From assembly GCA_012959765.1 (NCBI GenBank), contig DUCO01000049.1, positions 1 to 64,000 of the forward strand: a DNA stretch of 64,000 nucleotides. Direction: 5' to 3'. Under the pieces are notes generated by a model, which was not told the DNA's origin, ran no database searches, and was given only the letters and a program-made list of their open reading frames with translations. The stretch is from Dehalococcoidia bacterium (GTDB taxonomy: Bacteria; Chloroflexota; Dehalococcoidia; Lucifugimonadales; Lucifugimonadaceae). How positions within the stretch are numbered: the stretch's first letter is position 1; every line of letters starts with the position of its first letter. Below, piece by piece: positions 1 through 64,000 of the stretch. Both the position numbers and the translations under genes were made by a program.

Positions 1-672
1 TTTCAAGACCGGTAATACTCTTTTGGTTGTGGGCTTCGGCTGTAGGTGCGAGATTGCTCCTATACATTTTCATTCCCCTTTACCTGCACATGCAGCTTTC
101 CCGTGACGCCCCCACCAACCTTAGCGGTATTCCCTCTAAGCGTCTGGTCTGCTGTTGCGGTTGATTCGGCCGGGAATCGATTCGCTTGGCAGACCGGCTG
201 TCAGTGCTGATAACCATTACGATGCCGTGCCCACACCACCAAAACATCGCGTATCGTACGGGCTACTATCCGTGAATCCGCCTAAAGATCAGCACTCACT
301 CGGCATCGGGCAGCGTACCTATCGGGCAGTGGAGCGCACTCTCACCCACAGTTCAATTCGTTCTCACGGCCGGTAGCAGAAATCTGGGGCATCACACCAC
401 CAGCAAACATTCAGCAAGAATTCTGATTCTGAACAAGCGCCTTAACGAAAAACACCATCTGCGTGAAGGCACACGGACGGTGTTGATGGCTTGCGAAGCC
501 CCGAGGGGGCGTTTACTTCAAGAGGTCACTGACCTTCAGCGAAACCGCTATGGTTCCATGCCTGCGATCACCCACACACAAAATCGCAACCATTGCAAAT
601 CCCAACACATCGGCTATGCTGCCGCCTCCACTGATCGAATGGTGTTGATCTTCACATCCTGAGGGCTGGAAT
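1..672. other. No supportable gene; possible decayed coding DNA
   Basis: No frame gives a recognisable protein. Short open frames exist on both strands but lack family motifs. On the minus strand, the stretch ending at a stop near 513 reads like the end of a hydrophobic protein (a run of residues such as IADVLGFAMVAILCVGDRR before the stop), but I cannot assign it and it may be chance. The adjacent dehydrogenase is itself broken, so decayed genes would not be surprising here. Confidence 0.4.
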
Positions 673-1711
673 ATGACAAACAAAGACGGAAAACTGGTGG
701 CGCTCAGCACATTGCCAACTGAAGCACCGGTCGACTACGAACGCGATTTCGGTTTGGCCGCAGACATCGAATGGCTGATGTACTTGTCGATGGACGCGGA
801 CAACCTCGCGAAACGAGCGAGCGATGTTGATGTTGTCGTAATAGTCCCGGTTGGCAACCGCCCAGTCCCAGACTTTCACATGTTCCCGAATCTGCAAGCT
901 GTTCTGGTCGGATCCGCCGGATATGAAGTCTTGGCCCCTGAAATGATTCCTGAAGGGTGTCTCGTCACCAATACATTTGAGCACGAGTATTCGATCGCCG
1001 ACTAGGTACTCATGGCAATGATGATCCTCTCAAGAAGGATTTTTTACGACTGAGAAAGCGTTCAGAAACCAAACATTACGCCCGCTCCCAGAATCTGGCG
1101 GCCCACCGCTCGATTTGTCCGACTCAACGATCGGAGTCGTAGGACTCGGTCACATCGGCCGCCAGATCGTGAAAATCGCTGGCACACACAGTGTTCGGTG
1201 CCTTGTGACGATGCGCACGCCGATTTCTGATCAAGATGCGGCAGAACGAGGCATCGACCGCGTGTACCCAGTGGACGGGCTTCACGAAATGCTTTCCGAG
1301 TGCGACTTCGTGGTACCAGCCATCCCGGCGTCTGATGAAACAATCGGCATGTTCGCCAAAGCTGAGTACGAATCGACGAAAGATTCCGCCTTCATTATCA
1401 ATATCGCTAGAGGCGAGGTTCTCGACGAAGATTCAACGTATATGGCCCTCAAAAACAAGGTTATCGCCGGAGCAGCTCTCGACGTTTGGTGGGCCGAAGA
1501 CGGACTCGGTCTTGCCACCGACGATCCAGAACGCAGAAAGTGGTCTGAAAAGCCGTTCTGGGAACTCGACAATGTATTTATGTCGCCTCACAGATCGGGA
1601 GTGACTATCTCAATGCTCAGCGGAAAGATGAAGTTCATCGGCTCGCAGATTGATCGAATAAGTCAGGGCGAACCACTGCTGAACATCGTTTCAACACTTT
1701 CGAAGGACTAG
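673..1711 (+). pseudogene. D-isomer-specific 2-hydroxyacid dehydrogenase, broken by a stop and a frameshift
   Basis: The family uses NAD(P)H to interconvert 2-oxoacids and D-2-hydroxyacids. The first part (673-1002) is the substrate-binding half and reaches the linker ending SIAD. A TAG at 1003-1005 sits where homologues have a tyrosine or other residue before VLMAMM. The frame then shifts by one base at a T6 run (1040-1045). Past the shift the protein continues smoothly, with the Rossmann motif GVVGLGHIGRQ (from about 1132), the NIARGEVLDEDS segment and the SPHRSGVT segment near the C-terminus, stopping at 1709-1711. Both halves are otherwise well conserved, so the damage is recent or partly a sequencing error at the homopolymer. 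The TAG is not explained by the homopolymer. It lies convergent to hemL. Confidence 0.85.
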
Positions 1712-1720
1712 AGATCGATC

Positions 1721-3001
1721 CTACGAAGGAAGCGACTTAGCCACACGCTCCAACGTCAGCTCGATGTCAGCATCGCTGTGCGCCGTCGAAACAAACCATG
1801 CCTCGAACTGTGAAGGCGGCAGGTAAACGCCGTTGTCGACCATTCCGTGGAAGAAAGCTCCGAACGCCTCGCGATCGGTCGCCGAAGCACTATCCATGTC
1901 GGTAACCGAGTTGTTGGTGAAGAACACAGTCATAAGACCACACGCCCTGTTGATCAAAGCAGGCACACCAGCGTCGTTGAACACACCAAGCACGCCATCG
2001 GCTAGCTTGTCGGTCGAAGCCTGCAAGCCTTCGTAAACACCGGGTTTCGACAATTCATCCAGAGTGGCAATCCCAGCCGCCATCGCAACCGGGTTACCCG
2101 ATAATGTTCCAGCCTGATACATGGGACCAAGCGGAGACACTTCACTCATGATCTCTGCGCTGGCACCGTAAGCCCCAACCGGGAATCCACCGCCAACGAT
2201 CTTGCCAAGACACGTAATGTCTGGCGTCACGCCGTAAACGCTCTGAGCGCCGCCAAGTGCGACACGGAATCCAGAAATAACTTCGTCAAAGATAAGTAAA
2301 GCACCGTGCTCAGAAGTCAGCTCACGCAGCCCTTCAAGGGATCCGGGTGCCGGAGTAACCACACCCATGTTGCCGGCAATTGGCTCAACAATCACGGCCG
2401 CTACTTCGCCCTTATTGGCTTCAAGAAGCACACGAACCGACTCAACATCATTGAAATCAGCGATCAACGTGGCGGCTGCATAATCAGGATGAACACCGGC
2501 AGATGACGCGATGCCCTGGTTCGCCAGTCCGGATCCAGCTTCGACCAGCAAAGCATCTTCATGCCCGTGATACCCACCGTTAAACTTCAAAATCTTGTTG
2601 CGACCAGTCTTAGCACGCGCCAATCGCAGTGCCGACATCGTCGCTTCAGTACCCGAGCTAACGAACCGCACAACCTCTATCGAAGGAACGGCATCGACGA
2701 CCCGTCGAGCCATCTCGACTTCGAGCTCGGTAGGTGCGCCAAAAGAAGTCCCCGAACGAGCAGCGTCAATCGCAGCATCGATAACCGCAGGATGTGCGTG
2801 CCCGAGAATCATCGGACCCCACGAGCACACGTAGTCGATCAGCTCGTTGTCATCGGCATCCCAAACACGCGAACCCGAAGCCTTCTTGAAGAAGATCGGA
2901 TCGCCGCCAACAGAACCCCACGCACGCGCAGGGCTGTTAACCCCGCCGGGAATCAGGGCTTTGGCGTCTGAAAATAGCTGTGCCGACTTTGCACGTGACA
3001 A
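1721..3001 (-). CDS. hemL: Glutamate-1-semialdehyde 2,1-aminomutase
   Basis: Converts glutamate-1-semialdehyde to 5-aminolevulinate, the second step of the C5 route to tetrapyrroles. It is a cytoplasmic PLP enzyme. The 426-residue length is typical. Visible marks are the N-terminal LIPGGVNSPARA segment, the cofactor-phosphate region SSGTEATMSALRLAR, the aspartate in LLIFDEVISGFR, and the PLP lysine in CLGKIVGGGFPVGAYG. It lies 90 bases downstream of hemA on the same strand, so the two probably form an operon. ATG start. Confidence 0.97.
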   Translation of the reverse strand: MSRAKSAQLFSDAKALIPGGVNSPARAWGSVGGDPIFFKKASGSRVWDADDNELIDYVCSWGPMILGHAHPAVIDAAIDAARSGTSFGAPTELEVEMARRVVDAVPSIEVVRFVSSGTEATMSALRLARAKTGRNKILKFNGGYHGHEDALLVEAGSGLANQGIASSAGVHPDYAAATLIADFNDVESVRVLLEANKGEVAAVIVEPIAGNMGVVTPAPGSLEGLRELTSEHGALLIFDEVISGFRVALGGAQSVYGVTPDITCLGKIVGGGFPVGAYGASAEIMSEVSPLGPMYQAGTLSGNPVAMAAGIATLDELSKPGVYEGLQASTDKLADGVLGVFNDAGVPALINRACGLMTVFFTNNSVTDMDSASATDREAFGAFFHGMVDNGVYLPPSQFEAWFVSTAHSDADIELTLERVAKSLPS

Positions 3002-3091
3002 TTAGAGCCTCCGAATTACGAACAGAATACGGTGAAAATTTTGACTCAAACATATTGGCAAATTTATCTCAATCTTCGCAACAACTCGAAT

Positions 3092-4417
3092 TTATTCGAT
3101 CTCGTCGTCTTCATCATCATTGTCGTTGCGGAGTGCGAAAACCTTTTGCACGGCTTCCGCTGCACTATCCTCTTCACTTCTAAGGAAGCTTATTGGATCG
3201 GCAAGAATTCGGCGAACCAGCGATCGAGTCATCTTCTCAACCGAAACAGCCTGCTTCTCAGTCAAACCATCGAGTCGGCCAAGCGTCTGCTCAACTTCCT
3301 CGCGGCGCATCTGCTCCATGCGAGCACCAAGCGTACGGATAACCGGCTCATGGTCGATACCGGTCAAACGCTCCTTGAAGCGTCGAACACCGTCATCGAT
3401 AATCCCCTGGGCCTCTGCGGCAGCTTCTGCACGAAGTTCCCAGCTCTCAGCCGATCGTGCCTGAAGTTCGGTAAGGCTAATAAGATTTACGCCATCAATG
3501 TCAGCCGTCGCAGGGTCAACATCACGAGGCATTCCCAAATCCAGAACGCTCAGCAAGCGATCAGGGCGAACATCAATCACACCCTGAATCACGTCAGCCA
3601 TGATCACCGAATCGGTAGCAGCGGTGCATGTAATCAGCACGTCAGCCTCGATCAGGGCGTCTTTAATATTCTCGAACGGAACCTGTGGAGCACCAAGCTC
3701 ATCGGCAAGGATCTTGCCACGGTTCATCGAACGACTCGACACCACAATGTCGTCAGCCCCGTAACGCCTCAGCGCCCGAGCTGTCAGCTTGCCCATCTCG
3801 CCCGCGCCAACCAGAAGAACCCGAAGACCCTTCAAATCGCCAAGCGTAGTCTGAAGCTCCTGAACACCAAGTGAAGAAACCGATGTTCGGTTGCGACCAA
3901 GGTCAGTCTCTTTGCGGATCTTTCGACTCGTTCGCAGCGCAGCGTGGAACAATCGGGAAAGTGCCGGGTCGACAGTTCCAGCTTCACCAGCCGCCTGCAT
4001 CGCTCGGGTTACCTGACCAAGAATCTGTGATTCGCCAAGTGCCACCGACTGCAAACCTGCGGTCACACCAAAAAGGTGTTCAGCCACAGCGTCGCCGCTA
4101 AGTGTGTAGATGTACTCGCTAATGCCCCCAACGCCAGCGTGCTCAGGAACAGCGTCGATGTATTCCCTGAGCTGGCGAACTCCAACTTCAACATCATCGG
4201 CAACCGAATAAATTTCGGTGCGGTTGCAAGTAGAGAGGATCACGCCCCCGCCAGCATGCGTTGCGAGACGCTCCAGATGTTCCTTCAGCGAATGTGTCGG
4301 AACTGCCACACACTCCAGCGCTTCTACTGGAGCACGATCGATATTTAGCCCTGCGAGTATGAAATTCAATGTATTAAACCTACCGGAATTGCCCCTGACT
4401 GGCAGATTCTTACCCAA
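3092..4417 (-). CDS. hemA: Glutamyl-tRNA reductase
   Basis: NADPH-dependent reduction of glutamyl-tRNA(Glu) to glutamate-1-semialdehyde, the first committed step of C5 tetrapyrrole synthesis. The catalytic cysteine is in LSTCNRTEIY (Cys64 from the listed start). A GESQILGQV segment follows, then the NADP-binding VLLVGAGEMGKLTARAL, then the C-terminal helical dimerisation region ending in a very acidic tail (DNDDEDDEIE). Homologues usually begin only a few residues before the segment FILAGLN, so the first 15 or so residues may be leader, and a TTG start near 4370 is possible. It is followed by hemL. Confidence 0.96.
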   Translation of the reverse strand: MGKNLPVRGNSGRFNTLNFILAGLNIDRAPVEALECVAVPTHSLKEHLERLATHAGGGVILSTCNRTEIYSVADDVEVGVRQLREYIDAVPEHAGVGGISEYIYTLSGDAVAEHLFGVTAGLQSVALGESQILGQVTRAMQAAGEAGTVDPALSRLFHAALRTSRKIRKETDLGRNRTSVSSLGVQELQTTLGDLKGLRVLLVGAGEMGKLTARALRRYGADDIVVSSRSMNRGKILADELGAPQVPFENIKDALIEADVLITCTAATDSVIMADVIQGVIDVRPDRLLSVLDLGMPRDVDPATADIDGVNLISLTELQARSAESWELRAEAAAEAQGIIDDGVRRFKERLTGIDHEPVIRTLGARMEQMRREEVEQTLGRLDGLTEKQAVSVEKMTRSLVRRILADPISFLRSEEDSAAEAVQKVFALRNDNDDEDDEIE

Positions 4418-4592
4418 GAATCCCAGTCCCTAACACAACGGTAGATCGGTTCGTTGTAACGTTCGACTGTAAAACTTATCATGCTTAATTGCGTGTTTTA
4501 CCTAGTAACGCGAGAAGTGCATGAAGCTTGGTGTAGCATCAGCGCACATTCGTTAAATGTACCAACCAATTACAGGAATTCTAGCCCCGTCC

Positions 4593-5456
4593 ATGAGTAT
4601 TCCATCGATTATCCCACCCGAGCAACGTGGCTACGCGATCCCCGATATTTTCGTTACCACCGAATGGCTAGCTAAACACATATCAGATGAAAACGTACGC
4701 ATAGTCGATACAGACTTGCCCGAAGAGTACGACGCTGGACACATTCCTGGGTCGGTGAACCCGGTCGATCACTACTACAAAAGGTCGCTCGAAGACCGAA
4801 CGTACATTCAAGAATCCGAACAGTTCGCAGCAACAATGCGCGATCTGGGCATCGACGACGAGACTCTGGTGATTAGCTATGCGCGAGCCGGGGGTGTCTA
4901 TTCGTTCCGGCTAATGTGGGCACTTCACTACTACGGCCACACGAACGTTAGAGTTCTCGACGGCGGACTCGACAAGTGGGAAGCAGAAGGTCGAGAGAAG
5001 AGCGTGAACACGTCTTCGTTCGCTGGCTCCGCCGGAACGTTCACGCCAAAAGTAAATTCCAGTATCTTCGCTTCGGCCGATAGGGTTCTGGACGCCATAG
5101 ATGACGATTCGACCGTCTTGCTCGATCTCAGAGCCGACGATGAATGGAACGGAACCAACAAACGAGGCGGTCCTCGCGGCGGGCGTGTCCCCGGCGCAAC
5201 CCATCTCGAATGGAAGCATTTCAACACCGACGGCGATATCCCGGTCCTGAAATCAGCCGAAGAAATTCGCAAGGTGCTTGCCGAGTTCGGAATCACTCCT
5301 GATAAGAACGTAATTACCTACTGACAGGGTGGCATCCGTGCGGCGCACGGATTCTGGGCTCTTAAACTCGCAGGATTCGAAAATGTGCGGGACTACGATG
5401 GTTCGTGGCGAGAATGGGCAGCCGTACCTTCGTGCCCTGTAGAAGGGCTCACGTAG
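4593..5456 (+). CDS. Two-domain rhodanese / 3-mercaptopyruvate sulfurtransferase with in-frame TGA at the catalytic cysteine
   Basis: Transfers sulfane sulfur from thiosulfate or 3-mercaptopyruvate to thiols. From ATG 4593 the first rhodanese domain (EEYDAGHIPGSVNP, then an inactive loop SYARAGG) is followed by a second domain (LLDLRADDEW, GRVPGATHLEW). The active-site loop reads VITY-TGA-QGGIRAAHGFW, and homologues have Cys exactly where TGA stands (5322-5324, codon 244). After the TGA the frame stays open and conserved for 43 codons (GFENVRDYDGSWREW) to TAG 5454-5456, giving 287 residues. A hairpin begins 9 bases after the TGA. It is either a selenoprotein or a gene with one very recent nonsense mutation. 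If translation stops at TGA, the product (4593-5324) lacks the catalytic loop. An upstream ATG at 4557 is in frame but less like the family. Confidence 0.85.
5331..5355 (+). promoter_or_regulatory. Hairpin immediately after the TGA; candidate bacterial SECIS element
   Basis: ATCCGTGC (5334-5341) pairs perfectly with GCACGGAT (5345-5352). This leaves a GGC loop, or a CGGCG loop if the top pair opens. The apical loop begins about 17 bases after the TGA and carries a G in its first two positions. Known bacterial SECIS rules ask for a loop roughly 16-37 bases after UGA with an early loop G, and this hairpin satisfies them. It also encodes conserved GIRAAHG residues, so a fortuitous hairpin in GC-rich codons cannot be excluded. 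Confidence 0.5.
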
Positions 5457-5623
5457 CCCTGAAATAGCTCCTCGGCCGTACTCCGCAACTCAACCGGTCT
5501 ATCGAACAATGGCTGTTGCCACGAAATCCGATTGCCACCAATTCGCCGTACATATTCAAGACGGCTCGTAAAAAACTGCCCGGCAACTATCGAATTTTCT
5601 ATCAGCTGCCAACCACACTTCGA

Positions 5624-6853
5624 ATGAAACTACAAAAGTCTTTCCTTACATGGTCGCTTATCGCTGCAATAACGGCTCTGGCCGCCGTTGCGTGTGGTGG
5701 CGAACTCGACCCTGCAAACGCACCAACTCAAGTTGTAGTTGCGCCAGATTCAACTTCGGCAACACTGGCGTCCGATGCACCTCGGGTCACTAACACCCCT
5801 GCCCCAAAGCCAACAAATCCGTCACCGCTCCCGACTTACCCGAAGGGCAAACTCGAAGTTTACGAGATCGACGCGTGGATCAACTCAGAAGAATTCAAAA
5901 TCGCCGATAAATTTGCAGAAAATCAGGTTGTGCTCGTCGATTTCTGGACCTACACCTGCGTCAACTGCTTACGCACTCTGCCTTTCTTACGAGAATGGCA
6001 GGCCAAATACGCCGACCACGGTCTGACAATTCTCGGGGTACACACCCCCGAGTTCGATTTTGAAAAAGACGCCGAAAACGTCAAAGCCGCGATCGAACGT
6101 GAAAACATCGAATGGGCGGTTGCGCTCGACAACGACTACGGCACATGGAACTCGTTCGGAAACCGATACTGGCCAGCCAAGTACCTCATCGGACTCGACG
6201 GCCAACTCACGTACCGACACTTCGGCGAAGGCTCATACGTCGAAACGGAGCTGGCAATACGCGAAACACTTACTGAAGCCGGATGGGATGTATCTGACAT
6301 TCCGATCGGCAGCACAAACAGCGCGAACCGTGACCCCGTAGCCGATCGAATGACTCGAGAGCTATACGGCGGCTACGAACGCAACTACACCCAGTCGGGA
6401 CTGTACGCGGGGCAAGAGCAGTACTACATCGAGCCCGATTCAACCCGGGAATACGTGGATGATGGCAACTACACTCCCCAGCAGTGGTACCTGCAAGGAA
6501 AGTGGATGAACGGTCCCGAATCGATAATTCACGCCCGAAAAACAAGTAATCTCGAAGATCACATCGCCTTTCAATTCGTCGGCAGAAGCGCAAACGTGGT
6601 CGTGAACCCAACTGGAACTGAACCATTCAACGTATACGTGGAAATTGACGATCGCCCGCTGACCGCCGATGAAGCCGGAATGGACATCCTGTTCGACAAC
6701 GAGGGTCGTTCGTACTTCAGCGTCAACGAACCCCGTCTTTACGCTTTTCTCGAAACTCCCGAATTTGGTGAGCACATCGTGAAATTGGCGTCTGATTCAG
6801 ATGATTTCGCCATTTTTGCCTTCACATTTGGAATCAACGAAGGCGGGATTTAG
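5624..6853 (+). CDS. Thioredoxin-fold lipoprotein, DipZ C-terminal type
   Basis: Probable extracytoplasmic thiol-disulfide protein anchored as a lipoprotein. From ATG 5624 there is a hydrophobic signal ending in lipobox AVAC (Cys24), a Pro/Thr-rich linker, and a redoxin domain with CVNC (Cys112-Cys115) in DFWTYTCVNCLRTLPF. A roughly 170-residue C-terminal region then resembles the carbohydrate-binding-like domain of DipZ proteins. Length is 409 residues. The frame extends upstream to 5516, but the signal peptide fixes the start at 5624. It follows the rhodanese and overlaps the next gene by one base, suggesting a shared redox role. The partner is unknown. Confidence 0.88.
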   Translation: MKLQKSFLTWSLIAAITALAAVACGGELDPANAPTQVVVAPDSTSATLASDAPRVTNTPAPKPTNPSPLPTYPKGKLEVYEIDAWINSEEFKIADKFAENQVVLVDFWTYTCVNCLRTLPFLREWQAKYADHGLTILGVHTPEFDFEKDAENVKAAIERENIEWAVALDNDYGTWNSFGNRYWPAKYLIGLDGQLTYRHFGEGSYVETELAIRETLTEAGWDVSDIPIGSTNSANRDPVADRMTRELYGGYERNYTQSGLYAGQEQYYIEPDSTREYVDDGNYTPQQWYLQGKWMNGPESIIHARKTSNLEDHIAFQFVGRSANVVVNPTGTEPFNVYVEIDDRPLTADEAGMDILFDNEGRSYFSVNEPRLYAFLETPEFGEHIVKLASDSDDFAIFAFTFGINEGGI

Positions 6854-7860
6854 TGCGGAAGTCCTCGTGGATTCGTCCTAACGCCAGACTAGCGATGCTA
6901 CTAGCGGTCCTCGCCAGCATTGCGCTCACAGCATGTGCATCCGACGACCTAAAAGAAGTCGCTTCACCAGACTCAACTCAAAGCTCAGTTCAACAGTTGG
7001 GACTGCCGTCAGGCCTCTCATCATTCGCTTCGCTAGAGCCTAATTGGACCGTCATTTCCGAAGAAATCGACCTTGAACTGGCTACCCCCGATCTCGGAGT
7101 TGGCGTGCAGCGATTCGGCGTAGTTCTTAGCGACGACTCAGGCCTGATCAAATTTCCTGTCGTAAGACTCACATCCAACTACTTCCCAAACGGCTACAAC
7201 TCCGAACCCGACCCCACACTCTCCGTTACCGCTTCAGCACGGTTCTACGAATTCCCGTTTGTAACCCGCGGAATCCACTCGACCGATCTAATGTTCGATA
7301 GAGCGGGTCTATGGTCAGTTTCGGCACAGATCCCGCGGCCCGATGGCTCCACTGCACCAGTAGAAGTGCGGTTCACCGTCGCCGAAATAGCAGCATCAGT
7401 CACCGTTGGGCAACAGGCCCCTGCAAGCGCCAGTCGAACACTCTCAGAAGTAGGCAGCATTCGGGAATTAACGACAGGCAGTCACAGAGATCCCGACCTC
7501 TACACCTACTCGATCGCGGATGCACTTGAACGTGATCGCCCCCTACTCATCGTCTTCGCCAGCCCAGCTTTTTGCACAAACGCCGTTTGCGGACCACAAG
7601 TAGAAATCGCAAGTGAACTTCGAGAGGTTTACGGCGATCAAGTCGATTTCGTTCATGTCGACCTCTACTCCAACCCGCATGAGATCCAGGGCGACCTGAG
7701 TTTGGCAATACTCACCCCGCTGCTCGAAGAGTGGGGACTTTCATCGCAGGAATGGACGTTCATAGTCGATTCAGAAGGCGTAGTAACTCACCGATTCGAA
7801 AACTTCGCTCCCAAGCCAGAGCTAATCGAAGCACTCGACCAGACCGTATCCATGAGCTAG
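6853..7860 (+). CDS. Thioredoxin-fold lipoprotein with CxxxxC motif
   Basis: Starts at GTG 6853, sharing one base with the stop of the previous gene, which is a translational-coupling arrangement. A signal peptide ends in lipobox LTAC (Cys28). The middle (about residues 60-190) is a beta-rich domain of unknown type. The C-terminal third is thioredoxin-like: LLIVFASPAFCTNAVCGP carries Cys241 and Cys246 spaced by four residues rather than the usual two, followed by VDFVHVDLY and a TFIVDSEGVVTHRFE strand pair. It probably works with its neighbour outside the membrane. The spacing argues against a classical CxxC oxidoreductase, and a peroxiredoxin-like or metal-chaperone-like use of the cysteines is possible. 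Confidence 0.8.
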   Translation: MRKSSWIRPNARLAMLLAVLASIALTACASDDLKEVASPDSTQSSVQQLGLPSGLSSFASLEPNWTVISEEIDLELATPDLGVGVQRFGVVLSDDSGLIKFPVVRLTSNYFPNGYNSEPDPTLSVTASARFYEFPFVTRGIHSTDLMFDRAGLWSVSAQIPRPDGSTAPVEVRFTVAEIAASVTVGQQAPASASRTLSEVGSIRELTTGSHRDPDLYTYSIADALERDRPLLIVFASPAFCTNAVCGPQVEIASELREVYGDQVDFVHVDLYSNPHEIQGDLSLAILTPLLEEWGLSSQEWTFIVDSEGVVTHRFENFAPKPELIEALDQTVSMS

Positions 7861-7955
7861 TTGGCGTTGGTGAGGCATCCTTTTGTCGTTGCGCATCTAC
7901 GTGTGAGAGCATATCGTCTTCACGCAACCTCTACCTCACACGAAAGACCCTCACC

Positions 7956-9101
7956 TTGACCGACTGGCTCGCACTCGCCAAAACGCACGAATCCGACATG
8001 TTCGAACTCATCGAACAGCTCGTGCTAATCGAATCGCCAACCAGCGATAAACCCGCCAACGACCACATATCGTCGATCGCAGCCGATCTGCTACGAACAC
8101 TCGGAGCCGAAGTCAAAGTTCATCCGCAAAAAGACTTCGGCGATCACATCACTGCCGATTGGCCAGCTACCAACCCGGATAGCAATGCCCAACACGCGCT
8201 GATAGTCGGCCACCTCGACACCGTATGGCCGCACGGCACGCTCGAACGCATGGGCTTCTACGAAGAAGATGGGCGACTCTACGGCCCCGGCGTACTCGAC
8301 ATGAAAGCCGGTATAGCCACAACGATCATCGGCCTTCGAACATTAAAAGAGAACGGACTCTGGCCCGATCGTCCGATCAAGATCCTCTTCAACACCGATG
8401 AAGAAGTAGGGAGTCCCTCATCAAGCCCCCTCGTGGAAGAATCGGCCAAAGGAGCCGAATACGCACTCATCATGGAACCGGGCCAGGCTGGAGCTGGAGC
8501 ACTTAAAACACAACGAAAAGGCCTCGGTGAATTCCACCTATCGGTAGAAGGGAAGGCAAGCCATGCCGGCGCATTCCCCGAACGTGGCGCATCAGCCATT
8601 CACGAACTCGCACACAGGATCATCGAACTTCAGGCCATGAACGACTGGCCAAACGGAATCACAATAAACACCGGCCTAATTACTGGCGGATCGGCGAGAA
8701 ACACAATCCCCGCCGCCGCTGAAGCGGTAATCGACGTCCGAGTTCGAACAAATGAGCAGGCCGAAATCCTCGAAACAAAAATTCGTGCGCTCAAGCCGTC
8801 TATCGAAGGAACATCTCTAACCATCACAGGCAGCTTCCACCGACCCCCAATGGAACGAACTCCTGAACTCGCTGAACTTGCGGGCAATCTGATCGATTGG
8901 TCGAACGATTTCGGATTCGAACTCACTGAAGAATCGACCGGCGGCGGTAGCGACGCCAACCTGACCGCCGCAATGGGCGTGCCTTCTGCCGACGGACTCG
9001 GCTCTAAAGGTCAAAATCCCCATGCCGAGGGCGAAAACATCGAAATCAGCGAACAAGTCAATCGTCTCGCATTGTTTATGAAAGCGATAAACTCACTGTA
9101 G
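7956..9101 (+). CDS. M20 family metallopeptidase, glutamate carboxypeptidase type
   Basis: Zinc exopeptidase or amidohydrolase of the CPG2/ArgE/DapE group. Metal-site motifs are visible in order: VGHLDTVW (His), GVLDMKAG (Asp), NTDEEVGS (Glu-Glu) and a C-terminal PHAEGE (His). The dimerisation domain holds GKASHAGAFPERG. The open frame runs back to 7731 but would overlap the preceding lipoprotein gene, so I use TTG 7956 (381 residues). ATG 7998 is an alternative. Substrate cannot be deduced. Confidence 0.9.
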   Translation: MTDWLALAKTHESDMFELIEQLVLIESPTSDKPANDHISSIAADLLRTLGAEVKVHPQKDFGDHITADWPATNPDSNAQHALIVGHLDTVWPHGTLERMGFYEEDGRLYGPGVLDMKAGIATTIIGLRTLKENGLWPDRPIKILFNTDEEVGSPSSSPLVEESAKGAEYALIMEPGQAGAGALKTQRKGLGEFHLSVEGKASHAGAFPERGASAIHELAHRIIELQAMNDWPNGITINTGLITGGSARNTIPAAAEAVIDVRVRTNEQAEILETKIRALKPSIEGTSLTITGSFHRPPMERTPELAELAGNLIDWSNDFGFELTEESTGGGSDANLTAAMGVPSADGLGSKGQNPHAEGENIEISEQVNRLALFMKAINSL

Positions 9102-9111
9102 TAGAGCTACG

Positions 9112-10086
9112 ATGACACAGCAGACAAATACGAGCCCGGTAACTAAAGACGATGTCCGACGCCTGGCCGTTGGCCGTGGAAGTTCGCTCAATTTAAACAG
9201 GATTCTTGCTCCGCTAAACGGGAATCGCCGTTCAGAACAAATCCTGCCCTTCTCTTCAATGCTTGCCGATTGGTTCTCGGGTGAAATCACCCTGTTCCAC
9301 GCCCTTCCCTCGACCCACCCTGCTCGTGGTGCTCGTCCCGGACAGGTGCACTATCCGGATGCCCCGCACGATCGTGGCACCGCTTTAGCCGCTGCATATC
9401 TTGAAGAAGTAGTAAGTCGGCTCGGACCACACGGCGTGAAATCCCGCTGGGGCATCGCTACAGGCGATGCAGCATCGATGATCACATCACGCTCGGCAAC
9501 CAGTTCATTTGGGCTCGTCGCAGTCGCAACAACCACACGCTCGCGCCCGTTCAGATATCTATCTCCAGGGCTTCTCGAAAACATCTGGCGAACAACTGCT
9601 GTGCCTCTGCTTATCGTCAACCCAATGCACGGCAGCCTAAACGGCACACAACCACATGCTCCAGAAACATTCATTGTTCCCTGCACTCGAGGAATCGAAG
9701 ATCCAGCGCTCCCTGTTGCAAGTGCAATAGCCGGAGCCAGCAGGTCAAGCATAAAAATCGTCTTGTCAAAGTCGGTTGCCACCGGTGATACCGAAGACCA
9801 GATAATCAACTTTTTTGCAGACGACTGGATCGACGTCGAAATCGTTCCGGGTGAAAAGAACATGATCGGGCAAGTTCGGGAACTTCAGTCCGAAAATCCC
9901 GGTTCATGGTCCATCGTTGGATCGAGAATGCGATCCGGGCTGCACCGGTTGATATTCGGCAGCACCGCCGACATGCTCACCCGTGAAGCGGTTGGACCGA
10001 TCGTTGTCGTTCCCGACCCCGGTGTGATGCGCCAGCGGAAGCGGTCAGCCCAAGAGGCGACCCGAAACATGGCGACTTCGCTCTAA
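9112..10086 (+). CDS. Tandem universal stress protein (UspA) domain protein
   Basis: Two UspA-like alpha/beta domains in 324 residues. The first has a conserved start (NRILAPLNGN) but a degraded nucleotide loop. The second ends in SIVGSRMRSGLHRLIFGSTA followed by VGPIVVVPD, which fits the ATP-binding G-x2-G-x9-G-S/T signature. USPs are cytoplasmic stress-survival proteins of poorly defined mechanism. It starts 10 bases after the M20 peptidase and may be co-transcribed. Confidence 0.85.
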   Translation: MTQQTNTSPVTKDDVRRLAVGRGSSLNLNRILAPLNGNRRSEQILPFSSMLADWFSGEITLFHALPSTHPARGARPGQVHYPDAPHDRGTALAAAYLEEVVSRLGPHGVKSRWGIATGDAASMITSRSATSSFGLVAVATTTRSRPFRYLSPGLLENIWRTTAVPLLIVNPMHGSLNGTQPHAPETFIVPCTRGIEDPALPVASAIAGASRSSIKIVLSKSVATGDTEDQIINFFADDWIDVEIVPGEKNMIGQVRELQSENPGSWSIVGSRMRSGLHRLIFGSTADMLTREAVGPIVVVPDPGVMRQRKRSAQEATRNMATSL

Positions 10087-10120
10087 TTCGCCAACTCGCA
10101 AATAATTCCTCGCGGCTAAC

Positions 10121-10492
10121 TTAGTCGGCTGAGCTCTGTTCTTTTTGCTGATTCTTTCGAATCGCATATCCGCCCCAGGCTCCAACCGTCGCACCGAACC
10201 ACGTGTAAGGCACAAGAGCAGCAGTCACACCAACTACAAGCATCATCGGCATACCGATAACCTCGTCGACCCCGAAGGCAAACTTGACGATCAGCATCAT
10301 CACCGTTGGAATCAGCATTAGCCCGGCCATAAGCCCGCCAAACTTTACGATTCCATCTTCATCAATCTTGGCGATTCCGCTGCCTATAAACCCGGCGACA
10401 AACGGACTGAGTGGCACCGCAACGTAATGGACGATCGGAATCACAAGCGATGCGATCATTATCCCGAACCCGACCATAACTCCCTTGAGCAT
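10121..10492 (-). CDS. Small membrane protein, unassigned
   Basis: 123 residues with about four hydrophobic segments (near 5-25, 29-42, 52-72 and 80-108) rich in Gly, Val and Met, and a short charged tail (RKNQQKEQSSAD). I recognise no family. It is convergent with the USP gene, and about 170 bases without a gene separate it from the HTH gene to its right. A real gene is likely from the coherent membrane profile. Confidence 0.65.
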   Translation of the reverse strand: MLKGVMVGFGIMIASLVIPIVHYVAVPLSPFVAGFIGSGIAKIDEDGIVKFGGLMAGLMLIPTVMMLIVKFAFGVDEVIGMPMMLVVGVTAALVPYTWFGATVGAWGGYAIRKNQQKEQSSAD

Positions 10493-10663
10493 TTACGTTC
10501 TCCGTTTTATTGCGATTGCCTGAAGCAGTTTGAAAGCGACTTAATCAGGGTACGGCGAAGAACCAGCCTCGCAAATACCCACGACATAATTCAAAGATAA
10601 TTTCAAGCTAATCCGATAGCCGCACCGATTCTTCAAACACATGCGTCGCCGCGAGGGTTTTTC

Positions 10664-10954
10664 TCATCGGCATCGGGTTGATATGTCTCTCAAACGCTCG
10701 ACCTGCGACTCATCCAGATCGCAGCGAAGAACCAGGTCGATCTGAAATCGCTCGACCAATCCACCGGTGCGCCCAGGGACGCGCTCGATTTCGACCCCAA
10801 CATCGGTTAATTTCTCGACGTCTCGTCGGATTGTTCGTTCACCACATTCCAGGATGCGGGCGATTTCGCTGACGGTTACGGTTCTGTCATTTTTCAACAG
10901 GTAATCGACCAGCTTGTTCTGGCGAGCGGTGAAAATGCGGATTCCGTCTATCAA
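10664..10954 (-). CDS. Small HTH transcriptional regulator (DeoR/YafY-type winged helix)
   Basis: The first 60 residues form a winged helix: FTARQNKLVDYLL, then TVSEIARILECGERTIRRDV with the recognition helix, then a wing (VEIERVPGRTGGLV). The protein has only 96 residues, with no WYL or sugar-sensing domain, so it is either a stand-alone HTH or a C-terminally truncated regulator. TTG start at 10954, 47 bases after the stop of the upstream hydrolase, suggests co-transcription. Confidence 0.72.
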   Translation of the reverse strand: MIDGIRIFTARQNKLVDYLLKNDRTVTVSEIARILECGERTIRRDVEKLTDVGVEIERVPGRTGGLVERFQIDLVLRCDLDESQVERLRDISTRCR

Positions 10955-11000
10955 TCGAACCAGCCAGTCCTCAGCGACTTTGGTTGCGCCAGAGTAAACC

Positions 11001-11816
11001 TTATTTAGAAAGTAATCCTTCGATCAACTGCACAACCTGATCGGGTTGTTCTTCTATGACCATGTGGGCGGCGTTGGATATGAGTTGGGCTGTGGCGTTT
11101 GGGATTGCTGATGCGAACTGCGAGGCGTACGAGGCTGGGATTATGCCGTCGGATTCGCCCCAGATTATCAGGGTGGGTTGGGTTACCCGGTGGAGTCGTT
11201 TGCTGAGTCCTCGGTTCGGGATTGGCCAGAGGTATTTCGCCGCGGTCGACATCGATTTCGCCCGCTCGACCAGATAGTGAATCGTCGCCTGTCCCTCTTC
11301 GGTGTCGGGGTCGACCTCGGTCATACGAGCCTGCGGAGCGGTCGCTATAGCCACGGCTGCGTCTGATTCGGCGTCGGCGTACATGGCCGCTGCCAATTCT
11401 TCGAGCGAGATAGCGAAGAGATCGACCACCGGGCTTGCATCGTCCCAGAGTCCAAACGGTGAGGCCAGAACGGTGTGAGTGAATCGACCTGGCTGCACGG
11501 CTGCCAGCTCGGCCGCGAACATCCCGCCAAGGGAGTGGCCTACGAGCGGCAGGTGGTCGAGTTCGAGTTCGTCGAGCAGATCGAGATAGAACATTACGAG
11601 ATCGTGAATGTCGTGTAGTTTCTCGCTGCCTGTCGATTCGCCAAACCCTGGAGTGCGAGGCGCGATGACCGTGTGATTGGCTGACAGGCGTTCTAGAAAC
11701 GGCGTCCACTCAAGTCCGGCAACGCCGTGAAGAAACAGCAGCGGATCGCCAGAGTCGCCTTCAAGCACATCTACCTGAAACTCGCCATTTCGTACATCTA
11801 CAGATCGTTCATTCAT
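11001..11816 (-). CDS. Alpha/beta hydrolase
   Basis: 271-residue esterase/lyase-like hydrolase. The nucleophile elbow is GHSLGGMFA (Ser), the oxyanion segment is LFLHGVAG, the acid is likely Asp in IIWGESDGIIP, and the histidine is in NAAHMVIEEQP. The family includes C-C bond hydrolases of aromatic degradation, but substrate specificity is not readable. A cytoplasmic enzyme is expected because no signal peptide is visible. It is followed by the HTH gene. Confidence 0.88.
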   Translation of the reverse strand: MNERSVDVRNGEFQVDVLEGDSGDPLLFLHGVAGLEWTPFLERLSANHTVIAPRTPGFGESTGSEKLHDIHDLVMFYLDLLDELELDHLPLVGHSLGGMFAAELAAVQPGRFTHTVLASPFGLWDDASPVVDLFAISLEELAAAMYADAESDAAVAIATAPQARMTEVDPDTEEGQATIHYLVERAKSMSTAAKYLWPIPNRGLSKRLHRVTQPTLIIWGESDGIIPASYASQFASAIPNATAQLISNAAHMVIEEQPDQVVQLIEGLLSK

Positions 11817-11869
11817 GAGTCACCCAACCTGTTTACACAGGGCCAATTTACAGAAAGAGAAATTGCCGA

Positions 11870-13084
11870 TTACTTACTCGCCGGCTCGCGAACTATGGCG
11901 TTTTGCGGCCACCAGTGATCCTCGTACTCCGACCAGATATGCCGAAGATTCGGCACCACCTCTTGGGCTGTGCGACGGATGTTTTCTTTGGCAAGTTCGT
12001 GCGGGATTGATCCGTACTGGTTGAGCAGCATGAGGTGCCCGATTCGCAGGTCTTTGATGATCGATTCAAGCTGCTCGGTGACCTGTTTGGGGGTTCCAGC
12101 AACCACGTTCCCGGCTGCTCGTAACTCGTCGAACGTCTGCTCACCAGATCCCGCACTGCCGAAACTGGTGGTCTGAGCCATGAGGCCAGCTTTGATCGTG
12201 TCGACCGTGCGATAGCCCGGCGGGTCGGCGAATCCGGCGTAGATGTGGAGCATCTTGTTGAAGAAGTATTCGGTGTGTGCGGCGTACTTGTCCTGCAGTT
12301 CCTGCTCACTGTCGGCGATACAGACTAATTGCAGGAAACCTGCGTGGTAGGGATTGTCGATTCCGGCTGCGTTGGCGACTTTCCAGAATCCGTCCATGAC
12401 CGTTTTACCGCGTTTGTATCCGCTGTAAGAAAGATAGGCGTAAAGGTGGCCTTTTTCGACGCAGGTGTTCCACGTTTCGATAGAACCGGCGCCGGGAACC
12501 CAGATGGGCGGTCGAGGGTTTTGCAGCGGTCGCGGCCAGATGTTTACATAGCGAAGTTGGGTGTACTTTCCGTCGAAAGAGAAGACCTCGTCTTCTTCCC
12601 ACGCTCGGAGAATGAGCTCTTCTGCCTCGGCGTACTTTTCTCTGAGTTGCGAGGGGTTCGAACCATAGCCGAACGCGGTGTCCATGGCTGATCCGACCGG
12701 GAAGCCCGCGACGAGTCGACCGCCGCTGATGCAGTCAAGCATTGCGAACTCTTCGGCGACCCTGATCGGTGGATCGTAGAGAGCGATCGAGTTGCCCATG
12801 ACGATGATCGCTACGTCTTTTGTCTCTCGTGACATTACTGATGCCATCAGGTTTGGCGATGGCATCAGTCCGTAGGCGTTCTGATGATGCTCGTTTACGC
12901 AGATGCCGTCGTAGCCCATTTCGGCGCCGTACTTGAGTTCGTCGAGGGTCTGGTTGTACGTGCGGTTGGCGATTTCTGCGTCGAACAGGTGGCGAGGCGG
13001 GTCGACCCACACGCTGCGGTTTTTTTCTCGAAAATCTTCAGGCAGATCGCGATACGGACAAAGATGGAACATCTCGAGCTTCAT
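11870..13084 (-). CDS. LLM-class (luciferase-like) flavin-dependent monooxygenase
   Basis: 404 residues of the bacterial luciferase-like TIM-barrel family, which uses FMNH2 from a partner reductase to oxygenate organic substrates. Visible features are GYDGICVNEHHQNAYG, MGNSIALYDPPIRVAEEFAMLD, the SGGRLVAGFPVG segment and the late WPRPLQNPRPPIWVPG. This family is strongly expanded in SAR202 genomes (established knowledge), where it is proposed to attack recalcitrant carbon. No flavin reductase is adjacent. Clear ATG start. Confidence 0.92.
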   Translation of the reverse strand: MKLEMFHLCPYRDLPEDFREKNRSVWVDPPRHLFDAEIANRTYNQTLDELKYGAEMGYDGICVNEHHQNAYGLMPSPNLMASVMSRETKDVAIIVMGNSIALYDPPIRVAEEFAMLDCISGGRLVAGFPVGSAMDTAFGYGSNPSQLREKYAEAEELILRAWEEDEVFSFDGKYTQLRYVNIWPRPLQNPRPPIWVPGAGSIETWNTCVEKGHLYAYLSYSGYKRGKTVMDGFWKVANAAGIDNPYHAGFLQLVCIADSEQELQDKYAAHTEYFFNKMLHIYAGFADPPGYRTVDTIKAGLMAQTTSFGSAGSGEQTFDELRAAGNVVAGTPKQVTEQLESIIKDLRIGHLMLLNQYGSIPHELAKENIRRTAQEVVPNLRHIWSEYEDHWWPQNAIVREPASK

Positions 13085-13231
13085 GGGGAGTCCTTGTCTA
13101 GTGAATTAAGCCCAGTTAGACAGCATTGCGTACTTGAGCTTCGGCCAACTGCGGCATATTACTACTAAGGTTGGCTATGTGCTTTTCGGTGCCTGAGAGT
13201 ATGGGTAGTGCGGTGCTCTCTGGAAAAAACG

Positions 13232-13271
13232 CAAATAAAAGCCGACTCAATATCGAGTCGGCTTTTATTTG
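13232..13271 (-). terminator. Intrinsic terminator of tRNA-Ala
   Basis: A perfect 17-bp stem (13232-13248 with 13255-13271) closes a six-base loop AATATC. Read on the minus strand it sits just after the tRNA CCA and ends in a T-rich arm (CTTTTATTTG). It is symmetric enough to act in both directions. Confidence 0.85.
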
Positions 13272-13275
13272 TTTC

Positions 13276-13351
<76 letters not shown>

Positions 13352-13565
13352 GTTTTTGTTGGTCGTTGCTCCGCAAATAGGGGCGAGCGCATCGACATTT
13401 AAAAATCGTATCGCTTTCAGCGTAGCAAATAGACGATGAGAAGTCTCAACTTGCCGCGATTATGGGTGTAGTATTCCGCCGGTTGTTAATGAATTACGCG
13501 CCTGCACATATTCCGAAGTTGGAAGCAATCTCAGACGCTGAGTTGATCATATTGCGAGGATTGAG

Positions 13566-14660
13566 TTGCTAAAGCATTTTCAGGTTCCTGATGACATCGC
13601 CGTTCGAGTGGATGTCGACAAGTTACGTGCTGCTACTGAACAGGTATTCATGAAATGTGGTGTTCCAGAGTCGGAGGCCAAGCTTGGTGCCGACGTTCTG
13701 ATGTTCGCCGACCAGAGCGGAATCGACACGCACGGTGTATCGAACATGCTGCGGTCGTACGTTGATGGGTATAACTCGGACAGGTTAAATCCTGTTCCTG
13801 GGATGAAGATCATCAAGGAAACGCCTTCGACCGCTACGATCGATGGCGATGGCGGTCTTGGGCTTATGATCGCTCCGAAGGCCATGGATATCGCGATTGC
13901 CAAGGCAAAAGAAGTTGGCACTGGTGTTGTGGCAGTAAGGAACTCAGGTCACCTTGGGGCGGCCGGGTACCACGCTGTGATGGCGGCTGAACAGGACATG
14001 ATCGGCTGGTGCATGACTGCCGGTGGTAAGTCGATGGTTCCGACGTTCGGCGCAGAGGCTCAGCTTGGAACGAATCCGATAGCTTTCGCAGCACCCGGGA
14101 ACAACGAGCCAACATTTATGTTCGATGCTGCGATGACGTCGATTGCCGGTAACAAGATCGGTCTTGCGAATCGCATGGGCAAGGGAATGTCGCCGGGTTG
14201 GGTTGCTAAAGATGACGGTACGCCCGATATGGAAGACGGTACGGTGGTGGATTTCGCCGCGAATTCGATGCGCATGCAGCTGCCGATGGGGTCTACACGT
14301 GAGTTGGGATCGCACAAGGGCTATGGCCTCGGCGTGATGGTCGACATTTTATGCGGCCAACTTGCGTTTGCTCCGGGATTTGGAACGCTTGCACAGAATC
14401 GGCGTGCTCACTTTGTTGCGGCATATTCGGTGGACGCATTTGGCGATGTAGACGAGTTCAAAGAAAACATGGATGGCATGTTGAAAGGGCTGGCAGCTAC
14501 GAAGCCGATGCCGGGTCAGGATCGTGTTTACTACGCAGGTTTGCCCGAGCACGAGGTGCGGATTGAGCGCGCTGAGAACGGTGTTCCGCTGCACCCGGAA
14601 GTAATCGACTGGTTCAGGGGCATCTGCGCCGAGTTCGAGATTACGTTCGACCTGGCTTAG
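13566..14660 (+). CDS. Ldh2/malate-type NAD(P)-dependent dehydrogenase
   Basis: Member of the malate/L-lactate/ureidoglycolate dehydrogenase family (not Rossmann LDH), which oxidises 2-hydroxyacids. The family signature is FADQSGIDTHGVSNM with the catalytic histidine. Further marks are RNSGHLGAAGYH, LGTNPIAFAAPG and the glycine-rich SHKGYGLGVMVDIL. TTG start at 13566, 364 residues. Two closer paralogues of each other lie at 56.5-58.7 kb. Confidence 0.93.
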   Translation: MLKHFQVPDDIAVRVDVDKLRAATEQVFMKCGVPESEAKLGADVLMFADQSGIDTHGVSNMLRSYVDGYNSDRLNPVPGMKIIKETPSTATIDGDGGLGLMIAPKAMDIAIAKAKEVGTGVVAVRNSGHLGAAGYHAVMAAEQDMIGWCMTAGGKSMVPTFGAEAQLGTNPIAFAAPGNNEPTFMFDAAMTSIAGNKIGLANRMGKGMSPGWVAKDDGTPDMEDGTVVDFAANSMRMQLPMGSTRELGSHKGYGLGVMVDILCGQLAFAPGFGTLAQNRRAHFVAAYSVDAFGDVDEFKENMDGMLKGLAATKPMPGQDRVYYAGLPEHEVRIERAENGVPLHPEVIDWFRGICAEFEITFDLA

Positions 14661-14856
14661 GGTTTTGGGGGACGTTAGGCTCCGAGCGTCCGAGGCGGAC
14701 TTGGTTGCGAGGGCAATCTACCCACCCTCTAACTCCCTCCCAGTCTGGGAAGAAGGACTTGGATGAGATTGACGCTTATTGGCCGAATCGAGCGGTGAAG
14801 TGGAGTCAACGTGATTGCCACGTCATCGTATTCCTCGCAATGACAGCGAGTGGTGC
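14661..14856. repeat. Intergenic segment with degenerate dispersed-repeat sequence
   Basis: No gene. It contains fragments of the kind found dispersed in many bacterial genomes: CTCCGAGCGTCCGAGGCGGACTT near 14690, CTCCCTCCCAGTCTGGGA near 14740, and a GATTGCCACGTCATC...CCTCGCAATGACA palindromic piece near 14815-14850 (inverted arms resembling TCATTGCGAGG / CGTGGCAATC). Both neighbouring genes end here. Confidence 0.5.
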
Positions 14857-15768
14857 CTAACCAAACACGCTGAAATATGAATCGAAGAAGCGGGCCGCAT
14901 CTACTGTCACTCCGACGTGGTGCGGTCCGTTCGCGTTAGGTGCCCACTGGTTTGTGCCATCGTTGCGGTCGTCTGTACGCAAGACAGTAGCGGTGCCCCG
15001 TTCGAATTCGCAGATTGAATCGTCGAACAGTGTTACGGCGGCGAGAGGGTCGTGGAAATTCAGTCGAGGTCGTTCGTTGAACCAGACTTCCGACATTTTC
15101 AGTACGGGTTGTAGCAACGGGTGCTTGAAATGTTCGCGCACTTCGTTGGAATCCATGGTGACCTGCATCGTTATGTCGAGTCCCAGTGATGTGTGCTCGT
15201 TGACGGGTGCTGAGTAGACGACGACGGCAGCTGCCGGGTCGCAGTGGGAGTTCCATTCGGAGGTCGGTTTGTGGTTTTGGGGTTCGTTGAACCGGCCGCA
15301 CATTAGCTGAAGTGATTTCAACAGGCCCGGTGTATCGGGGTGGTCGGTGAAGAGTTTCGCTACGTTTGTCATTGGTCCAACGGCGAGGAGGACGACTTCG
15401 TTTGGATTGTTGCGAATCGTCTCGGCCATGAACTCAACTGCACCTTGATCGCTGAACTTGGTGTCGTGATCCCAGTCGGGTAGTACTGATGCCTGTCGGA
15501 CGTTGGGCTGACGAGTTGGGCCATCGAGTCGATGTTCATTGCCAGGGATGATGGGAATTTCTCGACCGGCGGTTTTGCAGATTGCGCTTGCCAGCTTTGC
15601 GCGTTCGATGGGCTGACCAGAAACAGTAGTTATTCCCAGAAGATCGCAGCGTGGCTGGGCGAGTAGATAGGCGAGAGCGACCGCATCGTCGATATCCGAT
15701 CCAATGTCAGTGTCGAAGATGACTTTTTTTTGTCGTTGTTCATATGTTGTGGGTGCCCCGGATATCAC
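14857..15768 (-). CDS. Inosine/uridine-preferring nucleoside hydrolase family
   Basis: Hydrolyses the N-glycosidic bond of ribonucleosides, a salvage or catabolic step. The calcium-binding signature is FDTDIGSDIDDAVAL near the N-terminus, then ITTVSG, LAVGPMTNVAKL and an NFHDPLAAV segment with a C-terminal metal ligand. 303 residues, a typical length. Its ATG overlaps the stop of the upstream gene by four bases (ATGA), so the two are translated together. Confidence 0.93.
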   Translation of the reverse strand: MISGAPTTYEQRQKKVIFDTDIGSDIDDAVALAYLLAQPRCDLLGITTVSGQPIERAKLASAICKTAGREIPIIPGNEHRLDGPTRQPNVRQASVLPDWDHDTKFSDQGAVEFMAETIRNNPNEVVLLAVGPMTNVAKLFTDHPDTPGLLKSLQLMCGRFNEPQNHKPTSEWNSHCDPAAAVVVYSAPVNEHTSLGLDITMQVTMDSNEVREHFKHPLLQPVLKMSEVWFNERPRLNFHDPLAAVTLFDDSICEFERGTATVLRTDDRNDGTNQWAPNANGPHHVGVTVDAARFFDSYFSVFG

Positions 15769-16241
15769 CGAGATGATTTAAGCGAAGTTGTCGTGCGGGT
15801 TTTCTTGCGCGATCTCGTATCTGGTTCGAGCTCATCTTCAAGAGTAATTTTTCCGAAAATTTCGGAGTCGTTTTCGAAACTGGAAGGCCGATCTGGTGTT
15901 CTGTCATCTTCGTAGTAGACATCACGAACCAGATTCAACACAACAGTGAATTCATGTGGAAGAGTGTTTTCTACATTGCGTAGCGAGGCGACTTGTTCTT
16001 CTTCGGATAGTGCTGCAAAACCACCGACTGCGTGCGACAACATGTCGAGTGAAAGGGCTTCAACCACTCGCATGAATGCGGATTGGGATGGAGCATCGGA
16101 GATCGCGCGTTCTTGCACGGCGTCGAGAAGGCCAAGCGATCCGGCCGCGAGCGTGTCATCGTCGGTTGGGATCATTCGATTTAGCGACTGCGTTAGCGTG
16201 ACAATGTCGGCGCCGGTAAGTGAACCGTCTTGATTTGGCAT
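15765..16241 (-). CDS. Gluconate 2-dehydrogenase subunit 3-like protein
   Basis: The pattern LTGADIVTLTQSLNRMIPTD, then a helical ALS-x-FAALSEEEQVASLR segment and LVRDVYYEDD, matches the small third subunit of membrane gluconate dehydrogenases. That subunit normally accompanies a GMC-type flavoprotein. No GMC gene is adjacent, so it is an orphan here, coupled instead to the nucleoside hydrolase. The first 20 residues of the longest frame look like leader, and the ATG at 16241 is preferred (158 residues). The C-terminus is basic (RSRKKTRTT). Confidence 0.65.
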   Translation of the reverse strand: MPNQDGSLTGADIVTLTQSLNRMIPTDDDTLAAGSLGLLDAVQERAISDAPSQSAFMRVVEALSLDMLSHAVGGFAALSEEEQVASLRNVENTLPHEFTVVLNLVRDVYYEDDRTPDRPSSFENDSEIFGKITLEDELEPDTRSRKKTRTTTSLKSSR

Positions 16242-16329
16242 TGGTTGGGCGAGTTCAGTTTGAAGTGTGTTGCAAGATTGGACGATACTAGCGTGAATCA
16301 AGACGCAGTACGTAATTGAGAGGGGTGGA

Positions 16330-16503
16330 ATGGCGAGAGTTTCGGTCGAAAGCGTAAAAAACGTTCAGGTTCGAATCAAGGCTGAGGATTACGAGTGGAT
16401 AGGTGACGAGCCGCCTGATGTTGGCGATGGCATGGGACCGGGTCCTTACGATCTTCTGCTCGGCGCGCTGGGATCATGCATGACCATGACGCTACTTTTT
16501 GTA
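16330..16503 (+). pseudogene. OsmC-family protein, N-terminal fragment cut by an IS
   Basis: OsmC proteins are small thiol peroxidases. The fragment runs from ATG 16330 through GPGPYDLLLGALGSCMTMTL, which includes the conserved Cys of the family, and then a T5 run. The next recognisable family piece (YAR) is just readable in a shifted frame before the sequence turns into transposase. The C-terminal two-thirds of OsmC are absent. The open frame continues into the IS to 16737 as a chimeric product. Confidence 0.8.
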
Positions 16504-17064
16504 TGCTCGGCGAAAAGAGGAAGACTCTGGCTGAATGACGGATCAATCACAAGGCTGAAGCCGGAGAGAAAAGGTCATGTGTGGGCTTACGACTTCGTCT
16601 CGTGCAGGACCGAGGATGGACGAGCAGTCAGGCTGTTGACCGTGATTGACGAGTACACAAGAGAATGCATGGCAATTCAGGCAGCAAGAAGGATTCGTTC
16701 AGATGACGTGATGCACACGCTCACCAGTCTCTTCTAGTCTAACGGCGTTCCAGAGCACATCAGGTCGGACAACGGTCCGGAGTTCACGGCGAAGGCAGTA
16801 AGGGACTGGTTACCGCGTGTCGGAGTCCAGACCTTGTTCATTCAACCAGGCAGTCCGTGGGAAAACGGCTACAACGAGAGCTTCAATGGAAAACTCAGGG
16901 ATGAACTGCTAAATGGCGAGATTTTTTATTCACTCAAGGAGGTGCAGATACTGACAGAACAATGGAGAAGGGAGTACAACACAATCCGACAACACAGCTC
17001 ACTTGGATACCGGCCGCCAGCGCCCGAAATAATCAGGCTGAAGCAGGCCGTCGGACTAACATAG
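16503..17064 (+). pseudogene. IS3 orfB transposase fragment with in-frame stop
   Basis: DDE integrase core of IS3 orfB. Recognisable pieces are RLWLNDGS, HVWAYDFVSCRTEDGRA (first Asp), [25 protein letters not shown] (second Asp) and [20 protein letters not shown] (Glu), ending [16 protein letters not shown] at 16736-16738 interrupts the frame between LTSLF and SNGVPEH; otherwise the same frame continues to 17064. All three catalytic residues survive, but the 5' portion is gone. Confidence 0.88.
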
Positions 17065-17093
17065 CGAGTGGTACAGGCTTATGGGGCAGGTCA
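16503..17093 (+). mobile_element. IS3-family element (IS407-like), 5'-truncated
   Basis: Contains the distal part of an orfB transposase and a right end whose complement starts TGACCTGCCCCATAAG, a terminal-repeat style typical of IS407-group elements. The left end and orfA are missing: the left junction falls inside the OsmC fragment. The right end abuts the serine recombinase fragment. It is therefore an immobile remnant at the join of two unrelated genes. Confidence 0.8.
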
Positions 17094-17433
17094 CTGGTCA
17101 GTAGCCTCAACCGATACCCCATGATTTTCAGTTCCAAATGCGTTGAAGGATCTCCTGAGGGTTACGACCGAAGCGATCTAGGTACTGAACAAGTACTGCG
17201 TCTACGTCCTCTTCGAGAACGTACTTCACCATGTTCTGGTCGTCGACACGATCGTCTCGACGACCGGATTGAACGTCCTGAAATAACCTAACGACCAAAC
17301 CGTCGTTAGCCGAGGCAGTAGCGCGGATTCGAGACTCCTGAGTTTCAAGCGATGAATGACCCTCATCAACTTGTTTATCTCCGGAGACCCTGATGTACCC
17401 GACATAATTCTTGTGCGAGATAGAAGTGACCAT
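17094..17433 (-). pseudogene. Serine recombinase, N-terminal catalytic fragment
   Basis: Resolvase/invertase catalytic domain: VGYIRVSGDKQ with the nucleophilic serine, a Q-SGRRDDR loop, and VQYLDRFGRNPQEIL with the active-site arginine. The frame ends at 17128. In another frame the next bases read NHGVSVEATDQ, which is the expected continuation of a large serine recombinase, so there is at least one frameshift before the IS3 end truncates the gene. The C-terminal DNA-binding domains are missing. A tRNA-Pro fragment begins 48 bases upstream of its ATG, as expected for an attachment site next to a recombinase. Confidence 0.78.
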
Positions 17434-17480
17434 GATTCTCCTCTGCTAAAGATAACGTATTCATGTCGTTATATCTAAAA

Positions 17481-17526
17481 TGGGAACGGGTCGGGGTCGC
17501 AAGTTCGAACCTTGCCACCCCGACCA
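17481..17526 (+). tRNA. tRNA-Pro 3' half (plus strand)
   Basis: TGGGA, then ACGGG, a variable region, T-arm GCAAG-TTCGAAC-CTTGC, acceptor CACCCCG, A73 and CCA. No 5' half precedes it. Its acceptor arm is exactly complementary to the acceptor CGGGGTG of the isolated 5' half at 20386-20422, which lies on the opposite strand. The variable region is about three bases longer than in the intact tRNA-Pro, so some degeneration is likely. It is not functional alone. Confidence 0.75.
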
Positions 17527-17542
17527 AATTGAATCCCTACTT

Positions 17543-17570
17543 AGACCCAGCCCGGTGCTGGGTCTTTGAA
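17543..17570 (+). terminator. Terminator after the tRNA-Pro 3' half
   Basis: AGACCCAGC (17543-17551) pairs with GCTGGGTCT (17557-17565) around CCGGT, followed by TTGAATTT. It is nearly identical to the terminator following the intact tRNA-Pro at 20.2 kb, so the two tRNA-plus-terminator units are paralogous copies. Confidence 0.8.
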
Positions 17571-17804
17571 TTTAACTCGTCTTACTGATCGTCAAGTTTC
17601 ACTTTTGCCCATTCCCTATCGAGTGAACAAATGGATTACAAATCAAACCGATTCGTAATGCGGATTAGTTCCGGTAGGTCAGCTGTTGTTGATGAGTTCT
17701 GACGGATCCCTCAGGTATTGAGTTATGAGGGTTTCGAATGTACGCTTCCGTGCTGGCGTCAAAAGATAGCGGCGTATCGACAACAAGCTTTTCTGGATTG
17801 CAAT

Positions 17805-18902
17805 ATGAAACCAGGGTTTTTCACTATGCCCCTGCACCCACCGGGTGCCAATCTGACCGAAACTCTGAAGTCCGATCTCGATCAAATCGTCAAACTCGAC
17901 GAACTGGGTTACGAGGAAGCGTGGATAGGCGAGCATTTCACAGCCGAGTGGGAGAACATCCCGTCTCCGGAGTTGTTCATCGCCCAGGCATTCGGCATGA
18001 CCAAGAACATCAGACTCGGAACGGGTGTGACGTGCATGCCCAACCACGATCCGTTCGTGCTGGCGCACCGTATCGCACAGCTCGACCACATGTCGGAAGG
18101 GCGACTCAACTGGGGTATCGGCACAGGGAGCTTCCCGGGTGACACACAGGTATTCGGGTACGACGAAGACGGTGGGGTGGACGCAGGTGCGTATACACGC
18201 GAATCACTCAAAACTATCCTGAAAATCTGGGATGACCCGGAGCCAGGCTTGTACGAATCGAAGTGGTGGAAATTCCGCATTCCCGAAAGGCAAGATGATA
18301 TCGGGCTGAGGGTGCATGTCACCCCGTTCCAGAAGCCACATCCACCCATTGGAGTGGCTGGTGTTTCACCGAAATCACCGACTCTGAAGATGGCTGGTCA
18401 ATTTGGCTGGATTCCGATGAGCATCAACCTCGCGCCCTCGGTTCAGATCAAGACCCACTGGGATTCGATCGAAGAGGGTGCGCAGGAAGCCGGCAAGACG
18501 CCGGATCGTTCACTGTGGCGGGTTGCGAGAGAGGTCTTTATCGCCGACACAACGGCCGAGGCACGTCGAATGGTGGTCGAGGGGACGATGGCACGAGATT
18601 TCAACGGATACTTCCTGCCGATGCTGGGGCAGCAGGGCAGGCTTGCAATCTTTAAGAATGATCCCGATATGCCCGACTCTGATTTGACGATCGACTATCT
18701 GATCGACAACGTTTTTGTTGTGGGCAGTGCCGAAGAAGTAACGCAGAAGCTGGCGGACCTCAATGGCGAGCTCGGTGGATTCGGAACACTGCTCGCGATG
18801 GGGCATGAATGGGATCCGTACAACGCCTGGTACGAATCGATGTCGGTGCTTGCGAAGGAAGTGTTGCCAAAGGTCGGAGCGGCAGCTGCCGTTACTGGTT
18901 AA
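17805..18902 (+). CDS. LLM-class (luciferase-like) flavin-dependent monooxygenase
   Basis: Second member of this family in the window, 365 residues from ATG 17805. The longer frame from 17718 adds an unlikely leader. Recognisable segments are MPLHPPGANLTETL, YEEAWIGEHFTAEWENIPSPE, RLGTGVTCMPNHDP, HMSEGRLNWGIGTGSFPGD and the late HPPIGVAGVSP. It resembles alkanesulfonate/limonene-type monooxygenases more than the copy at 11.9 kb. It lies between the two halves of the split tRNA-Pro and is followed by a truncated oxidoreductase. Confidence 0.92.
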   Translation: MKPGFFTMPLHPPGANLTETLKSDLDQIVKLDELGYEEAWIGEHFTAEWENIPSPELFIAQAFGMTKNIRLGTGVTCMPNHDPFVLAHRIAQLDHMSEGRLNWGIGTGSFPGDTQVFGYDEDGGVDAGAYTRESLKTILKIWDDPEPGLYESKWWKFRIPERQDDIGLRVHVTPFQKPHPPIGVAGVSPKSPTLKMAGQFGWIPMSINLAPSVQIKTHWDSIEEGAQEAGKTPDRSLWRVAREVFIADTTAEARRMVVEGTMARDFNGYFLPMLGQQGRLAIFKNDPDMPDSDLTIDYLIDNVFVVGSAEEVTQKLADLNGELGGFGTLLAMGHEWDPYNAWYESMSVLAKEVLPKVGAAAAVTG

Positions 18903-18925
18903 TCGGATAGATCGAGGAGCGCAGA

Positions 18926-19040
18926 ATGCCAAAGATCAGGGTTGGGTTTATTGGCGCCGGACAGATTGCGGACCTCCACGCCCGCGCATGCGAGAATAAT
19001 CCGACTGGCACACTGTTTGCCATGGCCGATTCGTCGCCAT
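18926..19040 (+). pseudogene. Gfo/Idh/MocA oxidoreductase, N-terminal fragment
   Basis: Starts MPKIRVGFIGAGQIADLHA, the NAD-binding beta-alpha-beta of the family, and runs to about NPTGTLFAMAD. It then loses all similarity, and the remaining residues to 19168 look like a random frame. The break coincides with the end of the HTH-type frame on the other strand, so a DNA junction lies near 19035. It begins 24 bases after the monooxygenase and was probably in its operon. Confidence 0.72.
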
Positions 19041-19451
19041 GTTCGTATCCCATCGGTAGAACAACTCATCGAGTACCTCGTATACCGTCCGAGGAGAGCA
19101 TGGAACTCTGGCTGCAATATCGGCTACGGGTCTGCCGACCTGGAATGAAACTAAGACGCGACGGATAGCCGGCAGCATACGATCTTTTAATGCTTGACGG
19201 CTTACTGTTTTAGCCGGGCTAAATGGCTCTTGACCGAACCAGTCCAGTTGATCGGCAAGTGATGCTAGCGATCTCCAGTAAGGCTTGCCGCGTTCTAGGA
19301 AATGAGGATGCATGTCGGTGTTCATCAGGTGCGCAGGTCCGCAGGCGAGGAGCTGAAAGGGTGAATTGGTGATATCCGATCGTGCATCGTCTTGTCGATT
19401 TCGGGTGTCAGCCTTGTGATTCGTTCTAGGCTTCTTCTTGAATAAACTCAA
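18948..19451 (-). CDS. Putative HTH protein with chimeric C-terminus
   Basis: 167-residue frame. The first 130 residues are unassigned except for a helix-turn-helix-like stretch ADIAARVPCSPRTVYEVLDE. The last 25 or so residues are antisense to the oxidoreductase fragment and therefore not original, so the true C-terminus was lost at the junction near 19035. The N-terminus is basic (SLFKKKPRTNHKADTRNR). It could be part of an integrated element; function unknown. Confidence 0.45.
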   Translation of the reverse strand: MSLFKKKPRTNHKADTRNRQDDARSDITNSPFQLLACGPAHLMNTDMHPHFLERGKPYWRSLASLADQLDWFGQEPFSPAKTVSRQALKDRMLPAIRRVLVSFQVGRPVADIAARVPCSPRTVYEVLDELFYRWDTNMATNRPWQTVCQSDYSRMRGRGGPQSVRRQ

Positions 19452-19521
19452 AACCTGTGCTCCTATCGTGCGCCAGCCGTGCGCACAGCGTGTTTCGTGT
19501 GAGCATCTTTTGTGCGACCCG

Positions 19522-19740
19522 CTATGACAGTTTTTTGGCGTTCAAGAAACTTGCTAATTGGCATCTGGCGATTTCTCTTCCTTCTGATTCGGAGGGCGCG
19601 CGCGACCCTTTGGCGAGTATTGCTCGCGCGTGAGCATCGCTGACCTTCTCTTCGAGATCTGAGGGAACAGAATCAGTTATCGAGACAACGTATTTGATCT
19701 TTGTTGCGCGTCTCCGGCGTTGTTTGCCTTTGGCAGCCAT
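19522..19740 (-). CDS. Small basic hypothetical protein
   Basis: 72 residues beginning AAKGKQRRRRATKIKYVV and continuing with an amphipathic helix rich in Glu, Ala and Arg. No family recognised and no clear ribosome-binding site. Its place in the scar beside the HTH frame suggests a remnant of a mobile element. It may be a chance frame. Confidence 0.3.
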   Translation of the reverse strand: MAAKGKQRRRRATKIKYVVSITDSVPSDLEEKVSDAHARAILAKGSRAPSESEGREIARCQLASFLNAKKLS

Positions 19741-20202
19741 ATCAGTGGACGCCAGCTCGCTGGGTCCGACCGCAGTGAATCAGGCGTAATCCTGCCAGGG
19801 CATCAAGTGCCACATCAGATCTGCACGCGATCAGCGGTTGAATATTTTCTGGTAGGTACATGCGTCTCCTTCTACATGAGTTGAGGCTGATTCAAGGCTC
19901 ATGGAGGAAACTCGGCGACCAGGGCTCTGATTCTCCAGTGAGCTCTGGTTACTCGATCGAATGAAAATAGGCCTATCCACATCCGATCACATTATTTTCA
20001 TACTGGAACAGCGGAAAAGCTACGAAATTGCCTACGAAGCAAAATTTGAACTGCATAAAACCATTTGGGAGGAATCGATGCTCTCCTAGCTCGGTGGTTT
20101 CCCGCATCAAATGAGTGAGAATGGCTTAGCAGAAGAGATCGTTTTGAATCTGAAATGATGGGACGAATCCACATTTTTGCGAAAGATGACGGGTCGGATT
20201 AA
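19741..20202. other. No gene seen; mobile-element scar
   Basis: No frame over 60 residues shows coding character. The sequence is relatively AT-rich near 19950-20160 and holds no recognisable terminal repeat. It lies between the small hypothetical gene and the tRNA-Pro terminator. Confidence 0.5.
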
Positions 20203-20238
20203 AGCAAAAGACCCAGCACCAGGCTGGGTCTTTGTTGG
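20203..20238 (-). terminator. Terminator of intact tRNA-Pro
   Basis: On the minus strand AAAGACCCAGC (11 bp) pairs with GCTGGGTCTTT around a five-base loop, followed by TGCTTT. It lies 15-40 bases after the tRNA CCA and closely matches the hairpin at 17543. Confidence 0.85.
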
Positions 20239-20247
20239 GGTTTAGAT

Positions 20248-20322
20248 TGGTCGGGGCGGCAAGACTCGAACTTGCGACCCCCCGCCCCCAAAACGGGTGC
20301 GCTACCACTGCGCCACGCCCCG
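20248..20322 (-). tRNA. tRNA-Pro (anticodon TGG)
   Basis: Acceptor CGGGGCG pairs with CGCCCCG. D-arm GCGC-AGTGGTA-GCGC, anticodon stem CCCGT/GCGGG with loop TTTGGGG (anticodon TGG), T-arm GCAAG-TTCGAGT-CTTGC, encoded CCA. It is complete and likely functional. Its sequence differs from the split copy (loop TTTGGGA in the other 5' half), so they are distinct genes. Confidence 0.95.
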
Positions 20323-20385
20323 ACGATAAATAAGTCTACCGAAATTTCTCGAAAATACTTTTGTGCGGTATTGACTACTTCGGTC

Positions 20386-20422
20386 TCCCAAAGCGGGTGC
20401 GCTACCACTGCGCCACACCCCG
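20386..20422 (-). tRNA. tRNA-Pro 5' half (minus strand)
   Basis: CGGGGTG acceptor strand, TG, D-arm GCGC-AGTGGTA-GCGC, A, anticodon stem CCCGC and loop TTTGGGA (anticodon TGG), after which the tRNA sequence stops and unrelated bases follow (GACCGAAGTAGTC). The missing 3' half matches the isolated piece at 17481-17526. Inverting the DNA between the two would rebuild a tRNA-Pro gene. Confidence 0.82.
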
Positions 20423-20575
20423 ACACGATGTCGCCGACCGTCAAGCGGAACAGAGCAACTTGACTATTGTAAATCCGTAAACGCTCAATCACATAATCGA
20501 ATTTGACCAATATTGAACGAACTTCTAAATCAGAATCCTCAATCTGAACTCAGCCGTAAGTGAACGACAACTCAC

Positions 20576-20630
20576 CAAAAGTTAAACTTTTGACATATTG
20601 GGTGTTTCACCCAGATATCTGGTACCAGAT
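20576..20630. promoter_or_regulatory. Three stacked palindromes upstream of the MFS gene
   Basis: Within 55 bases lie CAAAAGTT-A-AACTTTTG (20576-20592), TGGGTG-TTT-CACCCA (20599-20613) and the perfect ATCTGGTACCAGAT (20617-20630). A TTGACA (20590-20595) overlaps the first. The rest of 20423-20779 has no gene. These look like operators or a structured leader for the transporter gene 150 bases downstream. The cognate regulator is not in sight. Confidence 0.5.
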
Positions 20631-20779
20631 GTATTGAGATTCCCGAGTCCAAGCGCGAACTTTGAATAAGAGAAAGTAAACTTCGTTTTCGTTCTCTTTT
20701 ATTTACACATGAATCCTAGATAAAGCGCGGATCCCATTTGTGGGACTGCGACGGAGTTCTAGCTACGGCCTACCTACCA

Positions 20780-22087
20780 ATGCTCCACCGGCAGCGAACT
20801 ACGCAAGTAGTCGATGGAACAAAATCTAACCAACGCCCCGTCCGACACCTGAGGCGGGGTCACCCTCTTGGCGTGCTCCGTAATAGCCAGTACCGACGCT
20901 ACTGGGCGGCCGGGTTCGCCACGTTCACCGGATTCAACATGCAAATGCTGATCCGCGGTTGGATGATGTACGACCTCACCCAGTCTCCTCTGATGGTCAC
21001 AATGGTCACCGCGGCGATGATGATGCCGATGCTGTTCCTATCACTGGTTGGTGGAGCGCTTGCCGACCGGGTTGATCGCAAGAAGATCACCATGGCGTCG
21101 GATTTCACGCTGCTCGGAAGCTTCGCCGCACTCTTCATAATTTCAGCCATGGGCATCATGGCGCCGTGGCACATCATCGCTATCTCGGTAATAAACGGAA
21201 TCGCTTTCGCACTCGCGGTTTCAGCACGACAGGCACTGGTTTCAGGATTGGTACACCGTGAGCAGATGCGAACCGCTGTCGGCCTTTCTGCCACTACTTA
21301 CAATTCGGCGCAGATCATCGGACCTGCAATTGGCGGCATGATGCTGCCTGAATTTGGTGCAACATGGGCACTCGGTGTCAGCGCTATTGTCGTTGTACCG
21401 GCTCTCTTCCTGTACGCCTCGCTAAAACCTGTTCATCACACAAGCGTAAACAACGCAAAAGGATCGGTCGTAGAGAACGTAAAGGCCGGGCTCGCCTACG
21501 CCTACCAACACTCGACTCTGCGATTCCTGATGCTCGGTGGAATGGTGATGATTCTCACAGTAGGACCGTTCCAATCGCTGATGCCAGTATTCGCTGAAGA
21601 TGTGCTGAACGTCGGTGCCGGCGGACTCGGTGTACTAATGCTTGCTGCCGGAGTTGGCGCACTCGTCGGCTCGATCGTAGTTGTCAGTATCGGAGAAAGT
21701 GTTGGACACCAGAAGCTCGAACTAATCTTCGGCTTGATGGCCGCCGCAGCACTCACTGCGTTCGCCCTATCGCCATGGTTCGCACTTTCCATAGTTCTCG
21801 TGAGCATCACGGCGTTCGCAACAACCAGCTTCATGGTTGTGAACATGACCGTCGTTCAGATAACCACTCCCGACTACATTCGGGGGCGCGTCGTCAGCGT
21901 TCGGTTCCTAGTGATCGGCCTGATGCCGTTCGGTGCACTTTCCATGGGATTTGGTGCGGAAGCATTTGGTGCACCAGCCGCAGTTGCGATCATCGCAGGT
22001 GTTGGTGCTGTCGGATTCTTACTGGTGCAGATCGCCTCTCGGGTGTTCTCCGCCCCAGACTCTCAGGCAACTCCCGGCAACCAGTAA
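20780..22087 (+). CDS. MFS transporter, MFS_3/EntS-like exporter
   Basis: Inner-membrane secondary transporter of about twelve segments. The N-terminal RNSQYRRYWAAGFATFTGF, the loop GGALADRVDRKKI between TM2 and TM3, and ARQALVSGLVHREQM followed by GPAIGGMML are typical of the MFS_3 branch, which includes enterobactin and drug exporters. The C-terminal half begins after about residue 200 with KPVHHTS. ATG 20780 is preferred over 20738. Substrate unknown. Confidence 0.88.
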   Translation: MLHRQRTTQVVDGTKSNQRPVRHLRRGHPLGVLRNSQYRRYWAAGFATFTGFNMQMLIRGWMMYDLTQSPLMVTMVTAAMMMPMLFLSLVGGALADRVDRKKITMASDFTLLGSFAALFIISAMGIMAPWHIIAISVINGIAFALAVSARQALVSGLVHREQMRTAVGLSATTYNSAQIIGPAIGGMMLPEFGATWALGVSAIVVVPALFLYASLKPVHHTSVNNAKGSVVENVKAGLAYAYQHSTLRFLMLGGMVMILTVGPFQSLMPVFAEDVLNVGAGGLGVLMLAAGVGALVGSIVVVSIGESVGHQKLELIFGLMAAAALTAFALSPWFALSIVLVSITAFATTSFMVVNMTVVQITTPDYIRGRVVSVRFLVIGLMPFGALSMGFGAEAFGAPAAVAIIAGVGAVGFLLVQIASRVFSAPDSQATPGNQ

Positions 22088-22253
22088 TTCAACCGTAAGA
22101 TCGGTCGAATCAAACTATTTCTAATCGAGTAAATCGGTGTCGGGCCAGCGCCCGGATCCGGCACCGGTTTCTCGATTTATTCCGGGCGATCAACCTCAAC
22201 ATGACGCAACAACTGCGTCCACTTTCTCCCCAAAAGAAAAGAGGAGAACCAAG

Positions 22254-23570
22254 ATGATCGTTTTCAAGTCATGTATCCGATGTCAGGGTGACGTCCACGT
22301 GAAGGACGACCAGTACGGCCAGGATCTCGACTGTTTGCAGTGCGGTGCTGTTACTGATGTTCCAGATCGCATCGACGTGACATCACTCCCCGAAATCGCA
22401 AAACCCCGCAATGCGCTGGTGAAACCTTCCTCCGGGGGGGGTGTTGCAGATCGCGCCGACCCGATACCATCCGTGCCTCACGTTGAACAGACCGTGATTC
22501 AAGGGCTTGAGGCAAGGATTCCATTGAAAATTTCGTCCGTTAGCGCGGTATACCCAAACTACAAGCACATAGCTCCTTCGTGGCGAACGCATCTCTGGCA
22601 GATCGTCGTACGAGTCGAAACAGATACCGGCCAAACTGGATGGGGACTTGGCGGCGGCGGGAAAGCGGCTGTCGAGATCGTTAACGGCCATTTTTCTGAG
22701 CTACTTGTAGGTCGTTCCGTAAATTCTGTCTCTGACATCTCAGACATATGGGACATGCTCTACGCGGAGTCGATTCCCTACGGTCGTAAAGGCATAGCGA
22801 TCATGGCTCTGAGCGGGGTTGATCTTGCCCTCTTCGACGCTCTCGGTAAGGCCGAATCAAAATCAGTCGCTGGTCTTCTTGGTGATTCTGTTAAAAACGG
22901 GATCCGCTGCTATGCAACTGGCCCCGACACCGACTGGTACGCCGAGCTTGGATACACCGCCCAGAAGATGCCCCATCGCTGGACCGGCGAAGAATCGATC
23001 GAGTCTGCTGTCAGCGTTGCCGAGAAGGCGCGTGCTGCTTTTGGTCCCGACGCCGAGGTGATGTTCGATGTCTACATGTCGTGGGATTCGCCCACAACAC
23101 TCAAGATGAACGACGCCCTGAAGCACGTCGGAATCCACTGGTTTGAGGACGTGCTTACGCCCGATGATTTAAGCGAGCTTGGCGAGTTACGACTCAGGAT
23201 TCACCCCGTGAACATGGCGGGTGGCGAGCACGAGTTTACGCAACACGGATTCGCCGATATCGCACATAATAATTCATACGACATCTGGCAGCCCGACATC
23301 ACATGGTGCGGCGGAATAACGGCCGGTTTGCGCATAGTCGATATGGCGAAATCAGCCGGCGTGCAGGTTGTTCCCCACCGGGGTGGCGAGCCGTGGGGAC
23401 TTCACCTGATAGCGGCCACAGACTGCGAAGATTTTGCCGAGCTGCTGCCGGGCGTAAGGGGCGGCGGCACCGACGATCTATGGATCGGTGCGCCCGAAGC
23501 TGTGAGCGGTCACATCGATATCGCCGATGCACCCGGATTCGGGGTCAGGCCAAACGAAGACCTGCTGTGA
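22254..23570 (+). CDS. Enolase-superfamily dehydratase fused to an N-terminal zinc ribbon
   Basis: From ATG 22254 (good AGGAG site just upstream) the first 35 residues form a zinc ribbon: CIRC near residues 7-10 and CLQC about 22 residues later. A linker with a G8 DNA tract (22434-22441) follows. The enolase-superfamily domain starts around LKISSVSAVYPN and has metal ligands in VMFDVYMSWDS (Asp), HWFEDVLTPDD (Glu) and NMAGGEHEF (Glu), then IWQPDITWCGG and the base-bearing VVPHRGGEPWG. It most resembles L-rhamnonate/sugar-acid dehydratases. 438 residues. The ribbon is not a usual part of the enzyme. A TTG at 22524 could start the enzyme alone. Confidence 0.85.
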   Translation: MIVFKSCIRCQGDVHVKDDQYGQDLDCLQCGAVTDVPDRIDVTSLPEIAKPRNALVKPSSGGGVADRADPIPSVPHVEQTVIQGLEARIPLKISSVSAVYPNYKHIAPSWRTHLWQIVVRVETDTGQTGWGLGGGGKAAVEIVNGHFSELLVGRSVNSVSDISDIWDMLYAESIPYGRKGIAIMALSGVDLALFDALGKAESKSVAGLLGDSVKNGIRCYATGPDTDWYAELGYTAQKMPHRWTGEESIESAVSVAEKARAAFGPDAEVMFDVYMSWDSPTTLKMNDALKHVGIHWFEDVLTPDDLSELGELRLRIHPVNMAGGEHEFTQHGFADIAHNNSYDIWQPDITWCGGITAGLRIVDMAKSAGVQVVPHRGGEPWGLHLIAATDCEDFAELLPGVRGGGTDDLWIGAPEAVSGHIDIADAPGFGVRPNEDLL

Positions 23571-23608
23571 AGATATAGGCGGTCAGCCGTATCAGCGTAC
23601 TCAGCGCC

Positions 23609-24379
23609 CTACTTAAGCGCCCGGGCAATGCTCTCACAAGCCTGCATGTAGATCGTTGCGTCGACGTTGATCGACAGGTACTGCACACCAAGATCGATAA
23701 GCCACTTACCCATCTCAACGTCCTTGGCGTACGAGCCGACCACGCGACCCTGCGCACGCGCCTTCGCAGCCGCCTCTTTCAATGCATCTTCAACGATCTT
23801 CGAACGAACGTCACCGGGTACTCCGAGCGACTGAGAAATATCGTATGGACCTAAGAATAGAACGTCGATTCCGTCGACAGTCATGATCTCGTCGAGGTTG
23901 TTCAGACCTTTTACACCCTCGATGTGAACAACCGTCATGGTCTCTTCGTTCTGGCGCGCCGGGTGGTCAACAGCGTCGTCCTTGTAGTAGTTCCCAGCTC
24001 GGGTAAACACTGAAACGCCGCGCTCGCCCATGGGTGCGTACTTGGCAGCGTGAATGACCTTCTCGGCATCTGCTTTTTCGTTGATCTGCGGAACCTGAAC
24101 GCCGTCAGCTCCAACATCAAGAGCACGCAGAATCGGCCACTCTGCGTTTTCACCAACTCGGATGATAGGAGCCACGCCGGTGCCCTGAGCTGCGATCACC
24201 AGATCGGATACACGCTCCATAGAAAGCGGGCCGTGCTCGGTATCGAGAATGCAAAAGTCCATCCCTGCGTAGCCGAGCGTATCGATCATTGTCGCCGATG
24301 GAATGATCGTGAACGGGCCAACTACAACTTCGCCTGCCTGGAGTTTTTTCTTGAGTGCGCCACGGACTGTCTTGGTCAT
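23609..24379 (-). CDS. HpcH/HpaI-type class II aldolase
   Basis: Cleaves 4-hydroxy-2-oxoacids such as 2-dehydro-3-deoxyglucarate or 4-hydroxy-2-oxoheptanedioate to pyruvate or related products plus an aldehyde. Conserved segments are FCILDTEHGPLSMERV, GADGVQVPQIN, ERGVSVFTRAGNY, HIEGVKGLNNLDEI with the metal-binding Glu, and VLFLGPYDISQSLG. 256 residues. It is convergent with the enolase-family dehydratase, and dehydratase plus aldolase is a normal pairing for sugar-acid breakdown. Confidence 0.93.
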   Translation of the reverse strand: MTKTVRGALKKKLQAGEVVVGPFTIIPSATMIDTLGYAGMDFCILDTEHGPLSMERVSDLVIAAQGTGVAPIIRVGENAEWPILRALDVGADGVQVPQINEKADAEKVIHAAKYAPMGERGVSVFTRAGNYYKDDAVDHPARQNEETMTVVHIEGVKGLNNLDEIMTVDGIDVLFLGPYDISQSLGVPGDVRSKIVEDALKEAAAKARAQGRVVGSYAKDVEMGKWLIDLGVQYLSINVDATIYMQACESIARALK

Positions 24380-24415
24380 TTTTGATACTTCACTTATAGC
24401 GCCAAGTCTCGGAGA

Positions 24416-25036
24416 ATGGCACCGACTACGATTGATTTGATATTGAACGGCTCAAAGTTTACCGCTCACGAGTCGAAATCGGCAGGAAAATTCGTGGCAC
24501 AGGAATTCACGCTCGAAGATCTAATACCTTTTCTCGATCTTTTCGAGGAACTTGAACTCGAAATATGGATCGACGGGGGTTGGGGAGTCGATGCGCTTTT
24601 GGGTGAGCAAACTCGAACCCATGAAGATCTTGATTTTCTAATCGAGAAAGCAAGCTCAGACAGGCTTGTATCGGCGATCCGCAAACTGGGATTCATCGAT
24701 GTACACACCGACGATCACACTCCGTGGAACTTTGTAATGGGCACCCCTGAGCGCAAGAATTTCGACTTTCATGTGCTTGAGCGAACCGCCGATGGTGACT
24801 ACTCATACGGCGATCCCGCCAACTCGATTCCAGTAACCGCTGAGTCGATCAATGGCACCGGCACTCTCGGGGGTCGAACAGTCCGCTGCCCCACGCCCGA
24901 ATTTCAGATCGACAGCCACACGGGTTACGCCCTCAAAGAAACCGACATCCACGATGTAACGGCGCTCAGAGACAAGTTCAGGTTGCCGCTACACCCACAG
25001 CAGATGGAGCACCTGGCTGAGCACGGGCAGGACTAA
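24416..25036 (+). CDS. Nucleotidyltransferase of the ANT(2'')/lincosamide type
   Basis: 206 residues with the signature IDGGWGVDALLGEQTRTHED followed by LDFLI, whose Asp residues coordinate the metal and nucleotide, then a small alpha/beta fold. Members transfer AMP to aminoglycosides or lincosamides, but chromosomal environmental homologues are mostly uncharacterised, so resistance is not implied. ATG 24416. Its 3' end overlaps the convergent phosphodiesterase by four bases. Confidence 0.82.
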   Translation: MAPTTIDLILNGSKFTAHESKSAGKFVAQEFTLEDLIPFLDLFEELELEIWIDGGWGVDALLGEQTRTHEDLDFLIEKASSDRLVSAIRKLGFIDVHTDDHTPWNFVMGTPERKNFDFHVLERTADGDYSYGDPANSIPVTAESINGTGTLGGRTVRCPTPEFQIDSHTGYALKETDIHDVTALRDKFRLPLHPQQMEHLAEHGQD

Positions 25037-26292
25037 GCAACGATCACCGGCACCAGCATTTCAGCCGGAGTGAGCCCGCCGTGCTGGGCATTCAGCGTAA
25101 GTCCTGTGCCTTCAGCCCCTCGACGAAATTTCATTCCAGCGTCATATCGGGCGATCGCCTTAAAAGTGCCCAGTCTTGCCAACGTGAAATCTCTAACCAG
25201 GTCGGGTCCTAGAAGTTCAGCCGTAACCACGTCGTCTGCGGTCAGCAACAAAAAATGCTCACCGAACCTGCGCATGAACTCCGTTGCAAACTTTTCGTTC
25301 TGACCCTCTACGACATGGAACATCAATGTGCGCTCATCTCCTGAAGGAGCGTCGACCAGCAGTGCGGTCAGAGGATCGTCGGGTTCAACGACGAACTTTC
25401 GCTGTTCTGGCATATCGAGGTGCCCATGATCGGCGGTTACAACCAATCCGGCGTTCTTCGGCAACAGTTGGGCAAACCTGCCAAGTTCAGCATCAACGAA
25501 TGCAACCTCTCTGAGAGTGTCTTGGTGCCGGGTGCCGACCTCATGCGAAACGTTATCCACCCGCGGCCAGAAGATGTGTGAGTATGTGGGTTGCGAAGCC
25601 GTTCTAACTCGCTCGACAACACGATCTATCACCTCGCCAAGGTCTTCATAACCAACAACTGTTTCTCGTCCATGAAGTGTCCCAGTTGCCACGCTATCTG
25701 AAAATAAACTCGGGATGTAGTTGACTGAATCTCGCTTGTACCCGAGCGATTCCGGCACGCCAGGCCAAACCACCTCGCCGGTCAAACCCAGATCCGTCAG
25801 ACTCACGTCGTCTTTTGTCCTAACCCATGGAAAAAGCGTCGCACGAGCGTTCAACTCCCCAAGATGCACGTACCAGCCAATTGCGCCATACTGACCCGGC
25901 CATTCGGCACGACCAAACGAAAACAGGTTTGGCCCGGTAGAACTCGGAAATGCCACTCGGTTTTCAAGTACAAGATTTGTTCGGCTAAACGAATCTTCGG
26001 GAAGGGTGTCAACGAAGTTCATCCCGAATCCATCGGCGATCACGAACACCAGATGTTCCGGCTCACCAATCAGCTGTCTAAACCGATCTGCAACCGGATC
26101 GTCAACGCGCTGTGCAACGCCACATATCCCACCTATCGCACGGGCAAGCGACACCAGATTCGGCTCGTCGGCCGATGGGCAAAAGCCAATGACCCGCCTT
26201 CGCTCCGTCCAAAAGTTCCTGCAGTTGGGATGCCATCGCCGAAGTGTATGCCCAGATTTCGTGGAGATAACTAACCGATATTCGCCATTCAA
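25033..26292 (-). CDS. Alkaline phosphatase-superfamily phosphodiesterase/pyrophosphatase
   Basis: Resembles type I phosphodiesterase/nucleotide pyrophosphatases. VFVIADGFGMNF holds the first metal Asp, YSHIFWPRVDNVSHEVG supplies Asp and His, and VVTADHGHLDM the DxxHG-type metal site. About 420 residues. The first 40 residues (MNGEYRLVISTKSG onward) look leader-like, and only 16 bases separate this ATG from the divergent MBL gene, so the true start may be internal. No signal peptide, so a cytoplasmic location is likely. Confidence 0.82.
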   Translation of the reverse strand: MNGEYRLVISTKSGHTLRRWHPNCRNFWTERRRVIGFCPSADEPNLVSLARAIGGICGVAQRVDDPVADRFRQLIGEPEHLVFVIADGFGMNFVDTLPEDSFSRTNLVLENRVAFPSSTGPNLFSFGRAEWPGQYGAIGWYVHLGELNARATLFPWVRTKDDVSLTDLGLTGEVVWPGVPESLGYKRDSVNYIPSLFSDSVATGTLHGRETVVGYEDLGEVIDRVVERVRTASQPTYSHIFWPRVDNVSHEVGTRHQDTLREVAFVDAELGRFAQLLPKNAGLVVTADHGHLDMPEQRKFVVEPDDPLTALLVDAPSGDERTLMFHVVEGQNEKFATEFMRRFGEHFLLLTADDVVTAELLGPDLVRDFTLARLGTFKAIARYDAGMKFRRGAEGTGLTLNAQHGGLTPAEMLVPVIVA

Positions 26293-26308
26293 CCGTTATC
26301 CTTCTTCG

Positions 26309-27208
26309 ATGATTAATTCCGGGCCAGATTCTGGGCTAAGTTCAGGGCCAGATTCGAAAATAGTATTTTTAGGCACAGGAACCTCTGAGGGCGTGCCTCG
26401 GGTTTCGTGTCTGACCAACCCCGACAGCGACTGCCCGGTATGCCCTGACGCGATCAAACCCGGATCGCCGAATCGACGTCGCAACACGTCGCTGCTAGTC
26501 CAGCGCCAGTTGGCCGACGGCCGCACCAGCAACATCGTTATCGACGCTGGAAAGTTCTTCTACGAATCGGCGATGCAGTGGTTCCCACAGTTCGATGTGC
26601 GCACTATCGATGCCCTGCTGATAACTCACGGCCACGCCGACGCTGTCGGTGGGTTCGATGATCTTCGAGACTGGACGAATAACGCCCAGGAACAGCTCCC
26701 GATCTATCTGCGCCAAAAAGACCTCGACTCTGTCGAATCACTCTTTTTCTACCTCGTAGATCGCAATCGACAGACCGGCGGCGGTGGAGTCGCCAAGCTT
26801 GATTTCAGAACGATCGATGCCAGCCCGCTCGAAATCGACGGACTCGCTTTTACGCCACTACCTGTTCAGCATGGTCGAAACTACGAAATCTTCGGCTACC
26901 GTTTCGGCGATGTCAGCTACGTGTCCGACGCTTCGGAAATCTCCGACGAAACGGCGAATCTCATAGCGGGATCCGATCTGCTGGTCCTCGATGCACTTCG
27001 CCCGGCCCGGACGCACGGCACACACTTCACGGTCGAAGAGGCTGTTGATCAAGTGCGACGCCTCAAACCGAAACGAACGCTGCTAACCGACGCCACGCAC
27101 GACATCGATCACGTTCCACTGAACACCGAGCTGGCAAATCTGAAGGACACAGAGGGGCTGGACATCCAGTACGCCCACGACGGTCTGGCTATCGAGATCG
27201 AGCTTTAG
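26309..27208 (+). CDS. MBL-fold metallohydrolase, PhnP-like
   Basis: Metallo-beta-lactamase-fold phosphodiesterase-like protein. The metal motif is LLITHGHADAVGGFDDLR, preceded by VFLGTGTSEGVPR and followed by PVQHGRNYEIFGYRF, YVSDASEIS and TDATHDIDH. The SCLTNPDSDCPVC segment with three cysteines near the N-terminus matches zinc-binding insertions of PhnP. ATG 26309 gives 299 residues. The longer frame back to 26006 is antisense to the phosphodiesterase. It starts with a short internal repeat (SGPDSG-LSSGPDSK). Confidence 0.88.
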   Translation: MINSGPDSGLSSGPDSKIVFLGTGTSEGVPRVSCLTNPDSDCPVCPDAIKPGSPNRRRNTSLLVQRQLADGRTSNIVIDAGKFFYESAMQWFPQFDVRTIDALLITHGHADAVGGFDDLRDWTNNAQEQLPIYLRQKDLDSVESLFFYLVDRNRQTGGGGVAKLDFRTIDASPLEIDGLAFTPLPVQHGRNYEIFGYRFGDVSYVSDASEISDETANLIAGSDLLVLDALRPARTHGTHFTVEEAVDQVRRLKPKRTLLTDATHDIDHVPLNTELANLKDTEGLDIQYAHDGLAIEIEL

Positions 27209-27220
27209 TCGACATTTAAG

Positions 27221-27453
27221 TTCCCGAGCGGAGTCATCGGAGTCGAGGGATCTGGAGGGGTCGCGGCGATGGTGAACAACCTCGGAACAATCGGCAAACA
27301 ACCAGTCATCATTTTCCCGACCGTAGCGAAGCGAAGTGGAGTGGAGGGACCTCGCTGGGTTCAACTGACCGATGTAGATCACTACCCGAATTCCCATAGA
27401 AGGGTGCTATTTCCCACGAGATCCCTCGGCTTCGATGACTTCGCTCGGCAAAT
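27221..27453. repeat. Cluster of dispersed repeats (TTCCCGAGCG...GTCGAGGGATCT type)
   Basis: Three copies in an intergenic gap: 27221-27253 and 27313-27353 direct, and 27418-27453 inverted (GAGATCCCTCGGCTTCGATGACTTCGCTCGG). The unit reads roughly TTCCCGAGCGGAGT(CATC)GGAGTCGAGGGATCT. Related copies occur at 51479, 51578 and 55713. No gene is present between MBL and RraA. Confidence 0.75.
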
Positions 27454-27459
27454 CGAACC

Positions 27460-28206
27460 CTAGTCGCCGCGTTCCTCGGCTCGTTCCTTGCGGTACATCG
27501 CGATAACTTCATCGTCGGGCGGGTAGTAGAGGCCGGGCGTCAGCTGCTCTTTATCGAGGCGTGCACGGATCCACTCTTCAAGATCGTCGTACTCGATCGC
27601 CTTCGCTGCGATATCAACGGCAACACCACGAGGAATCACAACAACGCCATCGTCATCAGCAACGATGTAGTCGCCCGGTCGAACGAGAATGCCGTCTACA
27701 GCAATTGTGTCGTTGGTCGAATACGGTGTACCGACTCTAGTTCCCAAATTAGAAGTCTTGTCGAGTCCCCACATGCCCACGCCGTAGTCCTGAACGGTGT
27801 GCATGTCGCGAATTCCGCCGTCGCACACAAGTCCATCAACGCCACGCTGCTTGAGTCGCAAAAACTTGATGTCGCCACCGATCGACATTCGCTTGTTGCG
27901 CATCGACTCCATCACGATCACATCACCAGGTCCAGCCAACTCGAAAGCTGCAAATTCTGGTGATTCTTCTCCACCCGGTTTTTCGGCCATGCCATCGGGT
28001 CGCGCTGGAACGAATCGAACCGTGATAGCCCGTGCGACCATCCTCAGGCCGGGGTTCATCGTGCGCACGTTCGGCATGTAGACGTAGTGGGGTTCGTAGC
28101 CGTTTCGGGCCAACACGTCGACAACCGCGGTCGTGTTCACTTTTTTGAGTTGCTCGATCGTCGCCTTGTCCAGTACATGGTCGGGCGTGGGCTGAATTAC
28201 GGCCAT
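27460..28206 (-). CDS. RraA-like / HMG-CHA aldolase family protein
   Basis: The fold is shared by RNase E inhibitor RraA and 4-hydroxy-4-methyl-2-oxoglutarate aldolase. Here an aldolase or decarboxylase role is likelier, given the catabolic setting. The key motif is GLVCDGGIRDMHTV with the substrate-binding Arg-Asp; further segments are GDVIVME and VRPGDYIVADDDGVVVIP. The C-terminal extension (EEWIRARLDKEQ to the end) is longer than in E. coli RraA. ATG 28206, 248 residues. Confidence 0.88.
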   Translation of the reverse strand: MAVIQPTPDHVLDKATIEQLKKVNTTAVVDVLARNGYEPHYVYMPNVRTMNPGLRMVARAITVRFVPARPDGMAEKPGGEESPEFAAFELAGPGDVIVMESMRNKRMSIGGDIKFLRLKQRGVDGLVCDGGIRDMHTVQDYGVGMWGLDKTSNLGTRVGTPYSTNDTIAVDGILVRPGDYIVADDDGVVVIPRGVAVDIAAKAIEYDDLEEWIRARLDKEQLTPGLYYPPDDEVIAMYRKERAEERGD

Positions 28207-28342
28207 TTGCGGAAGTTTTCTCCGGCTGAGGGTGTCAACAAAACTCGATAATTCTAGCGACTTGTTGGCAGTTGCGGGCTGCCATCTTCACGCGTCCCGA
28301 CTAAAGCGGCGTTTACTCGCAAAGAAATCGTGCCAACGGCAC

Positions 28343-29713
28343 TCAACCCCAGTCGCTTGCGAAGCGCTCGATTATCAAGGCAGCATGCTTTGCGCCGAGA
28401 ACGAAATCCTCGGTCGTGATGTTCTCGTTGGGCGCGTGAATCTTGTGCGACGGGTGATCTATACCCGAAGTAGCAATCGGCATTCCAAGCGTGTCGCCAA
28501 AGTCGAACATCGGTCCCGTTCCTGCCATATTCGGTGTCATCACCGGCTTCCGACCGTAGATTTCTTCAGCGGTCTCAGCGACGAGCTGCACCCAAGGCGA
28601 GTTGAGATCGGTTCGATACGGGTTTACCGCGCCCAGCACCTCAACTTCGACATCCTCAAAACCGTGCTTATCGAGGTGTTTTCGAAGCTTGTCGAAAATG
28701 TCGTACGGACGCTGTTCGGGCACCAGCCGGAAGTCCATCTTGGCTTTCGCAACAGCAGGCAGAACAGTCTTTAGCCCGGCGTCCTTATACCCGGAGTCGA
28801 GTCCAGCGATGTTTGCGGTTGGCTGGAAAGTTAGCTGCTTGCGCAGATCTTCGCCATCGAGTCCCTTCACAAATCCGCTCACACCGAACGTGTCGAGCCA
28901 CTCCGGCGCGTCGTCGGGAAGAGCTTCAACTGCTGCTATGGCTTCAGCGCTGGGCTCGGTGATCGCATCGTAAAAGCCGTCGATCAGAATCCGCTCGTCT
29001 TCGTCTTTGATCGTGGCCAACGCTCGCAATAGTCGCCATGCTGCCGACGGTAATATCGCTGCGTACGACGAGTGTGCGTCCCCTGAGAGCATACTCACGC
29101 TGAGTCCAACTCCGAGCACGCCCTTAAGCCCCAGGTACATGAACGGATCGTCGTTCAGATTTCGACCTCCACCCTCCCAGATGCAGGCATCAGCCCGAAA
29201 ATCATCACCTCGTTCGGCGATCAGATCGGGAAGATTTATCGAACCCGATTCCTCTTCGCCTTCGCAGAACATCTTTATGTTGCATGGAACGCCTCCACGC
29301 TCGTCTCTGAACGCCCTGATCGCCGCCAATCGGGCGCCGATGTTGCCCTTGTCATCGGACATCCCACGACCGTACAGGCGGTCGCCAACTCGGGTTGGTG
29401 TAAAGGGGTCGGTGTCCCAGAGATCGAGCGGATCGACCGGCTGGACATCGTAGTGACAGTAGAACAACAGTGTAGGGGCGGTTTCTGGGTTTTCCGAAGC
29501 GGGTAAAAAGCCGTAAACCGTTGGCAATCCGTCGTTCGGCACAGGCACGATTTCGGCTTCAAAACCGTTGCGTTCGAGAAACTCTTTCATCAGCCCCGGT
29601 GCTTTATCGAAGCCAAGTTTCTGCGCTGATATCGAAGGCTGTCGAACCAGTTCGAACAACTCTTCAATCGACTCATCAAGATGAGCATCAATATGCGAGT
29701 AAATATCTTTCAT
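28343..29713 (-). CDS. M20 family dipeptidase
   Basis: Zinc peptidase of the carnosinase/PepV-like branch. Ligand motifs are FYCHYDVQPVDP (His), GRGMSDDKGNIGA (Asp), FCEGEEESGS (Glu-Glu) and a late SGIDHPSHKIHAPNE (His). From ATG 29713 it has 456 residues. A longer frame to 29773 overlaps the Nudix gene and is rejected. The ATG overlaps the Nudix stop as ATGA, so the two genes are coupled. Confidence 0.93.
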   Translation of the reverse strand: MKDIYSHIDAHLDESIEELFELVRQPSISAQKLGFDKAPGLMKEFLERNGFEAEIVPVPNDGLPTVYGFLPASENPETAPTLLFYCHYDVQPVDPLDLWDTDPFTPTRVGDRLYGRGMSDDKGNIGARLAAIRAFRDERGGVPCNIKMFCEGEEESGSINLPDLIAERGDDFRADACIWEGGGRNLNDDPFMYLGLKGVLGVGLSVSMLSGDAHSSYAAILPSAAWRLLRALATIKDEDERILIDGFYDAITEPSAEAIAAVEALPDDAPEWLDTFGVSGFVKGLDGEDLRKQLTFQPTANIAGLDSGYKDAGLKTVLPAVAKAKMDFRLVPEQRPYDIFDKLRKHLDKHGFEDVEVEVLGAVNPYRTDLNSPWVQLVAETAEEIYGRKPVMTPNMAGTGPMFDFGDTLGMPIATSGIDHPSHKIHAPNENITTEDFVLGAKHAALIIERFASDWG

Positions 29714-30315
29714 GCTTCTCCGCCAGTCTCCCCGGCTTTCAGTTCCAAATACGCCCAGTAGCGCGCCAGGCACATCAAGGTCACGCCATCCTCGATTTCC
29801 TGACTCGCCGCCATCGCAACGATTTCCTGCCGGTTCACGAGTTTGGCATCGACAATACCTTCATTTAGCTGGGGAGTGATACCACCCGGTTCTATCTCAG
29901 GTAAATGCGCCAGCACTGTGTAAAACGTATCGCCTATGAACCCGGATATTGGAGTTTGTGACCCCAGAAGCACGGTGCTTTCAGCCGTCACTCCCGTTTC
30001 CTCCTCCAACTCCCGGCTCCCCGACTCAACAGCCGATTCACCGTCTTCAATCATTCCCGCGGGAAATTCCCACATGTATTTTTTCACCGGGTACCGATAA
30101 ATCCTGATCAGTAGATATTGCCCCGAAGGAGTCACCGGAACGACCATCACGCCGCCGTTGCCGGAGTGAATGCGAGCCCACGAGTAGTTACCGGGCTGGC
30201 CATCGGTACGAATCGTTTCGTCGTAGTAAAAATCGAACCACGGCGTCGGGTATACGAGGCGCTCTTTTTTAGTTTCGACGTGCGGAATGTCGTTGTATTC
30301 GGGCGTTTCTGACAT
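29710..30315 (-). CDS. Nudix hydrolase, ADP-ribose pyrophosphatase type
   Basis: The complete Nudix box GMIEDGESAVESGSRELEEE (continuing TGV) is visible near the middle, preceded by EFPAGM. The fold begins with a strand pair around RIHSGNGGVMVVPVTP. Such enzymes hydrolyse ADP-ribose and related nucleoside diphosphate derivatives. 201 residues. Upstream is a small membrane gene three bases away on the same strand, and downstream the M20 gene overlaps. Confidence 0.92.
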   Translation of the reverse strand: MSETPEYNDIPHVETKKERLVYPTPWFDFYYDETIRTDGQPGNYSWARIHSGNGGVMVVPVTPSGQYLLIRIYRYPVKKYMWEFPAGMIEDGESAVESGSRELEEETGVTAESTVLLGSQTPISGFIGDTFYTVLAHLPEIEPGGITPQLNEGIVDAKLVNRQEIVAMAASQEIEDGVTLMCLARYWAYLELKAGETGGEA

Positions 30316-30318
30316 CGA

Positions 30319-30663
30319 CTACGCGGCCAAATTCGAATCAGGTAACGGCGTACCCGCTATGCGATTCAGTTCGAGTTGCACCAGAATCCACACCGCAGGC
30401 TGGATAAATATCCACAGCAGCCATAAAAGTACTGCAGGATACTCCTTCTCAAACGCCTTGTCCGCGGCCGAAGCATGCTTCCACATGGCCCACAGATTGA
30501 GGAAAGGTACCACCATCAGAATTGTCCATACTAGCGAGTTGGTTCGCTGGCCATTGAATTTGGTCATTTCTTTAAGAGTCGAGTAGTACCAGTAGAACCC
30601 GTATAGACCGAATGTCAGTACCCACACCACGACTTGAAATACCAAGCTGCGTCGTTTGATCAT
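30319..30663 (-). CDS. Small DUF4234-type membrane protein
   Basis: About 114 residues from ATG 30663: IKRRSLVFQVVVWVLTFGLY, YGFYWYYSTLKEMTKFNG, then two more hydrophobic segments around residues 45-60 and 75-95. The tightly spaced FGLYGFYW pattern resembles DUF4234. Function unknown. It ends three bases before the Nudix start, consistent with an operon. The frame extends to 30732 but without a better start. Confidence 0.7.
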   Translation of the reverse strand: MIKRRSLVFQVVVWVLTFGLYGFYWYYSTLKEMTKFNGQRTNSLVWTILMVVPFLNLWAMWKHASAADKAFEKEYPAVLLWLLWIFIQPAVWILVQLELNRIAGTPLPDSNLAA

Positions 30664-30758
30664 TGCGATCCTCGTCTCAAAAGGCCGACAGGCAATTAGG
30701 TTGCTTCTTCGAATCAGCCCGGACATTAGCACATACCGGTGCGCAACTTACGAAAGAA

Positions 30759-31589
30759 CTACTCAGCCGCCCCCGGCATACCCGGCTCAAGTGGCTGCGA
30801 ATCTTGCGGGTAGCCCCCGGCCAGGAAACCGCCATCGACCGTTATCGTCTGGCCGTTCACGTACTCTCCAAGATCTGACGCCAGAAACACGCAAGCTCCA
30901 GCGATGTCTTTCGGCAATCCGCCACGCCTGCTCGGGACGAATCCGAGGGCTGAGCCCAGATACTCATCGTTTCCTCTCCCCGACTCCTGATCCTCCGGCA
31001 GCACCCGACTATCGATGTAGCCCGGCGCAACGCAGTTGGCTGTAATCCCTTTGCCGGCAAGATCGTGTGCCATCGAAAGCACCATGCGGTTCAATCCGGC
31101 CTTCACGATGCCGTACACCCCGTCGTGGGGCCACGCACGATAGCTGTGGACGCTACTGATGTTGATGATGCTGCCGCCATGGCCGTGCTCGATCATACGG
31201 TTGGCAACGCTCTGAGCCATGAACAGGTAACCCTTCAAGGCGTGACCCACTAGATGATCCCAGAACTCCTCGGTGATCTCCGTGAAGTGCATGTCACGGG
31301 AAGCGACGGCGTTGTTTACTAATATGTCGATTCGACCGTGCTCGGCGACGAACTCATCGAGCATCCGTGTTCGGTCATCAGCATTGCCAACGTCGGCCTG
31401 ATGCCACGATGCCTTCTGGCCGAGCGATTCGACCGCAGCAATGGCCTTGTCGGCTTCGGTGTCACGGACGACATCGTTAATACCAACGTCGGCACCGTGC
31501 TCGGCAAAAAGCTGCGCAATGCCAGCTCCGATGCCGCGGCGCGAACCCGTAATAAGTGCCTTTTTACCTTCGAGAAGTTTTGTGGTCAT
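30759..31589 (-). CDS. Short-chain dehydrogenase/reductase
   Basis: Classical SDR, 276 residues: cofactor loop ITGSRRGIGAGIAQ, NNAVASRD, catalytic Ser in IINISSVHSYRA and YGIVKAGL (Tyr-x3-Lys). NAD(P)H-linked oxidation or reduction of a secondary alcohol or ketone; substrate unknown. It lies immediately downstream of a closely similar SDR. The C-terminal proline-rich tail is unusual (SQPLEPGMPGAAE). Confidence 0.93.
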   Translation of the reverse strand: MTTKLLEGKKALITGSRRGIGAGIAQLFAEHGADVGINDVVRDTEADKAIAAVESLGQKASWHQADVGNADDRTRMLDEFVAEHGRIDILVNNAVASRDMHFTEITEEFWDHLVGHALKGYLFMAQSVANRMIEHGHGGSIINISSVHSYRAWPHDGVYGIVKAGLNRMVLSMAHDLAGKGITANCVAPGYIDSRVLPEDQESGRGNDEYLGSALGFVPSRRGGLPKDIAGACVFLASDLGEYVNGQTITVDGGFLAGGYPQDSQPLEPGMPGAAE

Positions 31590-31615
31590 GGTTCATTCGA
31601 TCCGTTCCAAACGCC

Positions 31616-32407
31616 CTAGTCCTGCATTGTTTTCGAAGCGATCATGCCGCCATCGACAAGAATCGTCTCGCCGTTTACGTACTGCCCCAACTCAGAAGTG
31701 AGGTACAAAACTGCGTTCGCTATGTCACTTGGAAGTCCACCCTTTGCTGCGGGCAGGTGCGAAGTAAATCGTGAAGGGTCGTGTGGCGCTCCATCAATCA
31801 CATCATCATCGTCGGCATCTGGTAATCGGTTAGATATTGCACCCGGAGCGATGCAGTTTGCGTTGATGTTGTGGCCTTTAAGGTCGATTGCAAATCCCTT
31901 CACCATTCGGCGAAGTCCCGCCTTCGCTGTTCCGTAGGCGGTCCATTTCTCAATAGCGGTGTACGCATGAACGCTGGCGAGACAAACGATACTGCCCCCA
32001 GTGCCCTGCGCAATCATCTCTTTAGCGGCACGTTGAGCGGCAAAAAAGTAGCCCTTCAGCGAAAGGTCCATCATGCGGTCCCAGAACACTTCATCGGTGT
32101 CGAAAAGCGGACGTGACTGATCAGGGAAAATGGCGTTGTTGACCAAAATGTCTATTTGGCCATGCTCGGCGAGAAACGAGTCGATGACACCGTTGATTCC
32201 TGCCACAGTGCTCACGTCGCCAACATGAAACGTGCCTTTGACCCCGCGATTGCTAACTAATTCGGCGGCTCGCTGCGATACGTCATCATCGACAATATCG
32301 TTGATCCCAACGTCGGCTCCCTCGTTCGCCAGCGTTAGCGCAATTCCCCGGCCAATGCCTTTTCGTGCACCTGTGATCAGCGCCTTTTTACCGTCAAGCA
32401 AACCCAT
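31616..32407 (-). CDS. Short-chain dehydrogenase/reductase (tandem paralogue)
   Basis: 263 residues with ITGARKGIGRGIAL, NNAIFPDQSRP, SIVCLASVHAYTA and YGTAKAGLRRM. It shares the same layout and the unusual VHAY/VHSY segment with the downstream SDR, so they are duplicates. Both end with VNGETILVDGG or VNGQTITVDGG. The 26-base gap to the next gene indicates one transcript. Confidence 0.93.
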   Translation of the reverse strand: MGLLDGKKALITGARKGIGRGIALTLANEGADVGINDIVDDDVSQRAAELVSNRGVKGTFHVGDVSTVAGINGVIDSFLAEHGQIDILVNNAIFPDQSRPLFDTDEVFWDRMMDLSLKGYFFAAQRAAKEMIAQGTGGSIVCLASVHAYTAIEKWTAYGTAKAGLRRMVKGFAIDLKGHNINANCIAPGAISNRLPDADDDDVIDGAPHDPSRFTSHLPAAKGGLPSDIANAVLYLTSELGQYVNGETILVDGGMIASKTMQD

Positions 32408-32506
32408 TAGTAGCCTCCGAATTCGGGATTAGAAATATTCTGGTGCCGATCTTAACTGTAGTTGGACTGCTTCGTGCGGGGTTTGCGACCGCGCTATCCG
32501 AGTTCG

Positions 32507-35500
32507 TCAGCGAACTTTGGCAGTTACTTCGGTCTGGGCTTTGCTTGCTGCGGCGTTTTTCGCCGATTCCAGATCCGGTACGGGGTACTCGAATGCTGCC
32601 CCGTCTGCTGCCCCTGAGGCAAAAACCAGAACGGCGTCACGAACCGGCATCCCAAGCTTCTCAAGCACCAGCGCATACCCGGCAAGCTGGGGTTCGTATC
32701 CGGTAGCGCGCTTTTCCAAATCTGCCCCTTGAACCTGATCAGTTTTGTAGTCGACGATAGTTACGGTGCCATCATCGTTTCGCACAACAAGGTCGATATA
32801 GCCTTCGATCTCTACGCCCTCAGATATCTCGGCTGCCACCCACGCTTCTCGCCAACTGTTGTTCGCCGTCGCACGCGCAATCGTAGGACTCGCCAACGTA
32901 TTGCGAACGGCCTGCGCTATCTCATCGCTGCTATCTGGAACTTCATGTGCATATGCTGCCGATCGCACGAGTTCGTCCAGATCAGTAAGATCGGCGAAAT
33001 CAACATCTTGCAAAACCGCGTGAACCGCCGATCCGAATTTAGTGCCACCGCGACCTTTTTCATCGGGATTCAGCTCGGTCGATTCCATGCTGTCTTCGGG
33101 CTTGGGCGGAATCTTTAACATCGTATGGTCGGCGAGCTTCGACGGCGTCACGTAGCCTCGATTTGAAGCTGTTTCCACAGTCTGTTCCAGAGCACCAATC
33201 CAATTTTCACGGTCGGATGTCGAGTATTCTGCAACACCAACGTCAATCGTTGAATCGTCATCGCCCGTTACTCTCACGCCACCGAATTCAACCTCGAATG
33301 CTTCAACTGAAATACCTTCCGATTCGATCAGGCCCGCGATCGTTGCCGCAGGACTCGGGCTCGTGGATGTTGGTTTTTCTGACATTGGTCGGTGCAGACT
33401 TACGGCAAGGTGTTCCCTTGCTCTTGTCGCTCCAACGTAGATCAACCGAATCGTCTCGGCTTTCCCAGCCGCATCATCCTCTTTCGCTGTATCGGTGAAG
33501 TTCTCTGTCGATAGGCCAAGTTTTTCCGAACCCAGTCGCACTGCGAGCGAGAGTGTTCCAGCCTGCTCACCGAAGATGGAGTGATTCTGCCGATTCGGTC
33601 GCCTAACCTGCAAACCCATCAGAGCCACAATTGGAAATTCGAGTCCCTTCGAGGCGTGAATTGTCATTACTCGAACGGCGTTTATATCGCTGTTTGCAAA
33701 CGCACCTTCGGCCACTCGAACGTTCTCTTCTGCCTGCCTTGTTAACCACCGCACAAACTCACGCAACGAACCTGTTCCAGATCGTCGGAGCTTGCGTGAC
33801 ATCTCAACAAAAAGATCAAGCAAACGTTCTCTATCACCGGCCGGATCCATCAGTGCCGCCAATTCCCGAATTCGACGTTTCCTGATGAACCATTCGATCA
33901 GATAGGGAGTCGACCACATTTGGCGGTGCGCATGAAATTCGGCCATCCCTGTTAGCGCCAATGCAACACGCCGAGCACCCGATCCCTGGCTGAACTGCTC
34001 AAGATCAATTGGTTCATTTCCATACTCGAATTTGAGTTTTAGTTGAGCCCATTCGAATAAGTCTTGGTCCGAGCATCCCCACACGCTCGATTTTAGGGAG
34101 GCAACAATCGCTACCTGATCGGTCGGATCATCGATGGCCGCCAGATTATTGCCGAGTTCCTGGAACACCTGCGATTCAAATACCGGAGATTGTCCTTCAA
34201 GCACATACGGCACGCCATGTTTGACGAATGCTGCTTCTAGTGCGGGAAGTGCGGTCCGGCGCGGCATCAAGACACAAAGATCACGATAGTTAGATTGAGA
34301 ACAGATTTCATCTCGATCTTCCAGCGTCCAGTTTCCCGCTCCGATACTCATCGCAAATTGAGCCACATCTTCGGCTTCGGCAGCACGGGCTGCATCGACG
34401 TCGATGTGATCACCGTTACCCATCATCATTACCCGAGGTTTGCCCTTTTCAGCACTGGGGTCCGCTGATCGACTCGCGTCAAAACGTTCATATTCAGCCT
34501 GATCCGGATCTGGATCCGAGCCGTCAGGGCCGTTCATCCACGGTTCGAATACGGTGTTTACCCAGTCGAGTATTTCCGGCCTGGAGCGATAGTTGGTGGA
34601 GAGCGAGATCGGTTCAGCTTTCAACGAATCGACCAGGTGCTTTAAATGCTTCAGGTCGGCTCGACGGAATCGGTAAATCGACTGTTTAGGATCACCAACG
34701 ATGAAAAGTGCACCGGGATTCGGAACACCGCTTCCGGCCCGATCGGAAAGTAGAATCGCCAGTTTAAGTTGCAGAGGGTCAGTATCCTGAAACTCGTCGA
34801 TCAAGACATGGCTGTATCGCGCCTGGAAATACTGACGAGCCTCAGCACTCTCTGTAAGCAGCTGACATGAAAGAACCAACAAATCCTGGAATTCGAGAGT
34901 GCCCGATTTCCGGCGTTTTTCCGCATAACCAGTCACCATTTCAGCAACCGAGTTCACTAACGAAACGACCACACCAGCACCAAGTGCAGCTTTAGCAGTA
35001 CTGATCGACGTCAATGCAGCCTTCAGGTTCGCTTTTATTTCCCTGAGGCTGTTATCGCCCGATGCAAGTAAATTCCAGTTCTTTTGGCTCCCGCTGGTGG
35101 CGTTGAATTTTGGCAACTGAGTAAGCACCAACAGTTGCTCTTCAGTCGATCCATCGTCAAGCGCCTGTTCGATCCACGAAAGAGTTAGCGCTACCTCGGC
35201 ATCGAGCATCTTGAACATCAGGTCGTCGGTGTTACTACAGTACCCTTTCAAGTTCAGTGCCATTGAAAGATCGGCTTTGATAGAAAGCAACGAATCTTCA
35301 GCACTTATCGAATTTGTCGGGGCAGCCAATAGCCCCATTCCCTGGATAAGGTCGTAGCTGGCATGAAATTCACTCGCCAGCTCTCGCAGATTCTTGAACG
35401 GGGTGACCAGTCCATGTCTCTGGGCGGCTAGAACCGCGTTCGAAAATTCAGGGTTTTCTAGAGTGTCTTCCAGCCACTCATCCCATTCCTGCTGGAACAG

Positions 35501-35923
35501 CTCGACGCCCTGCACTTCATCAATCAGTTCGAACACAGGAGGTAGTCCAACATCTAGCGGGCACTCTCGGAGCAGGCTTTGCGCAAAGCTGTGGATAGTT
35601 CCGATAAAGGCACTATCGATTGAAGTCAGAGCCGAGGAAAATACTGCTTGTCCTTGCAAATTTGAATCCCGCCGCGCCTCGTCCAGCCGAATTTCCAGTT
35701 CTGCTCGGACACGTTGCCGTAGCTCTGATGCTGCAGCGATCGTGAACGTTATCGCCGCTATGTTTTCTGGCTTAACCGCGCCATGAGTAACAAGGCTGAC
35801 TATTCGCCTGACCAGAGCTCTGGTTTTACCGGTTCCGGCACCTGCGTCGACATAGAGAGTTTCATCAAGCGAACCACTGGCAGCGCCAGTAATTCGTTCA
35901 TATTCGTTCGAAAGGTTGGTCAT
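32507..35923 (-). CDS. addA: AddA-like UvrD-family helicase-nuclease
   Basis: Helicase subunit of an AddAB/RecBCD-type double-strand-break resection complex. Walker A is DAGAGTGKTRALVRRIV, Walker B is SHVLIDEFQDTDPLQL, then GDPKQSIYRFRRAD and the late motif VMTIHASKGLEFPIV with LIYVGATRAREHL. The C-terminal nuclease has GYIDLVVRNDDG followed by IVDYKTDQ, a PD-(D/E)xK site. 1138 residues, typical of AddA. ATG overlaps the upstream gene's TGA by four bases. Confidence 0.92.
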   Translation of the reverse strand: MTNLSNEYERITGAASGSLDETLYVDAGAGTGKTRALVRRIVSLVTHGAVKPENIAAITFTIAAASELRQRVRAELEIRLDEARRDSNLQGQAVFSSALTSIDSAFIGTIHSFAQSLLRECPLDVGLPPVFELIDEVQGVELFQQEWDEWLEDTLENPEFSNAVLAAQRHGLVTPFKNLRELASEFHASYDLIQGMGLLAAPTNSISAEDSLLSIKADLSMALNLKGYCSNTDDLMFKMLDAEVALTLSWIEQALDDGSTEEQLLVLTQLPKFNATSGSQKNWNLLASGDNSLREIKANLKAALTSISTAKAALGAGVVVSLVNSVAEMVTGYAEKRRKSGTLEFQDLLVLSCQLLTESAEARQYFQARYSHVLIDEFQDTDPLQLKLAILLSDRAGSGVPNPGALFIVGDPKQSIYRFRRADLKHLKHLVDSLKAEPISLSTNYRSRPEILDWVNTVFEPWMNGPDGSDPDPDQAEYERFDASRSADPSAEKGKPRVMMMGNGDHIDVDAARAAEAEDVAQFAMSIGAGNWTLEDRDEICSQSNYRDLCVLMPRRTALPALEAAFVKHGVPYVLEGQSPVFESQVFQELGNNLAAIDDPTDQVAIVASLKSSVWGCSDQDLFEWAQLKLKFEYGNEPIDLEQFSQGSGARRVALALTGMAEFHAHRQMWSTPYLIEWFIRKRRIRELAALMDPAGDRERLLDLFVEMSRKLRRSGTGSLREFVRWLTRQAEENVRVAEGAFANSDINAVRVMTIHASKGLEFPIVALMGLQVRRPNRQNHSIFGEQAGTLSLAVRLGSEKLGLSTENFTDTAKEDDAAGKAETIRLIYVGATRAREHLAVSLHRPMSEKPTSTSPSPAATIAGLIESEGISVEAFEVEFGGVRVTGDDDSTIDVGVAEYSTSDRENWIGALEQTVETASNRGYVTPSKLADHTMLKIPPKPEDSMESTELNPDEKGRGGTKFGSAVHAVLQDVDFADLTDLDELVRSAAYAHEVPDSSDEIAQAVRNTLASPTIARATANNSWREAWVAAEISEGVEIEGYIDLVVRNDDGTVTIVDYKTDQVQGADLEKRATGYEPQLAGYALVLEKLGMPVRDAVLVFASGAADGAAFEYPVPDLESAKNAAASKAQTEVTAKVR

Positions 35924-38900
35924 CGATCACCCTCCGCAAGCTCTCGGTAATTTTCTAAAGCTGGATCAGAATTTTTCTTGCTCTCCCAGAGCCGAGATTT
36001 ACTGCGAGGGCACACCCGTTCGTACTCGCAGTAGGCACAGCTTTCAAATGAACGCCCTCGTCCCGGAATCGATGTCGCCCCTCCCGGACGAGCCGGAAAT
36101 ACACCGCCATCAATGCCTTCAATGATGGTTTCAACAACCTCAGCAAGCGCTGATTCGGCATGATCCTTCTCGTATTTATCCGGCGAGGGCTTGAACTCAT
36201 CGTTGCCAGATTCGCGAACGAACCAGTAGGCAGCAGAAATATCGGCATCTGCGTGCTTTTCGGCAATCGCCTTCGAGTAGATCGGTAGCTGGAGCTTGGT
36301 GCCTCTCTTCGTCGGGTCTCTATCGAGACCGCTATACGGAACGTTGCTACCGGATTTGTAGTCATAGATGATGACGCGTCTACCGTCGTCCGAGATATCT
36401 ACGCGGTCGACCTGCCCGCTAAATTTCACCGAATGCCCCGATGCAGTTCGCACTTCGATCGCCGGGGTTTCGTCGTCTCGACCAAACGAATACTCGGCCT
36501 CGATCTGGCGCATCCCGGTATCCCCAATAACTACCGGTTCTCTCCGCAACCACTGCCGCAAAACTAACCATGCGCGAGTCTGTTCAATTCTCCACGCACC
36601 GTCCGACCTGCCGGGTGTTTCTTCTTTCAACAACTCAATATGTTTTTCAACCACGGCTTTCATGCGGTCTTCTTGAGATTGTCGATCTGGCTGCTCGCTG
36701 ACGAATTCATCGCCCATGCGCCAGAGAGAAAATTCCTCAAGAACGGCGTGGATAAGGCTCCCGAAGGCGATAGGGTCAAGTCCGATCTCAACCTCCGGAG
36801 ATTCGGTCGGAGCGATGCGCAACCTCCTCGAGAGGAAGTATCGGTAAGGACAGGCGGCATAAGTCTCGAATGCAGTGGCCGATCCGACTGTCTCCCCGAG
36901 TTCCGATTCAACGCCTGCAAGATCGATCTTCCCGTCATATCGAGTCCATTCTGAGTCATCACGCGCCATCTCAAATCGCACTGAATCCGAAAACGATTGA
37001 CTATCTTGAACCAGCGGAAACTGCAAAACTTCATCCCTGCCACCTTGCCAACTCTGGGCAGTGAGGACATCGAAGTCGTGAGTATCGCTGGCATGCTCGA
37101 ATGACCCTAGAGAAGATCCTCTGCCTCGAACAATCTTCACCCCGCTATATTCCGACTTGAGCAAATCCCCAGCTTGTAGCAAGTTTTCACCCGAAACCTG
37201 TCGGGCAGCCTCCAAAAACCACCGTGCTGGTCCCTGCTCTCTCGATTCGCCCGGAACACCGCTCGGCCAGTACAAGAACACCTGCCCGGCACTTTCTAGC
37301 ACCGAAGCGAACGACTGTTCGCTTTCCTCAACCCTCCGTTCGATCGTTGTGAGGTACGACCCCTCAGGATCGATCTCCCTCTTCACCGCATCGGGCAATA
37401 ACGGATCTGACAGACCCGCACTCGGGTAACGGCCTTCCGACATTCCCAGTACGAAAACCGTATCGAAAGGACAGCCAGCTGCGGTCCAGACAGGCCCTAC
37501 GTAAACACCCAAACCCAGTGATTTCAGCCCTGCAGATCGTCGGTCCAACTGTTCACGAAGCACGCCGGCACAGTGGGCGTAAGTTGGAAGTTTCGATCCG
37601 GGAGTTTCAAGCGATTCAAGCTTCTCTATCAGACTGAACAGCCGGTCTGTTCGTGAAGTACGAGACTCTTTCTGCGCATCGTCGCTGCTCGTCAAAAGAT
37701 AATCGTCGACCATCGCACGCAGCCACTTGCCGAAGCCCAACCACGAGTCCTCCGCTATAGATGGTCTCCGTTCAGCAAGACCCACAACGAAATCCTTCAG
37801 TCGATCGGCGTATCGGGCGTCCGACCTCGCAGCCTCAACCTCGTTCGCCCTGCCCTCATCCAGTCGATCCGATCTTTCGGCGTGCCTGACGATGTTTCTT
37901 ACGTAGCGGTTCAGACGTGGCGTCCAGCTGTCATTGACCGACGACGTAACGCCGGCGGTTCTCGAAATGGCATCCCATCTCGAAGCTGGAACTACCAAAT
38001 CGTCTTTAGGATCCTTCACAGGCGCGCTCGAAAGCCATGCGGTCAGGTCGAGTCGACTAAAATCGTTCTCAAATATGTCCAGTAAACCCGTGACGAACTG
38101 GCCTTCCGGGGCATCCGATAAGGCTGTGCGATCGGGTCCTGAAACCGGAATGTCTGCCAGCTCCAACGCCTCGGCAATTCGGCTGGCGTAGCTGTCGTCT
38201 TCGAATACCACCGCCATCTGCGCAAAACGCTTTCCGCTTCGAGCAAGTTCGACGATTTCTCGGACGACGCTTCGAACTTCCTGCGCAACGTCCGGGACTC
38301 CGGTCGGCTTCAGTCGGTGCGTACCTTCGGCGGGATGATGGGGCAGTTCTATTTCAGGCGGAGATCCAACGATCGAAACAGTTACCGCCCCGGGAATTCC
38401 AGCCAATGCTTCGAACAGTGGGCGTTGGACCGGAGCCACAACCGACGCCTCAACGAGCAACACCGTGCCGAGTGCCTTGATGCGCCCAAGGTGATCGTGA
38501 TCGTCACCCTGAATGCACTCGGCCGCTCGTTCGGCTACTTGAGAGCCTCTTCGATATCCGCTGGCGAGTTCCATGTACTTGTTGAAGCGAGCGACGAGTT
38601 CCCGCTGTACTTCATTTTGGCCAGCGATCTGTTCGAGTTGGTGTGGCTCAAGCAGTTCCAGCCCTCGAAACGTTGAGTGGAGCGCAGATTGCAGCTGCGG
38701 CGATACATCAGTGCCACCCAACCGTTGGCCGAGCGTTACGTCACGGGCCGACTCGAATACGAACTCCGAGGCCTGAAGATCGTGAAGCCGTCGTTCTTTG
38801 AAATCTCGACCTGCCAGATGCTCAGCGATATCCTCTAGTCGCTTGAAATCGACGTTGAAAAGTCCATCTTTGGCAAGCGCCCGCCGAATGTAAAACGAAG

Positions 38901-39027
38901 CCTGGTTGGTGGGCGTTACGACTGTAATTCGTTCGAGTTCCCGCTCTTCACGAACCCCATCGATAAGCCGACGCAGCACCCGGTCTATACGTTCGTTACG
39001 ACCCGCGAATTCGATCTGGCTACTCAT
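35920..39027 (-). CDS. addB: AddB-like PD-(D/E)xK exonuclease subunit
   Basis: Partner of the downstream AddA-like protein. An inactive helicase-like N-terminal region is followed by a C-terminal RecB nuclease: QVDRVDISDDGRRVIIYDYK with catalytic Asp and Lys. Cysteines consistent with the AddB iron-sulfur clasp are visible: AACPYRYF far upstream and CAYCEYERVCP at the end. I choose ATG 39027 (MSSQIEFAGRN). The frame continues to 39288, but those codons run through a repeat region and look non-coding. About 1035 residues. Confidence 0.87.
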   Translation of the reverse strand: MSSQIEFAGRNERIDRVLRRLIDGVREERELERITVVTPTNQASFYIRRALAKDGLFNVDFKRLEDIAEHLAGRDFKERRLHDLQASEFVFESARDVTLGQRLGGTDVSPQLQSALHSTFRGLELLEPHQLEQIAGQNEVQRELVARFNKYMELASGYRRGSQVAERAAECIQGDDHDHLGRIKALGTVLLVEASVVAPVQRPLFEALAGIPGAVTVSIVGSPPEIELPHHPAEGTHRLKPTGVPDVAQEVRSVVREIVELARSGKRFAQMAVVFEDDSYASRIAEALELADIPVSGPDRTALSDAPEGQFVTGLLDIFENDFSRLDLTAWLSSAPVKDPKDDLVVPASRWDAISRTAGVTSSVNDSWTPRLNRYVRNIVRHAERSDRLDEGRANEVEAARSDARYADRLKDFVVGLAERRPSIAEDSWLGFGKWLRAMVDDYLLTSSDDAQKESRTSRTDRLFSLIEKLESLETPGSKLPTYAHCAGVLREQLDRRSAGLKSLGLGVYVGPVWTAAGCPFDTVFVLGMSEGRYPSAGLSDPLLPDAVKREIDPEGSYLTTIERRVEESEQSFASVLESAGQVFLYWPSGVPGESREQGPARWFLEAARQVSGENLLQAGDLLKSEYSGVKIVRGRGSSLGSFEHASDTHDFDVLTAQSWQGGRDEVLQFPLVQDSQSFSDSVRFEMARDDSEWTRYDGKIDLAGVESELGETVGSATAFETYAACPYRYFLSRRLRIAPTESPEVEIGLDPIAFGSLIHAVLEEFSLWRMGDEFVSEQPDRQSQEDRMKAVVEKHIELLKEETPGRSDGAWRIEQTRAWLVLRQWLRREPVVIGDTGMRQIEAEYSFGRDDETPAIEVRTASGHSVKFSGQVDRVDISDDGRRVIIYDYKSGSNVPYSGLDRDPTKRGTKLQLPIYSKAIAEKHADADISAAYWFVRESGNDEFKPSPDKYEKDHAESALAEVVETIIEGIDGGVFPARPGGATSIPGRGRSFESCAYCEYERVCPRSKSRLWESKKNSDPALENYRELAEGDR

Positions 39028-39123
39028 GGGCAAATCATCGGCCTCCCCTCCTTCGAAAGGGACTGAGGAGCCACGTCCAAGACATGCGAGCCCAAGTACG
39101 GCCTCGGCACGCCCGGCTCTAAC

Positions 39124-39299
39124 GAGACTGCAGCTCGCGACCAAGGGCGAATGCCCGACCGGAGCAAACGAAAAACGCGCGACCAAGTCGTCCAACGACG
39201 CCCGGAGCGAACGGTTCTCCCCCGGAATGGGGGAGCTAGAGGGGGAGACTGCAGCTCGCGACCAAGGGCGAATGCCCGACCGGAGCAAACGAAAAACGC
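39124..39299. repeat. Perfect 55-bp direct repeat upstream of addB
   Basis: 39124-39178 and 39245-39299 are identical (GAGACTGCAGCTCGCGACCA through AAACGAAAAACGC), offset by 121 bases. Between them are inverted pieces TCTCCCCC...GGGGGAG. No gene is in this gap, and the spurious open frame here is an extension of addB. Confidence 0.9.
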
Positions 39300-39426
39300 C
39301 GGATCTTCGGTGATGTGGAGAGTTGGGGCGATGAGTGTGTTCATGTGCATTGCAAAGTAGCGCTGAGTACGCATCCGCAGGTTAATAGCAACACACCGCG
39401 AATAGCCAGTGACAATGGCAGGAAAA

Positions 39427-39502
39427 TGGCGCCCCCGGCGAGACTCGAACTCACGCTCCCGGCTTCGGAGGCCGGTACTCTATCCAACTGAGCTACGGGG
39501 GC
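39427..39502 (-). tRNA. tRNA-Arg (anticodon CCG)
   Basis: Acceptor GCCCCCG pairs with CGGGGGC. D-arm GCTC/GAGT, anticodon stem CCGGC/GCCGG with loop CTCCGAA (anticodon CCG), T-loop TTCGAGT, encoded CCA. It stands directly beside an integrase gene, a common attachment-site arrangement, although I see no duplicated tRNA-Arg 3' end nearby. Confidence 0.95.
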
Positions 39503-39598
39503 ATGCAGTAAATCTTAGTTCAAATACTAGATTTATCACCTCCATCGGCGGTTGAAATAGGGACTTTTGTAAACACTTGTAACCATCGGAGTGTTTAC

Positions 39599-40674
39599 AT
39601 GCTCGAAGAAATCACAACGAGACAACTGAAGCTCGGACTGTCGACCCGCCAGTTGGCTCAGCAACTAGGTGTTTCACCCACCTTATTGTCATTAGTCCTA
39701 AACAACAAACGCCCAGCGAGCAGAGACCTGACAGGACGCATCAGGCGATGGATGAACGCTCCCATTGCTGGTGGAGGACACAATCACCCGAACACCGTCT
39801 ACAAGGAGTTCATGGCTGAACGAGCGTCATTCGTATCCAGCGAGACACTCAGGTACTACACCGAAAAGTTGGAGACGTTCATTCTCTGGTGTGAGATGCA
39901 CGAATTCGCAGACATAACTCTGATCGAGAGGTCAACCATTGGTGCGTTTCTCGCCTACATTCGACTAGGGCGTCGTAAACACGGGAATGCTCCTCTAAAT
40001 AACGGGGCAATCAAGCTACACCACCAGACGCTGAAAACCCTGTTTAACTACACTGGAGAGACACGCTCGATGCCGAACGAATGGACTAATCCGGTTTCGG
40101 CTATCAAAGTGAAATCGGGGGATGCTCCTAGAGTCGAATATTCCGATCACGAATTGACCAAAATCGTTGAGATCATCGGTAAGAACAACGATGAAATACT
40201 TCAGCTGAGGAATTTAGCTCTTGTAACAGTGTTACTCAATTCTGCGCTCAGAGTGTCCGAGCTCTTGTCTATGCGAACCAGCGAAGATGGTCGTCTCACA
40301 GTCAGTGGTAAAGGTGGCAAACGACGAACTGTCACCATAGGCGAGTCAGGTACTCGAGCCGTCAACCTCTATCTTGAGAAGAGGAATGACTGGACTGGGC
40401 CGCTTTGGAAGACCCGGACTGGCACCGCACTTACCAAACACGGACTGCGGAAGCTATTCAACAAGGTGAGAAATCAAGCACCATCATGTCCCCAGACGGT
40501 CTCTGCGCTCACCGATTCAGGCACACAGCAATCACACGCCTACTAAGAGCCAGAGTTCCTCTGCGGTCTGTTCAGAGATATGCAGGGCATTCCGATCCGC
40601 AGACAACGCTGAGCTATGCGCAGGCGTTTGATGCTGACGAGGCTATAGCAGATGTGGAGAAGTTGGATTACTAA
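39599..40674 (+). pseudogene. Tyrosine recombinase with N-terminal HTH, one-base frameshift
   Basis: An N-terminal XRE-like HTH (STRQLAQQLGVSPTLLSLVL) precedes a SAM-like core-binding domain and a phage-integrase catalytic domain: ALRVSELLSM (first Arg), then in the shifted frame HRFRHTAITRLL (His and second Arg) and GHSDPQTTLSYAQ (His and nucleophile Tyr). The frame breaks around 40470-40490; before it the protein ends FNKVRNQ. A single deleted base rejoins the halves. All catalytic residues are present, so either a recent lesion or a sequence error. Its orientation is away from tRNA-Arg. Confidence 0.85.
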
Positions 40675-40723
40675 CCGCCCGCATTGTGTTGTGACTTCGG
40701 GCCGCTTGCTCTAAGATTTTACT

Positions 40724-41209
40724 ATGCACAATTTTAGATTCTTATTACTTCTCGTCGTTCTAGCTGCGTTATCAATCGCAGGTGTCGCCTGTGGATCGTC
40801 GAATGTTTCGAACGATGAAGAGACCGGTGACGGCGTGCAAATTACACTTCCAGACGGCGTTTTTACCGCCGATGATGTGGCTGCTGTGGGATGGAAAAAA
40901 TCGAAAGAACTTTCGGCTGAAACGTTGCCCGGTGCAACTAGTGCTTGGTATGGGTTCTATCAACAGAGAGACGTCGAAGTACGAGTGTACGAATCGCAGA
41001 GTGAAGCGATTAGCTTAGGTCAGGAACTAGCGGATACAGCGACTGGACGACGCAAGCCGAGTTCGATGATTGATTCAGGTGCCATCACTAATGCACAAAC
41101 CAACACACGGACTAGTTATTTGACGTATGCGATTGTCGGTAATTTGATTATGTTGTGCGAGATAAAAATCGAAGACTGCCAGAGCCTGCTCGACGGTATC
41201 GGGCAATAG
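40724..41209 (+). CDS. Small lipoprotein (paralogue of the gene at 46485)
   Basis: 161 residues with signal peptide and lipobox GVAC (FLLLLVVLAALSIAGVACGS). The mature part contains GVFTADDVAAVGWKKSKE, YGFYQQRDVEVRVYESQSEA and a C-terminal IVGNLIMLCEIKIEDC, matched by FTADDFTAAGWKQSKQ, YFGFFGAKDIEIRVYASHDS and VLGNTVILCELSVDVC in the other copy. No named family recognised; probably a surface protein of unknown function. Confidence 0.75.
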   Translation: MHNFRFLLLLVVLAALSIAGVACGSSNVSNDEETGDGVQITLPDGVFTADDVAAVGWKKSKELSAETLPGATSAWYGFYQQRDVEVRVYESQSEAISLGQELADTATGRRKPSSMIDSGAITNAQTNTRTSYLTYAIVGNLIMLCEIKIEDCQSLLDGIGQ

Positions 41210-41424
41210 AATTCCGGCTGTGCTTATAAGCTGATCGTTTCGGTGAAGAAATCGAATCCTCTTGCCAATATTCCGACTCGGTTCGCCGGGGCGTTTATAT
41301 ATCACCACTAGAGTGACCCGAGTGGCACGTTATACCCAAAGTATTAATTCCTACTTACTTTGAAAAAGTTATGGAAGTGGTGTCACTAACATAACTGACG
41401 GGTTCCCACTTCGATCCGTGCTTA

Positions 41425-41814
41425 TTAATTCTTCGAAATAGCGATCAAATATGTTTCATTTGTAACAGCTTCCAGATTGAACTCGCCATACTCAAACGTG
41501 ACGCCAGTAATGAGTACAGAATCCTGTCCGATCGAGCAACTCAATTCTGCTTTACGCCGTCCAAGTGCGAAGAGTGACGTATCAGATCGCGGACATGAAC
41601 CTAAGAGTTAATTTACTGTTACGAAGAAGAAGAAGCCATCTCTCGAATTGCCTGCTGGATCTTGAATTGTTCCCTGTATCTGTAATAACCATGTTCCGGA
41701 TACGCCAAGGCTACTGAAATTCATTCCGATGAGCCCTGTGCTCGCTTGTGACGTATCGATCGATGTCGGGATGTATGTAATGTCTCCGATCAGGTGGAAA
41801 TCATTCGTCGACAA
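41425..41814 (-). pseudogene. Truncated beta-rich secreted-type gene with in-frame TAA
   Basis: The frame from 41814 (FHLIGDITYIPTSIDTSQAS, GTWLLQIQGTIQDPAGNS, FFFFVTVN) meets TAA at 41608-41610. The same frame then stays open for about 60 more codons (LSCSIGQDSVLITGVTFEYG, EFNLEAVTNETYLIAISKN) to TAA 41425-41427. The alternating hydrophobic pattern suggests an Ig-like extracellular domain. The 5' end is cut by the IS-type hairpin at 41817. Not assigned to a family. The remaining gap 41210-41424 holds nothing I can name. Confidence 0.45.
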
Positions 41815-41816
41815 TG

Positions 41817-41884
41817 TGACCTGACCCCCTCAAACGTATCCAGTTGAAAGATCAGGTACTGGATGTATTGAAGGGGTCAGGTCA
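41817..41884. mobile_element. 68-bp IS-end hairpin (MITE-like) with 4-bp flanking repeat
   Basis: An imperfect palindrome: arm TGACCTGACCCCCTCAAACG...TCCAG pairs with CTGGATG...AAGGGGTCAGGTCA. It is flanked on both sides by AATG, a possible target duplication. The same hairpin, slightly diverged, forms the end of the IS6-type element at 45687-45755. The following 41885-42086 has no gene but includes AAGCGCTGAGCTCCCACTATCG, echoed near 44901. Confidence 0.75.
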
Positions 41885-42086
41885 AATGATCTCTACCGTC
41901 AACAGCTGCTGACTGTTAAGTATCGCCCTCTAAGCGCTGAGCTCCCACTATCGCAATCGCAAGCGGAAACGCACGAATCAGCAGCTGTAAAATTCGAAAG
42001 TCTTCGACGTTGAGCACCTGCGTCATGTTTACCGGTTATTGACATAGCGAACCCACCCGGCGCTATTGGCCTGGTTCCTGTTTCAT

Positions 42087-43016
42087 TCAGGCTTTGGGAA
42101 CTTTGACAGATTCTAGAAGCTCTCGTAGCTCATCGCGAAGATGTTCCGGCGGTCTGACGGATGGTGGGCGTGGAGAACCGACTGGCAAGCCTACAGCTTC
42201 CATGGCCGCTTTAATGAACGGTCCTTCACCACCTGTAACCTCTATAACCTTGTTGCGCCACAAATTCCACTTCCACTTGAACGAAGCAAGCTTAGCTTTA
42301 GCCGCAGCGTAGTCACCTTGCTCAAGCAATTGCCATATCTCTAGTGGGTACTCAGGCCAAAATCCGCTCAGATGGGTGATAAATCCTCGAGCCCCCAGAA
42401 GGTGACTCGATGTTTGCTCGCCGGAGTTGTCGATCATTACCAGCGTGTCTGAAAGCGCCAGCAACACCTGTCGGTAGTGCTCAGGGTTGGATGAAGACCA
42501 CTTCAGTGAGCGTACAGACTCCATATCCGACAGACGCTTGAGAAGGTCAAGGCTCATGGTGAGACCTTCCCACCACGTGTGGTAGATCATTAACGAGACG
42601 TCGGATTCCTTCGCGACCATCTCGAACAAGCGAAGGACGTCCCCCTCAGTTGGGGTGTAGTAGTAAGTCGGGCCCAGTTGTGCACCGTCGAGGCCCACGT
42701 CAGAAGCGTGGCGTGCCAGTTCGACGATAACCCGCGCATCAGTGTGCTGGATGCTTGATAACACTGGGACTTCACCCCGAGCCGCTTCGAGCGCCGTGGT
42801 CATGACGAGCTTCCGCTCTTCTACGTTGAGTGTCGGATGTTCTCCTCCAGCTCCTCCTACCAACAAGGATCCTTGACCCGTGCGAACTCCGCGGTCGATC
42901 ATGAACCGTATATTGTTGTGCAGAGCCTCGAGATCGAGGGAATAATTCTCGGCAAAGGGTGTGGCCACGGCCACCATCGGTCCGCAAAGCCAGTTTCGTA
43001 TTTGATCTGATTCCAC
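42087..43016 (-). CDS. DapA/NAL-family aldolase-type lyase
   Basis: A member of the dihydrodipicolinate synthase/N-acetylneuraminate lyase family of Schiff-base lyases acting on pyruvate or 2-oxoacids. The catalytic lysine is in VRSLKWSSSNP and the tyrosine in VSLMIYHTWWEG; the GGAGGEHPTLNVEERK segment corresponds to the family's substrate loop. 309 residues. A perfect 15-bp palindrome lies 38 bases upstream of the ATG and is shared with the ThDP gene. A catabolic rather than lysine-biosynthetic role is inferred from the pairing. Confidence 0.9.
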   Translation of the reverse strand: MESDQIRNWLCGPMVAVATPFAENYSLDLEALHNNIRFMIDRGVRTGQGSLLVGGAGGEHPTLNVEERKLVMTTALEAARGEVPVLSSIQHTDARVIVELARHASDVGLDGAQLGPTYYYTPTEGDVLRLFEMVAKESDVSLMIYHTWWEGLTMSLDLLKRLSDMESVRSLKWSSSNPEHYRQVLLALSDTLVMIDNSGEQTSSHLLGARGFITHLSGFWPEYPLEIWQLLEQGDYAAAKAKLASFKWKWNLWRNKVIEVTGGEGPFIKAAMEAVGLPVGSPRPPSVRPPEHLRDELRELLESVKVPKA

Positions 43017-43053
43017 AAACTTTCTCCTAATGATTGTTGATGCTCATCGATAG

Positions 43054-43068
43054 GGTTCTGACAGAACC
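43054..43068. promoter_or_regulatory. Operator candidate, GGTTCTG-A-CAGAACC
   Basis: A perfect 15-bp palindrome upstream of the DapA-family gene. The near-identical GGTTCTG-T-CAGAACT occurs upstream of the ThDP gene at 44925-44939. Size and symmetry suit a dimeric regulator such as a GntR- or IclR-type protein, but no regulator gene is adjacent. Confidence 0.65.
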
Positions 43069-43107
43069 AATCTCCACAAACGACACACTCCCAACCAGAC
43101 GGCTGGC

Positions 43108-44760
43108 CTAAACCGCTCCGTCGATCACCGTATCGATCACCAGTGGCTTTTCCATTTCACATCCCCGTCGAATCTGTGCAGTCAGATCCTCTGGTGATTC
43201 GACCCGTACACCTTCTACTCCATAAGCCTCGGCTTGGGCTTTGAAGTCCAGAGGAGTGTCGAAATCAGCCTTGACGTACTCGTCCGGATTTGGAAGTCCC
43301 TGGAGTCGGTGATATACGTTCGAGTTCAGTTTGAGAATCCGGTACGATCGGTTGTTGCAGATCACAAATACCGCGGGAATGTTGGAATTCGCGGCGGTCC
43401 ACAAAGCCTGAACCGTCATGATCGCAGTACCGTCCCCCATTACTCCTACCACCGGCCTGTCGGGCATTCCAAGTTGGACGCCCATGGTCGCTCCCATCCC
43501 CCACCCGATGGCGCCGCCGCGTATCGAGTAGTAACTACCTCGTTCTGTAGGACTGAGCGCCTCCAAAATCAATCCACTTGTGCTAATTCCGTCGTTGAAG
43601 ACAGTCGCGTCAAAAGGCAGTGCATCGGCCAGCGTGCTCGCCATTGTGGCCGGGTTCATTGGGGCACCATTCCTTTGAGCTGCTGCAGCTCGGACGAATG
43701 CCTCTTTGCGAGCAGTTGAAGCTGCTTTGGCTTCTCTGGCCCGCAGTGAGGCTTCTTCAGCCCTTGTGCCGGTAAATACCTCCGAGACGGCATCGGCCAA
43801 CTGGCTTACCACCGCCGGCGGAGCCGCGAGTATCCCGATGTCGGTCGGTTCTGACTTTCCGATCGACCCGGGGTCTGAATCTATATGAACCAGACTGGTC
43901 CCGGGATTGATCACGCTTCCGGGCTGGTAGAAAAAATCGTCGAATACGGTGCAACCAATTGCGAGAATCACATCTGCGGATCTGATCGCTTCGAGTGCTT
44001 TTGGATCCCGTACCGAGAGGTTGCCCTGCCACAGCGGGTTCGATGCTGGAAAGTTAACCTCAGCGGAGCCGTGGCCATACACTGGGATACCGGCGGTCTC
44101 GGCCAGCCTGACCGCGTCGGCATTCGCACCGGCAAGGCGATCGCCGACTATCATCATCGGTCGGACCGCTTTTGCGAGAAGGTCAACGACATCGTCTATT
44201 GCTTTCGGATCGGCCGAGGAGTTCGCTGACATCTTGGTCGATGGAGTGATCTCAACGTTGGCGACATCGTCGAAAGCGTTGGCGCTCATTCCAACGAATA
44301 CGGGCCCGGTCGGCGAAGTTCGCGCTTCTTGGAATGCGCGCCTGACGACAGAAGGGACTTGTCCCGGATGAGTGATCTCCGCGCTCCACTTCGAGAATGG
44401 CTTTGCCATCTCGGCGAGGTCTGACCTTCCCGGCCCCAGTTTTCGGATGTCCTTGTTCCCGGCCGTGATTACCATCGGCGTTCCCGAGCGTAACTGGTCG
44501 ATCATCATTGAGAATGCGTTGGCGAGGCCGTTGTCGATATGCAGGGACACCAGCGGCACAGTGCCAGTGCTCCTGCCATAACCTTCAGCCATGCCGACGG
44601 CGACTCCTTCTTGCAGTACGAGCAGGTATTCGAGATCCGGGTACTCGGGGAGGATCGTCATCATCGGGGTTTCGCTGGTGCCGGGATTCCCAAAAATATA
44701 TTTCACGCCTTCCGCTTGAAACATTTGAAGTAAGGCGTGTTTTCCAGCGAGCTCGGGCAT
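43108..44760 (-). CDS. ThDP-dependent decarboxylase/synthase, benzoylformate decarboxylase-like
   Basis: Three-domain thiamine diphosphate enzyme, 550 residues. The N-terminal pyrimidine-binding domain has YIFGNPGTSETPMM and the catalytic Glu in LVLQEGVAVGMAEGYG. The C-terminal PP domain has VVGVMGDGTAIMTVQALWTA followed by VFVICNN, the GDG-x-N motif. It resembles benzoylformate decarboxylase and acetolactate synthase-like catabolic enzymes more than biosynthetic IlvB. It stands 91 bases upstream of the DapA-family gene on the same strand. Confidence 0.9.
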   Translation of the reverse strand: MPELAGKHALLQMFQAEGVKYIFGNPGTSETPMMTILPEYPDLEYLLVLQEGVAVGMAEGYGRSTGTVPLVSLHIDNGLANAFSMMIDQLRSGTPMVITAGNKDIRKLGPGRSDLAEMAKPFSKWSAEITHPGQVPSVVRRAFQEARTSPTGPVFVGMSANAFDDVANVEITPSTKMSANSSADPKAIDDVVDLLAKAVRPMMIVGDRLAGANADAVRLAETAGIPVYGHGSAEVNFPASNPLWQGNLSVRDPKALEAIRSADVILAIGCTVFDDFFYQPGSVINPGTSLVHIDSDPGSIGKSEPTDIGILAAPPAVVSQLADAVSEVFTGTRAEEASLRAREAKAASTARKEAFVRAAAAQRNGAPMNPATMASTLADALPFDATVFNDGISTSGLILEALSPTERGSYYSIRGGAIGWGMGATMGVQLGMPDRPVVGVMGDGTAIMTVQALWTAANSNIPAVFVICNNRSYRILKLNSNVYHRLQGLPNPDEYVKADFDTPLDFKAQAEAYGVEGVRVESPEDLTAQIRRGCEMEKPLVIDTVIDGAV

Positions 44761-44924
44761 CCATATATCCGTTCTTTTGCAACTGTTCGACTGAGGTGGC
44801 GCAGATCAGTGCGGAGTGTACCCTCTGGTGACTGACCTGCCCGATAGACCTGCACAACTTTCTACGTTAGTACGCGGCCTGTTTCGTAACTAGCGTGGCC
44901 AAAGCGCTAAGCTCCCACTATCGT

Positions 44925-44939
44925 GGTTCTGTCAGAACT
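44925..44939. promoter_or_regulatory. Operator candidate, GGTTCTG-T-CAGAACT
   Basis: Second copy of the palindrome seen at 43054, with one arm mismatch, 165 bases upstream of the ThDP gene start. It is immediately preceded by AAGCGCTAAGCTCCCACTATCG, a sequence also present at about 41931 without the palindrome. Confidence 0.6.
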
Positions 44940-44959
44940 CAGCGTCGGGGCAGAATAGC

Positions 44960-45755
44960 ATCATTCCTCACTTGCTGAGGAGATCTTGCTCATGTCCTGC
45001 CCACGCTGCTTGTCCACGTCCATTTCGAAGAGAAAACATCGAACCGCACTTGGCTATCGAACTTTCTGCTGCCGTGACTGCAGTAGGCGTTTCAACGAGC
45101 GTTCAGCCACGCCGTTCAACGATTTACAGTTCCCGACAGATATCGTCTTACTCGCTGTTCTTTGGCGATTGAGATACAAGCTCGGATTCCGCGACGTCGC
45201 CGAACTACTTTCGCAACGAGGTTTCGAAGTCAGCTACGAAACGATACGAGTGTGGGAGTTCAAGTTTGCACCGCTGGTGAGCGAGAATCTTCGGTCGAAA
45301 CGTCGTGGAGTCGCTGGTAATCCCTGGTATCTGGACGAGACTTACATCAAGGTCAGTGGTCGTTGGCGCTATCTCTATAGAGCCGTAGATCGAGAAGGAA
45401 ACCTACTCGATTCGATGCTAAGTGAAAACACAGACAAGCACGCAGCTCGGCGGTTTTTGCGGCGGCTAATCGATAGCGCAGGGCGGAAACCGTTACGGAT
45501 GACGACAGATAAACATCCTACCTACACGAAGGCAATTCGCTGGATCGTTGGCCGTAAGGTTTTACATCGCCACAATCAGTATCTGAACAATCGTATTGAG
45601 CAGAATCATCGAGGAATCAAGCAGCGTTACTATCCAATGCTTGGGTTCGCCAAGTTTGAATCAGCGAGCCGATTCTGCTCAGCATTTGACCTGACCCTCT
45701 CAAACGTGTCCAGCTGAAAGATCAGATACTGGATACGTTTGAGGGGGCTAGGTCA
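44960..45755 (+). mobile_element. IS6-family (IS240-like) insertion element; left end unclear
   Basis: Comprises one transposase gene and, at its right end, a 69-bp palindrome (45687-45755: TGACCTGACCCTCTCAAACG...CTAGGTCA). I cannot find a matching left terminal repeat next to the gene; the nearest TGACCTG is at about 44832. The other hairpin copy is 3.8 kb to the left, so the element could be read as a larger unit 41817-45755 carrying the DapA and ThDP genes. Confidence 0.75.
44992..45717 (+). CDS. IS6-family transposase
   Basis: DDE transposase of the IS240/IS26 type. An N-terminal zinc-finger-like region (CPRC...CCRDC) is followed by FPTDIVLLAVLWRLRYKLGF and an HTH. The catalytic Asp is in WYLDETYIKVSGRWRYLYRAVDRE (first and second pieces), the next in LRMTTDKHPTY and the Glu in NNRIEQNHRGIKQR. 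The reading frame ends inside the terminal hairpin (LTLSNVSS). TTG 44986 or ATG 44992. It appears intact. Confidence 0.9.
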   Translation: MSCPRCLSTSISKRKHRTALGYRTFCCRDCSRRFNERSATPFNDLQFPTDIVLLAVLWRLRYKLGFRDVAELLSQRGFEVSYETIRVWEFKFAPLVSENLRSKRRGVAGNPWYLDETYIKVSGRWRYLYRAVDREGNLLDSMLSENTDKHAARRFLRRLIDSAGRKPLRMTTDKHPTYTKAIRWIVGRKVLHRHNQYLNNRIEQNHRGIKQRYYPMLGFAKFESASRFCSAFDLTLSNVSS

Positions 45756-45901
45756 GTTACCACGTGAATAATGATTACGTTTCTGGACAGCAGTACATTT
45801 TTTTACGCTCAAGACTTAGTTCCTAGTGCCTCGCTCTCGAACTAAATACCTTCAATTGATTACATATTTCCAACACTTTTTTCGACAGTACACTAGTGAT
45901 T

Positions 45902-46140
45902 CAGTGATGTTCTGTGGTCACTAGTGAACTAGATTCTAGTTCAGAGCATGGGTTGCTCAATGGCAGAGCGTTTTCTTCCCAAGTAGACGGTAAAGAGTCT
46001 GTAAGCGGTAGCCTTTGTGACCTGATCGTCCATACCATGAGGTAGGTGGATGTTTTCCACACCTTTTTCCACACTCCACTGGATACCCAGTGATGTTCAT
46101 TGATCACAGGTGGACTGCGATGCAATTCAGAACATAAGGA
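45902..46140. repeat. Degenerate direct repeats around the tRNA-Gly-like piece
   Basis: CAGTGATGTTCTGTGGTCAC with following TTCAGAGCAT (45902-45950) resembles CAGTGATGTTCATTGATCAC with TTCAGAACAT (46089-46135). The two copies bracket the tRNA-like sequence, suggesting a duplication produced by integration or by slippage. Confidence 0.5.
45945..45990 (+). tRNA. tRNA-Gly-like 5' portion (anticodon loop CCC), probably pseudo
   Basis: GCATGGGTTGCTCAATGGCAGAGC gives a good D-arm (GCTC-AATGGCA-GAGC), and TTTTC-TTCCCAA-GTAGA resembles a tRNA-Gly(CCC) anticodon arm with weak pairing. No T-arm or matching acceptor follows. It lies between two similar sequences starting CAGTGATGTTC (45902 and 46089). 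The surrounding 45756-46144 holds no protein gene. Confidence 0.45.
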
Positions 46141-46144
46141 AATA

Positions 46145-46221
46145 TGGTGGGCCTGGAGGGACTTGAACCCCCGACCAATTGATTATGAGTCAACTGCTCT
46201 AACCAGCTGAGCTACAGGCCC
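46145..46221 (-). tRNA. tRNA with anticodon CAT (Ile2 or elongator Met)
   Basis: Acceptor GGGCCTG pairs with CAGGCCC. D-arm GCTC/GAGC, anticodon stem GTTGA/TCAAT around CTCATAA, T-loop TTCAAGT, encoded CCA. The CAT anticodon is shared by elongator tRNA-Met and by tRNA-Ile2, whose C34 is changed to lysidine. The acceptor starts with G1-C72 pairing, so it is not an initiator, but I cannot decide between the other two from sequence alone. Confidence 0.93.
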
Positions 46222-46484
46222 ACGAGTGACGCACAGCTGTAAGAGCGTGCGTTGGAACTTATTGATTCTCTCACGAGATTTGCCGAGAGCAACTCTTTAT
46301 TCCAAACCACCTGTGGTGAATTTTGTTAAGCGGCTATCGAACCGACTTGCACCCACATTTTCACAAACTGAAAAGATCAGCCATCGGCTGGGGATTGTGA
46401 GAGATGCTGGCAATTGGTAACCTCCCTCAATATCACGCTAGAACGTTCGAAGAGCAACTATTCAATCCCACGAGGTCTATCCGC

Positions 46485-47048
46485 ATGACGCACGCCGCAC
46501 GCAATCTCACCCACCTGAAGCACTCCCGGTGGCTGCTACTCGCACTGTTGACGGGCGCGCTGGCGCTAGCAATGGCGTGCGGATCTGGAGACGACTCGGC
46601 TGATGGCGGTAATTCCGGTGCAGCAGCAGAACCAACCGCAGAAGTCGACGACGGCCTTTCAGAAGTCTCCCGCGTAATGTTCACAGATAAGACCTTTACA
46701 GCCGACGACTTTACTGCTGCCGGATGGAAGCAGTCGAAACAGTACGACGACATCAGCACAGTTCCCGAAGCGACCGAAGTCTACTTCGGCTTCTTCGGCG
46801 CCAAGGACATTGAGATCAGGGTCTACGCATCACACGATTCGGCGGCAAACGCTGGAGCAACCGACGCCGCCGAAGATATCGACCAGAGCTTCCGTGAGGG
46901 CGGACAGGTGGGCGCAAGCAACCGTGGCGCTGGGTCGAGAGCAGTTACCAAATTCAAGGCGTTCACCGTTTTAGGTAACACCGTGATTTTGTGCGAACTG
47001 TCTGTCGACGTATGTGTCGGACTGGCTAACGCTACAGGCGGCCAATAA
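46485..47048 (+). CDS. Small lipoprotein (paralogue of the gene at 40724)
   Basis: 187 residues from ATG 46485. Signal LLALLTGALALAMACGSG has the lipobox AMAC, followed by a low-complexity Ser/Gly/Asp linker and the shared core domain described for the 40.7 kb copy. Both have two cysteines near the C-terminus (LCELSVDVC). Function unknown. The two paralogues sit on the outer sides of the island between tRNA-Arg and the CAT tRNA. Confidence 0.78.
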   Translation: MTHAARNLTHLKHSRWLLLALLTGALALAMACGSGDDSADGGNSGAAAEPTAEVDDGLSEVSRVMFTDKTFTADDFTAAGWKQSKQYDDISTVPEATEVYFGFFGAKDIEIRVYASHDSAANAGATDAAEDIDQSFREGGQVGASNRGAGSRAVTKFKAFTVLGNTVILCELSVDVCVGLANATGGQ

Positions 47049-47077
47049 GACCCAACATCACGGCAAAGTTCGACCGA

Positions 47078-47887
47078 CTACGGTATCGCCTCGGTTGCTG
47101 GTGTGAATTTCAGTATTGACATTGATGGTGGCTGAACGAATCGGTCGAACAGGAACTGCTGTGTTCCTATCGGGCCAAACAGCAGCATTACGGCAACGAA
47201 AACTGCCAGTATCGAACTGACAATCGTCGTTCTCGTGGCACGCGCAACGAAACCCACTCCGCCTGCAATTCGAATTGCGACGAGCGCCAGAATGATCATC
47301 GTCGCACCGGCCCAGATACCCCGTTCCATCCCTGTAATCAGATACGAAAGCGGGAACAACACCGGAACGTTTCCGAACGCAGTAACTTCATCGCTGCGCG
47401 GAATTTGAGCGTCGGCAATCGACATACCGGCTACTTTGAGAACGAACAGATTCAGTGGTATCAGCACTCCCAGCAGGCCTGTGAAAACTAGCGAATAGGC
47501 AGCACCAATGAGGAAGTACATCGAGGCTATAAAATTTCTTCGGTAGTAGGTTCCAGCCCACACAGCAAACCATGCCGCCGCAAAACCAGCTACGACCGCC
47601 GAAGGGGCCAGACGAACGAACGCTCCAAGGTTCTCGTATTCGGCTCGTTTGCCAGGAATTTCAGCCTGCTCCTGGAGTTCGAGCAACACAGGAATGGCGA
47701 TTCGGGTTGAGATGTCGAGATAGTAAGCAGCAATTGCGATCGCTGTTCCAAGCGGCAGCATCACCCAGATCAACCGGCGATTTAGCTTGTTCTCGGCAGC
47801 TTTCCGTTCCTGTTCGATTGCGAACTGTTCATCAAGAGATTTTTCGAGAAGTCGTTCCACAAGAAACTCCGACTGATGGATGGCCAA
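47078..47887 (-). CDS. Polytopic membrane protein, unassigned (paralogue A)
   Basis: 269 residues. A charged N-terminal helix (about residues 10-38, rich in Glu, Arg, Lys) precedes six predicted membrane segments: near 40-58, 90-110, 120-150, 170-190, 197-215 and 225-245. The end VMLLFGPIGTQQFLFDRFVQ is shared with the next gene (VIMFGPLGIFKLLFDWFRAQ). I recognise no domain. The convergent lipoprotein ends 30 bases away. Confidence 0.7.
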   Translation of the reverse strand: MAIHQSEFLVERLLEKSLDEQFAIEQERKAAENKLNRRLIWVMLPLGTAIAIAAYYLDISTRIAIPVLLELQEQAEIPGKRAEYENLGAFVRLAPSAVVAGFAAAWFAVWAGTYYRRNFIASMYFLIGAAYSLVFTGLLGVLIPLNLFVLKVAGMSIADAQIPRSDEVTAFGNVPVLFPLSYLITGMERGIWAGATMIILALVAIRIAGGVGFVARATRTTIVSSILAVFVAVMLLFGPIGTQQFLFDRFVQPPSMSILKFTPATEAIP

Positions 47888-47980
47888 TGGGCGCGTTCAG
47901 ATATGAAGTTACAGCACCCTCAATTGAATCGCATACGGGCGACTGAACTCAGTAGAACGAAAACCACCCGCAAGGCGGTT

Positions 47981-48706
47981 TTATTGCGCTCGGAACCAGT
48001 CGAACAGCAATTTGAATATGCCGAGTGGGCCGAACATGATCACCGCTACGGCCGTCGTGCTAACAATCGCTGTTACAGCGGTGGTTTGGCCAAGCCTGAA
48101 TCGATCGCTATTGGGTCCCATGTATCGGAATACCACTGTGGCCATAAACATCGCGCTGACCCCAGCCCAGAACCCATGCTTCATCCCCGTCATGGCGTAG
48201 GTCAGCACGAAGAATGGAGTGCTCCACACCCACGATGAGAAGGCCTCGCCCACTGTGTTCTGCGAAAAGGCAAGCCCGGTAACGTCGAGTAAAAACAGGT
48301 TTGCTGGCAGCAATAACCCGACAAAAAACGGCAACAATCCGGCGTAGATAACCGCGGTCATAAACAGCGGTAGAAATCGTCCTTCTCGGCCAGCAACTGC
48401 TGTAGCTACCAGGCCAGCGCCAAACATCGCAGCCCCACCGCCAAGTATCGGTGCAGGCGAAAGCTTCAAGATGTGCGAGAAGTTGGGACGGTGAAGAACA
48501 TACTGCCAATCGGCGTCGTCTATCGCCACGATGATGTTGACGTACTGAACTATCAACGCCATTGCAATCCCGAACGGAATTAGCGCAACGGCCATGCCAA
48601 ATCTACGACGGCGATCATCTTCAAATCGATCTTCTTCGATTTGATCTCGTTCGATGTAACCCCGGCGAAACGATGACGCGCCTGATGTTGAAGGGTTGCT
48701 TTGCAT
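47981..48706 (-). CDS. Polytopic membrane protein, unassigned (paralogue B)
   Basis: 241 residues from ATG 48706 (the frame extends to 48736). Same architecture as its downstream neighbour: acidic/basic N-terminal helix (RDQIEEDRFEDDRRRR) followed by six hydrophobic segments and the FGPLG-FKLLFDWF ending; both also share a TGM-(E/K)-x-G-x-WAG segment. The pair arose by duplication, and the 93-base gap suggests one transcript. Confidence 0.7.
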   Translation of the reverse strand: MQSNPSTSGASSFRRGYIERDQIEEDRFEDDRRRRFGMAVALIPFGIAMALIVQYVNIIVAIDDADWQYVLHRPNFSHILKLSPAPILGGGAAMFGAGLVATAVAGREGRFLPLFMTAVIYAGLLPFFVGLLLPANLFLLDVTGLAFSQNTVGEAFSSWVWSTPFFVLTYAMTGMKHGFWAGVSAMFMATVVFRYMGPNSDRFRLGQTTAVTAIVSTTAVAVIMFGPLGIFKLLFDWFRAQ

Positions 48707-48901
48707 CAGAACAACGATAGCACTTACCTTCGGCAACGTCGTAATAATCTAGTGACAAGCTATGCGTGATTTCAATTTAGGTTCACGTGATGTACGACGA
48801 ACGGTGTTAGCCGGTGTATACATCCGGCTCCTCTGCTACACTTCCCGATTCCCAATTTCCGGCTACTCATGAGCCAGATCAATCCCAGAGGCGATTCCCC
48901 G

Positions 48902-50002
48902 ATGAAAATCACAGATGTGCGAATGGAAATGTTCAAGTGGCCGCGAGCCGTGCCAATCACGAACGGTCTGTACACGTACACACACAACCTGTTGAACATC
49001 GTGGTGATCGAAACCGACGACCCCGATATTCAAGGAATCGGACTCGCCGGCGGCATCGAATCTACGCCCGAAATCGGCGCAGCGTTCATCGAACACTTCA
49101 AGAAGGGGCTCATCGGGCAGGACCCGCTGAACAACGAAGCCCTGTGGCACGCAATGTGGCGACCAAAACTGGTGGGTCGACGTGGCATTTCCACTCGCAT
49201 CCTCGGGGGAATCGACATTGCCCTGTGGGACATCAAGGGCAAGGTCGCCAACATGCCTGTCTACAAGCTGCTTGGGGGCTTCACGAACAAGGTCGACACC
49301 TACATCGCTGGCGGCTACTACGAGGAAGGCAAGGGCCTCAAAGAGCTAGCGCAGGAGATGGAAGATAACGTTCGATTGGGCGCTCGGGCTGTGAAGATCA
49401 AGGTCGGAGCGGTTTCGATCAACGAAGATATCGAGCGGGTGCGTGTCTGTCGTGATGCGATCGGACCCGACGTGCGGTTGATGGTCGATGCTAACAATGC
49501 TTATCGTCACTATCAGGCGATCGAATTTGCACGAAAGGCCGAGCAGTACGATCTGTTCTGGTTCGAAGAGCCGGTTGAGCCAGACGACTACATTGGGCAG
49601 GCCGAGATCACCCGGGCGACATCTGTGCCCATAGCAGCCGGTGAGAACGAGTACACCCGCTACGGTTTCAGGGACATGATCAACGCTCGCGCCGTCGACA
49701 TTCTTCAGCCCGATGCCCTGATTCTTGGTGGAATTACTGAGTACATGAAGGTGGCAGCTCTGGCACAGGCTAACGATCTCGATGTCGCTCCGCACGGTGC
49801 GCAGGAAGTCCACATTCATCTCGTGGCAGCAGTGCCGAATGGTCTCATCCTCGAGTACTACCGGGAGTCCGTAAACCCGATGCACGGCAAGGTGTGGGAG
49901 CACGAACTGGTTATCAAGGACGGATACGTCTACGCCCCAGAGTTGCCCGGCCTCGGACTCGTGCCGAAATGGGACACGCTGGCGCCGTATCGAGTGGGCT
50001 AG
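48902..50002 (+). CDS. Enolase-superfamily protein, mandelate racemase/muconate lactonizing type
   Basis: Acid-sugar dehydratase or racemase, 366 residues from ATG 48902. General base and ligands: AVKIKVGAVS (KxK), RLMVDANNAY (Asp), FWFEEPVEPDDY (Glu), AAGENEYTRYGF (Glu), and DVAPHGAQEVH (His). Belongs to the MR subgroup that abstracts a proton alpha to a carboxylate. A different branch from the zinc-ribbon protein at 22 kb. It lies upstream of the hydroxylase subunits on the same strand. Confidence 0.92.
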   Translation: MKITDVRMEMFKWPRAVPITNGLYTYTHNLLNIVVIETDDPDIQGIGLAGGIESTPEIGAAFIEHFKKGLIGQDPLNNEALWHAMWRPKLVGRRGISTRILGGIDIALWDIKGKVANMPVYKLLGGFTNKVDTYIAGGYYEEGKGLKELAQEMEDNVRLGARAVKIKVGAVSINEDIERVRVCRDAIGPDVRLMVDANNAYRHYQAIEFARKAEQYDLFWFEEPVEPDDYIGQAEITRATSVPIAAGENEYTRYGFRDMINARAVDILQPDALILGGITEYMKVAALAQANDLDVAPHGAQEVHIHLVAAVPNGLILEYYRESVNPMHGKVWEHELVIKDGYVYAPELPGLGLVPKWDTLAPYRVG

Positions 50003-50087
50003 AGGCATATACTCTCGCCCGACTGGGCTTTCGTCTGTGCGCTGTGGCGCGGGCGATCCTGCGAAATAACTGGAGAAGCACGAACGA

Positions 50088-50951
50088 ATGCCGAATTTTG
50101 ATTACGAAGCGCCAACCTCGTTGGAAAGTGCGCTTGAAATGCTAGCTCGACCCGGTGAGGTGCGCCCGCTCGTGGGTGGAACCGACGTTATCGACCAACT
50201 TAAAAGCAACCGTCGAAACGCCGATATTGTGATCGATCTGAAGCGAATCCCCGAGCTTCTGAACATCGAAGCAAACGGGTCTGGGCTGCGAATCGGATCA
50301 GCGGTTTCCTGCACGGATGTCCACAATTTCACGGCCGAAAATGGCGGCTACCCTGCCCTTTCGGAATCCGCCGATCTTGTTGGATCGATTCACATTCAGA
50401 ACCGTGCCAGCGTCGGCGGAAACGTCTGTAACGCAGCTCCTTCTGCCGACACCATTCCGGCACTGCTGATTCACGAAGCTATTGCTCACACGGTTAGCGC
50501 ATCAGGCGCACGTGAAATTCCCCTCATCGACTTCTTTGCAGGTCCGGGTCAAACAGTTCTCCAGAAGGGCGAAATTCTGAAGGAACTCGTACTTCCTGCT
50601 CCTTCGGCAAACACAGCGTCTGCCTACTTGCGATTTATCCCTCGAAACGAAATGGACATCGCCGTTGCGGGAGTCGGCTCGCTGATCGAAGTCGACCCGT
50701 CTTCGGGAGTCGTTACCAAAGCTCGAATCGCTCTTGCATCGGTGGCTCCAACACCGGTTCGGGCATACGCAGCCGAAGAATTTTTAGAAGGAACCGTTAT
50801 TGATGCAGCGGCAATCGACGAGACTGCCGATCTGGCGGTCGGTTCAGCCGTACCGATCACCGATGTGCGCGGCTCAGCCGAATACCGAAAAGAACTGATC
50901 AGAGTTCTGACAAAGCGAACCCTGAACATCTGCCTCGAGCGATTGGCCTAA
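50088..50951 (+). CDS. Xanthine dehydrogenase/CO dehydrogenase-type FAD subunit (medium)
   Basis: The medium subunit carries FAD between the 2Fe-2S and NAD or quinone sites of molybdenum hydroxylases. FAD motifs are RPLVGGTDVIDQLKS and HIQNRASVGGNVCNAAPSAD; the C-terminal CO_deh_flav_C domain follows around residue 180. 287 residues. The small subunit starts three bases after its stop. No molybdopterin (large) subunit gene is adjacent on either side. Confidence 0.93.
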   Translation: MPNFDYEAPTSLESALEMLARPGEVRPLVGGTDVIDQLKSNRRNADIVIDLKRIPELLNIEANGSGLRIGSAVSCTDVHNFTAENGGYPALSESADLVGSIHIQNRASVGGNVCNAAPSADTIPALLIHEAIAHTVSASGAREIPLIDFFAGPGQTVLQKGEILKELVLPAPSANTASAYLRFIPRNEMDIAVAGVGSLIEVDPSSGVVTKARIALASVAPTPVRAYAAEEFLEGTVIDAAAIDETADLAVGSAVPITDVRGSAEYRKELIRVLTKRTLNICLERLA

Positions 50952-50954
50952 ATC

Positions 50955-51431
50955 ATGAGCAAGAAACAAATCAAGACCACGGTCAACGGCGTCGAGCACG
51001 AGATTCTCGTCGACTCGACGTGGACACTTCTCGAAACACTTCGAGATCAGTTGAGTCTCACTGGCACCAAAGAGGGCTGCTCGAACGGAAACTGCGGCGC
51101 CTGCACGGTACTGGTCAACGGAAAATCGTCGTGTTCATGCCTTGTACTTGCACCGGAAATCGATGGTCGAGAAGTGACGACCGTAGAAGGCCTCGCCGAT
51201 CACGGTCACCTGACGCCGGTTCAAGATGCATTCGTCGAGAACTCCGGACTTCAGTGCGGTTTCTGTACGCCCGGTTTCATGATCGCCACCACTGCACTGC
51301 TCAGTGAAAATCCGCATCCCTCCGAGAACGAGATTCGGCTCAAGCTGGCGGGCAACCTGTGTCGCTGCACCGGCTACGACAAGATCGTGAGATCGGTACA
51401 AGACGCCGCCGAGCGCCTGAGCAAGGCGTAG
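50955..51431 (+). CDS. Molybdenum hydroxylase 2Fe-2S subunit (small)
   Basis: Ferredoxin-fold N-terminal domain with [15 protein letters not shown] and a further cysteine, then the C-terminal 2Fe-2S domain with [12 protein letters not shown] and [12 protein letters not shown]. All eight cluster cysteines expected for the CoxS/XdhA small subunit appear to be present. 158 residues. It accepts electrons from a molybdopterin subunit that is not encoded in this window next to it. Confidence 0.95.
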
Positions 51432-51478
51432 TTTGTTGGCATTGTGCTCAGCACTCGCTGCGCAATAGCGAGTATTCG

Positions 51479-51613
51479 ATTTCCCGACCGAAGTCATCGG
51501 AGCGGAGGGATCTCGGAGAAAATGACTCCTGACTCGAGAAATCAACGTTGCATTCTGTGATGCCAGCCGAGTCCATCGAGATCCCTCGACTTCACTCCGT
51601 TCCGCTCGGGAAA
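51479..51613. repeat. Inverted pair of the dispersed repeat
   Basis: TTCCCGACCGAAGTCATCGGAGCGGAGGGATCTC (from 51481) faces its complement GAGATCCCTCGACTTCACTCCGTTCCGCTCGGGAA (51578-51613). The same unit occurs at 27.2-27.5 kb and 55.7 kb. The two arms could fold into a long hairpin following the Fe-S subunit gene. Confidence 0.75.
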
Positions 51614-51716
51614 TGGATTCTCGTCCCGGGCACAACGTGTGTGACCTTCAATGCGCAGATCTGCCAAATGAGGCAACATTCAAGGTAAGACCGCTGTTTA
51701 CGGTGGTGATGCTCGT

Positions 51717-51968
51717 GTGACGTTGAGCGGGTTACGTACTTTGAATTCACAAATATTTCGAAGTTTCTACCGCAATGTCGCACGCCAGAAAATCGCACGT
51801 CCGGTGAAGCTGACCGCCGCCGCATTTATCCTAGTAACCATGTTGGCAATCGCGGTAAGTTGCACTGGTGGCGGCGATGATTCGACCAGCATTCAAAGGG
51901 TTCGAAATCCTAATAAACATTACTTGAGTGGACATGGGTTACTACTGTGGTGCCACGGTCGCAGGTGA
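51717..51968 (+). pseudogene. Lipoprotein leader fragment
   Basis: The frame gives a plausible signal KLTAAAFILVTMLAIAVSCT with lipobox AVSC and a Gly/Asp-rich start of a mature chain, but then becomes a short non-descript tail overlapping the DUF1059-like gene in another frame. Either a small lipoprotein remnant, or the 5' part of a protein fused to DUF1059 and then frameshifted. Low certainty. Confidence 0.4.
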
Positions 51969-52152
51969 TTCTCTGTCCGAACTACTGAAATCTGTTCAGA
52001 CGCATGCTGTTGAACATCACGGTTACACGCAGGCCGAGGTCGATTCTCCCGAGAAAATTGCCATCTGGGAGGGAGCTATCAAGCAATCGTCCCGACCCGG
52101 CGACATCCGGACACCCCGGGGAGACATGAAACCCGGTGTCGAACCGCACTGA
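51934..52152 (+). CDS. DUF1059-like small protein
   Basis: About 73 residues: GYYCGATVAGDSLSELLKSV, then AVEHHGYTQAEVDSPEKIA. The cysteine near the start, the short alpha/beta pattern and the HxxxxHG-type helix end match small DUF1059 proteins of unknown function. GTG 51928 and ATG 51934 are alternative starts. It overlaps the preceding lipoprotein-like frame by 35 bases. Confidence 0.6.
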   Translation: MGYYCGATVAGDSLSELLKSVQTHAVEHHGYTQAEVDSPEKIAIWEGAIKQSSRPGDIRTPRGDMKPGVEPH

Positions 52153-52327
52153 GCATCACTCGGTGCTACAAATTCAACAAACGCAGGTTAGCCGCGACCA
52201 TATGCTAATCTGAACTCATGCTATGCACCGATTCGGTGAGTTTGCCCAGCGCACGCGCCGAGTTCGATTACCATTGCATCAAACACCACAGAAATTCCAC
52301 GAGTCCCGGCAAGGTCACACGTAATAC

Positions 52328-53479
52328 ATGGAACAGGTTTTTAGAGCCGCATCCGACGAAATGACAGCAGGCAACGCAATGGTCGTTGCAACAGTCGTCA
52401 AAACTTCTGGATCTACCCCGCAAAAGCCCGGTGCGAAGTTGCTTGTACGAGCCGACGGTTCAGGCGTAGGCACGCTCGGTGGCGGATGTGTTGAAGGCGA
52501 CATCTGGTTCGCATCATCACAGCTACTGAAAAGCGGTGGACCTGCAGAGATGCGTGATTACGAGCTCAACGAAGACCTCGCAGCCCAGGACGGTCTCGTG
52601 TGCGGCGGAACAATGTACTTCCTGCTCGACCCAATTCGGGAACCTGCTGAAGTATCCGAGTTCAACGACGAAGTGATCGCTGCCTACGAAGGCGGGGCAC
52701 CCGTTGCAGTTGCCAGCCTGATGAAAGTCCCCGAGGGATCGGAACTTGTAGTCGGAACGAAGCTGCTTATTCGAGAGAATGGGTCGACTTCCGGATCATT
52801 TCGCGATGAGAGGCTCGATGCCAACGCCATCAACGAAGCACACCGACTTATGGCGATGGGCAAGAACGACTACATCGTTGGCGAATCAGGGGCCGAGTAC
52901 TTCATCGAGGCCTACACGACTCCTCCAACGCTGGTTCTCACAGGTGGTGGGCACGTTTCGAAGGCGCTTTCAAACATCGCCTCGACACTGGGTTTCCGGA
53001 TATTTATTATCGACGACCGGGAAGAATTCTCGAATCCTGAACGCTTCCCGGAGGCTGAACAAACAGTCGTTTCAGATTACGGTTCAGCGTTCGAAAAACT
53101 TGCCATCGGCACGAACTCTTTTATCGTCATCGCCACTCGTGGTCACCGCTACGACGCCTCGGCAACGGCCGCGGCAATGCGAACCCCGGCGAGCTACGTC
53201 GGACTACTCGGTTCAAAGCGCAAGACGATCCTCATCTACGAAGAACTTTTTGCCAGTGGCTTCACGATGGAGGAAGTCCAGGCTGTGCGATCGCCTATCG
53301 GCCTGAACATTTCTGCCCGAACCCCCGAAGAGATTGCTCTCTCGATCATGTCGGAGATCGTCGGGTTCCGACTTGGCGGCGATGGCGGCACTCTGAAGCT
53401 CGATCAACGCCTGATCGACAAAGCAGCCGAAAAGGCCGCAAGCCGCTCAGAATCGACCGAACCTGTAGGCGCCGACTAA
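52328..53479 (+). CDS. XdhC/CoxI-family molybdenum cofactor maturation protein
   Basis: XdhC proteins bind and sulfurate molybdopterin for insertion into xanthine-dehydrogenase-type enzymes. The N-terminal domain has TSGSTPQKPGAKLL and GTLGGGCVEGDIW with the conserved Cys; the C-terminal Rossmann domain has LVLTGGGHVSKAL, IIDDREEFSNPERFP and VIATRGHRYD, ending with GLNISARTPEEIALSI. 383 residues. The MocA-like gene begins two bases after the stop. This places a molybdenum hydroxylase system here, together with the two subunits upstream. Confidence 0.93.
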   Translation: MEQVFRAASDEMTAGNAMVVATVVKTSGSTPQKPGAKLLVRADGSGVGTLGGGCVEGDIWFASSQLLKSGGPAEMRDYELNEDLAAQDGLVCGGTMYFLLDPIREPAEVSEFNDEVIAAYEGGAPVAVASLMKVPEGSELVVGTKLLIRENGSTSGSFRDERLDANAINEAHRLMAMGKNDYIVGESGAEYFIEAYTTPPTLVLTGGGHVSKALSNIASTLGFRIFIIDDREEFSNPERFPEAEQTVVSDYGSAFEKLAIGTNSFIVIATRGHRYDASATAAAMRTPASYVGLLGSKRKTILIYEELFASGFTMEEVQAVRSPIGLNISARTPEEIALSIMSEIVGFRLGGDGGTLKLDQRLIDKAAEKAASRSESTEPVGAD

Positions 53480-53480
53480 C

Positions 53481-54104
53481 GTGTCGAGCTACAACGCAGT
53501 AGGGCTACTTCTTGCTGCTGGCGAATCAAGCCGAATGGGTCGACCGAAAGCGTTATTGCCGTGGCGAGGCACGACGCTGGTCGAATACCAGATGAACTCG
53601 CTGTTGCAGGGCGGTTGCGATTCCGTGATCGTGGTCACCGGCAAGTACGACGAGGAGATGGCTCCGCTGCTGAAGGATCGACCCGGAGTCATCAGGGCGT
53701 ACAACCCCAAGTTCCTCGAAGGCAAAACCACTTCGATAAAAGCTGGAATTTGGGAAGTTCTCGACGGGGTTCACTCGATAGTGCTGCTGGCGGTCGATCA
53801 ACCTCGTCCAGCCTGGGTCATCGAGAAAGTTCTGAAAATCCACACTGACTTTGGAGCCGACATTACGTCGCCCGGATTCGATGGCCATGGCGGTCACCCT
53901 CTGATATTCGATGCCGGCCTTCGCACAGATCTTGTGGAGATAACAGAAGAGGGCGAAGGCGTGCGAGTGATCTTCAAGAAGCCTGATATCGACCACCATA
54001 GGGTCAAGTTCGATTCGGCGATAGTCAGACTCGATATCAACACACCGGAAGCCTACGAAACTGCTCTGGCATCGTACGCTGAATTGGCTCGTCCAAACGG
54101 GTAA
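53481..54104 (+). CDS. MocA-like molybdenum cofactor nucleotidyltransferase
   Basis: NTP-transferase fold that attaches CMP (MocA) or GMP (MobA) to molybdopterin. The nucleotide loop is LLLAAGESSRMGRPKALLPW, then VIVVTGKYDEEM and SIVLLAVDQPRPAW with the metal-binding Asp. Because it follows XdhC and hydroxylase subunits, cytidylyl transfer is the likelier reaction. 207 residues, GTG start. Confidence 0.9.
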   Translation: MSSYNAVGLLLAAGESSRMGRPKALLPWRGTTLVEYQMNSLLQGGCDSVIVVTGKYDEEMAPLLKDRPGVIRAYNPKFLEGKTTSIKAGIWEVLDGVHSIVLLAVDQPRPAWVIEKVLKIHTDFGADITSPGFDGHGGHPLIFDAGLRTDLVEITEEGEGVRVIFKKPDIDHHRVKFDSAIVRLDINTPEAYETALASYAELARPNG

Positions 54105-54116
54105 TATGGGGGTGAT

Positions 54117-54482
54117 ATGAGTTCACCTACACCGGTTCGAAACAAACTCTGGGTGCGAATCGTGTACTACCCTGCGGTCGTCTTTCTCGGAATTCCGACT
54201 CTCGCTATCTGGGTATTACTGCACGTTGCAGCGATTGATTTTGCCTGCAATTGCATGCCTATAGGTGAGTTGGAGTTCACACCGGAGCTACAAGTTTTTG
54301 GGGCAATATTGACCGGCGTCCCCTTGCTCTTCGCCGATTGGTTCGTATGGTGGAAATGGCGTGATTACCGTCGCAAGGAAAAGTGGGCGAAGGCCTATGC
54401 GAAGGAACATGCCTCCTGGTACTCAAAAACCGGCAATGACCGTCCGACTGAACCGATAAAAAATAAATACTATGAGCCTTAA
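54117..54482 (+). CDS. Small membrane protein, unassigned
   Basis: 121 residues with two hydrophobic segments (about 16-37 and 55-78), a short CNCMP loop between them, and a basic cytoplasmic tail (KWRDYRRKEKWAKAYAKEH). No family recognised. It overlaps the start of the M24 peptidase gene by 11 bases and may be co-translated. Confidence 0.65.
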   Translation: MSSPTPVRNKLWVRIVYYPAVVFLGIPTLAIWVLLHVAAIDFACNCMPIGELEFTPELQVFGAILTGVPLLFADWFVWWKWRDYRRKEKWAKAYAKEHASWYSKTGNDRPTEPIKNKYYEP

Positions 54483-55683
54483 CGATCTCGCTCCTTCAGG
54501 CAATCCGCTTGATGATGCACGCGAGTTCCTCCAGTCGACCGGTACAGACGGTTGGCTGACCCGAGATTACCGATACACCAACCCCGTATTCGAGGCCGCT
54601 CTTGGCAAACGGGTGGAGCACCTGACACGACCCGTCTGGCTGTGGATTCCCGCCGATGGCGATCCGCAGTTACTGGCGCACGAAGTCGATGCTGGTCGCT
54701 TCCCTGCCGACTCGTCTCCTATTGCTGCTTATGGCAGTCGGGTTCAGATGGTCGCAGGGCTGAAAACGCTTGTAGGCAGTGCAACTAAAGTTGCGATGGA
54801 ATACTCGCCTCTCTATGCATTGCCACGAGTGGCGCGAGTCGATGCTGGAACGATCGAGTTGATCCGTTCTCTGGGGCCAGAAATCGTGTCTTCTGGCGAT
54901 GTGATTCAGTATTCGACAGAACGCTGGACACCCGATCAGTTGCAGTCGCACTTCTTCGCCGTTTCGGCTCTGGATCGCATCGTTCGCCAGACGTTTCAGT
55001 ACGTTGGCGAGAACATTCGATGGGCGCTTACCGAGCACGATATCGCCGAGCACATTCGAGGTAAGTTCGACCGGGCGGGTCTCGAGTTCGACGACGGTCC
55101 AGTGGTTGCGTTCAACGAGCATTCGTCCGACCCGCACTACGACCCGCAGCCCGGTGAGGCAGCGGTGATCAGGCGAGAAGGTTGGCTGCTGATCGACCTG
55201 TGGGCGCGCAAGAAACCTGAATCTCCAGACGACCGAAATATATCTGCCGACATCACATGGACCGCCAAGCTCGGCGAGCCACCAACTGCGAAGCAACAGG
55301 AAGTTTTCAACGCCGTTACAGGTGCACGTGACGCGGCGTTCGACCTGCTTGAAACTCGAGTACTTGAAGGCGACAACCCTAAGGGCTGGGAGCTAGATCG
55401 GGCAGCTCGTGACGTGATCGAAAAGGCCGGCTACGGTGAGTATTTCGTACACCGACTCGGCCATTCGCTTGGCTATGAAGTGCATTCGAACGGCGTGAAC
55501 CTCGACGACTGGGAGACCCACGACACCCGCACAGTAATCAACGGTGTTGGTGTGACGATCGAACCGGGAATCTACTTACCCGAGTTCGGAGTCCGCTCCG
55601 AAATGGACGTCTATCTGGGCGAGGACGGTCCCGAAGTAACCGGCAAACGCCAGACCGAGATATTGCAGGTTGAGACGAGTTAA
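54472..55683 (+). CDS. M24-family metallopeptidase (Xaa-Pro aminopeptidase-like)
   Basis: Pita-bread-fold dinuclear metal enzyme. The five ligands are visible in the second half: LIDLWARKK (Asp), SADITWTAKLG (Asp), HRLGHSLGYEVHSNG (His), GVTIEPGIYLPEFG (Glu) and VRSEMDVYLG (Glu). The N-terminal creatinase-like domain holds EYSPLYALPRVA. 403 residues. Dipeptides with proline or creatine-like compounds are possible substrates; not decidable here. Confidence 0.93.
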   Translation: MSLNDLAPSGNPLDDAREFLQSTGTDGWLTRDYRYTNPVFEAALGKRVEHLTRPVWLWIPADGDPQLLAHEVDAGRFPADSSPIAAYGSRVQMVAGLKTLVGSATKVAMEYSPLYALPRVARVDAGTIELIRSLGPEIVSSGDVIQYSTERWTPDQLQSHFFAVSALDRIVRQTFQYVGENIRWALTEHDIAEHIRGKFDRAGLEFDDGPVVAFNEHSSDPHYDPQPGEAAVIRREGWLLIDLWARKKPESPDDRNISADITWTAKLGEPPTAKQQEVFNAVTGARDAAFDLLETRVLEGDNPKGWELDRAARDVIEKAGYGEYFVHRLGHSLGYEVHSNGVNLDDWETHDTRTVINGVGVTIEPGIYLPEFGVRSEMDVYLGEDGPEVTGKRQTEILQVETS

Positions 55684-55712
55684 GACGCTCCTTCAGCAGT
55701 TGCCGACATTCG

Positions 55713-55746
55713 TTTCCCGAGTGCAGCGAAGCGGAGTCGAGGGATC
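55713..55746 (+). repeat. Single copy of the dispersed repeat
   Basis: TTTCCCGAGTGCAGCGAAGCGGAGTCGAGGGATCTT, related to copies at 27.2-27.5 and 51.5 kb. It lies just past the M24 gene and touches the end of the HAD pseudogene. Confidence 0.75.
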
Positions 55747-56484
55747 TTACTCGCTGGCCCTGCTCAACCAGCTAAGCAAATCAACCGCCGTTTCCATCCG
55801 TGGAAACGGCGCATCTAGACTCGGGTCTTGTCGCCATGCGTCGCTCTCGAACGGTGTGCCGGGTCGAATTCCAATCGGCCAGCGATCCAGAAACTATGTC
55901 GCCCAAAGAGGGGTAATCCCGACGTTTTGGGCACCTGCAAGCTCGGAATAGGAACCGTCGCCCACCCAGACAACCTCGCTAGCCTCAACTCCAAGCAGAT
56001 CCATTGCGCGTCGGTAGATCAGTGGTTCAGGCTTCATCACTCCAACGTCGAATGATGTGACGAAATGTTCAACCTCGTCAGCCAACCAGCTGCCAAACCA
56101 GCCATCGACGTCTGTATCCGATGCGTTCGAGACCACGGCTACGCTAAGTCCTATCGACTTGGTTCGCTGGATCATATCGATGATCGTTTCATCAATGTTC
56201 TCGAATATGAGATCGAGTCGACCACGACGTTCCTCAACGAGGTCGCTGATCAGCGAGTCAGATACTTCGACGCCCTTCTCAGCGCACAGAGTTTCGAGCA
56301 ACTCTCCGAATCCGGCGAATCGTCAGACCTGCCACTCGTCATCGAGTTGACGAAGCAGTGGCCGGAATTCGGCCTCTGGGATGCCGAGTCGCTCGGCGAT
56401 AGACGGATTGGGCGGCGTGAAGTCAGGGTCAAACCCGGTTACGAGCGTTTCGAATAGATCGAAGATGACAGCTTTGATCACCAT
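55747..56484 (-). pseudogene. HAD-superfamily hydrolase with two in-frame stops
   Basis: From ATG 56484 one frame runs 245 codons to TAA 55747-55749, the normal length of a haloacid-dehalogenase-type phosphatase. The nucleophile motif is KAVIFDLFETLV, then VAVVSNASDTDVDGW (motif II), a GVMKPEP lysine motif, and VVWVGDGSYSELAGA (motif IV). It is interrupted by TGA at 56323-56325 (after DDEWQV, before RFAGFGE) and TAG at 55894-55896 (after ITPLWAT, where Trp is likely: FLDRWPIG follows). Nothing is frameshifted, so the stops look like recent point changes. Confidence 0.82.
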
Positions 56485-56528
56485 TGCAGACTCCGCTCTA
56501 CCAATTAATACGTGCTACTAGCACCACC

Positions 56529-57605
56529 CTAGATAATCACGTCCACGCCGACCTCGGCTGCCCTTGCTCGGATCGCTGCGTACTGGCCGTTTTCTACTGG
56601 GACTCCGTTTGCGAGACGGTCGTCTGATGCGTCGGCTTCGGGATCGCCAGCTACCAGCACTCGATCTTCACCGGGAAGCGCGGTCGTTGCGTGAAGTTCA
56701 CGAATCATGTCGTCCATCATCGATTTGAACTCGTCGACATCTCGGAATCGGGCAATATCTATCGCCATCACCCACGTCATGTTCTCGCCTCGGGAAAGCT
56801 GCGCACTGAATCCGCCACCGGAAAGAACTCCGCACAAGATATCCACCATCACAGCAAGCCCGTAGCCCTTGTGCGAACCCTGCTCGCGCGTGTTGCCAAG
56901 CGGATTCAACGCCCATGAGTCGTTTTCACCGTCCGGCGGCTCGGTGATCTCCTCACCCTCCGTCGTAACCGCCCAGCCCGCAGGAATCGGCACGCCGATG
57001 CGCCTTGCTAGGCCTACCTTGCCGCTTGCAACTGTCGACGTTGCCATATCAAGCACGAAGTCCCGCTCTTCGCCCGCCGGGGCCGCAAATCCGATCGGGT
57101 TCGTACCCAACATCTTGCGTGCCCCAAGGGCAGGGCGAACCGCCGGTGCTGCAGTGGTCATCGACATACCGATCATGTCGTGCTCAAGCGCCATCATGGC
57201 GTAGTAGGCGACCATGCCGACGTGGTGACCGTCTTTGACACTGACCATTCCGAGGCCGAATTTCTTCGCCTTTTCGATCGCTATTTCCATCGCCGTATAA
57301 GCGGATACGAGACCGATGCCGTTCCCGCCGCTCATGAGCGCCGTTGTTTCAGATTCGGAGATGATGTCCATCTGCTGAGGGATCGAGTAGGTACCGTTTT
57401 CGGCGTTTTGTGAATATCCAACGACGTTCGCCACGCCGTGTGTATCGACGCCCCTAACGCTTGCCGAAACCAACACTTTCGCTGCTATATCAGCGTGATC
57501 GTCAGGAGTGCCAACAGCACTGAATATCGATGTCAGCTGCTTTCGCAGAGTGGCGGCGGGTACTCGGGTTGAGTTGGAATCGTTGAGTTTTACCTGATTT
57601 ACCAT
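56529..57605 (-). CDS. Ldh2-family dehydrogenase (tandem copy 1)
   Basis: Malate/L-lactate/ureidoglycolate dehydrogenase family, NAD(P)-dependent. Conserved: SASVRGVDTHGVANVVGY with the catalytic His, KDGHHVGMVAYYAMM, GTNPIGFAAPAGEE and SHKGYGLAVMVDILCG. 358 residues. The TGA of the upstream paralogue and this ATG share one base (TGATG), so translation is coupled. Substrate not predictable. Confidence 0.93.
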   Translation of the reverse strand: MVNQVKLNDSNSTRVPAATLRKQLTSIFSAVGTPDDHADIAAKVLVSASVRGVDTHGVANVVGYSQNAENGTYSIPQQMDIISESETTALMSGGNGIGLVSAYTAMEIAIEKAKKFGLGMVSVKDGHHVGMVAYYAMMALEHDMIGMSMTTAAPAVRPALGARKMLGTNPIGFAAPAGEERDFVLDMATSTVASGKVGLARRIGVPIPAGWAVTTEGEEITEPPDGENDSWALNPLGNTREQGSHKGYGLAVMVDILCGVLSGGGFSAQLSRGENMTWVMAIDIARFRDVDEFKSMMDDMIRELHATTALPGEDRVLVAGDPEADASDDRLANGVPVENGQYAAIRARAAEVGVDVII

Positions 57606-58684
57606 CAGACAAACACCTCGACACCCAACTGAGCCGTTCTTTGCCTCATCTCGTCGTACTGCCCGTTCTCGACAGGCACGCCGTTCGCCAAACGGTCGTC
57701 TTCAAAATCGGCTTCCGGGTCGCCGGCGACCAGCACGCGATCTTCGCCGGGCAAAACCGGCGTTGTGTGAAGCTCACGAATCATTTCGTCCATCATCGAC
57801 TTGAAATCGGCGACATCCCTGAATTTTGCAATATCTATCGCCATCGTCCAGGTCATGTTCTCGCCGCCAGAAAGCTGCGCCCCAAACCCACCGCCCGAAA
57901 GTACACCACACAAAATATCGACCACCAGTCCAAGACCATAGCCCTTATGCGCACCCTGTTCCCGGGTGCCACCAAGCGGGTTCATCGCCCAGTCCTCTCC
58001 CCTATCGCCACGAGGATCCGTGACCGGCTCGCCTTCTGCCGTTACGGCCCAGCCAACCGGCATCTGCACGCCCAAGCGCTGTGCTAGACCGATCTTTCCG
58101 CTTGCAACGGTCGAAGTCGCCATATCGAAAATGAAATCTCGCTCTTCGCCGGCAGGGGCACCAAACGCTATCGGGTTTGTGCCCACCCGTGGCCTCGCAC
58201 CCAGTGCCGGGCGCACTGCACGACTGGCGTTGGTCATCGCCATACCGATCATGTCTTCAGCAACAGCCATCATCGGGTAGTAGCCGACCATGCCGATGTG
58301 ATGCCCGTCCTTGATCGTGGTCATGCCGATGCCGAACTCTCGAGCTTTGGCGACCGACATCTCCATGCCCTGATGCGCCGCGACGAAGCCGAGGCCGTTT
58401 CCGCAACTCAGCAGTGCCGTGGTGTCGGTTTCTGAAATAGTTTCGACGATCTGAGGAACGGTGTAAGTGCCGTCTTCGATCGACTCGGAATATCGAACTG
58501 CATTTCCAACCCCGTGGGTTTCGACTCCTCGAAGACTGGATGACACGAGGATTTTGGCGACGATATCGGCGTGCTCTTCTGGCGTACCAACTCCCTGCAA
58601 TATCGCTGACACCTGCTTGTGGAGATCTTCGGCAGGAAGCCGTATCGAGTTCGAGTCGTTCAGTTTCAGGTAATCGAGAGCCAC
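57605..58684 (-). CDS. Ldh2-family dehydrogenase (tandem copy 2)
   Basis: 359 residues, closely similar to its downstream neighbour over the whole length: SSLRGVETHGVGNAVRY, KDGHHIGMVGYYPMM, GTNPIAFGAPAGEERD, AHKGYGLGLVVDILCG. The two presumably act on related 2-hydroxyacids or form a hetero-oligomer. Both differ clearly from the third family member at 13.6 kb. Confidence 0.93.
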   Translation of the reverse strand: MALDYLKLNDSNSIRLPAEDLHKQVSAILQGVGTPEEHADIVAKILVSSSLRGVETHGVGNAVRYSESIEDGTYTVPQIVETISETDTTALLSCGNGLGFVAAHQGMEMSVAKAREFGIGMTTIKDGHHIGMVGYYPMMAVAEDMIGMAMTNASRAVRPALGARPRVGTNPIAFGAPAGEERDFIFDMATSTVASGKIGLAQRLGVQMPVGWAVTAEGEPVTDPRGDRGEDWAMNPLGGTREQGAHKGYGLGLVVDILCGVLSGGGFGAQLSGGENMTWTMAIDIAKFRDVADFKSMMDEMIRELHTTPVLPGEDRVLVAGDPEADFEDDRLANGVPVENGQYDEMRQRTAQLGVEVFV

Positions 58685-58805
58685 AGGCGATTCTCACATT
58701 TCGTGTTGAATGGTCGGTTCGGTGTCCGGGCGGAGTGTACCCGTGAGCGACGGCGCTGTGTGACGATTTGATCCTGCGATAATCGTTAGTGGGTCAATTT
58801 ATATC

Positions 58806-58827
58806 TGTAAGTTTACACTTACGTAAG
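58806..58827. promoter_or_regulatory. Operator candidate upstream of ArsR gene
   Basis: TGTAA-GT-TTACA (58806-58817) is followed at once by the perfect palindrome CTTACGTAAG (58818-58827); an AT-rich TTATATATATG stretch then leads to the ATG at 58848. ArsR proteins usually repress their own promoter by binding such imperfect dyads, so autoregulation is inferred. Confidence 0.55.
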
Positions 58828-58847
58828 GATATGCTTATATATATGCC

Positions 58848-59180
58848 ATGGAAGCCGCACTCAAAGCAATGTCCGACCCGACCCGACGTAAAATTCTTCA
58901 ACTCGTTCAGAACGAAGAGATGCCCGCCGGGGCTATCGCGTCGAACTTCCCGGTAAGTAGACCCGCCATATCGCAGCATCTCGCAGTGCTCAAGTCGGCA
59001 GGTCTGATCGACGAACGAAGGTCGGGCGTAAAGCGTCTGTACCGCACAAGGGTGGCGGGTATGGCAGAGCTAAAAGTGTTTCTGGAGATGTTCTGGGACG
59101 TACGACTCGAACGGCTAAAAGCTGCGGTTGAAGCAGATATCAAAAAAGAGGAATCTTGCGATGACGACGTCCAGAACTGA
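58848..59180 (+). CDS. ArsR-family transcriptional regulator
   Basis: 110-residue winged helix: LKAMSDPTRRKILQLVQ, then AIASNFPVSRPAISQHLAVL with the recognition helix and LIDERRSGVKRLY wing. There is no CxC metal site in the recognition helix, so it is of the non-metal type that often accompanies SRPBCC/AHSA1 genes, as here. Its 3' end overlaps the SRPBCC gene by 20 bases. Confidence 0.93.
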   Translation: MEAALKAMSDPTRRKILQLVQNEEMPAGAIASNFPVSRPAISQHLAVLKSAGLIDERRSGVKRLYRTRVAGMAELKVFLEMFWDVRLERLKAAVEADIKKEESCDDDVQN

Positions 59181-59624
59181 TGCGACCAGCCTGATGCGGC
59201 AGATCAGCATCGACGCCCCTGCTGCAACGGTATTCAAGTACCTAGTGCAGCCAGGATTGATGTGCAGTGGATGGGGCACCTGTGCGTATTCGAGCCGTTT
59301 GAAGGCGGCGAATCCCGCTCCGAAATCAACGACAACATCGTTGCTGGCGGCAAGGTCTTAGAGGTCGTACAGGACAAGAAGATCATCTACACATTTGGCT
59401 GGGAGGGTGGCGAAAACCCGGTGACGGTCGGGTCGTCCAGAGTTGAAATCACTCTTGAAGAGAACGACGGATCGACGTTGGTTGAGCTCAATCACACAGA
59501 GCTTAAGGGCGCTGTTGAAGAGCACGGCGGAGGCTGGGATCACTACCTGTCGAGGCTTGCAATTGCTGCTACTGGCGGCGATGCAGGACCCGACCCGGTG
59601 GCGAATCCACCTGAGAACGCCTGA
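59161..59624 (+). pseudogene. SRPBCC/AHSA1-family protein with one-base frameshift
   Basis: From ATG 59161 the N-terminal strand LMRQISIDAPAATVFKYLV is typical of AHSA1-like ligand-binding domains. The frame breaks near 59257 after QPGLM; adding one G (ATGGTGCAGTGG) restores QWMGHLCVFEPFEGGE and the rest, including VVQDKKIIYTFGWEGG and HGGGWDHYLSRL at the end. Either a lesion or a base-calling error. The ArsR gene upstream is its usual partner. Confidence 0.82.
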
Positions 59625-59707
59625 AGACTGGCGACGAACTAACTACCTATCAGGAGGCCCGCGCCCGTTCAGGCCGCCGGGACCCAAAAATCACGAGGAG
59701 GCTACAA

Positions 59708-59971
59708 ATGCCTAAATTCATAGACATACACCGAGAAATGCCCGAAATGCCGGCTGAGATGGTTCAGCAGATTCAGGATCGAATTTCGAGTGGAGCAAAA
59801 GACGAGTTCGATGCAGTTGCTGTCGAAGTGCTCGCAAGCAACGACGGCTCAGCGTTCTGCATCACCGATGCGCCGGACGTTGCTTCAGTGGTCAGTTCGC
59901 ACACCTCGAAGGGCGTGCCGATGACACAAGAAGACGTGCACCAAGTAGTAAGCATCGGCGGCAAGCTGTAG
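59708..59971 (+). CDS. DUF4242-like small protein
   Basis: 87 residues: PKFIDIHREMPEMPAEMVQQ, then VEVLASNDGSAFCITDAPDV and SHTSKGVPMTQEDVHQV. The ferredoxin-like beta-alpha-beta pattern, with FCITDAPD in the middle, resembles DUF4242 proteins; the function of the family is not firmly known. An AGGAGGC ribosome-binding site lies just before the ATG. A strong terminator follows at 60063. Confidence 0.75.
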   Translation: MPKFIDIHREMPEMPAEMVQQIQDRISSGAKDEFDAVAVEVLASNDGSAFCITDAPDVASVVSSHTSKGVPMTQEDVHQVVSIGGKL

Positions 59972-59989
59972 AGCGAGCTTCTCGACTTT

Positions 59990-60055
59990 GGGTTCGCCAT
60001 CCTGAACGAGCCTGCCCCAAAAGAAATCGGGGATTCAGGATGACGTACACAGGAC
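59990..60055. repeat. REP-like palindrome
   Basis: CATCCTGAA (from about 60008) and TTCAGGATG (about 60034) enclose CCCC/GGGG stretches: GCCATCCTGAACGAGCCTGC...GGGGATTCAGGATGACG. This palindromic layout recalls dispersed extragenic elements but differs from the TTCCCGAGCG family. Other copies may lie outside the window. Confidence 0.5.
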
Positions 60056-60062
60056 TTACTGG

Positions 60063-60095
60063 AAAAGCCGGAGCAAAATTGCTCCGGCTTTTTTG
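60063..60095 (+). terminator. Intrinsic terminator after the DUF4242 gene
   Basis: AAAAGCCGGAGCAA pairs with TTGCTCCGGCTTTT (60079-60092) and a T6 run follows. It probably also ends the convergent cyclodeaminase-family transcript because the other strand has an A/T-rich tail as well. Confidence 0.88.
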
Positions 60096-60167
60096 TTTGC
60101 TTTTGCTCCGTTCCCTGAGCCCCGATTGCCATCGGGATAAACTGCGTCATCGGAATCGAAGGTCGCC

Positions 60168-61121
60168 CTACCCCAGCTCAGTCCCCACACCACGTTCCAG
60201 CGCCAGCTCGTAGAGTCGGCCACACACTGCCAAGTCTTCGAACGCTACTCCTTGCGATTCGAAGAGGGTTACGTCGGTGTCAGAGTTGCGGGCTGTTCGT
60301 AGTCCTGCCACGATGCGATCGAGTCGTACCAGCGACTCCCATGCGAACTGGCCTACTTCTACTGCTCGCATCAACTCGCCGCACTCGATTTTGCTCTGGT
60401 CGATGTCGTCACAGGCAACGAGATCGGCTTTTACGATTGCCGCCGTGTCGAGCTCTCGCTTCATCCACGAGTTGTTTCCTGCTGCGTTGATGTGTATGCC
60501 CGGCTCGATCATGTCGCCAGTAATCACCGGATCAACCGAACTCGTCACCGCAACCAGAATGTCCATGCCATCGGCAGCAGCTTCCTTAGAATCGACGGCC
60601 ACAATATTCACGCCAAGTCGATCGCTCATCACCGAGGCAAATCGATCCCGCTTCTCGGCGGTGCGAGAAAACACCTTCACGTCTTTGATATCTCGAACCG
60701 CGCAAACCGCTTCCAACTGAGTCTCGGCCTGGTATCCAGATCCGATAATCCCAACCGATGAAGAGTTCTCACGCGCCATGTACCGTGTTGCGATTCCCGA
60801 TGCCGCACCAGTACGAACCTGCCCCATGCGACCCGCGCCAATCACAGCCAGCAGTCCTTCGCCTCTCGTGCCGTAGAGCATCACCCGAAAGTCGCCATTC
60901 ACGTACGACTTGTGCCCCGCCCAGCCCTTCTCAGGCCACGCTGCTGCCATGAAGTTCATCGAGCCGTTTCCGGCAGCCAGACGATGTCGGGGTTCATTGC
61001 GGACCTCACCAGCCGAACGCGCTCGGAACACCTCGTCGAGCGCATCCAGAGCAAGCTTCATATCGAGCATCTCGTTCACTTCGGATTCGGTCAGATACAG
61101 TCGTTTTACATCTTTTGGCAC
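60168..61121 (-). CDS. Ornithine cyclodeaminase/mu-crystallin family protein
   Basis: NAD(P)-dependent family that includes ornithine cyclodeaminase, alanine and ketimine reductases. Rossmann loop VGIIGSGYQAETQLEAV; N-terminal LYLTESEVNEMLDM; the ligand-binding HRLAAGNGSMNFMAAAWP and GHKSYVN segments. 317 residues. The precise reaction cannot be read from sequence. Convergent with the DUF4242 gene. Confidence 0.9.
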   Translation of the reverse strand: MPKDVKRLYLTESEVNEMLDMKLALDALDEVFRARSAGEVRNEPRHRLAAGNGSMNFMAAAWPEKGWAGHKSYVNGDFRVMLYGTRGEGLLAVIGAGRMGQVRTGAASGIATRYMARENSSSVGIIGSGYQAETQLEAVCAVRDIKDVKVFSRTAEKRDRFASVMSDRLGVNIVAVDSKEAAADGMDILVAVTSSVDPVITGDMIEPGIHINAAGNNSWMKRELDTAAIVKADLVACDDIDQSKIECGELMRAVEVGQFAWESLVRLDRIVAGLRTARNSDTDVTLFESQGVAFEDLAVCGRLYELALERGVGTELG

Positions 61122-61311
61122 TGGTCAGTCGTTCCTAATCGATAAAAAGGCGGTTCAACCATCGAGTGTGATCTGGACAGACCCGGTGGGGCAACTAGAA
61201 TACCGCCAGATGCCTGCTAAAGTCCGGCCCGCTAGGCGGGATTCCATTGGGCGGAACCAAGCTCTAGATAGAAAAACAGCCGTCGGCTGCTGCTGCTGCG
61301 GGAGAAAACGA

Positions 61312-62028
61312 ATGAGTGATACTAACATTCGAGCGCTTGTGTTCGACGTGTTCGGCACAGTTGTCGACTGGCGTACTTCGATTTCTCGTCAGGCGGCTGA
61401 GTTTGGGTCGAAACATGGAGTTGAGGCAGACTGGGACCAGTTCGCCGACGATTGGCGCGCCGGGTACGGTGCGGGAATGGCGAAGGTGAACTCGGGCGAG
61501 GTCGAGTGGAAGATCGTCGACCAGATTCACCGTGAACGACTCGATGTGCTGCTAGGTCAATACAAATTCCCGTCAATCGACGAAGCTGAGCTTGTCGAAT
61601 TCAACAAGTCATGGCATCGACTCGACGGCTGGTCCGATTCGACCGGCGGGCTTACTCGCTTGAAGTCGAAATACATCATCGCCTCGCTTTCGAACGGCAA
61701 CGTTGCTCTGCTAACCAACATGGCAAAGTACGCAAACTTGCCATGGGACGCCGTGCTTTCTGCTGAGCTTGCAGGCAAGTACAAGACCCATCCGAGGGCG
61801 TATCAAAAGACCGCCGAGTTGCTGGGTCTTGAGTACGATCAAGTGATGCTTGTCGCGGCGCATAATGGCGACCTGAGGGGAGCGATCAACGCTGGACTGC
61901 GGGCTGCGCTGGTAACTCGACCCGACGAGTACGGCGGAGCAAAACCGCCCGATCTCGAACCAGAATCCGACTTCGACTACTTCGCAAAAGATTTCAACGA
62001 CCTTGCGAACCAGTTGGGATGCGACTGA
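61312..62028 (+). CDS. HAD type II haloacid dehalogenase-like hydrolase
   Basis: 238 residues from ATG 61312; a longer frame back to 60910 is antisense to the preceding gene. Motifs: ALVFDVFGTVVDWRTS (nucleophile Asp), IIASLSNGNVALL (motif II), KYKTHPRAYQ (lysine) and MLVAAHNGDLRGA (motif IV). The VDWR and AAHNxDL elements are characteristic of (S)-2-haloacid dehalogenases, whose substrate range is broad, so dehalogenation of chloro-acids is possible but unproved. Confidence 0.9.
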   Translation: MSDTNIRALVFDVFGTVVDWRTSISRQAAEFGSKHGVEADWDQFADDWRAGYGAGMAKVNSGEVEWKIVDQIHRERLDVLLGQYKFPSIDEAELVEFNKSWHRLDGWSDSTGGLTRLKSKYIIASLSNGNVALLTNMAKYANLPWDAVLSAELAGKYKTHPRAYQKTAELLGLEYDQVMLVAAHNGDLRGAINAGLRAALVTRPDEYGGAKPPDLEPESDFDYFAKDFNDLANQLGCD

Positions 62029-62040
62029 GGGGCAAACCCT

Positions 62041-62095
62041 GAAGCGCAAACATCTGGCAACTTAGCCAACACCTACTCAAGCTGAAAGAAAAAAT
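62041..62095 (+). repeat. Leader sequence repeated before both SMP-30 genes
   Basis: CCCTGAAGCGCAAACATCTGGC...GCCAACACCTACTCAAGCTGAAAGAA here matches CCCTGAAGCGCACACAACC...GCCAACACTTACTCAAGCTGAAAGAA at 62987-63045. The core CAACAC(C/T)TACTCAAGCTGAAAGAA directly precedes each ATG, so the leader was duplicated with the gene and may be a shared translational or regulatory element. Confidence 0.75.
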
Positions 62096-62968
62096 ATGGT
62101 TTGGAATTTCGAGAATTCGGCGCCGGTTATCGGTTCGATCACCGAGGGCAACGCCTGGGACGGCGAGCGGATGCTGTACTCCAACATCGCCATGAACCGC
62201 ATCATGTCCTACGATCCTGAGACGGGATTAGTCGAGACCTGGCGGGAAGACACCGAGGGCACCAACGGACTCAACTTCGACAGTGAGGGTCAGCTTTTCG
62301 GATGCTCGGGCAACGGACGCAAGATCGTGCGCTTCGACCCTAACGGGCAAATGGTGACGATCGCGGATCGACTCGACGGTCGACGTATCAACTCACCCAA
62401 CGATCTCGCTATTACGCCGTCGGGGTCGATCTATTTTTCCGACCGGGTCAGCGATGTGAATCCTGACGTTGGAATCGACCATTCGTCGATCATCTCCGCA
62501 GAACCGCAGGAAGATGGCACGTACAAAACTGTTCGCCGTACGTTTGACACTACGATGCCAAACGGTCTGCTTTTCTCCAGTGATTACAAGATTTTGTACG
62601 TAGCCCAGAGCGACTACCTCGCCAGCGAAAAGCGGGAACTGCGGGCGTATCCGGTCAAAGACGATGGGTCGCTTGGCGAGTACGCAGTGCTCCACGATTT
62701 CGGACCACACCGTGGCATCGACGGCATGACGTTATCGAGCGAAGGCAACATCGTCGCCTGCACCGGCTGGGAGATTTCTGGCCCCGGCGGAAACGTGACC
62801 GTCTTCGATCCAAAGGGTCGAATAATCGAGACTCACCCGACGCCAGCCCAACGCCCAACCAACTGCACATTTGTCGGCGAAGACCTCTACGTATCGTCGA
62901 TCGAGGGCCACTGCCTCGTCGCAAAAAACACCGGCATGACGGGGCACCTGCTGTGGCCTAGCAGCTAG
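62096..62968 (+). CDS. SMP-30/gluconolactonase-family lactonase (copy 1)
   Basis: Six-bladed beta-propeller hydrolase, 290 residues, that opens sugar lactones or related esters with a divalent metal. Recognisable: EGNAWDGERMLYSN (Glu), RRINSPNDLAITPSGSIYFS (Asn), RTFDTTMPNGLLFSSD (Asn) and GPHRGIDGMTLSSEGNI (Asp), the four canonical metal ligand sites. No signal peptide. A sugar-acid pathway with the two enolase-superfamily proteins is plausible but not shown. Confidence 0.9.
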   Translation: MVWNFENSAPVIGSITEGNAWDGERMLYSNIAMNRIMSYDPETGLVETWREDTEGTNGLNFDSEGQLFGCSGNGRKIVRFDPNGQMVTIADRLDGRRINSPNDLAITPSGSIYFSDRVSDVNPDVGIDHSSIISAEPQEDGTYKTVRRTFDTTMPNGLLFSSDYKILYVAQSDYLASEKRELRAYPVKDDGSLGEYAVLHDFGPHRGIDGMTLSSEGNIVACTGWEISGPGGNVTVFDPKGRIIETHPTPAQRPTNCTFVGEDLYVSSIEGHCLVAKNTGMTGHLLWPSS

Positions 62969-63045
62969 GCTGCACCAAGAGCCATCCCTGAAGCGCACAC
63001 AACCACCAATACGGCCAACACTTACTCAAGCTGAAAGAAGAACCA

Positions 63046-63936
63046 ATGGTTTGGAAATGGACCCAGATTGCTAACCACGACAAGCTGACCGAGGGGCCGG
63101 TGTGGGACGGTTCGGGCTTGCTCTACAACGAGTGTTCGACACATACGACGTTCAGGTGGGACCCGAAAACCGGCGAGAGTTCGGTATGGCGAGAGAATAC
63201 CGGTGCAGCGAACGGCCAGACGTTCGATCGGCAGGGGCAGCTATTTGCGTGCGAGGGTGATGCTCACCGGGTGACCAAGATCGACACGTCGGAACCGAAC
63301 GCCAACCCTGTCATCATCAGCGATTCGTTCAAGGGTGACGGTCTTAACTGGCCGAACGATCTAGCGGTCGACTCGCAGGGGCGGGTCTACTTCACCGACC
63401 CGAATTACTCTCAGGATCCGAATAATCTTGAGCACGAATCGGTCTACATGACCGAGCACACGTTTGGCGGTAACTGGAACACCATCAGGGTGACTTTCGA
63501 TACTCGAAAGCCAAACGGTGTGCTGTTTTCAATCGACCAGAAAACCCTGTTCGTGGCAGACACGCCGAACGAACCTGAAGATCCAAAGCGCCTACTCGCC
63601 TACCCGGTCAACGACGATGGCACGCTGGGCGATCATCAGGTGCTGCACGACTTCGGCACGGGACGCAGCATCGACGGCATGACGCTGACAAGCGCCGGGA
63701 CAATTCTGGCAACGGCAGGTTCTTCTTCCGGGGGGCCAGGTCCGATGATCTACGAGTTCGAAACGTCAGGCCGAGTGGTTCTCACTCACCCGTCGCCTGC
63801 CGACAATCCAACGAACTGCACGTTTGGCGGCTCATCACTGAGCACGCTGTTCGTTACTTTCGCGGGCGGCGAGGTGTACCAAGTCGATGACACAGGCCAC
63901 ACGGGCCATCTGGCGTATCCGCAGCGTAGGTTTTAG
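63046..63936 (+). CDS. SMP-30/gluconolactonase-family lactonase (copy 2)
   Basis: 296 residues, same fold and motif order: EGPVWDGSGLLYNE, GLNWPNDLAVDSQGRVYFTD, VTFDTRKPNGVLFSID, GTGRSIDGMTLTSAGTIL. It starts with the same MVWxW/N-like N-terminus and leader as copy 1, so it is a tandem duplicate. The metal-ligand residues are all retained, so both copies are probably active. Confidence 0.9.
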   Translation: MVWKWTQIANHDKLTEGPVWDGSGLLYNECSTHTTFRWDPKTGESSVWRENTGAANGQTFDRQGQLFACEGDAHRVTKIDTSEPNANPVIISDSFKGDGLNWPNDLAVDSQGRVYFTDPNYSQDPNNLEHESVYMTEHTFGGNWNTIRVTFDTRKPNGVLFSIDQKTLFVADTPNEPEDPKRLLAYPVNDDGTLGDHQVLHDFGTGRSIDGMTLTSAGTILATAGSSSGGPGPMIYEFETSGRVVLTHPSPADNPTNCTFGGSSLSTLFVTFAGGEVYQVDDTGHTGHLAYPQRRF

Positions 63937-63937
63937 C

Positions 63938-64000
63938 GTGGCAATCGCTGAACCTTGGAAAGTTTCACTTCACGGTGGCCACAGCGGCGACTTTTGCGCG
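63938..64000 (+). CDS. Probable PHP-domain protein, N-terminus only
   Basis: GTG 63938 opens AIAEPWKVSLHGGHSGDFCA, two bases after the SMP-30 stop, and runs off the window. The SLHGGHSGDFC start resembles PHP-type phosphoesterases, which begin with an HxH metal motif. Only 21 codons are visible, so the assignment is tentative. Confidence 0.5.
   Translation, partial: MAIAEPWKVSLHGGHSGDFCA

Follow-up and report, generated by a model that had tools for sequence, protein, structure and literature searches.

The question raised by this locus is whether a TGA codon within a rhodanese gene ends the protein or is read as selenocysteine (Sec). The gene lies in a window of 64,000 nucleotides, the whole stretch of DNA analyzed here, from a Dehalococcoidia bacterium. 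Its genome, 92% complete at 2.63 Mb in 49 contigs, was set against those of 18 congeners. Based on the position of the codon, its relatives, and the gene content of the genome, the frame almost certainly encodes a functional selenoprotein, a two-domain COG2897/SseA-like sulfurtransferase with Sec as the catalytic residue of its second rhodanese domain.

The rhodanese frame and its internal TGA codon

The sequence-only reading had described a forward-strand frame from 4593 to 5456 that was unbroken except for a TGA at the active-site Cys of the second rhodanese domain, and this description was accurate. The only internal stop is the TGA at 5322–5324 (codon 244), the terminator TAG at 5454–5456 follows 43 codons past it, and the frame carries no further lesion. 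Read through codon 244, the predicted coding sequence (4593–5456, +) specifies a two-domain (SseA/COG2897-type) rhodanese selenoprotein of 287 residues, the C-terminus of which reads DYDGSWREWAAVPSCPVEGLT. ATG 4593 is favored over ATG 4557 as the start because the resulting N-terminus, MSIPSIIPP, matches those of the genus orthologues in the alignment.

Two PF00581 domains were recognized on the forward strand, at 4656–4988 (69.2 bits) and, with the one TGA inside it, at 5073–5423 (64.6 bits), and the active residue is in the C-terminal domain alone. The N-terminal domain reads VISYARAGG, with no Cys at the catalytic position, and appears to be the usual inactive domain. The active-site loop of the C-terminal domain is predicted to read YUQGGIRA. 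Codon 244 is opposite the catalytic Cys of rhodaneses of solved structure, the best match being 1uar (E 7e-45), in which 'vvYCRIAERSSH' is aligned with 'itycqggiraah' of the query; this alignment and the relatives described below point to Sec at residue 244. The protein scored 132.6 bits against the 3-mercaptopyruvate sulfurtransferase (MST) equivalog NF008557 (NCBIfam), below its cut-off of 250, and is thus homologous to MST, yet not assignable as MST. Standard gene calling stops this enzyme just short of its catalytic residue.

Elsewhere in the window, an open reading frame at 16330–16737 (+) begins as an OsmC-like protein and continues into an integrase-core (rve) fragment, as if an insertion element had interrupted an OsmC gene. 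A codon-usage scan of the window for TGA-interrupted genes returned one match, at 59178 (+), where a TGA lies between coding-like stretches and which is probably noise; since the scan missed 5322, it is not a sensitive test.

Conservation of the TGA codon and the downstream hairpin

Of the 18 congeners, 17 have an orthologue with a single TGA (70–77% identical), and the other (G012) has a distant paralogue only. Together with the gene in the window, this gives 18 genus sequences, all of which have TGA at codon 244, as do 19 sequences from other families and orders (L021, L027, L028, L029, L031, and 14 of L063–L081). Of the 49 orthologues overall, 37 have TGA at this codon and the other 12 have TGC or TGT (L022–L026, L030, L032, L067, L068, L071, L075, and L077), the alternation that an alignment of homologues had been proposed to reveal. 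Most named public genomes that carry the gene bear the label Chloroflexi, Dehalococcoidia, or SAR202 cluster bacterium, and the codon in those that were readable at the site is always TGA, TGC, or TGT. The locus therefore has what marks a bacterial selenoprotein, namely an in-frame UGA that is opposite a redox-active Cys and kept in more than one organism. A conserved C-terminus had also been claimed for the 43 codons after the TGA (5325–5453, +), and these are under purifying selection, with a pN/pS of 0.14 in the genus comparison versus 0.18 before the TGA.

The gene neighborhood is also retained, including in several Cys orthologues, with a divergent hemL-hemA pair preceding the rhodanese gene and a thioredoxin-like gene following it, which indicates that the rhodanese copies are positional orthologues. 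The region at 5516–7860 (+) encodes this thioredoxin-like protein (CVNC motif, Thioredoxin_10 C-terminal domain) followed by a protein without a Pfam match; both genes adjoin the rhodanese gene across the group and may be its functional partners.

The predicted bacterial SECIS element is located at 5334–5352 (+). After a 9-nt spacer (5325–5333), the arms ATCCGTGC (5334–5341) and GCACGGAT (5345–5352) pair in a perfect 8-bp stem around the apical loop GGC (5342–5344), at a TGA-to-loop distance of 17 nt, in agreement with the hairpin noted from the letters alone. The published bacterial model specifies a loop of 3–9 nt, an upper stem of 4–16 bp, a G within the first two loop positions, 16–37 nt from UGA to loop, and a minimum free energy (MFE) of −7.5 kcal/mol or lower (PMC13188914). 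The present element falls within every one of these ranges, with its 3-nt GGC loop, 8 bp, G in first position, 17 nt, and an MFE of −13.5 kcal/mol over 33 nt and −16.9 kcal/mol over 45 nt. The latter corresponds to a z of −2.43 and was equalled by 3 of 200 shuffles, and when the peptide was recoded with synonymous codons, 6.5% of the versions gave a stem of at least 8 bp. Judged from one sequence, the hairpin is no more than mildly unusual and weak as stand-alone evidence; since the peptide IRAAHG favors self-complementary coding, it is the conservation of the hairpin, not its mere presence, that counts as evidence. An Rfam scan of 4400–5700 gave no match, and a search for the same UGA-hairpin across the genome returned the rhodanese locus only.

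This conservation is pronounced and makes the comparative case for the SECIS element an unusually clear one. The core CGTGC-GGC/GTC-GCAC recurs nearly letter for letter in the 37 TGA orthologues and is missing from all 12 Cys orthologues and from the further Cys genes read in named genomes. In the genus, pS is 0.107 for the hairpin codons versus 0.74 upstream and 0.78 further downstream, a sign that a constraint other than the protein sequence acts on the third positions. L008 and L018 each lack one pair of the stem, and in L021 the stem is reduced to a short apical one. A compensatory change from C-G to G-C was found in L072 and L081. No other pair is altered on both sides, and an equally good value came up in 226 of 500 shuffles; covariation, slight because the stem hardly varies, is weak as proof of a SECIS element. 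UGA-hairpin matches, by hairpin pattern alone, also occur beyond the class, in a few other genomes of the phylum (G440, G461, and G517).

Selenocysteine machinery, Sec/Cys switches, and other readings of the TGA

The sequence-only reading had advised a search of the same genome for selA, selB, selD, and tRNA-Sec, and all four were found. The rhodanese-bearing genome contains tRNA-Sec with a UCA anticodon (contig C25), and profile searches located selA (C40, 511 bits), selB (C36, 320 bits), and selD (C46, 371 bits), each above its curated cut-off. The SelD gene (L057, C46:97712–98638) itself has an in-frame TGA near the N-terminus (TCAGUAGK) with a stem-loop after it, and looks like a second predicted selenoprotein of this genome. 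Among 60 genomes, the UGA rhodanese was present in 39 of 53 selA-positive and 0 of 7 selA-negative genomes (Fisher p 3e-4), an association that ignores kinship and for which the TGA site was checked individually at fetched loci and assumed for the rest. One genome (G056) has a UGA rhodanese fragment and selA with no selB match. Another (G026) combines a Cys rhodanese with selB above the cut-off and no selA above it; the Sec trait may be decaying there, or the assembly may be incomplete.

A tree built by a quick method from 97 orthologues (41 Sec and 56 Cys), with the Sec column masked and with some long branches, requires at least five changes between Sec and Cys, three of which are forced by well-supported branches. 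Cys rhodaneses occur in Sec-less genomes (G023, G024, and G033), and also in three genomes that retain both SelA and SelB (G028, L025; G034, L032; G035, L024). Loss of the machinery is thus not the sole route to Cys, and in these three genomes Sec was replaced, or never gained, without it. Sec and Cys orthologues at one locus represent matched natural pairs that may reveal what selenium buys a sulfurtransferase.

The position of the codon, its conservation, that of the SECIS element, and the presence of the machinery were observed directly, and other readings of the TGA were weighed against them. A TGC or TGT codon may have mutated to TGA in a decaying gene, or the TGA may be a sequencing or assembly error. 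The sequence-only reading had taken a simple nonsense change to be the main rival on the grounds that other genes in the window carry such lesions. Lesions do occur: a D-isomer hydroxyacid dehydrogenase-like gene at 673–1711 (+) is broken by a TAG at 1003–1005 and a shift of frame, and in contrast to the rhodanese TGA this is an ordinary lesion. Against both a nonsense change and an error, the TGA is fixed in the 18 genus sequences and in many families across independent assemblies, the part after it is under purifying selection (pN/pS 0.14), and the rhodanese frame has no second lesion. Conservation of the TGA and purifying selection rule out a lesion or error in practice, and we regard the chance of either as negligible. 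The continuation of the frame past the TGA, the sole point in its favor, would also suit a TGA read as an amino acid other than Sec, through genome-wide reassignment (Trp or Gly) or near-cognate read-through at a low rate (Trp, Arg, or Cys). However, 8 of the window's 38 long coding segments end in TGA, as do several orthologues, and the codon is therefore not globally reassigned; within the gene it is found at the catalytic Cys only, where it alternates with Cys codons. These terminators and the exclusive position rule out global reassignment, and with a SECIS hairpin and complete Sec machinery present, we consider any non-Sec reading extremely improbable.

A further possibility is that the UGA and hairpin mainly act as a selenium-sensing switch, such that cells short of selenium make a 243-residue product lacking the catalytic residue. 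Sec UGAs in bacterial selenoprotein synthesis generally yield some termination product, which fits such regulated truncation; however, the active-site loop and the last part of the domain would be missing from the short form, the Cys orthologues have no such switch, and there is no sign that the short form is selected for. We regard truncation as the main role of the element as very unlikely and favor synthesis of the full-length selenoprotein, which the sequence-only reading had put forward as a candidate and which the conservation of the TGA within and beyond the genus, the conserved SECIS element, and the machinery now support.

Proposed function and relationship to known Sec rhodaneses

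In the proposed pathway, selenophosphate would be made by SelD, itself UGA-containing, and SelA would convert Ser-tRNA-Sec to Sec-tRNA-Sec. SelB would bind the 8-bp hairpin, the loop of which lies 17 nt past the UGA, such that UGA is decoded as Sec on the ribosome and translation continues through the last 43 codons, yielding a 287-residue protein with a selenolate at the catalytic site. This selenolate may play the part of the Cys in ordinary rhodaneses, taking sulfane sulfur from a donor and handing it to an acceptor. We infer this transfer from homology, and the natural donor may be thiosulfate, 3-mercaptopyruvate, or something else. Alternatively, the Sec rhodanese may handle selenium itself, supplying it to SelD or to tRNA selenation in the form of a perselenide or selenosulfide, with a near-frozen SECIS element being kept because the level of the protein must follow the selenium supply. 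We consider this unlikely; if true, the Sec/Cys switches, and Cys in genomes without SelA and SelB, would mark the loss of that role.

Relative to sulfurtransferases with a catalytic Cys, the predicted selenoprotein shows near full-length homology to the TST/MST group (1uar; Mycobacterium tuberculosis SseA, 3hzu; Escherichia coli SseA, 1urh) and shares the alignment position of the catalytic residue; it differs in the predicted Sec, where those enzymes have Cys, and in its CQGGIRA-type loop. The classical catalytic loops, CRKGVT in TST and CGSGVT in MST, are both unlike it. The single-domain Sec rhodaneses (COG0607; NF041203, rhodanese-related (seleno)protein) also have a rhodanese domain with Sec, but differ in their motifs, CxU and UxxS, and have one domain only. 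Against NF041203, the present protein scored 30.8 bits, below the cut-off of 115.

The closest counterpart is the Sec rhodanese-related sulfurtransferase of COG2897. Its occurrence in marine metagenomes, mentioned in the sequence-only reading, is borne out by two reports: it was predicted in 2005 from three Sargasso Sea sequences with the SECIS element drawn (Zhang, Fomenko, Gladyshev; PMC1088965), and eight sequences, assigned to cd01449, were found in the 2008 GOS survey (PMC2398784). It has since been listed as SseA (MQG53192.1) in a 2022 review (PMC9312934) and as 'rhodanese-like form 4', UxxG (MCY3690685.1), in a 2026 review (PMC13188914). The present protein has the UxxG motif, as U-Q-G-G, together with SseA-type homology, and matches the published members by their description: a two-domain family with Sec at the catalytic site, a SECIS element straight after the UGA, an occurrence in marine bacteria, and widespread Cys homologues. 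The literature searched held no paper joining SAR202 with a selenoprotein, and as far as that search extends, this is a known family at a new locus, with its lineage assignment and SECIS conservation previously undescribed. The 3 + 8 earlier sequences are metagenomic, with no host lineage given in the available text of those reports (PMC1088965, PMC2398784), whereas the present ones come from whole Dehalococcoidia/SAR202-type genomes; to the earlier description are added a map of the Sec/Cys switches and the conservation of the SECIS sequence. A family of a few metagenomic reads is now anchored in whole genomes with Sec machinery, from a host group that is marine, abundant, and largely uncultured.
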